Origin: a virus
Direction: 5' to 3' (one strand)
Length of the DNA stretch: 23,872 nucleotides
IMG/VR virus record: IMGVR_UViG_3300047361_000043
Location: 1 to 23,872 of that record
The translations under genes and the position numbers were made by a program. Positions 1 to 23,872 of the stretch are shown piece after piece (positions within the stretch are counted from its first letter, which is position 1; the number at the start of each line of letters is the position of its first letter). The notes beneath the pieces were generated by a model, which saw nothing but the letters and a program-made list of their open reading frames with translations, had not been told where the DNA came from and ran no database searches.

Positions 1-155
1 AAAGCGACGATGAAACAGATAGTTGCAGCAAGCAACGTAGGAATCATCAGTACGCCGAACCAACCAACGTACAAACGATTGTTGGTGGAGGTTACCCACT
101 CGCAGAAAGAATCCCACGAGGATTGTGATTGTTGCCTTGAAAGAGTTGAAGCCAT
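1..155 (-). CDS. psbA: Photosystem II reaction-centre protein D1, N-terminal part (cut by window edge)
   Basis: Reading the minus strand from the ATG at 155 gives 51 residues that match the start of cyanobacterial D1: a hydrophilic N-terminus, then [17 protein letters not shown] and the start of the first membrane helix ([16 protein letters not shown]). D1 binds the photosystem II reaction-centre cofactors and turns over fast in light. Cyanophage copies keep photosynthesis running during infection. The gene runs out of the window at position 1, so its catalytic and C-terminal parts are not seen. It has its own sigma-70-like promoter and a leader of about 160 bases with three hairpins. The hli genes lie just upstream on the same strand, the usual cyanophage arrangement. 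The identification is firm from the N-terminus alone. Confidence 0.97.
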
Positions 156-316
156 TGTTTTGAAAAGAAAGTAAGACCATCAGGGAATGGTGGAGTTACT
201 ATTTCCTCTGCGCCCTAGGCAGAGGTATTAGAGACGTTGTTTATACACCCTATAGGTCTCGGTTTTAGGGGTGTTACGAACCGTTAAGAAATGTTTTGGT
301 TTCTTAACTTAACGAT
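156..316 (-). promoter_or_regulatory. Structured 5' leader of psbA
   Basis: About 160 untranslated bases separate the predicted transcript start from the psbA ATG. Three inverted repeats can be read. GTTAAGAAA pairs with its complement (283-291 with 300-308, 9 bp, 8-base loop). ACACCC pairs with GGGTGT (245-250 with 269-274). CCTCTGC pairs with GCAGAGG (205-211 with 219-225, 7-base loop). Long structured leaders on psbA are known in cyanobacteria and marine phages, and two motif families have been named PhotoRC-I and PhotoRC-II. Whether this leader belongs to either cannot be decided by eye. The structures are seen; a regulatory role is inferred. Confidence 0.6.
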
Positions 317-322
317 GTATTT

Positions 323-351
323 ATTATAACAGGCGGGCGGTTTTCCGTCAA
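323..351 (-). promoter_or_regulatory. Promoter of psbA (sigma-70 type)
   Basis: The minus strand reads TTGACG (346-351), a 17-base spacer, then TATAAT (323-328). The -10 runs into AATAAATAC, which also resembles the T4-type late promoter core. The site may therefore serve early transcription and, less certainly, late transcription. Confidence 0.8.
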
Positions 352-375
352 CCCCTAAAAGATGAGCATTTGTAC

Positions 376-504
376 TCAACTTGCAGGGTAGGTAGCGGGG
401 ATCATCATGCCACCACCCATGTCGTCATCGTCATCTACATCACCACCTGTAAGAACAGCTGCAAAGATAAAACCTACTAACATGGATGCTGCTAGAAATA
501 ACAT
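376..504 (-). CDS. Small membrane protein with acidic and glycine-rich tail (42 aa)
   Basis: This 42-residue protein starts MLFLAASMLVGFIFAAVLTGG, a single membrane helix. An acidic run (DVDDDDD), a GGGMM stretch and a short tail follow. Its ATG shares one base with the hli stop codon (TGATG arrangement), so translation is probably coupled to hli. I do not know its function. Its place between hli and psbA fits the small membrane proteins common in this part of cyanophage genomes. The promoter of psbA follows immediately downstream, so it is probably the last gene of the hli transcript. The reading frame is convincing because of the coupling and the clean membrane segment. Confidence 0.75.
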   Translation of the reverse strand: MLFLAASMLVGFIFAAVLTGGDVDDDDDMGGGMMIPATYPAS

Positions 505-611
505 CACCAAATACCTGGGATGAGTTGTCCTGTTGTTGCATAGCTACCCATAGCAGCGATGACTCCGAGCATTGCTGCCCATCCGTTGATGCGTTCTGCG
601 TTTTCGTTCAT
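504..611 (-). CDS. hli: High-light-inducible protein, short form (35 aa)
   Basis: The 35-residue product reads MNENAERINGWAAMLGVIAA followed by a short tail ending in GIW. It carries the chlorophyll-binding signature of one-helix Hli/Scp proteins (ExxNxxxAMxG, here ERINGWAAMLG) in its single membrane helix. Such proteins bind chlorophyll and carotenoid, protect assembling photosystem II and dissipate excess energy. Phage copies are thought to protect the host thylakoid together with phage D1. The start is fixed by an ATGA overlap with the preceding gene, and the stop overlaps the next ATG. It is at the short end of the family but complete. Confidence 0.93.
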   Translation of the reverse strand: MNENAERINGWAAMLGVIAAMGSYATTGQLIPGIW

Positions 612-835
612 GAGTTTTCTCCTAGTGTAAGATAGAATTTAGTTTGATCCGAAGGTGAGTTCTCGTAGATAGAACTGTCACCATATTCTTTGTGGTCTTT
701 GTATCCAACCATACGACCTTTCGTATTTTGGATCGCTCCCATCATAGCAATGATTAGGAAGATTGCAGGTGGTCCAATGATAAGGGCACCTCCAATCACA
801 TAGTACGTGAGGATTTCAAGTAGAGAGTTTTCCAT
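608..835 (-). CDS. Conserved small membrane protein upstream of hli (75 aa)
   Basis: The N-terminal 35 residues form one strongly hydrophobic helix (ILTYYVIGGALIIGPPAIFL and onward). About 40 polar residues follow, with GYKDHKEYG and SIYENS. There is no cleavable signal motif, so it is probably an N-terminally anchored protein. It overlaps the previous gene by 20 bases and the hli start by 4, so it sits inside a coupled unit with hli and the 42-residue membrane protein. The composition recalls the small photosystem-associated subunits, but I cannot match it to a named one. Function is unknown; co-transcription with hli suggests a thylakoid membrane role (inference). Confidence 0.8.
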   Translation of the reverse strand: MENSLLEILTYYVIGGALIIGPPAIFLIIAMMGAIQNTKGRMVGYKDHKEYGDSSIYENSPSDQTKFYLTLGENS

Positions 836-977
836 TCAGTTCCAAAGTTTTGTTGGTGATAATAATTTTCTCTCCATCATGAGAGAATTGCAACTCGTCT
901 TCTGGATGCCAGAGAAGTTCTTCATACATGTCATCCAGTTTTTGCATGTCCTCATAGAGAGCATTAGGATTTGTCAT
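816..977 (-). CDS. Small acidic protein of unknown function (53 aa)
   Basis: The 53-residue protein starts MTNPNALYEDMQKLDDMYEE and continues through WHPEDELQFSHDGEKIIITN. It is acidic, has no membrane segment, and looks like a helix followed by a short beta hairpin. The ATG at 977 lies about 33 bases below a good promoter at 1010-1037, and its end overlaps the next gene by 20 bases. It is thus the first gene of the unit that also carries the small hli gene. I recognise it only as a small gene type typical of marine T4-like cyanophages. Confidence 0.75.
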   Translation of the reverse strand: MTNPNALYEDMQKLDDMYEELLWHPEDELQFSHDGEKIIITNKTLELNGKLST

Positions 978-1009
978 TTGGTTTTCGATATCTGAAGTAT
1001 CTATCCACC

Positions 1010-1037
1010 ATTATAGCAGACGTATTTCAGTTGTCAG
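1010..1037 (-). promoter_or_regulatory. Promoter before the 53-aa gene / hli unit
   Basis: The minus strand reads CTGACA (1032-1037), a 16-base spacer and a perfect TATAAT (1010-1015). It overlaps the last codons of the upstream hli gene, a placement repeated elsewhere in this window. Confidence 0.65.
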
Positions 1038-1252
1038 AATCCGAAGACACCAAAGAAAAATACACTGCCACTGAAAGTATAAGAGACAACAGCAGCAACA
1101 AATCCAACCATAGCAGTGCGTCCATTCAACTTCTCGGCTCTTTCAGCATATGACTCGTAGCCATAACGTTCGGCGTCAGTTTTAGAGACGTACATTTGAG
1201 GCTCTCTAGCGAACAAATTTGTGCGTCCGCCGTCTTCTGTTGTTACAGTCAT
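1034..1252 (-). CDS. hli: High-light-inducible protein with N-terminal extension (72 aa)
   Basis: The C-terminal 36 residues carry the Hli signature (ERAEKLNGRTAMVGFVAAV) in one membrane helix, ending in an aromatic tail. The first 36 residues are polar, with a TDAERYGYESYAERAEK region, as in the longer cyanobacterial Hli proteins. It should bind pigment in the thylakoid and protect photosystem II under phage infection. The ATG at 1252 follows an AGAAGG ribosome-binding site. A promoter embedded in a terminator lies just upstream (1279-1317). It has no coding overlap with the next gene, so it forms its own unit with possible read-through into the 53-aa gene. Confidence 0.93.
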   Translation of the reverse strand: MTVTTEDGGRTNLFAREPQMYVSKTDAERYGYESYAERAEKLNGRTAMVGFVAAVVSYTFSGSVFFFGVFGF

Positions 1253-1278
1253 TTACCTTCTGTAATGAAACTTTACAT

Positions 1279-1307
1279 AGTATATAGCAAAAAAAGGAGG
1301 GTGTCAA
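1279..1307 (-). promoter_or_regulatory. Promoter of the long hli gene, embedded in a terminator
   Basis: The minus strand reads TTGACA (1302-1307), 17 bases, then TATACT (1279-1284). The -35 is exactly the terminator loop, and the spacer contains the 3' arm and the T-run of that terminator. Confidence 0.75.
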
Positions 1308-1317
1308 GCCCTCCTTT
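1289..1317 (-). terminator. Rho-independent terminator after the 112-aa membrane gene
   Basis: A perfect 9-bp stem (AAAGGAGGG at 1309-1317 pairing with 1293-1301) has a 7-base loop and runs into seven T residues on the minus strand. It lies 6 bases past the stop of the gene ending at 1323 and shares its sequence with the hli promoter. Confidence 0.85.
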
Positions 1318-1322
1318 GATAA

Positions 1323-1661
1323 TTATTCCTGATCAGTCGGATCAGGTTTACTTGCTTTACTCGCTCCCCAGATTGCCAGAATGAAGAGCACCACATAAAA
1401 GAGGGTGTCGTCAATCATTACCAGGAAGAATAGGACACTACCACCATATGTCAACCAGTCAGGTAGTCTCTTGGTAAGTCTACCAATCACAGGTCTAACT
1501 TTATTCTCATACTTGAAGTAGAGAATAGCGCCTAGAGTTACTGTAATCTCACTCATCGGAACGATGAAGTAGAGAGATACAATAACAAAGATAGGCCAGT
1601 AGTGTCTCTCTGGAATCTTTTTAAGTAATCCCAAATACTTTTTAATCATACGAACTACCAT
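1323..1661 (-). CDS. Multi-pass membrane protein of unknown function (112 aa)
   Basis: Three hydrophobic segments are visible: about residues 22-50 (WPIFVIVSLYFIVPMSEITV and onward), 70-82 (LTYGGSVLFFLVM) and 86-99 (LFYVVLFILAIWG). They are separated by short basic stretches and followed by a polar tail. No motif identifies it. Size and topology would fit a small holin-like or other inner-membrane protein, but nothing proves this and no lysin lies beside it. Its start overlaps the preceding small gene by 20 bases, and a strong terminator follows. An internal TTGACA-like match was judged accidental. Confidence 0.7.
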   Translation of the reverse strand: MVVRMIKKYLGLLKKIPERHYWPIFVIVSLYFIVPMSEITVTLGAILYFKYENKVRPVIGRLTKRLPDWLTYGGSVLFFLVMIDDTLFYVVLFILAIWGASKASKPDPTDQE

Positions 1662-1845
1662 AACTGATACAGATTTTTTTGTTTTCTGCTGATGATCTAC
1701 ACCACTGTCTCACGTAACTATCTGCATCCATTTCCATGCTGTAGTGAGCATGGTTATGCAGTGCCCCTATCAGTGCTATTATTCCTAACAACAGAAAGGA
1801 AGTCAACGTTCCTGGATTCGTTAAGAATTTGAGAACAAATTTCAT
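1642..1845 (-). CDS. Small membrane-anchored protein (67 aa)
   Basis: The protein begins MKFVLKFLTNPGTLTSFLLL, a basic start and one membrane helix to about residue 30. A polar, histidine- and cysteine-containing tail follows (HNHAHYSMEMDADSYVRQWC). It may be an anchored or exported small protein. Its ATG touches the T-run of the terminator that closes the barrel-protein gene upstream, so no room remains for a normal ribosome-binding site beyond that T-run. I do not recognise its function. The 20-base overlap with the following membrane gene suggests both act together. Confidence 0.65.
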   Translation of the reverse strand: MKFVLKFLTNPGTLTSFLLLGIIALIGALHNHAHYSMEMDADSYVRQWCRSSAENKKICISYGSSYD

Positions 1846-1872
1846 AAAAAAAGGGGATGCCGTCGCACCCCC
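1846..1872 (-). terminator. Terminator after the exported barrel-like gene
   Basis: On the minus strand an 8-bp stem (1865-1872 with 1853-1860, one G-U pair) with a GACG tetraloop runs into seven T residues. The next gene's ATG follows the last T directly. Confidence 0.85.
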
Positions 1873-1906
1873 AGTATAACATCTAGATGTCTATGTGTCT
1901 ACAAGA

Positions 1907-2278
1907 TCAGAAGTTATACTTCAAACCCAATTTAGCTCCGTAACCACGGTCAAGATCTTCGTCGCCTGAACCTACGAAGGATACTTCACCATATGCACCA
2001 AGTGCTTCAGTAAGACTCAAACCAACGCCTGCCTTACCAGAAGGAACGGTATCAGCGTCACCACCGTCAGGAGTCAGCACAGTAGCGCCACCCTGAACGT
2101 AGTATGAACCAGTGTCACTGAAGGAACCTTCGTAACCCAGGTGAAGGTCTGTTCCAGCACCATTGTACTCGGATCCAGTCCAACCAGCGTTGGTTTCCAC
2201 GTTGACGTAGGGTCCTGCGAAAGCAGCACCAGCAGAGACAGAAAGAGCAGCGGTTGCTGCGAATACAGATTTGATCAT
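1907..2278 (-). CDS. Exported beta-barrel-like outer membrane / porin-like protein (123 aa)
   Basis: The protein has a clear Sec signal peptide (MIKSVFAATAALSVSAGAAFA, cleavage after AFA near residue 21). About 100 residues of alternating glycine-rich beta strands follow (YVNVET, DLHLGYEG, YYVQGGAT, GAYGEVSF). It ends YGAKLGLKYNF, a terminal aromatic residue typical of outer-membrane barrel proteins. At 123 residues it would form a small barrel of about 8 strands. Cyanophages carry small porin-like genes of this sort whose role is not settled. It is transcribed alone: promoter at 2409-2437, long leader with a 5' hairpin, AAAGG ribosome-binding site, and a strong terminator at 1846-1872. Confidence 0.75.
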   Translation of the reverse strand: MIKSVFAATAALSVSAGAAFAGPYVNVETNAGWTGSEYNGAGTDLHLGYEGSFSDTGSYYVQGGATVLTPDGGDADTVPSGKAGVGLSLTEALGAYGEVSFVGSGDEDLDRGYGAKLGLKYNF

Positions 2279-2350
2279 GTTTGTTAATACCTTTGTTTAC
2301 TTGTGGAGTGATTACCCACAGATGAATAGAGACTCGACGTGTCTCGTTTT

Positions 2351-2400
2351 GTTACAACTGGCACAAGTATTAATACTTATGTGAGTGTGACAGTTGTAAC
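2351..2400 (-). repeat. Long inverted repeat at the 5' end of the barrel-gene leader
   Basis: GTTACAACTG at 2351-2360 is perfectly inverted at 2391-2400. Inside lies a perfect 12-base palindrome, AGTATTAATACT (2366-2377), with an imperfect CACA/TGTG extension. The predicted transcript start is near 2402, so the hairpin would form the extreme 5' end of the mRNA. Such hairpins can protect a message from decay; here that is inference. A dimeric-repressor operator is the alternative reading. Confidence 0.7.
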
Positions 2401-2408
2401 ATTTATTT

Positions 2409-2437
2409 ATGATAACAGACTTTGTTAAATCTGTCAA
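2409..2437 (-). promoter_or_regulatory. Promoter of the barrel-like gene
   Basis: TTGACA (2432-2437), a 17-base spacer and TATCAT (2409-2414) on the minus strand. The -10 continues into CATAAATA, similar to the late promoter core. Confidence 0.8.
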
Positions 2438-2439
2438 GT

Positions 2440-2619
2440 GGACAGTTTGTGTAGTGTCCACAGTAGGAGGTCAGTCCAATGCACAGGCTCGCCACCAATT
2501 CTTTAACTGGAAATTGGAAACCAGGCGGCAGCAACACCCGCACCAGGGCTAGTTTATAGTCTTACCGAGACTGGACCAGCAGATAAGTCTACCCAGCTCC
2601 ACCAGGATAAGTTTAGAGT
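2440..2619. repeat. Gene-poor stretch with degenerate repeats
   Basis: No convincing gene is present. The element AGTCT-N5-AGACT occurs at 2558-2572 and 2617-2631, the second copy reaching into the end of the neighbouring gene. A third half-copy lies at 2586-2590. On the minus strand each full copy is followed by a similar AAACT...CCTGGTG segment, giving an imperfect direct repeat of nearly 40 bases with a 59-base period. The repeats resemble the glycine-rich 3' end of the adjacent gene and may be decayed duplicates of it (inference). Confidence 0.5.
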
Positions 2620-2934
2620 CTATCCAAGACTAATTGTGTCGTTATCACCACCAAAGGAGATAACATCAGCACCCAGACCACCTGGAATATAATCTACTGG
2701 ACCTGCAGCTGCAACACCAAATGTTTCTGCATTGGTAGAAGAGAGATAGTCAGATCCCAACTGGAAGTTGTAAGCAGAGTCAGTATTAGTAAACTCAATG
2801 ACATCACAAGGTGATAGTTCACGAAGTTTATCATAGACCTCAAAGAGATCACGAACGGATCCACCGTTCTTATTTTGCAGTGCTTCCAGAAGTTCCTGGC
2901 GCACTAGTTCTTTTGCTTCAGATAGCTTTGACAT
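2620..2934 (-). CDS. Small protein with helical N-terminus and glycine-rich tail (104 aa)
   Basis: The first 45 residues are charged and helical (SEAKELVRQELLEALQNKNG). A middle part follows (DVIEFTNTDSAYNF), then a tail rich in glycine and aspartate (GGLGADVISFGGDNDTISLG). That tail recalls the GGxGxD calcium-binding repeats of RTX proteins, but there are not enough repeats to claim the family. Downstream DNA contains similar degenerate repeats in broken frames, so the tail may have been longer in an ancestor. The start overlaps the 79-aa gene by 17 bases. Function unknown. Confidence 0.65.
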   Translation of the reverse strand: MSKLSEAKELVRQELLEALQNKNGGSVRDLFEVYDKLRELSPCDVIEFTNTDSAYNFQLGSDYLSSTNAETFGVAAAGPVDYIPGGLGADVISFGGDNDTISLG

Positions 2935-3157
2935 TTTCTTTTACATAACAGGGAACGTTTTCTGGATCCAACCACTTGGTATATTCAAAGTCTTCCATAG
3001 CAGTCAGAAGTTGCATCTGATTATCTAGAAGATACATGTCACGATACCGCTTGGTGTACTCGTCTGCTTTCTGGATACGAAAGTCAGGCATTCCATTAGT
3101 CTCCAACACACCACACTCGACGTAGCGGTATGGGAAACGCTCAAGAAGGATTTTCAT
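2918..3157 (-). CDS. Conserved cyanophage-type protein of unknown function (79 aa)
   Basis: A soluble 79-residue protein with many aromatic and charged residues (RFPYRYVECGVLETNG, YTKRYRDMYLLDNQMQ). It has no signal peptide, membrane segment or known motif. It begins on the base where the PHD-like gene ends. A consensus promoter lies 30 bases upstream inside that gene (3187-3215). It can therefore be expressed separately from talC and the PHD-like gene. I do not recognise a family. Confidence 0.7.
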   Translation of the reverse strand: MKILLERFPYRYVECGVLETNGMPDFRIQKADEYTKRYRDMYLLDNQMQLLTAMEDFEYTKWLDPENVPCYVKENVKAI

Positions 3158-3381
3158 CAGAAGGAAGGGTCTCCAGCAACTCCGTCATTATAGTCCAATG
3201 TAGGCATAATGTCAAGCAACGGTTCCATCTCTTCTGTGATCGGTGCTGCGATGACTGCACTACCGTCCGAGCGACGGACTAGGAAGTGCTCACCTTTACT
3301 CTCAATGAGATCCATGTAAGCATCGAAGTTCGCTTGGAACTCCTCCTCACTAATCTCACGCATTTCTTCAATTTCTTTCAT
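3157..3381 (-). CDS. Small PHD/antitoxin-like protein (74 aa)
   Basis: From ATG 3381 the product reads MKEIEEMREISEEEFQANFD, then YMDLIESKGEHFLVRRSDGSAVIAAPI. This arrangement (helical start with E-F, then a short beta region) resembles Phd/YefM-type antitoxins, though no toxin gene is visible beside it. I prefer the ATG with an AGGGAAA ribosome-binding site over an in-frame TTG at 3405. It overlaps the end of talC by 14 bases. Its last 20 codons contain a perfect promoter for the next gene. As a stand-alone antitoxin-like protein it could act on host toxin systems, but this is speculation. Confidence 0.65.
   Translation of the reverse strand: MKEIEEMREISEEEFQANFDAYMDLIESKGEHFLVRRSDGSAVIAAPITEEMEPLLDIMPTLDYNDGVAGDPSF
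3187..3215 (-). promoter_or_regulatory. Perfect consensus promoter inside the PHD-like gene
   Basis: TTGACA (3210-3215), 17 bases and TATAAT (3187-3192) on the minus strand: an exact sigma-70 consensus. The predicted start near 3180 places the ATG of the 79-aa gene about 23 bases downstream. Confidence 0.8.
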
Positions 3382-4024
3382 TGATTTCCCTAAAATCTTG
3401 TTCAAAGATATCCAGTCCTACATCAGTAAGGACGTGCTTATACATCTTATCAAATACCCCAACTGGAAGAGTGACTACACTAGCACCATACAGAAGACAA
3501 CGGGAGACATGGTGGACATCTCTCAAACTGGCAGCAAGGATCTTGGTACGCTGTCCCTGTGAGCAGTACAGACCAGAGATAGCACGGATCAACTCAACAC
3601 CACTGACACTATTATCATTCAACCGTCCCACGAATGGGGAGATATATGTGGCACCAGACAAAGCAGTTACAGCTGCTTGAGCAGCAGAGAAACACAGGGT
3701 CACGTTAGTCTTGATACCACGAGAAGCTAGATCTCTACATGCAATCAGACCCTCCATGTGGAGAGGCAACTTGATAGTAACTGCTTCACCTAGACCAATG
3801 TAGTTCTCTGCATCTTCTAGTAGTTCTTCTGCTGTCTGTCCATTGACTTCTGCTGATACAGATTCAAATGCAAAAGACTCATCACACAACTGTGCAATAA
3901 GATCTCGGTAGTCTACACCTTGCTTACGTACTAGTGTTGGGTTTGTTGTTATGCCAGAAATGATGCCAGTGCGAGAACGTTCGATGATAGCACCGAAGTC
4001 TGCTGTGTCTAGAAAAATTTTCAT
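3368..4024 (-). CDS. talC: Transaldolase, short TalC/Fsa type (218 aa)
   Basis: The 218-residue length and motifs match the short TalC/fructose-6-phosphate-aldolase-like family: FLDTAD at 4-9, TTNPT at 26-30, and TIKLP at 83-87 with the Schiff-base lysine at 85. A later SPFVGR motif lies in a phosphate-binding region. The enzyme moves dihydroxyacetone units between sugar phosphates in the non-oxidative pentose phosphate pathway. In cyanophages it is thought to help shift carbon from the Calvin cycle to NADPH and pentose for nucleotide synthesis, in line with nrdAB and mazG in this window. Start at ATG 4024; upstream I see no strong promoter. All key residues are present. Confidence 0.96.
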   Translation of the reverse strand: MKIFLDTADFGAIIERSRTGIISGITTNPTLVRKQGVDYRDLIAQLCDESFAFESVSAEVNGQTAEELLEDAENYIGLGEAVTIKLPLHMEGLIACRDLASRGIKTNVTLCFSAAQAAVTALSGATYISPFVGRLNDNSVSGVELIRAISGLYCSQGQRTKILAASLRDVHHVSRCLLYGASVVTLPVGVFDKMYKHVLTDVGLDIFEQDFREINERN

Positions 4025-4042
4025 GATTGATGTTAAATAATT

Positions 4043-4294
4043 TTATCGTTCTTCAAAGTCAATGCGTCGGACCTTGCGTTGTCGCCGTTCCTCCTGAAAA
4101 ACCAAGTCTTGCGGTGACAGCTTCGTAGTATTCTTTTGTTTCTGGGGACTCGATACAAGTTCTATCAGAGATAGATCCTTGCCTGATATGCTGGTGCCAC
4201 GGATGCTCGTAAGGTTCGGACACCCGCAACATCTGGTTTTGCTTGGGTGGCTCTCTAACACTTTCCCGCAGTTCTTGCATTTGATTACTAACAT
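4043..4294 (-). CDS. Small zinc-ribbon-like protein (83 aa)
   Basis: The N-terminus has four cysteines spaced as a possible zinc ribbon (CKNCGK at 6-11 and CCGC at 22-25). A variable middle and a basic C-terminus follow (QEERRQRKVRRIDFEER). It is probably a small nucleic-acid- or protein-binding factor; the exact role is unknown. I recognise the pattern as recurrent in marine T4-like cyanophages. It is read in a frame different from the coiled-coil gene that begins at 4370, and the two overlap heavily. GGAAA lies close before its ATG. talC follows 18 bases after its stop. Confidence 0.8.
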   Translation of the reverse strand: MLVIKCKNCGKVLESHPSKTRCCGCPNLTSIRGTSISGKDLSLIELVSSPQKQKNTTKLSPQDLVFQEERRQRKVRRIDFEER

Positions 4295-4370
4295 TTTCCA
4301 ACATACCTCTGATGTATGCCAGCTCTATGTGCAACTCGTGTAGCTGGTCTTTAACTTTTTCTTTGTTCAT
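4059..4370 (-). CDS. Coiled-coil protein overlapping the zinc-ribbon gene (up to 103 aa)
   Basis: The first 37 residues, before or just inside the overlap, look like a real coiled coil (KVKDQLHELHIELAYIRGML, then QMQELRESV). The remaining two thirds are read from the same DNA as the zinc-ribbon protein and look unstructured (EPPKQNQMLRVSEPYEHPWH). Either the frame is truly used to its end, giving a 236-base overlap, or an ancestral short gene lost its stop. It is the first gene after the tRNAs and would be read from the tmRNA promoter if transcription continues. The N-terminus is moderately convincing; the tail is doubtful. Confidence 0.45.
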   Translation of the reverse strand: MNKEKVKDQLHELHIELAYIRGMLENVSNQMQELRESVREPPKQNQMLRVSEPYEHPWHQHIRQGSISDRTCIESPETKEYYEAVTARLGFSGGTATTQGPTH

Positions 4371-4386
4371 TAGTATAGGTATACTA

Positions 4387-4458
4387 TGGGCGATGAGGGA
4401 ATCGAACCCCCGACCCTCTCCGTGTAAAGGAGGTGCGCTACCGCTGCGCTAATCGCCC
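4387..4458 (-). tRNA. tRNA-Val (anticodon UAC)
   Basis: The minus strand folds as a standard tRNA: acceptor GGGCGAT/ATCGCCC, D-arm GCGC/GCGC, anticodon loop TTTACAC with anticodon UAC, T-arm with GTTCGATTCC and discriminator A. The outermost anticodon-stem pair is a C-A mismatch. CCA is not encoded. It follows tRNA-Arg after 3 bases. Confidence 0.93.
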
Positions 4459-4461
4459 TGG

Positions 4462-4535
4462 CAGGCAAGGAGGGACTCGAACCCCCGACCAACGCATTAG
4501 AAGTGCGTGGCTCTATCCAGCTGAGCTACTTGCCC
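4462..4535 (-). tRNA. tRNA-Arg (anticodon UCU)
   Basis: The minus strand folds with acceptor GGGCAAG/CTTGCCT (one G-U pair), D-arm GCTC/GAGC, anticodon stem ACGCA/TGCGT with loop CTTCTAA (UCU), and a normal T-arm. It reads AGA codons, which are favoured in AT-rich phage genes. It lies between the tmRNA and tRNA-Val in one RNA operon. Confidence 0.94.
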
Positions 4536-4542
4536 ATAAAGA

Positions 4543-4560
4543 AGGGGCATCACACCCCCA
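4543..4560 (-). terminator. Weak hairpin between tmRNA and tRNA-Arg
   Basis: A GGGG/CCCC stem with a 7-8-base loop is followed by TTCTTTAT on the minus strand. It could be a partial terminator or a processing signal that ends the tmRNA coding piece. The T-run is poor. Confidence 0.35.
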
Positions 4561-4796
4561 AGAGTTATTGGATTAGAAGGATAACCTATCCCCCATCTCC
4601 CATTCAGGCAGCAACGGTGCTGCGGGAGAATGCTACGATATTATTCGCAGCGGAATCAGATGTGTTTGCATCTAGGGTTTTGTCCCGTCAACAATTACAA
4701 CCTTTTTGCCCTGTCGAAACCATGGCACCCCCATCAATGGAAGTGAGGGGAATCGAACCCCTGTCCAGAACAACAGACTTTGCAACCTCTTGAACA
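4560..4796 (-). ncRNA. ssrA: Circularly permuted (two-piece) tmRNA
   Basis: The transcript order is 3' half first. The T-arm AGGGG-TTCGATT-CCCCT (4746-4762) is followed by acceptor strand CACTTCC (4739-4745) and discriminator A. After a 5-base linker come the opposite acceptor strand GGGGGTG (4726-4732) and the D-loop signature GGTTTCGACAGGG. The two acceptor strands form 7 pairs (two G-U). CAGGGCA after the D-loop pairs with TGTTCTG before the T-arm, as tmRNA helix 2 does. Then come small pseudoknot-like repeats (GGG/CCC, AGATG/CATCT) and the tag frame ANNIVAFSRSTVAA plus stop, close to cyanobacterial tags such as ANNIVSFKRVAIAA. A helix-5-like stem (TCTCCC/GGGAGA) spans the tag end. tmRNA with SmpB rescues stalled ribosomes and tags products for degradation. 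Both outer ends are approximate. Confidence 0.9.
4604..4648 (-). other. tmRNA tag reading frame (14 codons plus stop)
   Basis: Starting at GCG (4646-4648) the tag reads ANNIVAFSRSTVAA and ends at TGA (4604-4606). The ending VAA fits the C-terminal degron type recognised by ClpXP. The frame stays open upstream for at least seven more codons, but those bases form the likely first pseudoknot. The 14-residue version is therefore preferred by length and similarity to cyanobacterial tags. Confidence 0.8.
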
Positions 4797-4802
4797 CTGT
4801 AT

Positions 4803-4831
4803 ATATTAGCACAGTGACTAGGTGCTGTCAA
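4803..4831 (-). promoter_or_regulatory. Promoter of the tmRNA-tRNA operon
   Basis: TTGACA (4826-4831), a 17-base spacer and TAATAT (4803-4808) on the minus strand. It starts 6 bases past the stop of the upstream gene. The predicted start near 4796 leaves a short 5' stretch before the tmRNA acceptor piece. Confidence 0.85.
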
Positions 4832-4836
4832 GCAAA

Positions 4837-5085
4837 TTAGTTGATACCAGAACCAGACATCCAAGTTTGTGGATCCAGTTGTGTAGTAGTCTTACCAGTT
4901 TTAGTGGCAATTTGATACATGACTTCGTGGATGTTAGTTGGAATACCAGTCTCTTCTTCTACCAACAAGAGTTGTTCTGCAACACAAAGATCAATTCTTG
5001 CTTTTAAAATCTCTTGGGTCTCGCTTAATGTTGCAGGTCCGAACCAAGGATCGTCTTTAAGATATTTTGGTGCAGGGAATGTCAT
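4837..5085 (-). CDS. Small soluble protein coupled to the lysozyme-like gene (82 aa)
   Basis: An 82-residue acidic protein (PAPKYLKDDPWFGPATLSET, then AEQLLLVEEETGIPTNIHEV) with a predicted helical centre and no membrane segment or cysteine pair motif. Its ATG overlaps the stop of the lysozyme-like gene (ATGA), so the two proteins are probably made in linked amounts. It could be a partner or immunity protein of the lysin, but no motif supports that. The tmRNA promoter begins just after its stop. Family not recognised. Confidence 0.75.
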   Translation of the reverse strand: MTFPAPKYLKDDPWFGPATLSETQEILKARIDLCVAEQLLLVEEETGIPTNIHEVMYQIATKTGKTTTQLDPQTWMSGSGIN

Positions 5086-5654
5086 ACTAGTTTTAGTTTA
5101 GCTTCGTAGTCATAGGCATAGATTTCACGGTTGCCTTTAATGCCCCACCCTAACCAGTAGTAAGCAGGAACCATGTATTGCGAGATAGAATATCCACGTC
5201 CTTCAAACTCTGGAAGATACCTTTGGAAGATAGGTTCGTTAATCATCCATCGAGTCTGACCAGATACACTGCTCGGATCACATTCATATTTAGCACAGAA
5301 ATTGCCAAGACCTCTGTATCTGTGAGGAGAAGTCCACTGGATCAAACCATACCCACCAGTCAGGCAGTTCTCATACGAGACACGAGCACCACCTTCACAG
5401 ATGTTGGAGATGAACTTACTCTCCTGCTTGATGTTGCCCATCAGTGTAGCAAGAGCATTCTTATCAGTAATTTTTGTTTTTTCCTGAAGTTGTGCCAATA
5501 CATACTGTTCCTCTGGAGTGCAGTCTTCACACTTCCACGTAGGTTCGTATTGTATTACAGGAATAGACACTGGTCCTTCTACTGGAGGAAGTGACGCTGG
5601 GATCATAAATGAGAGACCAGCAACAGCGATTGCTTGTGAGATCATTTTTTTCAT
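5082..5654 (-). CDS. Secreted phage tail-lysozyme-type peptidoglycan hydrolase (190 aa)
   Basis: The protein has an N-terminal signal or anchor (MKKMISQAIAVAGLSFMIPA) and a lysozyme-like domain from about residue 45. LMGNIKQESKF at 71-81 carries the likely catalytic glutamate (E78), and GYGLIQWTSPHR lies at 101-112. These are hallmarks of the phage tail lysozyme / Phage_lysozyme2 family. It should cleave the glycan strand of peptidoglycan, during entry or lysis. The signal sequence points to export, which suits an endolysin using the host Sec system. Cysteines at 42/45 and others could form disulfides. It has its own promoter (5668-5696). I cannot tell entry from lysis use. Confidence 0.82.
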   Translation of the reverse strand: MKKMISQAIAVAGLSFMIPASLPPVEGPVSIPVIQYEPTWKCEDCTPEEQYVLAQLQEKTKITDKNALATLMGNIKQESKFISNICEGGARVSYENCLTGGYGLIQWTSPHRYRGLGNFCAKYECDPSSVSGQTRWMINEPIFQRYLPEFEGRGYSISQYMVPAYYWLGWGIKGNREIYAYDYEAKLKLV

Positions 5655-5667
5655 TGCGACAGTGCCT

Positions 5668-5696
5668 ATGGTAGCATACTATCTAGGTAGCGTCAA
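5668..5696 (-). promoter_or_regulatory. Promoter of the lysozyme-like gene
   Basis: TTGACG (5691-5696), 17 bases and TACCAT (5668-5673) on the minus strand. It overlaps the last codons of the 77-aa gene. The transcript would start a few bases before the ATG at 5654, giving a very short leader. Confidence 0.6.
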
Positions 5697-5916
5697 TACG
5701 TTTGGGTGCATAATATGCCTGGTAGTATGCCACTATACCATCTGTCCTGTTGTTACCTTGAGATACCCAGTCATGACAGCATTCCACAATACTTTTTTGA
5801 CTGTGTACAGGAGTGCCATCTGGTTTGATCTCACTGCCAAATCTTTTGAGGAGAACAGCATAGACTTTAGAGCGAGTGTCCATGCGGTCGTCACTGTAGC
5901 GCCAATCATCTACCAT
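5683..5916 (-). CDS. Conserved cyanophage-type protein of unknown function (77 aa)
   Basis: A compact soluble protein (MVDDWRYSDDRMDTRSKVYA, then VECCHDWVSQGNNRTDGIVAYY) rich in conserved-looking tryptophan, cysteine and histidine residues. No membrane segment or known motif is present. It has its own promoter just upstream (5938-5966). The lysozyme-like gene follows 29 bases downstream from a promoter inside its 3' end. It is oriented away from the plus-strand block that begins at 5999. I recall similar short proteins in marine T4-like phages but no function. Confidence 0.75.
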   Translation of the reverse strand: MVDDWRYSDDRMDTRSKVYAVLLKRFGSEIKPDGTPVHSQKSIVECCHDWVSQGNNRTDGIVAYYQAYYAPKRIDAT

Positions 5917-5937
5917 AGTTGGGTAGCAACTGGGGTT

Positions 5938-5966
5938 ATTGTATCACGGATAACATGACATGTCAA
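5938..5966 (-). promoter_or_regulatory. Promoter of the 77-aa gene
   Basis: TTGACA (5961-5966), 17 bases and TACAAT (5938-5943) on the minus strand. The predicted start lies about 15 bases before the ATG. It sits back to back with the late-type site for the plus-strand genes. Confidence 0.75.
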
Positions 5967-5967
5967 G

Positions 5968-5974
5968 CTAAATA
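5968..5974 (+). promoter_or_regulatory. Late-type promoter for the plus-strand block
   Basis: CTAAATA on the plus strand, 25 bases before the first ATG, matches the T4-like late core (TATAAATA) except for the first bases. No sigma-70 promoter precedes this block, which fits late expression of virion genes. Confidence 0.5.
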
Positions 5975-5998
5975 ACTGTGTGGTAAAATTTAGATCAA

Positions 5999-6496
5999 AT
6001 GAAAAAAGTCTTTTTGACTTTTGGAATGCTACTGATGACCGCTTCTGCAGCAAATGCAGGCGGACTTGTATCAAAACATGCTTCAAGTGTTCAACTTACC
6101 GTTGACGCTGCCAGATCCCAAGCAACAAGAATTGGATCCTCGTTCAGTATTTCAGGTAGTAATATCGATACTACGGACGGTAATACTGCAGGTACAGTTT
6201 CTGTTGGTACTATCACCTCTGGTGTATATAACCCAGGAACTATTGCTGCTACCCAAGACACTGCTGGAACAGCATTTAGTTTCAGTCAGTCTTATACACA
6301 GGCTGATGCTGTGCCTCAAAGTGCTCCCACTACTGGTCTAGTACCTAACTTCAGTAATGTAACTTCTTACACTGCTGGCACAAAAGACACACTAGCAGGT
6401 ACTGTAACCAGTGCAGGTATTCTCACCGTGACGGCTGGTGGAGCTGGTACTACAGCTACAGGACAATTCGTAAGTGAGATCACTGTTATCGACTGA
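5999..6496 (+). CDS. Exported serine/threonine-rich protein, virion-type (165 aa)
   Basis: The product has a Sec signal peptide (MKKVFLTFGMLLMTASAANA). The rest is low-complexity and rich in serine, threonine, glycine and alanine, with beta-strand character (TAGTVSVGTITSGVYNPGTI, FSFSQSYTQAD, GTTATGQFVSEITVID) and no cysteine. It resembles fibre-like or surface-exposed extracellular proteins rather than an enzyme. It begins a block of three genes on the plus strand, all with signal peptides. The next gene starts 12 bases after its stop. Similar triplets occur in marine T4-like cyanophages near structural genes; the exact role is unknown to me. Confidence 0.75.
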   Translation: MKKVFLTFGMLLMTASAANAGGLVSKHASSVQLTVDAARSQATRIGSSFSISGSNIDTTDGNTAGTVSVGTITSGVYNPGTIAATQDTAGTAFSFSQSYTQADAVPQSAPTTGLVPNFSNVTSYTAGTKDTLAGTVTSAGILTVTAGGAGTTATGQFVSEITVID

Positions 6497-6508
6497 TGGA
6501 GATTCGCA

Positions 6509-6955
6509 ATGACCCATTTTGGAAAGACAATCATATATATTGCGATGTCTGCGGTGGGAGTAAGTCTTATTCCTGCCGCTGCTCTGGCGGTCCCCGTGGT
6601 TCCAAACTTCACACAGGGAAGTATGACGAGTCATACAGAAACCTCGCAGACGATAACTGAAACAATCAATAGCATGGACTACTCGACAGGATATCAATAT
6701 TCTGCCACAGGTTCAGGTGTTAGTGCTAGTGGGAATCTCTCCCCTGGTACTTCTAATACCAACGTAACAATAGATGGAGTGAATTCAACATGGACAGGAG
6801 TGGGATCAAAACCAAGCTTCACACAGACAACACCAGGACAAGCGTTCCAGTTTACAGAAACTTACAACGGACCAGGACTACAAAATCATACGATCATAGA
6901 AAGAGTAACAGAGGTTACAAGCATAACCGACACAACAAGTATCTTCTCACAATAA
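6509..6955 (+). CDS. Exported threonine/serine-rich protein, virion-type (148 aa)
   Basis: A signal peptide is present (hydrophobic core IIYIAMSAVGVSLIPAAALA). The mature part is rich in Thr, Ser and Gly (VVPNFTQGSMTSHTETSQTI, SATGSGVSASGNLSPGTSN). It contains FTQTTPGQAFQFTETYNGPG, which is similar in layout to AGTAFSFSQSYTQAD of the preceding gene. The two are therefore likely paralogues. The start ATG follows GGAGA at a good distance. The stop codon TAA overlaps the probable start of the third gene by one base pattern (ATAA). Likely a surface or structural protein; function unproven. Confidence 0.75.
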   Translation: MTHFGKTIIYIAMSAVGVSLIPAAALAVPVVPNFTQGSMTSHTETSQTITETINSMDYSTGYQYSATGSGVSASGNLSPGTSNTNVTIDGVNSTWTGVGSKPSFTQTTPGQAFQFTETYNGPGLQNHTIIERVTEVTSITDTTSIFSQ

Positions 6956-7740
6956 AAGCATTATGTCTATCTGCGCTAGCTGTAAGTGTAACTGCCCCTG
7001 TAAATGCCGAGACTGTGGGGGGTGTAAGTGCAACAGCATCCCCAATCGCAAATAGCTCTGGCTCGGTTACGAACCAAGCTATTCAGGTTTTACAAGGACC
7101 GTATATTACTAACACATATGGCGGTGGGATTCAATGTCAAGGTCCCACTCGTAACTTCACGCCATATGTAACAGGAAGTGCGTCTGCTTCCAGACCATAC
7201 GAAGATTATTATAACGATCCAGTATACGATATCAGTGATAACTTCGGTGCCTTCGATGATAATGGTAATGATATTGGGGATGGCATAATTGATAACCCTG
7301 GGGACATCCTCTTCCATAAGAGAACACGTACTGGACAGAAAGATAACTACAGTCTAGGTGTAGGTTTCTCTATGACCTGGAGTACACCTACCGATAAGAA
7401 ACTGCAGGAGTTATGTAAAGAAGCAGCTGCTTCTAACATTGCAATGATGCAACAAATAACTGCCAATAAAAGATTGGACTTTGAGATTGCGAGACTTAAG
7501 AATTGTGGAACTTTAATGCAGCAAGGAATTTCTTTTCATCCTAGAAGTCCTTACTATAAAGTGTGTGCTGATGTGGTAGTTAACAATGTTAATACCGTCA
7601 AGCAGCATAGACATTCTATTTCTTCTTCTTCTGACTCTTCGCCGCAACAGACCGAAGCTTTGCAATCGCTTCATTCCGAAGACGCTGCTCTGCTCGGCGC
7701 TCCGTTACAGATTCAACCTTTGGTTTCTTACCCCGAATAG
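6952..7740 (+). CDS. Exported virion-type protein with probable ATA start (262 aa)
   Basis: From the codon ATA at 6952 the product has an ideal signal peptide (KALCLSALAVSVTAPVNA). A beta-rich domain follows (GSVTNQAIQVLQGPYITNTY, GGGIQCQGPTRNFTPYVTG), then an acidic segment (DISDNFGAFDDNGNDIGDG). A helical part comes next (KKLQELCKEAAASNIAMMQQ, RLDFEIARLKNCG) and then a serine-rich tail. The frame is open upstream to an ATG at 6790, but that extension overlaps the previous gene and is very basic, so I reject it. No ATG, GTG or TTG exists at the right place. The protein type is common in T4-like cyanophages and probably structural. Its last 125 bases overlap the converging minus-strand gene. 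Confidence 0.75.
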   Translation: MKALCLSALAVSVTAPVNAETVGGVSATASPIANSSGSVTNQAIQVLQGPYITNTYGGGIQCQGPTRNFTPYVTGSASASRPYEDYYNDPVYDISDNFGAFDDNGNDIGDGIIDNPGDILFHKRTRTGQKDNYSLGVGFSMTWSTPTDKKLQELCKEAAASNIAMMQQITANKRLDFEIARLKNCGTLMQQGISFHPRSPYYKVCADVVVNNVNTVKQHRHSISSSSDSSPQQTEALQSLHSEDAALLGAPLQIQPLVSYPE

Positions 7741-8440
7741 CAGCAACCTTTTTCAGAACTTTCTTCACTGTAGGTTTGATTACCTTCAGAAGAATGTCAG
7801 CGAATGGTTTAGCAAGCAGTGCAGATGTAGTAGCAACTACAGCAATACCCCCAGTGGTGACCACAACACCAGTTGGGGGTAATCCATTTAATACTTGTGT
7901 AACGATAGGTACATCACCTACCTCTCGGATACATTGGTCTCCTACCAACTTGTATCCTAATACTTCTTTGCGTCCACTATCAAACAGGAACCCCACAGGT
8001 TCTTTATCTAACTGTTCTTGAGTAGGACATTCAATGTCTGCTGATGCTACTGGTGTCTTTGGTGCTGGTGGTGTATCTGTTTTTGTATCTGAAGGTGGAT
8101 TAGTTTTCGATCCTTTGTATGCAGGTACAGGAGATTCATTTGTAAACTTCAGCTGACCTTTATCATAATCCATAGGATTAAATGATGGTGTACCTGCATC
8201 ACAGTATACTTTGACACCTTTCGGATCTAATTCGTTGACATCAAAGTTATTTTTTTCGTTTTGTTCGTGTGCTTCTACACATCCAGGCATGTCCACGATA
8301 GGGACCCCAATCATATTAGTGACTGGGTAGATTGGAGGGACACTAGGAGTTCGTACCTCGGGAGCAGTCCATATATTAATTGGACCGATATCGAGTTCAC
8401 GAATATTAATACCCTCTGTACTAATGTCTGGGATATCCAT
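7616..8440 (-). CDS. Structural-type protein with C-terminal membrane and basic region (274 aa)
   Basis: From ATG 8440 the protein starts MDIPDISTEGINIRELDIGP. A beta/proline-rich part with two cysteine-containing motifs follows (DMPGCVEAHEQN, VYCDAGTPSFNPMDY), then a proline/threonine linker (SDTKTDTPPAPKTPVASAD). Next are a domain around FDSGRKEVLGYKLVGDQC, a hydrophobic stretch (GGIAVVATTSALLAKP) and a highly basic tail ending QKKKK. It has no signal peptide. The gene follows the 77-aa membrane gene after one base, so they are coupled. I recognise it as a recurrent cyanophage protein of the virion region without a proven role. An upstream in-frame ATG at 8461 lies inside the previous gene and is less likely. 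Confidence 0.75.
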   Translation of the reverse strand: MDIPDISTEGINIRELDIGPINIWTAPEVRTPSVPPIYPVTNMIGVPIVDMPGCVEAHEQNEKNNFDVNELDPKGVKVYCDAGTPSFNPMDYDKGQLKFTNESPVPAYKGSKTNPPSDTKTDTPPAPKTPVASADIECPTQEQLDKEPVGFLFDSGRKEVLGYKLVGDQCIREVGDVPIVTQVLNGLPPTGVVVTTGGIAVVATTSALLAKPFADILLKVIKPTVKKVLKKVAAIRGKKPKVESVTERRAEQRLRNEAIAKLRSVAAKSQKKKK

Positions 8441-8441
8441 A

Positions 8442-8675
8442 TTAGAATGGCAGTGCAGCACCTGTGGTAGAAGGCACAGAAGGTATCTCTGGCATAGCAG
8501 AGTCTATCATAGCAGGAAGTGCTTCTGTGATTGCTTCGGTGATAGCAGCAGTTGCTTTCTCCCTAGCACCTTCAATCAATGTATCCTTTTGAACGTAAAG
8601 ATAAGCACCACCCCCGAGAACAGATAGAGAAACTAGACCTGACAATAATGCGACACCATTAATAATCTTTTGCAT
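8442..8675 (-). CDS. Small membrane-anchored protein (77 aa)
   Basis: From ATG 8675 (MQKIINGVALLSGLVSLSVL) the protein has an N-terminal membrane helix or uncleaved signal. A helical segment follows (IEGAREKATAAITEAITEAL), then a proline-rich end (MPEIPSVPSTTGAALPF). A longer in-frame start at 8747 would add a basic stretch that overlaps the previous gene by 89 bases, so the inner ATG is preferred. It overlaps the upstream gene by 17 bases, and its stop is one base before the next ATG. Probably part of a small membrane or virion module; function unknown. Confidence 0.7.
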   Translation of the reverse strand: MQKIINGVALLSGLVSLSVLGGGAYLYVQKDTLIEGAREKATAAITEAITEALPAMIDSAMPEIPSVPSTTGAALPF

Positions 8676-8946
8676 GTTTATTTTCCTTTGGAGGTTCTTG
8701 TTTTGAATCGTCTTTCTTTTTAGCAGGAACGACACCGAACGTCGCAAGCGTCCCCGTGAAGACGCTGGCTATGAAAGTTGGATCGATGTTTTTTTGAGGA
8801 ATACCAGGAACAGTTACATAATTAAGGGTCAGAATTGTTGCTGACCAACCAAGTATAATAACTCGGACAAGAGTTGATACACCCTCATCCGCCCACTCAA
8901 ATTTGCTTTCCTTTTTGGCTTCCTCTTTCTTTGGATTTGAGTCCAT
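8659..8946 (-). CDS. Two-helix membrane protein of unknown function (95 aa)
   Basis: From ATG 8946 the protein reads MDSNPKKEEAKKESKFEWAD. Two hydrophobic segments follow (LVRVIILGWSATILTLNYVT and PTFIASVFTGTLATFGVVPA), then a lysine-rich tail. The charged ends and two short membrane helices resemble phage holins in size and topology, but no sequence motif proves this. A TTG at 8964 is an alternative start. The late-type motif at 8968-8978 is very close to either start. It is the first gene of a unit with the 77-aa membrane protein and the 274-aa structural-type protein. A lysozyme-like gene lies elsewhere (5082-5654), so a holin role remains open. Confidence 0.7.
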   Translation of the reverse strand: MDSNPKKEEAKKESKFEWADEGVSTLVRVIILGWSATILTLNYVTVPGIPQKNIDPTFIASVFTGTLATFGVVPAKKKDDSKQEPPKENKHAKDY

Positions 8947-8967
8947 GAGTAAAGAGTTAGGCAAAAC

Positions 8968-8978
8968 TATTTATTTGA
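8968..8978 (-). promoter_or_regulatory. Late-type promoter for the 8946-7616 unit
   Basis: CAAATAAATAG on the minus strand contains AAATAAATA, similar to the T4 late core. It overlaps the stop codon of the HExxH gene and lies 22 bases before the ATG at 8946. Confidence 0.45.
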
Positions 8979-9639
8979 TATAACCTTCTTTCTCTAGGTA
9001 TTCTCTAGTCAAAGGTGTTGGTTCATAGACTTCCCACATCTTGCCACCAGCACAAGCAGCAAGAGCATCCATAGTCATGTTCTCTGTTCTACCTGCCCAC
9101 TGTGCTTCTGCTTCCCAAGGTACAGCAGAATCAGGATAGGTACGTTCTGCTAAAACACGCCAGATCATAGGAACTTCATCCTCTGGTTTGATGATAGCAA
9201 TCAGACTATTGTCAATCGTTCCTGCCATACAATCTTGTGCTGCATGCCATCCTTCATGACGCATTACCATCATCAGGACTCCAGGACTACCCATGTGATC
9301 CTTATTGAGGAAGAAGTTATTGGAGACAGTATGGTATACACCACGATGCCCTGCAGGAAAATACTTCTCATCAGCAAGGAATACATTCACGCCAACTTGA
9401 TTGAGTGAGTGTAGGATGTTATGGAACTCACCAGTCACACTAGTAAAGTCTTCCATATCATTGTAATTGGATGAGATGTCAAGCATAGAAGTTACCTTTA
9501 CCACATCATCGGTGCATTCACCTAGCAGCATACACCCCATCGCATGTGGTGTATTGTAGTCAGTTTCTCTAATCGGTTCTGCTTGTGCAGGAATAACAAT
9601 CGCAGCTGCAGCAAGTGCAGCAAATAATGTTTTGATCAT
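8971..9639 (-). CDS. Secreted HExxH zinc metallopeptidase-like protein (222 aa)
   Basis: The protein has a Sec signal peptide (MIKTLFAALAAAAIVIPAQA, cleavage after residue 20). The motif MRHEGWHAAQD places an HExxH site at residues 128-132. The later segment PWEAEAQWAG (174-183) can supply a third zinc ligand (E176 or E178), as in gluzincin-type peptidases. Conserved-looking cysteines (36, 42, 137, and one near 195) suggest disulfides in the periplasm. It may cut a host envelope protein or mature a virion protein; neither is shown. It is transcribed from a promoter at 9663-9691. Signal and motif are seen; peptidase activity is inferred. Confidence 0.75.
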   Translation of the reverse strand: MIKTLFAALAAAAIVIPAQAEPIRETDYNTPHAMGCMLLGECTDDVVKVTSMLDISSNYNDMEDFTSVTGEFHNILHSLNQVGVNVFLADEKYFPAGHRGVYHTVSNNFFLNKDHMGSPGVLMMVMRHEGWHAAQDCMAGTIDNSLIAIIKPEDEVPMIWRVLAERTYPDSAVPWEAEAQWAGRTENMTMDALAACAGGKMWEVYEPTPLTREYLEKEGYIK

Positions 9640-9650
9640 GAAGTGATTAC

Positions 9651-9791
9651 TTATTTGTCCTCATTGTACCAGAAATCTTCCCAATCGTCAACGTCTGCTT
9701 CATAAATGGGACATGGTTCTTCAAAGAGCGTATCGTTTTTCATACGTCTAACTCGTTCTAATAGTTTTTTAATCTCAACATCTATATTCAT
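9651..9791 (-). CDS. Small acidic protein of unknown function (46 aa)
   Basis: The 46-residue protein begins MNIDVEIKKLLERVRRMKND, a charged helix. It ends in an acidic and tryptophan-rich tail (ADVDDWEDFWYNEDK). The frame overlaps the preceding gene by 17 bases and ends 12 bases before the next start. Its last 14 codons contain the promoter of the metallopeptidase-like gene. No family recognised. The clean composition and overlap pattern support that it is real. Confidence 0.65.
   Translation of the reverse strand: MNIDVEIKKLLERVRRMKNDTLFEEPCPIYEADVDDWEDFWYNEDK
9663..9691 (-). promoter_or_regulatory. Promoter of the HExxH gene
   Basis: TTGACG (9686-9691), 17 bases and TACAAT (9663-9668) on the minus strand, within the 3' end of the 46-aa gene. 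The predicted start lies about 17 bases before the ATG at 9639. Confidence 0.7.
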
Positions 9792-9939
9792 TGAGGGCAT
9801 CTAATACTTTGTTTAGAAAATGATGAGCACCATCATGCCATTGACCTGTCTTATCTTTATGACCGTCAGAATACAATTCTGTTTTCATTTGATAAACTTT
9901 TGCCAGGATATCATTCTTGGTCAATTGTGATCTCGGCAT
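9775..9939 (-). CDS. Small helical protein of unknown function (54 aa)
   Basis: From ATG 9939 the protein reads MPRSQLTKNDILAKVYQMKT, then DGHKDKTGQWHDGAHHFLNK. It is a soluble helical protein with several histidines. A longer in-frame start at 10002 would overlap the previous gene, so the inner ATG is preferred. Its end overlaps the 46-aa gene by 17 bases. AATAAATAAT lies upstream (9958-9967) and could be a weak late-type site. The pattern occurs in other marine T4-like phages as far as I recall; function unknown. Confidence 0.7.
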   Translation of the reverse strand: MPRSQLTKNDILAKVYQMKTELYSDGHKDKTGQWHDGAHHFLNKVLDALNEYRC

Positions 9940-9958
9940 AATGTAATCCTGTATTCTA

Positions 9959-10291
9959 TTATTTATTAAAGAGTCCGATGAAATATTCTGCATCAACAAC
10001 AACCAAAGGTTTCTTTCTATTCTTTTTCATGACTACGATAGGTTCATAGTCACCACAGTTTGATGCTGCCTGTTCGTATGCATCCCAGACATTGAGTCGT
10101 TCAACGTTCTTACATTCTACAGAGTGTGGGAACTTTTGTCTAGCTGCTCTTGCCATTATCAGGTCTTCCCCACCTGCACCCATAGACCGAGACTCGATGT
10201 CCTCTGGATGAACATCTAGCATCTCGATCAACATTTGTCTCACCCACTTTTGTAAGTTACGACCTTTCGCTTTAGCACTTTGTGTCTTCAT
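9959..10291 (-). CDS. Putative PD-(D/E)XK nuclease-like protein (110 aa)
   Basis: From ATG 10291 the protein starts MKTQSAKAKGRNLQKWVRQM, a basic helix. GAGGEDLIMA follows, and then PHSVECKNVE. The D43 ... E59-C-K61 arrangement, with a glutamate in the first helix, matches the core of PD-(D/E)XK nucleases such as VRR-Nuc or Holliday-junction resolvases. The 110-residue length is small but enough for a minimal domain. It may process DNA during replication, recombination or packaging. The ATG forms an ATGA overlap with the gene upstream. The fold is inferred from a short motif, so the call is moderate. Confidence 0.6.
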   Translation of the reverse strand: MKTQSAKAKGRNLQKWVRQMLIEMLDVHPEDIESRSMGAGGEDLIMARAARQKFPHSVECKNVERLNVWDAYEQAASNCGDYEPIVVMKKNRKKPLVVVDAEYFIGLFNK

Positions 10292-10442
10292 CGGTCCCAC
10301 GGATCAGGTATCTGTATCTGTACTTCATTGCTCCGAGTTTCCACGCTTGTGCCAGACTGCTCGGTCCTCTTGACAGAAGGTCTCTCTCCTCCTGACTGGG
10401 TAGGTTTGTTGCGAGCAGCTGCTCTCTCCAATTTAATGCCAT
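10272..10442 (-). CDS. Alternative overlapping small gene (56 aa)
   Basis: A second frame in the same DNA starts at ATG 10442 behind an excellent ribosome-binding site (AGGTGG, 4 bases before). It reads MALNWREQLLATNLPSQEER, then LAQAWKLGAMKYRYRYLIRG. The product looks more like a folded helical protein than the competing frame at 10288-10467. Its end overlaps the nuclease-like gene by 20 bases. One of the two frames may be the only real gene, or both may be used. Confidence 0.5.
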   Translation of the reverse strand: MALNWREQLLATNLPSQEERDLLSRGPSSLAQAWKLGAMKYRYRYLIRGTDEDTKC

Positions 10443-10467
10443 GTAACCACCTATAAAATATATTCAT
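10288..10467 (-). CDS. Small basic protein linked by ATGA on both sides (59 aa)
   Basis: This frame starts MNIFYRWLHGIKLERAAARN and continues basic and polar to IQIPDPWDR. Both ends use ATGA: its ATG overlaps the stop of the 88-aa gene, and its stop overlaps the start of the nuclease-like gene. That arrangement argues for translation by coupling. Against it, the ribosome-binding site is poor and the composition is disordered. The overlapping frame at 10272-10442 has the better site. Function unknown. Confidence 0.5.
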   Translation of the reverse strand: MNIFYRWLHGIKLERAAARNKPTQSGGERPSVKRTEQSGTSVETRSNEVQIQIPDPWDR

Positions 10468-10730
10468 TGTGCAGCATTCTCCCAGAAACCTGGGATGTTT
10501 TCACCACGTAGAAACTTACCCCAGTTGACAGTATTATAATCAATACTGTTATCCCAACAGAACTTTTGCATTACCTGCATCAGTTCTTCTTCATTCATCC
10601 TAGTCCACCAGTATATCGTATACTGTTCATTGCGATCAACTTGTTTCATTACCTCCAGATATTTCTGGACTGCCCTGGGTTGATTAGGATCTGCCCTCAT
10701 GGGCACAGGTAATTGATTATCAGGATTCAT
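10464..10730 (-). CDS. Conserved-looking small protein (88 aa)
   Basis: A soluble 88-residue protein: a proline-rich start (NPDNQLPVPMRADPNQPRAV), a helical middle (RMNEEELMQVMQKFCWDNSI) and the end NWGKFLRGENIPGFWENAAQ. It has no signal, membrane helix or catalytic motif. It overlaps the oxygenase-like gene by 4 bases, so it is the third gene of a chain nrdB, oxygenase-like, 88-aa. A perfect 8-bp hairpin (10528-10549) lies inside the coding region. Family not recognised. Confidence 0.7.
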   Translation of the reverse strand: MNPDNQLPVPMRADPNQPRAVQKYLEVMKQVDRNEQYTIYWWTRMNEEELMQVMQKFCWDNSIDYNTVNWGKFLRGENIPGFWENAAQ

Positions 10731-11395
10731 AATCTTATAAGCGTGTGGTCATCATCATCCGTAAAGATCTTATCTAAACTAGTAAGATCAAAAGCAATAG
10801 TAATTCTAGGACTATCCTGTTGATTAACTGTAGTATAGTGAGGAAGATAGTTAGGGAATAGTGTCAGTTTACCTGGCACATTCTCTGCCTCATAATTTCT
10901 ACCAATATCATCATACGGATGTTCGTAGATAGTCTTGGTGTCTACAGCAGCAACAGTTAGATGTCCTCCCAAGTATGTATGTGGGTGAACAGAGTGCCAA
11001 TGTTTTTTGATCCTCTCACCTTTCCTCAATACATTAGCCCAACATCTAATTTGTACTTTAGGTACGGGAGAAAGAAGACCAAAAATACTATTAGAGTATT
11101 GCCCATGAAATTTTTTAATCTCTTTATGCAACTGATCTGTAGCAGGAAACCCCCAGGTCAAGACATTAAAATGCCTGAACCTAGAGGTAAGACTATTAGG
11201 ACCTAGACCAGTGTTCCCGTCACTACTAGCAGGGAATTGGTCTTTGATCTCTTGTTCTTTCTGTAGAATAATTTTAGTTAGTTCACCGCAGTCAATATCA
11301 ATTTGCTTTTCACCAATAGTATAGTCCCAAGTGGGAGCAAAAGGAGACTGGGGTGGGTCACTCTTATGGTGAACCGCACTCCACTCATTTGTCAT
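10727..11395 (-). CDS. Putative 2-oxoglutarate/Fe(II)-dependent oxygenase (222 aa)
   Basis: The C-terminal half matches the double-stranded beta-helix pattern of 2OG-Fe(II) oxygenases of the phage/uncharacterised type. RCWANVLRKGERIKKHWHSV at 117-136 holds the first metal ligands (H132 or H134). GKLTLFPNYLPHYTTV at 175-190 holds the distal histidine (H186), and SPRITIAFDL holds the 2OG-binding arginine (R197). Such enzymes hydroxylate proteins, nucleic acids or small molecules; the substrate here is unknown. Several oxygenases of this kind are typical for cyanophages, perhaps linked to nitrogen or redox signals. The ATG overlaps the nrdB stop by 4 bases. A metabolic tie to nucleotide synthesis is only positional. 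Confidence 0.75.
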   Translation of the reverse strand: MTNEWSAVHHKSDPPQSPFAPTWDYTIGEKQIDIDCGELTKIILQKEQEIKDQFPASSDGNTGLGPNSLTSRFRHFNVLTWGFPATDQLHKEIKKFHGQYSNSIFGLLSPVPKVQIRCWANVLRKGERIKKHWHSVHPHTYLGGHLTVAAVDTKTIYEHPYDDIGRNYEAENVPGKLTLFPNYLPHYTTVNQQDSPRITIAFDLTSLDKIFTDDDDHTLIRL

Positions 11396-12579
11396 AGTTT
11401 AAATCCAGAGAATGTTTTTTCACCAACATCTTGTTTGATACCACCAATAACATAAGACTCAACCTCTGTCTCTTGTGGTGCCACCTGCATAGACTTGGAG
11501 TTCAACCAGTGCTCTGTCCAGGGGAGAGGATTGTTAGAGATAGGTTGATCGAATACAGGTTTCATGTTGATAGATTTCATGCGACGGTTAGCAACCCACT
11601 CAACATAGTTCTTGAGTAGTTTGTCATTCAATCCAATCATGCTACCATCTCTGAACAAATACTCTGCCCAGTTCTTCTCTTCTTCCACACAGTCACGGAA
11701 CATCTGAACGACATTCTGCTCTTCTTCCTCAATGATCTTCAGCATGTCAGGGTCATCACCCTTCTGCCAGTTCTTGATCATGTTCATGGTGATAGTCATG
11801 TGCTGTGACTCATCACGAGCAATCAGACCGATGATCTTTGCATTGCCTTCCATCATCTTGAGTTCACCAAAAGCAAACGAACATGCGAAAGAAACATAGA
11901 AACGAATACCTTCTAGGATATAAACGTTCATGACTGCACGATAGAGTTTACGCTTCAGATCACGCAGTGTCCATTCAGCACTAGGAGAATCTCTCCAGTC
12001 TTCCTTCCACCAGTTACCAGTGCCATACTCCTGTGCAGCATTGATGAAGTCATCGTATGCCTTGGTGACACTTTGAGCACGTTCAATGATCTTCTCATCA
12101 TCAATGATTGTGTCAAGAACTTCGGTAGGATCTGGGTACACATTCTTAATGATGTATGTGTACGAGCGACTATGAATCATCTCCATAGTCTGCCAGATAT
12201 TCATTGCAGCCTCAAGCTCGGGTAGTGAGCAGTAAGGACTAAAAGCCATCCCAGGACCACGCCCTTGTACAGAATCCAAGAGGATTTGGTACTTAAGGTT
12301 ACTAGTGAAGATGTGTTTCTGTTCTGGACGAAGTGTCTGATAGTCGGCACGATCTTTCTGGAGGGATACCTCTTCTGGTCTCCAGAAATAACCCAGTTGT
12401 TGCTGTGTGAGTTTCTCAAAGACGGGATATTTGTATTGATCATAACGTTGCACTCCCAGAGGAGCACCAAAGAACATAGGTTGTTTCATGGCATTCACTT
12501 TATTTGTATTAAAGACAGTCATGCCTTCAACAGATTTCTTTGGCATATCTTCGCTTACTCTAAATTTTGCAACTGTCAC
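11392..12579 (-). CDS. nrdB: Ribonucleotide reductase class Ia, beta subunit (395 aa)
   Basis: The di-iron and radical residues are all present: D102 (YQILLDSVQGR), E133 and H136 with the tyrosyl-radical Y140 (EMIHSRSYTYII), E223 (ILEGIRFYV), and E257 and H260 (RDESQH). It generates the radical that NrdA uses to reduce ribonucleoside diphosphates. The start is uncertain. GTG at 12579 lies behind GAGGAAGAAGACT and overlaps nrdA by 20 bases. ATG at 12522 (MTVFNTNKVN) lies behind GAAGG and matches where the T4 protein begins. I keep the longer form because the extra segment looks protein-like. It is coupled to nrdA and to the oxygenase-like gene. Confidence 0.97.
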   Translation of the reverse strand: MTVAKFRVSEDMPKKSVEGMTVFNTNKVNAMKQPMFFGAPLGVQRYDQYKYPVFEKLTQQQLGYFWRPEEVSLQKDRADYQTLRPEQKHIFTSNLKYQILLDSVQGRGPGMAFSPYCSLPELEAAMNIWQTMEMIHSRSYTYIIKNVYPDPTEVLDTIIDDEKIIERAQSVTKAYDDFINAAQEYGTGNWWKEDWRDSPSAEWTLRDLKRKLYRAVMNVYILEGIRFYVSFACSFAFGELKMMEGNAKIIGLIARDESQHMTITMNMIKNWQKGDDPDMLKIIEEEEQNVVQMFRDCVEEEKNWAEYLFRDGSMIGLNDKLLKNYVEWVANRRMKSINMKPVFDQPISNNPLPWTEHWLNSKSMQVAPQETEVESYVIGGIKQDVGEKTFSGFKL

Positions 12580-14869
12580 AGTCTTCTTCCTCGGTTTGTG
12601 TTTCTAGAATTTGAGTTAATAGGTCTTCTATGCTTTGTTTCTTATCATCGTCTTCAGGATCTTCCTTTACATCATAGGTGTTTTGATAGTAAGAAGTCTT
12701 CCAACCGTACTTGTATGTAGTTAAGAAATCAGTTGCCATAACAGACACAGGGATCTCATTATCAGGATAGTTCAATGGATTGTAGCTCCAGTTACCAGAG
12801 ATTGCCTGGTCGAAGAACTTCTGCATCACAGCAACAATATTAATATAGCCAGCGTTGCTAGGCATATCCCACAGAAGGGTATAATTGTTTTTAAGAGACG
12901 TGTATTGCGGGACAATCTGTTTAAGTGGTCCCTTCTTGCTCTTCTTAACGGACAGATACCCTCTAGGTGGTTCGATTCCATTTGTTGCGTTTGACACAAC
13001 GGAACTACTCTCGCTTGGCATTTGAGCGGACAACGTGCTATGTCGTAGTCCGAATTCCTGAATTGTTTCCCGTAGAGTTCCCCAATCAAGCGATAGGTCA
13101 TTTGGTACTAGTTCGTCAACGTCCTTTTTATATGTATCAATCGGAAGAATACCCTGTGAATATTTTGTGCGATTAAAGTATCCACAAGCACCTTTTTCTT
13201 TAGCGATCTGATTAGATGACTTAAGCAAGTAGTATTGGAATGCTTCAGTCAGATCATGAACAGACTTAACTGCTTCAGGAGAATCATAATTGTGCCCCTG
13301 CTTCGCCAGGAAGTGTGCTAGACCAATGTATCCGACACCAAGTGACCTACGATTAATTGTGGACTCTCTCGCCGCCTTGACGGGGTACTCCTGGTAATCA
13401 ATGAGTTCTTCTAGACCACGAACAGCAAGGTCACATAGATCCTCAAGGTCATCAAATTGCTTCAGCTTACCTACGTTGATAGCAGATAGAATGCACAAAG
13501 CAATCTCACCTGACCCATCAATATGTTGAATAGGATCTGTAGGAAGAGTAATCTCCTGACATAGGTTACTCATGTTCACCTTATCCAGGAAGGATGAATG
13601 TGAATTGCAGTGGTCGATGTTCATCAGATACACACGACCAGTTTCTGCACGATTCTTCAGGAGATTGAGAATCAGTTCCTGTGCAGCGACAGTCTTTCTC
13701 GGAATAGACTCGTCTGATTCATAGCCCACATAGCAATCGTCAAATGAATCAGTACCAAAAGCATCATACAAACCTGGTACGTCATGCGGTGAGAATAGGC
13801 TAATCTCTCCAGCCTGCATGAAACGTTCGTAGAAAAGTTTTGAAATTTGGATTGAGTAGTCAAGTTTCCTCACTCGATTGTCTTCTGAACCTTTATTGTT
13901 CTTGAGAACAATAATGTCTTCTATTTCTTGGTGCCAGATTGGGAAGTGGACAGTTGCTGATCCACCACGGATGCCATTTTGAGTACAGCATCTGACAGTT
14001 GCTTCAAACTTTTTGAGGAATGGGATAACACCTGTGTGTGCAACTTCTCCACCTCGGATCTTACTGTTGACTCCACGGATTCTGCCTGCGTTGATACCGA
14101 TTCCTGCACGTTGAGCAACGTAGCGGCCAATCGCCATGTCACTAGAAAAGATACTATCGAGGGTGTCATCGCTATCAACAAGAACACAGCTAGCAAATTG
14201 TCGAAGTGGAGTTCGCACCCCTGCCATGATAGGTGTGGGAATGTTGATTTTGTGCTTGCTGATTGCGTCGTAGTATCTTCGGACATAATCGAGTCTTGTA
14301 GCAAGTGGGTATTCTGCAAAGAGAGTTAATGCAATAAGCATGTACATGTACTGTGGAGTCTCGTAGACTTCTCCAGCACTTCTATCTTGTACTAGGTATT
14401 TATCCGTAACCTGACGTAGACCAGCATAAGTGAATAGGTAGTCGCGATCATGATCAATCCAAGAATTAATCTTCATCCAGTCTTCATCAGTATACTTGTC
14501 TAGAATTTCTTCATCATAGACTCTATTGACCGTAGCATTATATGCAGTCACGTCAAACACCGAAGGCATACCCTCCTTCCAGATGTTCTTATGGAATGCT
14601 TCCTTGCGTAGGCAGGACAGGAGCAGGCGAGCAGCAACAAACTGATAGTTGGGGTGGTCCAGGTCAATCAAATCGCTTGCAGAGCGAATCAGGATCTCCT
14701 GGATCTGGATTGTAGTGATGCCATCAAAGAATTGAATACCAGAGTTCATCTCCACTTGACTAGAAGAAACTCCACCGAGACCTTGACATGCCTCTTCAAC
14801 CATCTTATGAATCTTTTCTAGGTTGAGAGACTCAACCGTTCCATCTCTCTTTTGTACATTGATGCTCAT
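12560..14869 (-). CDS. nrdA: Ribonucleotide reductase class Ia, alpha subunit (769 aa)
   Basis: The protein has an N-terminal ATP-cone (about residues 1-90, allosteric activity site), then the reductase barrel. The active-site cysteines are visible in ASCVL, NLCQE (with the Asn and Glu of the radical mechanism) and ALCIL. They correspond to C225, C439 and C462 of the E. coli enzyme. The radical-transfer tyrosine pair is in SYYQNT, and the C-terminal shuttle cysteines are in DCDSCKI. All are intact, with no intron or split. ATG 14869 is preferred over the ATG 12 bases upstream: it forms ATGA with the primase stop and follows GGAAGAAAGT. The enzyme makes dNTPs for phage DNA. Confidence 0.98.
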   Translation of the reverse strand: MSINVQKRDGTVESLNLEKIHKMVEEACQGLGGVSSSQVEMNSGIQFFDGITTIQIQEILIRSASDLIDLDHPNYQFVAARLLLSCLRKEAFHKNIWKEGMPSVFDVTAYNATVNRVYDEEILDKYTDEDWMKINSWIDHDRDYLFTYAGLRQVTDKYLVQDRSAGEVYETPQYMYMLIALTLFAEYPLATRLDYVRRYYDAISKHKINIPTPIMAGVRTPLRQFASCVLVDSDDTLDSIFSSDMAIGRYVAQRAGIGINAGRIRGVNSKIRGGEVAHTGVIPFLKKFEATVRCCTQNGIRGGSATVHFPIWHQEIEDIIVLKNNKGSEDNRVRKLDYSIQISKLFYERFMQAGEISLFSPHDVPGLYDAFGTDSFDDCYVGYESDESIPRKTVAAQELILNLLKNRAETGRVYLMNIDHCNSHSSFLDKVNMSNLCQEITLPTDPIQHIDGSGEIALCILSAINVGKLKQFDDLEDLCDLAVRGLEELIDYQEYPVKAARESTINRRSLGVGYIGLAHFLAKQGHNYDSPEAVKSVHDLTEAFQYYLLKSSNQIAKEKGACGYFNRTKYSQGILPIDTYKKDVDELVPNDLSLDWGTLRETIQEFGLRHSTLSAQMPSESSSVVSNATNGIEPPRGYLSVKKSKKGPLKQIVPQYTSLKNNYTLLWDMPSNAGYINIVAVMQKFFDQAISGNWSYNPLNYPDNEIPVSVMATDFLTTYKYGWKTSYYQNTYDVKEDPEDDDKKQSIEDLLTQILETQTEEEDCDSCKI

Positions 14870-15852
14870 ACTTTCTTCCATGTGTTCAGTTTAAGTTTAG
14901 CTTCTAGCCCACGGTAGGTGTTTGATTCTACCATATTTTGCACGGCATGTCCAGCAAGGTACATGTCGTTTATGTCCTTTTCCTTAACAGATGATGGCCA
15001 GATAACTACGGAGTCGCCACTATCGATTGTTTTACTAATTCGCTTGACGATTTCTGTGTTACGGGGTTCATTATCGTAAACATAGCAGCAATCGTCAGCA
15101 GTCCCACTAGGGACATAAACGTCGCTTCCACACATAGCAATCGAATTGCGAAGGAACGTGCTGTCGAAGGGACCTTCTGTGATGTATACTCTTTCATTAG
15201 CATTTATTTTATCAAGACCAAATATTTTAGGTTGCGATTCGTCTAGTATGATAGTAATGTATCGCAACTTGGTTCTAGGTGAGAGTGACCTCCCTTGAAA
15301 ACCAAACATTACTTTGTCTGCTGTGTATAATGGCAGAATAATACGTGGACCATCGCCTCTCATGTCATCGAATGTAGGCGTTTGTGTGTTGGTCCACTCT
15401 TTAAATTTAGGAGCGTATAAGAAGTAATCGAGATCTTTAATTTTTCGTTGCTCTAGATATTGCCTCGCTGGGTGAGAGTTATTTAGCTCCGAAATCTTCT
15501 GTAAATTATGAGATGATTTGAAGACTGGTTTTTTGAAATTAAACTTTGGTTCAGGTGTATTACTTCCCTTCCCAGTCAGACCATCACGGTATCTCTCCAT
15601 GACATAATCATTATAAAGACCAGGGTTTTGATCCTTTAAAAAATTAGTGAAGGTTCTACCAACACCACAGTTGTGGCATTTATAAACATAGTCATTTTTT
15701 ACACGAAAGATATACCCACGCGCTAGGTTCTTCTTCTTTTTACTATCACCACAGTAAGGACACCTGAAGTTATACAGGTGCTCTTTCTTCTTGGCAAATC
15801 GTTGTAGTTGAGGGCTAACTAAACTTACGTATTTGCTGTCCAGATAGCTCAT
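14866..15852 (-). CDS. 61: DNA primase, T4 gp61-like (328 aa)
   Basis: An N-terminal zinc-binding module is seen (CPYC at 31-34 and CHNC at 59-62), as in DnaG/gp61 primases. A TOPRIM-type core follows: YITEGPFDS with the catalytic glutamate near 226, YVYDNEPRN with an acidic pair near 260, and KDINDMYL near 292. It makes short RNA primers on the lagging strand and works with the gp41 helicase, whose gene ends this window. A promoter inside the upstream gene (15876-15904) probably drives primase, nrdA and nrdB together. The start at 15852 overlaps the coiled-coil gene by 38 bases. Confidence 0.93.
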   Translation of the reverse strand: MSYLDSKYVSLVSPQLQRFAKKKEHLYNFRCPYCGDSKKKKNLARGYIFRVKNDYVYKCHNCGVGRTFTNFLKDQNPGLYNDYVMERYRDGLTGKGSNTPEPKFNFKKPVFKSSHNLQKISELNNSHPARQYLEQRKIKDLDYFLYAPKFKEWTNTQTPTFDDMRGDGPRIILPLYTADKVMFGFQGRSLSPRTKLRYITIILDESQPKIFGLDKINANERVYITEGPFDSTFLRNSIAMCGSDVYVPSGTADDCCYVYDNEPRNTEIVKRISKTIDSGDSVVIWPSSVKEKDINDMYLAGHAVQNMVESNTYRGLEAKLKLNTWKKV

Positions 15853-16273
15853 CGACTGAATTCATCATTGTACCCATGATACCAGATGCTTTGATGGGTG
15901 TCAATGCTTTCATGAAAGGTGGGACCACTTGTAATATTGTCGCAAGGGTTACAAGAACTGCTCCTGCACCGACAACAAACTTTGCGTTGGCGTCAACTTT
16001 CTTCTGAACTAGAGAGACTCTTTCGTGCAAGACTTCATTATCTTTACTCTGCTTCTCTTTCATCTCCTCAAGCATCTTGAGGATCAACTTGTCAGCGCGT
16101 TCGCTCTCATCCAGTCTGTTCTCATGACGCTCCAAGATAACAGCAATCTTATTACTGTTATCAGAGATTGTTCCTACTGCTCTTTCGAGCTTGTCAAGCA
16201 TCTCTTTCGAGAGGTCTTCATAAATATCCAGTTTTGATTCTAATACTGCTAATCTACCAAGACCGAATGCCAT
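15815..16273 (-). CDS. Coiled-coil protein with one membrane segment (152 aa)
   Basis: Residues 10-90 are almost all charged helix (LESKLDIYEDLSKEMLDKLE, DESERADKLILKMLEEMKEK), predicted to form a coiled coil. One hydrophobic segment follows (KFVVGAGAVLVTLATILQVV, about 98-117), then a polar tail. It may anchor a complex to the membrane or act as a spacer protein. No family is recognised, though similar genes occur beside gp61 in cyanophages. Its 3' part carries the promoter for the primase-nrd operon. Confidence 0.75.
   Translation of the reverse strand: MAFGLGRLAVLESKLDIYEDLSKEMLDKLERAVGTISDNSNKIAVILERHENRLDESERADKLILKMLEEMKEKQSKDNEVLHERVSLVQKKVDANAKFVVGAGAVLVTLATILQVVPPFMKALTPIKASGIMGTMMNSVDELSGQQIRKFS
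15876..15904 (-). promoter_or_regulatory. Promoter for primase-nrdA-nrdB
   Basis: TTGACA (15899-15904), 17 bases and TATCAT (15876-15881) on the minus strand, inside the preceding gene. The primase ATG (15852) is about 17 bases below the predicted start. Confidence 0.7.
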
Positions 16274-16275
16274 AC

Positions 16276-16995
16276 CTATACGTTCCTTACAGCGAAATCA
16301 AGAGCCGACTGATACGTAGCAGCATCTTTGTTGAGCATATAACGAAACTGTGTCTGGTGCTCATTAGGGAGTTGTGCATAACATGCAGCAATTCTCTTTG
16401 CAGAAAAGTTATCAAGGTTCTGTTGAGATCCATCACCAAATGTAATCTTCGCAAAGGAAGACTCACCAGAAGGATTGAGTTCGGAGGTTGCAACTTGGAG
16501 TGCAACGTCCAGGGCATCTTGTTGTGCAGTGGATTCAGTCATAATTTCTTTAGTCACTTCAGTTTCTTCTTTCTTAAGTTTTTTTGTTTGGTCAGATGCC
16601 TTCTTTTTAAAGTCAGACATACGAGCCTTCATTAGCACGTCCATTTCTTTCGTCTTGGACTGCATTTTCTTCTTCGCTTCGTCACGCTTCTTCTGCAGAT
16701 CTTTAGAACGGCCAAGTTTTTTCATCTGACCGATTTGTTTCTGTGCTCTCTCTGTTTCAGAAGGAGCTGCTTCAACAATTTGTGTTTCTAATTCTTCTTT
16801 CATTTTCTTGCGGGACTGTATACGAGAGAGCATTGTTTTTGCACCCTTGGTGCGACCATCTACCTTGTCTTGATTGGCTTTCTTATATCTACGTTGAGAC
16901 TTTGGGTTAACAAATACGAAAGCAGGTGGCATTGACAAAGCAGCGCCATCGCCAGCCATCATTTCATTCACAGTAGATTTAGATTCTTCAGACAT
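16276..16995 (-). CDS. Lysine-rich coiled-coil protein of unknown function (239 aa)
   Basis: An N-terminal unstructured part (AGDGAALSMPPAFVFVNPKS) leads into a long, strongly charged helix (residues about 40-150; e.g. KKRDEAKKKMQSKTKEMDVL). A small globular end follows (ITFGDGSQQNLDNFSAKRIA, TYQSALDFAVRNV). The composition recalls scaffold or core proteins of phage heads, but no motif proves it. It ends two bases before the next gene and overlaps the upstream gene by 28 bases. Function unknown; a structural or assembly role is a guess. Confidence 0.75.
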   Translation of the reverse strand: MSEESKSTVNEMMAGDGAALSMPPAFVFVNPKSQRRYKKANQDKVDGRTKGAKTMLSRIQSRKKMKEELETQIVEAAPSETERAQKQIGQMKKLGRSKDLQKKRDEAKKKMQSKTKEMDVLMKARMSDFKKKASDQTKKLKKEETEVTKEIMTESTAQQDALDVALQVATSELNPSGESSFAKITFGDGSQQNLDNFSAKRIAACYAQLPNEHQTQFRYMLNKDAATYQSALDFAVRNV

Positions 16996-17324
16996 TCTTG
17001 ATCAACGTCGAGGTTTAGACTTTCTGGTAAGCGGTTAAGGGTCAGCATAAAAGCTTTTAATTTTGACCAGTGTTTCGCCTCTATTTTATAAAATAATAGA
17101 GGCGTTGCAGCATCATCAAATACATTATACATGACGATGATATGATTTAAAATGAGATGAACTTTCAACTCACCGTGCATTTCATAACGACGAAATAAAC
17201 GTTTGACGCACTTAATCTTATTTAGATCTTTTTTAAAGTCATCATACGTGGCGGAGTTCGGGTTATTATAATTACGTATAGCAAACATCAACCAGTTGTC
17301 CTGGTTCAACTCATCGAACTTCAT
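16968..17324 (-). CDS. Conserved cyanophage-type soluble protein (118 aa)
   Basis: A helical, mildly basic protein (MKFDELNQDNWLMFAIRNYN, DFKKDLNKIKCVKRLFRRYE, HGELKVHLILNHIIVMYNVF, KAFMLTLNRLPESL). It has no signal peptide or catalytic motif. The regular helix pattern suggests a compact fold, perhaps a chaperone or adaptor for DNA or virion assembly, but I have no direct evidence. It starts 3 bases after the Ig-like gene stop and overlaps the following gene. I recall this type as widespread in T4-like marine phages. Confidence 0.8.
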   Translation of the reverse strand: MKFDELNQDNWLMFAIRNYNNPNSATYDDFKKDLNKIKCVKRLFRRYEMHGELKVHLILNHIIVMYNVFDDAATPLLFYKIEAKHWSKLKAFMLTLNRLPESLNLDVDQECLKNLNLL

Positions 17325-17327
17325 TTA

Positions 17328-17912
17328 TTATTCGGCGGTAGTAACTACTGCGGTAGCGGAGATAACTTCAGTAGCACCATTAGTGGAGTTAATCTTGACA
17401 CGGTAGGAACCAGCGTCAGTTGTTGCATATTCTGCAACCTCAAAGGTTGTTGCAGTCGCTCCAGAAATGTTTGCCCAACGATTTGCATCAGACAATTTCT
17501 GCCACTGATACGTGAGGACGGAAGCATCTCCAGGAGGAGTTGCAATAGAGGCAAGAGTAAGTGTCAGAGCAGCATCAACAGCAACTGCAGTATTTGCAGG
17601 TTGTGTGCTGATGGTGATTGCTACGCTTACGTCTGCTGCCTGTGCATCATCCGATTGTGTCTCGTTAGAGTTAGCTTCAGGACCAGCGATTGTTACTAGC
17701 ATCTCTGCCTTATGGCGAGTGTGACCATCACAATCAGTGAAGGTGTAGTAAGACCACCAACCAGGAGCATTCAGACCACGAGCCTTATTCTCGGCAAGTG
17801 CTGCTTCGGTGTCGTCAATAAAAATTGTTTGTTTTGCTTGCGATGATGCAGCAATGCCAATGCCTGCTTTGGCTTTGTTAGCATTGCTGTCATCCTTTCC
17901 GTATAGGGACAT
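17328..17912 (-). CDS. Virion-type protein with C-terminal Ig-like domain (194 aa)
   Basis: The N-terminal half (MSLYGKDDSNANKAKAGIGI, then LAENKARGLNAPGWWSYYTF) is a pattern I associate with cyanophage virion proteins. The C-terminal half (about 100-194) is an immunoglobulin-like domain: paired-strand residues in LTYQWQKLSD and the YATTDAGSYRVKINSTNG motif with D-x-G-x-Y. Ig-like domains on phage surfaces (such as Hoc of T4) help attach to cells or mucus. A perfect late promoter core (TATAAATA) lies 34 bases upstream, consistent with late structural expression. Exact position on the virion unknown. Confidence 0.8.
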   Translation of the reverse strand: MSLYGKDDSNANKAKAGIGIAASSQAKQTIFIDDTEAALAENKARGLNAPGWWSYYTFTDCDGHTRHKAEMLVTIAGPEANSNETQSDDAQAADVSVAITISTQPANTAVAVDAALTLTLASIATPPGDASVLTYQWQKLSDANRWANISGATATTFEVAEYATTDAGSYRVKINSTNGATEVISATAVVTTAE

Positions 17913-17945
17913 GAGTTTTCAGCGCGTTTATATTTACCTAATATG

Positions 17946-17953
17946 TATTTATA
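17946..17953 (-). promoter_or_regulatory. Late promoter of the Ig-like gene
   Basis: TATAAATA on the minus strand, an exact match to the T4 late promoter core. It lies at the end of the T-run of the terminator just upstream. Confidence 0.75.
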
Positions 17954-17982
17954 AAAAAAAGGGAGAGGCACTATCCCCTCCC
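17953..17982 (-). terminator. Terminator between the 66-aa and Ig-like genes
   Basis: An 8-bp stem (17975-17982 with 17961-17968, one G-U pair) with a 6-base loop is followed by eight T residues on the minus strand. The last T belongs to the late promoter. Confidence 0.85.
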
Positions 17983-17989
17983 TATATTA

Positions 17990-18190
17990 TCACTCTTCTC
18001 TATTCTTAATCGCTTTGGTGACAACTTCAAGTAGTTGATCATCCATGTCAGTCTTGGTCAGCTTAACCGCTTTAGCAAGAATAACAAGACAGATCTCAAC
18101 CATCTTCTCACCGAGTTCTTCATTCTCTGGGATTTTGTTAATGGCATCGGTAATAATTTTTGACGCCAGGGGAAGTAGAAATGCTAGCAT
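17990..18190 (-). CDS. Small helical protein of unknown function (66 aa)
   Basis: The protein starts with a hydrophobic helix (MLAFLLPLASKIITDAINKI), then two amphipathic helices (ELGEKMVEICLVILAKAVKL, DMDDQLLEVVTKAI). It could be a membrane-associated helix bundle. Similar short genes are common in cyanophages and have no assigned role that I know. It is followed by a strong terminator, and a late-type site lies upstream (18215-18223), so it is probably a late single-gene unit. Confidence 0.75.
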   Translation of the reverse strand: MLAFLLPLASKIITDAINKIPENEELGEKMVEICLVILAKAVKLTKTDMDDQLLEVVTKAIKNREE

Positions 18191-18214
18191 GATTTTAGGG
18201 GCATAGTATACGCC

Positions 18215-18223
18215 CTTATTTAG
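18215..18223 (-). promoter_or_regulatory. Late-type promoter of the 66-aa gene
   Basis: CTAAATAAG on the minus strand overlaps the stop codon (TAA) of the 41-aa gene, 25 bases before the ATG at 18190. Confidence 0.5.
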
Positions 18224-18345
18224 TCTGCCTTTTTCTGACTCTTCATTGCCTTGAGAATATACTTTTTATTCTTTTTATTATTCTCTTTATCCTCGGCAGC
18301 ACCGTCTTTGATGTCAGGCATCACTTCGACGTGTGCCGCTTTCAC
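18220..18345 (-). CDS. Very small lysine-rich protein with GTG start (41 aa)
   Basis: The start GTG forms a GTGA overlap with the stop of the 242-aa gene. The product reads (M)KAAHVEVMPDIKDGAAEDKE and ends in a basic helix (KKYILKAMKSQKKAD). It is probably translated only by coupling, since no separate ribosome-binding site is seen. Function unknown. The overlap and the sensible composition support that it is real. Confidence 0.65.
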   Translation of the reverse strand: MKAAHVEVMPDIKDGAAEDKENNKKNKKYILKAMKSQKKAD

Positions 18346-19070
18346 TTTTTTTCTTCTTCGATCTCCTTGCGAAGTTCTGCCTGCTCTTTCATCTTCTTGC
18401 TGGTGTTGACAATCTTGGAGACCTTCTTGCGGCGAGCAAGCAGATACTTATCAGACTTATCGTGGTCACCATCGTTGTCGATGTCCTTATCTTCCTTGCC
18501 TACGGGATCAAGTTTCTTCTCTTTGATCTCTTCGCCAGTAGGCTCAAATCCTGCCTTGACACAGTTGTTGACTTCCTTACCACCTTTCTTCTTGGTGCCT
18601 TGCTTCTTATATCCTTTCCAGCAAGAGGTGTTACCATTGTCATCTTTGCCATCCATCTTGACTTCAAAGATGTATGTTGCACCATCAAGTTCAAAAGAAA
18701 GTGTCTCTGTAGCAACTTTAGTAGTATCTTTGATCTGTGCTCCAACAGAATACTTCATACCTTGACCTGTACGCAGGTTAGCAGCAGGATCAGGGGGAGC
18801 AGCGTTTGTTTTAGGATCTTTAGTCGAGAAGTCATCCTCTTTCTTTTCCTTACCAGAAAGGTCAGGGATAGAAGTGGATGCATCAGTACCACCAGCAGGA
18901 CCAGGAGCTCCTAGTTCTTTCTTCTCTGGTGCTGGGATGGTAGCAGACTCTTCACTGATAGTAGACTGTTGGAATCCATCTCCACCCATCCACTTTGAAT
19001 ACGAATTAATAAGTGCCTGGGAATAGGCATCATTATGCTGCACACTATTGACTGGTTTCTGTCTTTCCAT
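18342..19070 (-). CDS. Modular protein with calcium-loop-like motif (242 aa)
   Basis: Four parts are visible: a polar start (SQALINSYSKWMGGDGFQQS), a proline/acid-rich linker (SIPDLSGKEKKEDDFSTKDP), a small beta domain (ETLSFELDGATYIFEVKMDG), and a basic end. The end contains KDIDNDGDHDKSDKYLLARR, which resembles the DxDxDGxxD calcium loop of EF-hand/dockerin repeats, followed by a charged coiled coil (MKEQAELRKEIEEEKK). The loop motif recurs in cyanophage structural proteins as far as I recall. A late-like CATAAATAAA lies upstream (19096-19105) inside the preceding gene. Likely virion-related; role unproven. Confidence 0.7.
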   Translation of the reverse strand: MERQKPVNSVQHNDAYSQALINSYSKWMGGDGFQQSTISEESATIPAPEKKELGAPGPAGGTDASTSIPDLSGKEKKEDDFSTKDPKTNAAPPDPAANLRTGQGMKYSVGAQIKDTTKVATETLSFELDGATYIFEVKMDGKDDNGNTSCWKGYKKQGTKKKGGKEVNNCVKAGFEPTGEEIKEKKLDPVGKEDKDIDNDGDHDKSDKYLLARRKKVSKIVNTSKKMKEQAELRKEIEEEKK

Positions 19071-19320
19071 TATTGAAAATACTACTTTTCCTGTCTTTAT
19101 TTATGGTATCAATTACTTGTACGGCGCGGATGTCTTTTACCCACGCTCTAAACATCTCACCAGACTCGGTAATTGCAATAACATAGTTGACTCCAGACCT
19201 ATGTATACTACCTTTCTGTCCAGTCAATGCATTCATAATAATATCACCTTCAGCAAATGTATCAGTTTGTCTATGCTGCTGACGAACTGCTTGCTCTCTC
19301 AATTTTTTGAAGTCTTTCAT
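19045..19320 (-). CDS. Conserved cyanophage-type small beta protein (91 aa)
   Basis: A basic helix (MKDFKKLREQAVRQQHRQTD) is followed by a small beta domain (FAEGDIIMNALTGQKGSIHR, GVNYVIAITESGEMFRAWVK) resembling an SH3/KOW-like barrel. Such domains bind nucleic acid or protein. Its ATG overlaps the stop of the nucleotidyltransferase gene by 4 bases, and its end overlaps the next gene by 26. I recall the type as common in T4-like cyanophages but without proven function. Confidence 0.75.
   Translation of the reverse strand: MKDFKKLREQAVRQQHRQTDTFAEGDIIMNALTGQKGSIHRSGVNYVIAITESGEMFRAWVKDIRAVQVIDTINKDRKSSIFNNGKTETSQ
19096..19105 (-). promoter_or_regulatory. Possible late-type promoter of the 242-aa gene
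   Basis: CATAAATAAA on the minus strand, one base off the late core TATAAATA, lies about 26 bases before the ATG at 19070 and within the 91-aa gene. Confidence 0.4.
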
Positions 19321-19880
19321 TTAAAATTAGCGGGGAGTGCTCCTTTAATTTCCATCATCATTGCCATACAATCTTTATCATTCAGTGCTCTGGGTATACC
19401 AGACCTAAATGTTTTGAAGTCGGCAGCAAAAGCAGCACGTCTCATCTTTGTTCCAGAAATAGCAAAGGTATCTCCATCAGCATCTCTGCTGCCTGAAGAT
19501 TGAATTTCTAGTTTTCTAAAAGAAAACTCCGTGCCGTTATATTTATGGAGGAATGACATGGCTGATACCCTATCAGATCCTACAAGAAACACTGCTTCAT
19601 TATACCCATCCATCATAAGCTCCTGTAAGATCTCCACGGGTTGTTTAGGACCCGAAAAGATTTTACCCTTATGCTCTGGGAACATCTTCTCCATGTAGAA
19701 TAGTTTACGATGAGGTGCGAGGGGATTCTTTCCTTTAGTGTCGTGGGATTGAGAAATATAAATGCGATAATCGTGTCGTCCTGATGCACGTTTCACTCCG
19801 TCAAAGTTTTCTTTGTGACCAGTAGTAGGTGGTTGGAATCTGCCAAACGTAAAGTAGCAGGTCTTACAATTTAACGCCAT
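19317..19880 (-). CDS. Cytidylyltransferase-like nucleotidyltransferase (187 aa)
   Basis: The N-terminal motif GRFQPPTTGH (13-22) and the C-terminal motif ISGTKMRRA (141-149) are the two signatures of the HxGH/ISxTxxR nucleotidyltransferase superfamily (cytidylyl-, pantetheine-phosphate- and NMN-adenylyltransferases). FLVGSDRV (98-105) is the usual middle motif. The first motif reads TTGH rather than HxGH, so the first histidine is replaced by threonine. This occurs in some members but could alter activity. It likely transfers a nucleotide to a phosphorylated substrate; the substrate is unknown. It overlaps the ligase-like gene by 10 bases. Confidence 0.85.
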   Translation of the reverse strand: MALNCKTCYFTFGRFQPPTTGHKENFDGVKRASGRHDYRIYISQSHDTKGKNPLAPHRKLFYMEKMFPEHKGKIFSGPKQPVEILQELMMDGYNEAVFLVGSDRVSAMSFLHKYNGTEFSFRKLEIQSSGSRDADGDTFAISGTKMRRAAFAADFKTFRSGIPRALNDKDCMAMMMEIKGALPANFK

Positions 19881-21067
19881 TGCTTTTGTAGAGTAAAGTT
19901 GTTGAACGCAAACTCAAAGCGATTGACAAACTTAATCATGCTGCCATCTTTGTGCATAACATATCCTTCAGGTGTCGTCACCTTATATCCATTCTCTGTC
20001 TGGACATAGGTTCTGAACTCCTCAAGGTGGTCCAGTTTATCTATAACCATTTGCTTAAGATTTTGCAACTCTTTGTACAGAGCAATCATCATCTTAAACT
20101 TGTAGACATTATCTAGGAGATAGTTCTCACTCTCATATACCAGCGCACACTTCTTTGTTCTGTTAGCAACTGTCTTGATCTTTGCTAACTCCTTCTGCAT
20201 CTTGGCATCGTAGAAATTTACCAGGGCATGGATCGTTTCGTCCACGTTTGTAATCTGTACTCCAGCTTTAACCTCGCTGTTGAAGAACTGTTTGACGAAG
20301 GTTGAGATATGAAATTTCTTATCACCAGTGCTGCCCATATTGGAAACCAGATCGTCAAGAAAAGGACCAGTAATGGCACACATACGTTCGATCTTTTGTA
20401 CATGGTTGTCAAAGCGTTGTAATTCTTGCTTACTAAAACCAACTTGATCCATTGGTGTGTCATTTTTGATCACCAATGCATCTTGTGAACCAGTAACATC
20501 AGCACCTGCACGAGCTTGCATGTCTGCAAGGTCATCACCAGTGTAATGAGTGTGGAATACTACACCAATCTTTGCTCTACCTGCTGATTTGCCGATAGGA
20601 TGATCTACTGGAATGCCATAGGTAATAGTGTTAGGTCTGAATGTGTACAGTCTCTCACCATTAACCGTCTCTGTTTTCAATGTGCTGTTAGTAAACATGA
20701 GGTCGCCTTGCACGACTCCATCGATACCTAGTTTACTAAAATATTCTAGAGAGAACTTAAGTTTCTCTGCCAAATCACCTGAATAGTATGCGTCTACATC
20801 ACCAGGTAAGAAGCATAGTTTTGGTTCTGTTTTGTTGAACACAGATTTAGTGCCAACAAAGAATCTTTTCGTGTATGGATGCACACCACAGATGACTGAT
20901 GGAGCACCATCCCACTTGGTTTGCATGAAACCTTGAGACTCCTGGTGACCCAGCATCTTACGAAGTTCCTTCAGGAAAGCAACTGCTGCAGTACATCCTT
21001 CTGTACCATAGTTTAGCATTTCATCTTCTATGTGTTCTAGATGTTTTAATTGCTTAATGTTTGCCAT
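19871..21067 (-). CDS. DNA/RNA ligase-like covalent nucleotidyltransferase (398 aa)
   Basis: The motif KWDGAPS (51-57) matches ligase motif I (KxDG), whose lysine carries AMP. VVQGDLMF (118-125) fits motif III. EGYVMHKDG at 367-375, followed by MIKFV with a lysine near 379, fits motifs IV and V. The segment between 140 and 180 (RPNTITYGIPV, GVVFHTHYTG) is unusual for ordinary ligases. The C-terminal helical part (QKIERMCAITGPFLDDLVSN and onward) separates motif III from motif IV by an insert of over 200 residues. It may seal or cap nucleic acids or adenylate another partner. It is a member of a widespread but uncharacterised phage family as far as I know. Confidence 0.65.
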   Translation of the reverse strand: MANIKQLKHLEHIEDEMLNYGTEGCTAAVAFLKELRKMLGHQESQGFMQTKWDGAPSVICGVHPYTKRFFVGTKSVFNKTEPKLCFLPGDVDAYYSGDLAEKLKFSLEYFSKLGIDGVVQGDLMFTNSTLKTETVNGERLYTFRPNTITYGIPVDHPIGKSAGRAKIGVVFHTHYTGDDLADMQARAGADVTGSQDALVIKNDTPMDQVGFSKQELQRFDNHVQKIERMCAITGPFLDDLVSNMGSTGDKKFHISTFVKQFFNSEVKAGVQITNVDETIHALVNFYDAKMQKELAKIKTVANRTKKCALVYESENYLLDNVYKFKMMIALYKELQNLKQMVIDKLDHLEEFRTYVQTENGYKVTTPEGYVMHKDGSMIKFVNRFEFAFNNFTLQKQWR

Positions 21068-22290
21068 TACTTCTTATAGTAATCCCCGTTGGTGTGTGTT
21101 GGGAATGTCTCTCCTCCACTCTTTGATCTGATATTAAATTTGAACTCATAGTTCTTTGTTTCAAATAGGATGTCAACTCGCTTTCCTTTGCCGTTGACAC
21201 CACCATAGTGAATCTCAATCTCATTACCAATCAGAGCAGAAGAATTTGCCATGTATCTTCTGTCAACTTCATAGCAATGTACATCGGTGCCCGTGTAATG
21301 GACCATCCAATATCCATAACCTACACCAGATGCAATGAGTCTCTTCAATCCTCTGACACCAGAAGGTTTTAAAGTTACTTTCCTTCGGTGGTTATTTACT
21401 GTCGTTTTACCAGCATCCTTACCAACATATTCTTTGAATACTGTCTGAAAATCTTCAGAATCAATACCAAACATGTTCAGGTATACTAGACCAGCAGGTG
21501 GAATATCTCCTGTCTTGAAAGAAGTAGTGGGGAACAGTGATAGGTTATCTTTACCACCACCTCGGACACCACAGTTAAAGAAAGACAGTGTGTCTCCCAT
21601 CTTAACTGACAGGTAGATTTCCTTTGTTGGTTTACCTCCCGCTGGTCCAAAAAGAAGTGTAATATCTGTCAGTGTTTTACCCATATCTAGGGTAGTAGAA
21701 CCACCAGCAGAGATGTAGATGTCGTTAGCACCTCTCATCCTCAATGGTCTAGAACTGTTGTCACCACCAGCATGTTTAGCACCCTTAAATGTGAGCTTCG
21801 TTGCCTTACTTATCTTGTCAATGATCTGTTTCGCATGCTCTGGGTAAGGACCACCCCCCTCAAAATAGTGCTCGCAACTCTCGAAGAGATCTTTCTCGTA
21901 GTCATTACCTTTATTTGTTTTACCACCCTTCTTACCTTGACCACCAAATTCTGCTGTCTTTACTAGATCTTGGAAGTCAAAGGTAGCGGTGAGATGTGTG
22001 TCGCTGATGCCACCAAACACCTCAATGTTTCCCTTGCCACGAAAACCACCATTGTTTGCTAGCGACAAAATGTCCTGGCGCAGATACCTCTGTATTGCAG
22101 CATCTTGTAGGTGGTCAACGTCGTATCCAGACTGGGTGCCGTCCTTGAAAGTGACTGTAATTTCATAGATGTTAATGTCACCCATGCTATCGGCAAGCAA
22201 AAATCTACCACCCGAAGCGATCTTCCTGATCATCTTGGTGATACGCATGTCATACTCTTTGCCATTGCGGCAGAGATCTGCTAACTTCAT
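21067..22290 (-). CDS. Large protein of unknown function, partner of the ligase-like gene (407 aa)
   Basis: The protein is soluble, with an N-terminal beta part (GRFLLADSMGDINIYEITVT), a glycine-rich middle (GGQGKKGGKTNKGNDYEKDL), a segment ANDIYISAGGSTTLDMGKTL, and EIYLSVKMGDTLSFFN. The D-I...E-x-x-L-S-V-K spacing recalls the core of PD-(D/E)XK nucleases, but I would not claim it. The C-terminal part is beta-rich (YGYWMVHYTGTDVHCYEVDR). Its stop shares one base with the ATG of the ligase-like gene, so both are probably co-translated. It is the first gene after a terminator that contains a late-type site. Confidence 0.65.
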   Translation of the reverse strand: MKLADLCRNGKEYDMRITKMIRKIASGGRFLLADSMGDINIYEITVTFKDGTQSGYDVDHLQDAAIQRYLRQDILSLANNGGFRGKGNIEVFGGISDTHLTATFDFQDLVKTAEFGGQGKKGGKTNKGNDYEKDLFESCEHYFEGGGPYPEHAKQIIDKISKATKLTFKGAKHAGGDNSSRPLRMRGANDIYISAGGSTTLDMGKTLTDITLLFGPAGGKPTKEIYLSVKMGDTLSFFNCGVRGGGKDNLSLFPTTSFKTGDIPPAGLVYLNMFGIDSEDFQTVFKEYVGKDAGKTTVNNHRRKVTLKPSGVRGLKRLIASGVGYGYWMVHYTGTDVHCYEVDRRYMANSSALIGNEIEIHYGGVNGKGKRVDILFETKNYEFKFNIRSKSGGETFPTHTNGDYYKK

Positions 22291-22293
22291 ACG

Positions 22294-22323
22294 AAAAAAC
22301 CTCCCCTAGTATTTAGAGGAGGT
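22294..22323 (-). terminator. Terminator with late-type promoter in its loop
   Basis: The stem ACCTCCTC/GGGGAGGT (22316-22323 with 22299-22306, one T-G pair), extended by TA/TA, is followed by six T on the minus strand. CTAAATA (22310-22316) lies in the loop, 20 bases before the ATG at 22290. It ends the 65-aa gene and may start the trio. Confidence 0.75.
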
Positions 22324-22330
22324 ATAAAAG

Positions 22331-22528
22331 TTAGTTAGATTCTTTACCAACATACTCGTGAGTCAAGGTGTAATGATGCCTATGTCGTTTGGTCAAGAGA
22401 TAGTATCCTACGATTTGTTTACCATCGTCACGCCACCCATACCCGATCAAACCATCATCAATATTTCCACAATCGGGTGTCTTATCAGTGTGGAGGTAAT
22501 GATTAAATTTTTCATGTAGATTGATCAT
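22331..22528 (-). CDS. Small soluble histidine-rich protein (65 aa)
   Basis: The protein (MINLHEKFNHYLHTDKTPDC, then GYGWRDDGKQIVGYYLLTKR, HRHHYTLTHEYV) is rich in histidine and tyrosine and looks like a small beta fold. It has no signal or membrane segment. Its upstream region has no clear ribosome-binding site. It stands alone between the hairpin after mazG and the terminator at 22294-22323. I recall similar short genes in marine T4-like phages; function unknown. Confidence 0.7.
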   Translation of the reverse strand: MINLHEKFNHYLHTDKTPDCGNIDDGLIGYGWRDDGKQIVGYYLLTKRHRHHYTLTHEYVGKESN

Positions 22529-22564
22529 GAGCAGTTTGTTGCTGACATATCTATATTATCATGA

Positions 22565-22585
22565 AACCCTCACAAATGGAGGGTT
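22565..22585 (-). terminator. Hairpin after mazG
   Basis: A perfect AACCCTC/GAGGGTT stem (22579-22585 with 22565-22571) with a 7-base loop lies just past the mazG stop, with a flanking ATGAA/TCAT extension. There is no long T-run, so termination may be partial. Confidence 0.5.
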
Positions 22586-22597
22586 CTTCATAATATT

Positions 22598-23002
22598 TTA
22601 ACGATCACCTGCTGCACGAACTTCTGAATTATGAACGTTAAACTCACCACCAGGGTAACGCTTCTTCAGTTTGTTGACATTGGTTTCGATTACCTCATCG
22701 AAGGAAATATCAAGTGCCATTGTAGCTTGAGCAACATACCACATAACGTCACCCAACTCAATAATGAGATGCTCACGATTATCTTCGTTCCACGGTTTTC
22801 CTTGGAAGACCATCTTCTTAATGATCTCAAGGAACTCACCCCCTTCAGCATTAATTCCAACACCAGCAGTAAGAAGTCTCTCAATATTGGCACCTTGTCT
22901 ATCAAGAGCACCAATACGATCAGCAAAGTCAACAAAGTTTGTAGAGCACTCTGAAGTAACTGCTGCCACAAATTCTTCATAGCGGTCAAATTGAACGGTC
23001 AT
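22598..23002 (-). CDS. mazG: MazG-type nucleotide pyrophosphohydrolase (134 aa)
   Basis: The metal-binding pattern of MazG is present: EGGEFLE at 53-59 (E-x-x-E) and ELGDVMW at 82-88 (E-x-x-D). The length fits the single-domain phage form. It hydrolyses nucleoside triphosphates to monophosphates and pyrophosphate. In cyanophages it has been linked to recycling host nucleotides, and a ppGpp role has been discussed. It lies 2 bases after the gp41 stop, so it is co-transcribed with the replicative helicase, a nucleotide and replication setting. Confidence 0.95.
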   Translation of the reverse strand: MTVQFDRYEEFVAAVTSECSTNFVDFADRIGALDRQGANIERLLTAGVGINAEGGEFLEIIKKMVFQGKPWNEDNREHLIIELGDVMWYVAQATMALDISFDEVIETNVNKLKKRYPGGEFNVHNSEVRAAGDR

Positions 23003-23004
23003 GT

Positions 23005-23872
23005 TTAAATTACGAATTGGGAAAATTTGTCTAGTCTAGATTGCCTGTCAGAGATATCATCTAGGCGGTCCATGGTCTCCTCTTCAGGAGAGTCAGAAGA
23101 TAAGATATCACCTTCGGAGTCATCGACATTATACAGCTTCATTTTTGATCTGTCAATGCCTACAGTGAAGCGTCTGTAATAGGCAGCATCGTTGTATCTG
23201 TTCTTGAGCTGCTTGATCATGATACGACCTGACTGCTCTAGTTCTTCAGTAGATATAAGAGCAAGCATAAGATCGGCAGTAGCGGGAAGACCAAAAGATT
23301 CACTAGTATCTGTGAGGTCAACATCACTATTGCCAAAACCACTCCTAGTAGTTTGAGTAGCAGTGACAACAGGGAGATCATGCTCGACTGCAAGACCACG
23401 TAACTCTTCTGCAATCGCTTTAACATAGGTGTAAGAGTTAACAATATGTCCTTTGTATCGCGATGAAGCACAGATGTTCAGATAATCAACGAAGATTATA
23501 TTAGGTCTGAAGTCTTTCTTAAGTGAGAGATCACTCAACAATGACTTGAAATGTCCAGAGTGTGCAGCAGCAGTAGGATACTCTTTGATAATCAATTTAC
23601 CTTGAGACTTCCTACCAATCTCATTGACTCTGCTTTTAAAGATTGCTTCGGGCATCTCACCAATCTCTTGGATGTTGACATTCAAAAGATTAGCATCAAT
23701 ACGTTCAGCAATCTTTTCTTCTGCCATCTCTAGTGTGATGTAGAGAACATTATATCCAATAGAAAGACATGCTGCTGCCATATGACACATGAATAGTGAC
23801 TTACCAACACCTGTACCAGCAAGAGCAACGTTGAGTGTCTTGTTAGGAATACCACCCTTGGTTACCAGATTC
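23005..23872 (-). CDS. 41: Replicative DNA helicase, T4 gp41-like, C-terminal part (cut by window edge)
   Basis: The visible 288 residues are the RecA-like domain of a DnaB-family helicase. Walker A GTGVGKS lies close to the window edge, then YITLEMAEEKIAERIDA (motif 1a), IIFVDYLNIC (Walker B), ATQTTRSG (motif 3 with the sensing Gln) and KNRYNDA (motif 4 region). The hexamer unwinds DNA at the fork and works with the gp61 primase of this window. The reading frame continues past 23872, so the N-terminal domain is outside. An ATG at 23790 is internal and is not the start. mazG follows after 2 bases. Confidence 0.95.
   Translation of the reverse strand, partial: NLVTKGGIPNKTLNVALAGTGVGKSLFMCHMAAACLSIGYNVLYITLEMAEEKIAERIDANLLNVNIQEIGEMPEAIFKSRVNEIGRKSQGKLIIKEYPTAAAHSGHFKSLLSDLSLKKDFRPNIIFVDYLNICASSRYKGHIVNSYTYVKAIAEELRGLAVEHDLPVVTATQTTRSGFGNSDVDLTDTSESFGLPATADLMLALISTEELEQSGRIMIKQLKNRYNDAAYYRRFTVGIDRSKMKLYNVDDSEGDILSSDSPEEETMDRLDDISDRQSRLDKFSQFVI

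Follow-up and report, generated by a model that had tools for sequence, protein, structure and literature searches.

Genomic context of the element

The window, by which we mean the whole stretch of 23,872 nucleotides analysed here, is an IMG/VR contig (23.9 kb) of a virus of marine cyanobacteria. Its closest named relative is the Synechococcus phage S-CAM1, with 85% identity over the 78% of the window that is covered. The record taxonomy gives the family as Kyanoviridae, and the relationship with S-CAM1 puts it among the T4-type phages. RNA features in the window comprise a psbA leader RNA, a wcaG RNA, a cyanobacterial-type tmRNA and tRNAs. The wcaG RNA (2575-2481, minus strand) is followed downstream by a consensus promoter (2437-2409) and by a cyanophage outer-membrane-like gene (2278-1907).

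The 39-base element lies between two genes on the minus strand, one of unassigned function and hli, which encodes a high-light-inducible protein. The locus comprises:

1323 to 1661, minus strand: 112-aa gene of PHROG 1248, function not assigned, upstream of the hairpin
1293 to 1317, minus strand: predicted intrinsic-terminator hairpin with a 9-bp stem, AAAGGAGGG/CCCTCCTTT, and the loop CTTGACA
1302 to 1307, minus strand: -35 box TTGACA, entirely within the hairpin loop
1285 to 1301, minus strand: 17-base spacer CCCTCCTTTTTTTGCTA, comprising the 3' stem arm, the T-run and GCTA
1289 to 1295, minus strand: T-run of seven T's, the first three of which are also paired in the stem
1279 to 1284, minus strand: -10 box TATACT, 17 bases after TTGACA
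1034 to 1252, minus strand: hli, high-light-inducible protein of 72 aa (PHROG 178, E 2e-30), downstream of the element

A second short hli-like gene, a 35-aa ORF at 504-611 on the minus strand, matches the C-terminal half of PHROG 178 only. The TGA stop codon of hli itself falls inside a CTGACA -35-like box (1037-1010, minus strand), which is followed by a 16-base spacer and TATAAT ahead of the next gene.

A predicted terminator hairpin and a predicted promoter occupy the same bases

Read on the minus strand from 1317 to 1279, the element has the sequence AAAGGAGGGCTTGACACCCTCCTTTTTTTGCTATATACT, which divides into AAAGGAGGG CTTGACA CCCTCCTTT TTTTGCTA TATACT. Positions 1317-1309 pair with 1301-1293 and, because the loop is CTTGACA, the whole -35 hexamer is unpaired. 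The sequence-only reading had described TTGACA as the loop of a terminator whose 3' arm and T-run form the 17-base spacer to TATACT, leaving the strand unstated. On the minus strand this description is exact, the spacer running from 1301 to 1285 and including GCTA. Together, the -35 and -10 boxes match the sigma-70 consensus at 11 of 12 positions, and the predicted promoter's spacing of 17 falls within the sigma-70-type range of 16-18.

The 5' arm of the hairpin begins 5 bases past the stop codon of the 112-aa ORF (1661-1323). The hairpin has a minimum free energy of -13.5 kcal/mol (z = -3.0), and only 3 of 200 shuffles folded equally well. The features of an intrinsic terminator, a GC-rich hairpin and a U-tract, are both present, and the RNA 3' end of the upstream transcript is expected at or just past the T-run. 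A plus-strand terminator call at the same place was set aside, as the ORFs read as genes on the basis of families or relatives are on the minus strand. The predicted +1 at about 1272 gives a 20-nt leader ahead of the hli ATG at 1252. The sequence between the -10 box and the start codon, ATGTAAAG..(C)ATTAC (1278-1253, minus strand), is conserved in many hli homologues.

The promoter is the constant part upstream of hli

Promoter matches of at least 10/12 are found in all 56 distinct regions upstream of hli homologues, with TTGAC in 55 and a 17-base spacer in 54 of them. The -35 box lies in a hairpin loop in 15 of these 56 regions and a separate upstream terminator is present in nine; neither was detected in the remaining 32. 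Since the boxes and their spacing, TTGACA-N16-18-TATAAT, persist across hli homologues whether the hairpin is present or absent, the promoter is the constant part of the arrangement. Where the hairpin is present, the TATATAAT/TATATACT core at the -10 box is kept in 42 of 42 distinct hli elements.

These data bear on the possibility that the element is a terminator only, its -35 and -10 matches being due to chance and hli being expressed from elsewhere. Consistent with this, a terminator loop could hold any sequence, and promoter consensus matches are common in AT-rich DNA (39 found against 24 expected in 12 kb). However, the same boxes with the same 17-bp spacing recur in hli homologues that have no hairpin, and in those that have one, the loop keeps TTGAC as the stems change and the TATATAAT core is kept throughout the 42 elements. 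We therefore regard a terminator without a promoter as highly improbable.

In 20 of the 32 hairpin-less hli regions (loci L014, L022 and L047 are examples), an upstream frame of at least 40 codons ends at the TGA within TTGACA, against only 1-2 of 32 for either of the other two frames. The hli -35 box is thus often shared with the end of the preceding unit, be it a stop codon or a terminator. At PHROG 1248-hli junctions the element is present in 11 of 11 distinct loci, ten of them scored automatically and one by eye. It is absent at PHROG 1248 genes where another gene comes next, which rules out that it is a property of the upstream gene.

Stem sequences change in matched pairs

The stems of orthologous elements differ and still pair: GGAGGG/CCCTCC in the window corresponds to GAGGGGC/GCCCCTC in S-CAM1 and to AAAGAGGG/CCCTCTTT in S-CAM3. 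Both orthologues are syntenic with the window, and their stem changes are compensated. To look beyond these, we scanned the collection with a pattern that fixed one stem pair only and that returned at least 120 stretches. Across the 81 distinct IMG/VR sequences among the matches listed, 81.8% of stem cells are paired, compared with 54.1% in shuffles, and 195 stem cells are changed on both sides, compared with 71. The covariation score of these 81 sequences is 0.70, against 0.21 in shuffles and at most 0.28 when the register is slid. Related phages thus appear to keep the arrangement while the letters of the stem change in matched pairs.

With the same pattern, a stem of at least 6 is formed in 61 of the 92 viral matches listed (5.8 in the re-paired control) and in 8 of the 119 cellular (bacterial and archaeal) matches listed. 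A general bacterial feature was rejected on these counts: the pattern is present in bacterial genomes, and the hairpin is rarely formed there.

The way in which the stem closes around the hexamer also varies. Among 104 distinct superposed elements, 77 close as C-TTGACA-G and 19 as C-TTGAC-G, which makes the -35 box TTGACG, and eight leave CTTGACA unpaired; since these elements were selected for pairing, only their variety, and not their pairing percentage, counts as evidence. The closure of the window's own element is of the fully unpaired kind, in which the full consensus -35 is retained and one base pair is lost. TTGACC-loop hairpins that have no -10 box are found in relatives at loci L089, L137, L143, L135, L154 and L145, where they sit between an apparent tmRNA end and an apparent tRNA gene.

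Could the element be only a promoter, with the hairpin an accident of a GC-rich stretch? Conservation is indeed strongest in the boxes, and the hairpin is missing from many hli homologues. An accidental hairpin is, however, difficult to reconcile with stem covariation in a single register, with compensated changes between orthologues, with chance counts near zero (see below), or with a T-run and a placement relative to the stop codon that are typical of a normal terminator. We give this explanation very little credence.

Superposition occurs in two fixed registers

In 1.85 Mb of related loci we find 34 distinct elements that combine the loop, the T-run and the -10 box, whereas dinucleotide shuffles gave 0-2 and the reversed sequence gave 0. 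A stricter second scan yielded 33 elements against 0, 0 and 0 in shuffles. The shuffles, the reversed control and the cellular DNA together rule out chance coincidence.

To define the position of promoters relative to terminators, we compared promoters with 280 distinct terminators on the same strand in 160 cyanophage loci (about 1.8 Mb), which were collected by protein similarity, are anchored on hli and PHROG 1248, and include the window's own stretch as L001. The -35 box is centred on the loop (offset 0) at 33 of the 280 terminators and lies about 36 bases upstream of the loop centre at 26, with only one promoter between the two peaks; given this anchoring and the relatedness of many loci, these counts are not independent events. 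Neither offset occurred in three shuffles or, motif hits excluded, in 256 bacterial terminators.

At offset -36, the -10 box lies directly against the 5' arm. This places the +1 at the tip of the hairpin, and the ATG follows the T-run almost directly. The window holds one element per register, that at 1317-1279 before hli and a second before a 67-aa gene:

1846 to 1901, minus strand: second superposed element, in the -36 register, with TAGACA-17-TATACT abutting the hairpin GGGGGTGCgacgGCATCCCC and T7

The ATG of the 67-aa gene comes directly after this element, with no clear ribosome-binding site, and the +1 is predicted at the hairpin tip. The second element is conserved in S-CAM1 and in other loci. 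In both of the window's elements, the RNA started at the promoter would lack the 5' arm entirely or for the most part and should therefore escape the terminator; RNA arriving from upstream should not escape it in either element.

Distribution among phage genomes and genes

Cyanophage genomes that were not anchored on particular genes carry about 1-5 superposed elements per 24-36 terminators, with 0-3 of the loop type and 1-2 of the second type in each. S-CAM1 has two elements per register among 29 terminators, and S-SM2 has three in the loop register and two in the second, also among 29. Bellamy has one convincing loop-register element and two in the second register among 36 terminators. In Syn9, one convincing second-register case was found among 24 terminators, and no convincing loop-type element in the whole genome. 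A variant before the gp43 gene cluster of S-SM2 and Bellamy places TTGACG or TTGACA beside an inner helix. The loop register also occurs before a PHROG 431 gene, a thioredoxin-like gene, thymidylate synthase, dCMP deaminase, an epimerase and others. In complete genomes, the loop form is denser in one Enterococcus phage and one Lactococcus phage than in Kyanoviridae, being found at 6 of 15 terminators in Enterococcus phage IME-EF1 and at 3 of 6 in Lactococcus phage 66901.

Promoter-early stem-loops (PeSLs), reportedly composite promoter-terminator cassettes of T4-like phages, have been published (Arbiol et al. 2010, doi 10.1093/gbe/evq006; Comeau et al. 2014, doi 10.1093/gbe/evu129). The element could mark the boundary of a recombination module, as a PeSL-type mobile cassette for swapping the genes upstream of hli, an explanation that is compatible with compact punctuation and adds to it. 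In its favour, the element and hli remain together while the upstream neighbours of hairpin-bearing hli genes vary (PHROG 1248, the outer-membrane-like protein, a 323-326-aa gene and small ORFs), and the element precedes many unrelated genes. Against it stand the few copies per cyanophage genome, which share little stem sequence and therefore offer only short homology for recombination. Moreover, the study of phage S-PM2, which discusses PeSLs, considers PeSL-mediated shuffling unlikely there (PMC4503421). On balance, we think a role as a recombination boundary unlikely.

A probable superposed terminator-promoter at the operon boundary

We propose that the 39 bases are very probably a terminator and a promoter superposed on each other, which together act as compact punctuation between the PHROG 1248 operon and the hli operon. 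The anatomy of the element, its conservation, the covariation in one register, the enrichment over chance and the association with hli are all directly observed. Polymerase arriving from upstream would transcribe both arms, and the GC-rich RNA hairpin followed by U's would bring about termination. A host sigma-70-type (SigA) holoenzyme would read the same duplex as TTGACA and TATACT at 17-bp spacing, and transcription of hli would start about 20 bases ahead of its ATG. As this RNA would begin downstream of the hairpin, the hairpin would never stop it. Such sharing can work because the terminator loop is free in sequence and can hold a -35 box, and because the promoter spacer is equally free and can hold a 3' arm and a T-run.

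The sequence-only reading had also held that a single element ends transcription from upstream and initiates that of hli. This gains comparative support on the promoter side and on the stem side; termination, initiation and the position of the +1 are predicted from sequence. In a P-HM2 expression paper, hli is labelled as one of the phage genes followed.

A further possibility, compatible with compact punctuation and additional to it, is that the element is a regulatory device, in which a terminating polymerase occludes the hli promoter, or a promoter-bound polymerase road-blocks read-through (the sequence-only reading had raised the latter), so that the two processes are coupled. A complex whose RNA ended at 1285-1290 would, from the geometry, extend over the -35 box to about +1, and interference in both directions is therefore plausible. 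The two registers are also fixed rather than scattered. Nevertheless, the same promoter serves many hli homologues that have a separate terminator or no hairpin, so coupling is not required for hli. We consider a regulatory device doubtful, and infer that the superposition was selected mainly for compaction and not for regulation. In our view it is quite improbable, though conceivable, that phages of unrelated hosts repeatedly fixed exact registers, with the -35 box in the loop and in cyanophages also the +1 at the loop, because the releasing polymerase is caught by the promoter and reinitiates, handing over from one operon to the next.

The superposed terminator-promoter illustrates how the boundary between operons can shrink to about 40 bases in lytic phages. 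Annotation tools that handle promoters and terminators separately would miss the rule of only two registers. Should termination and initiation prove to be coupled, the element would offer a natural system in which to test polymerase recycling in vivo, as well as a compact insulated part for gene circuits.

Comparison with known systems

That a terminator and a promoter can be paired is already known in principle. We found no description of the exact superposition with the -35 box inside the loop, the covariation or the two-register rule in the literature searched, which is a weak test, as subscription papers lay mostly outside it.

The overall arrangement is reminiscent of PeSLs. Both pair an intergenic stem-loop resembling an intrinsic terminator with what appears to be a strong promoter of the sigma-70-like kind, between small accessory genes of a T4-type phage, and the window element contains a stem-loop with the terminator features expected of a PeSL. 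However, there is a clear difference in layout. Whereas in phage RB49 terminators are commonly followed by a promoter and the two stand side by side, the distance from the loop centre to the downstream -35 box being about 29-30 bp (up to 45), the window element has it at offset 0, inside the loop, as against +29 to +45. RB49 also carries about a dozen terminator-promoter cassettes, whereas cyanophages have few. As both layout and copy number differ, we do not accept a plain PeSL identity. No convincing loop-register element was found in the RB49 genome. RB49 (AY343333) does have many copies of promoters in which a hairpin serves as the 17-base spacer (TTGACAGGGGATCGGTGATCCCCTATAAT), for example at 43031-43003 and 121736-121708.

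When compared with ordinary intrinsic terminators, the element shares the GC-rich hairpin followed by a T-run, directly past a stop codon. Ordinary terminator loops vary freely, whereas here the loop contains a conserved hexamer, and a -10 box follows 17 bases later.

Finally, polymerase that has terminated can remain on the DNA and, in vitro, start again at promoters close by (PMC6978380). The window element resembles the situation in that work in having a promoter at the site of RNA release. Those in vitro experiments relied on E. coli polymerase and on terminators and promoters that were separate, whereas the window element is known from its sequence. On geometric grounds, a coupling of termination to initiation at the window element is possible.
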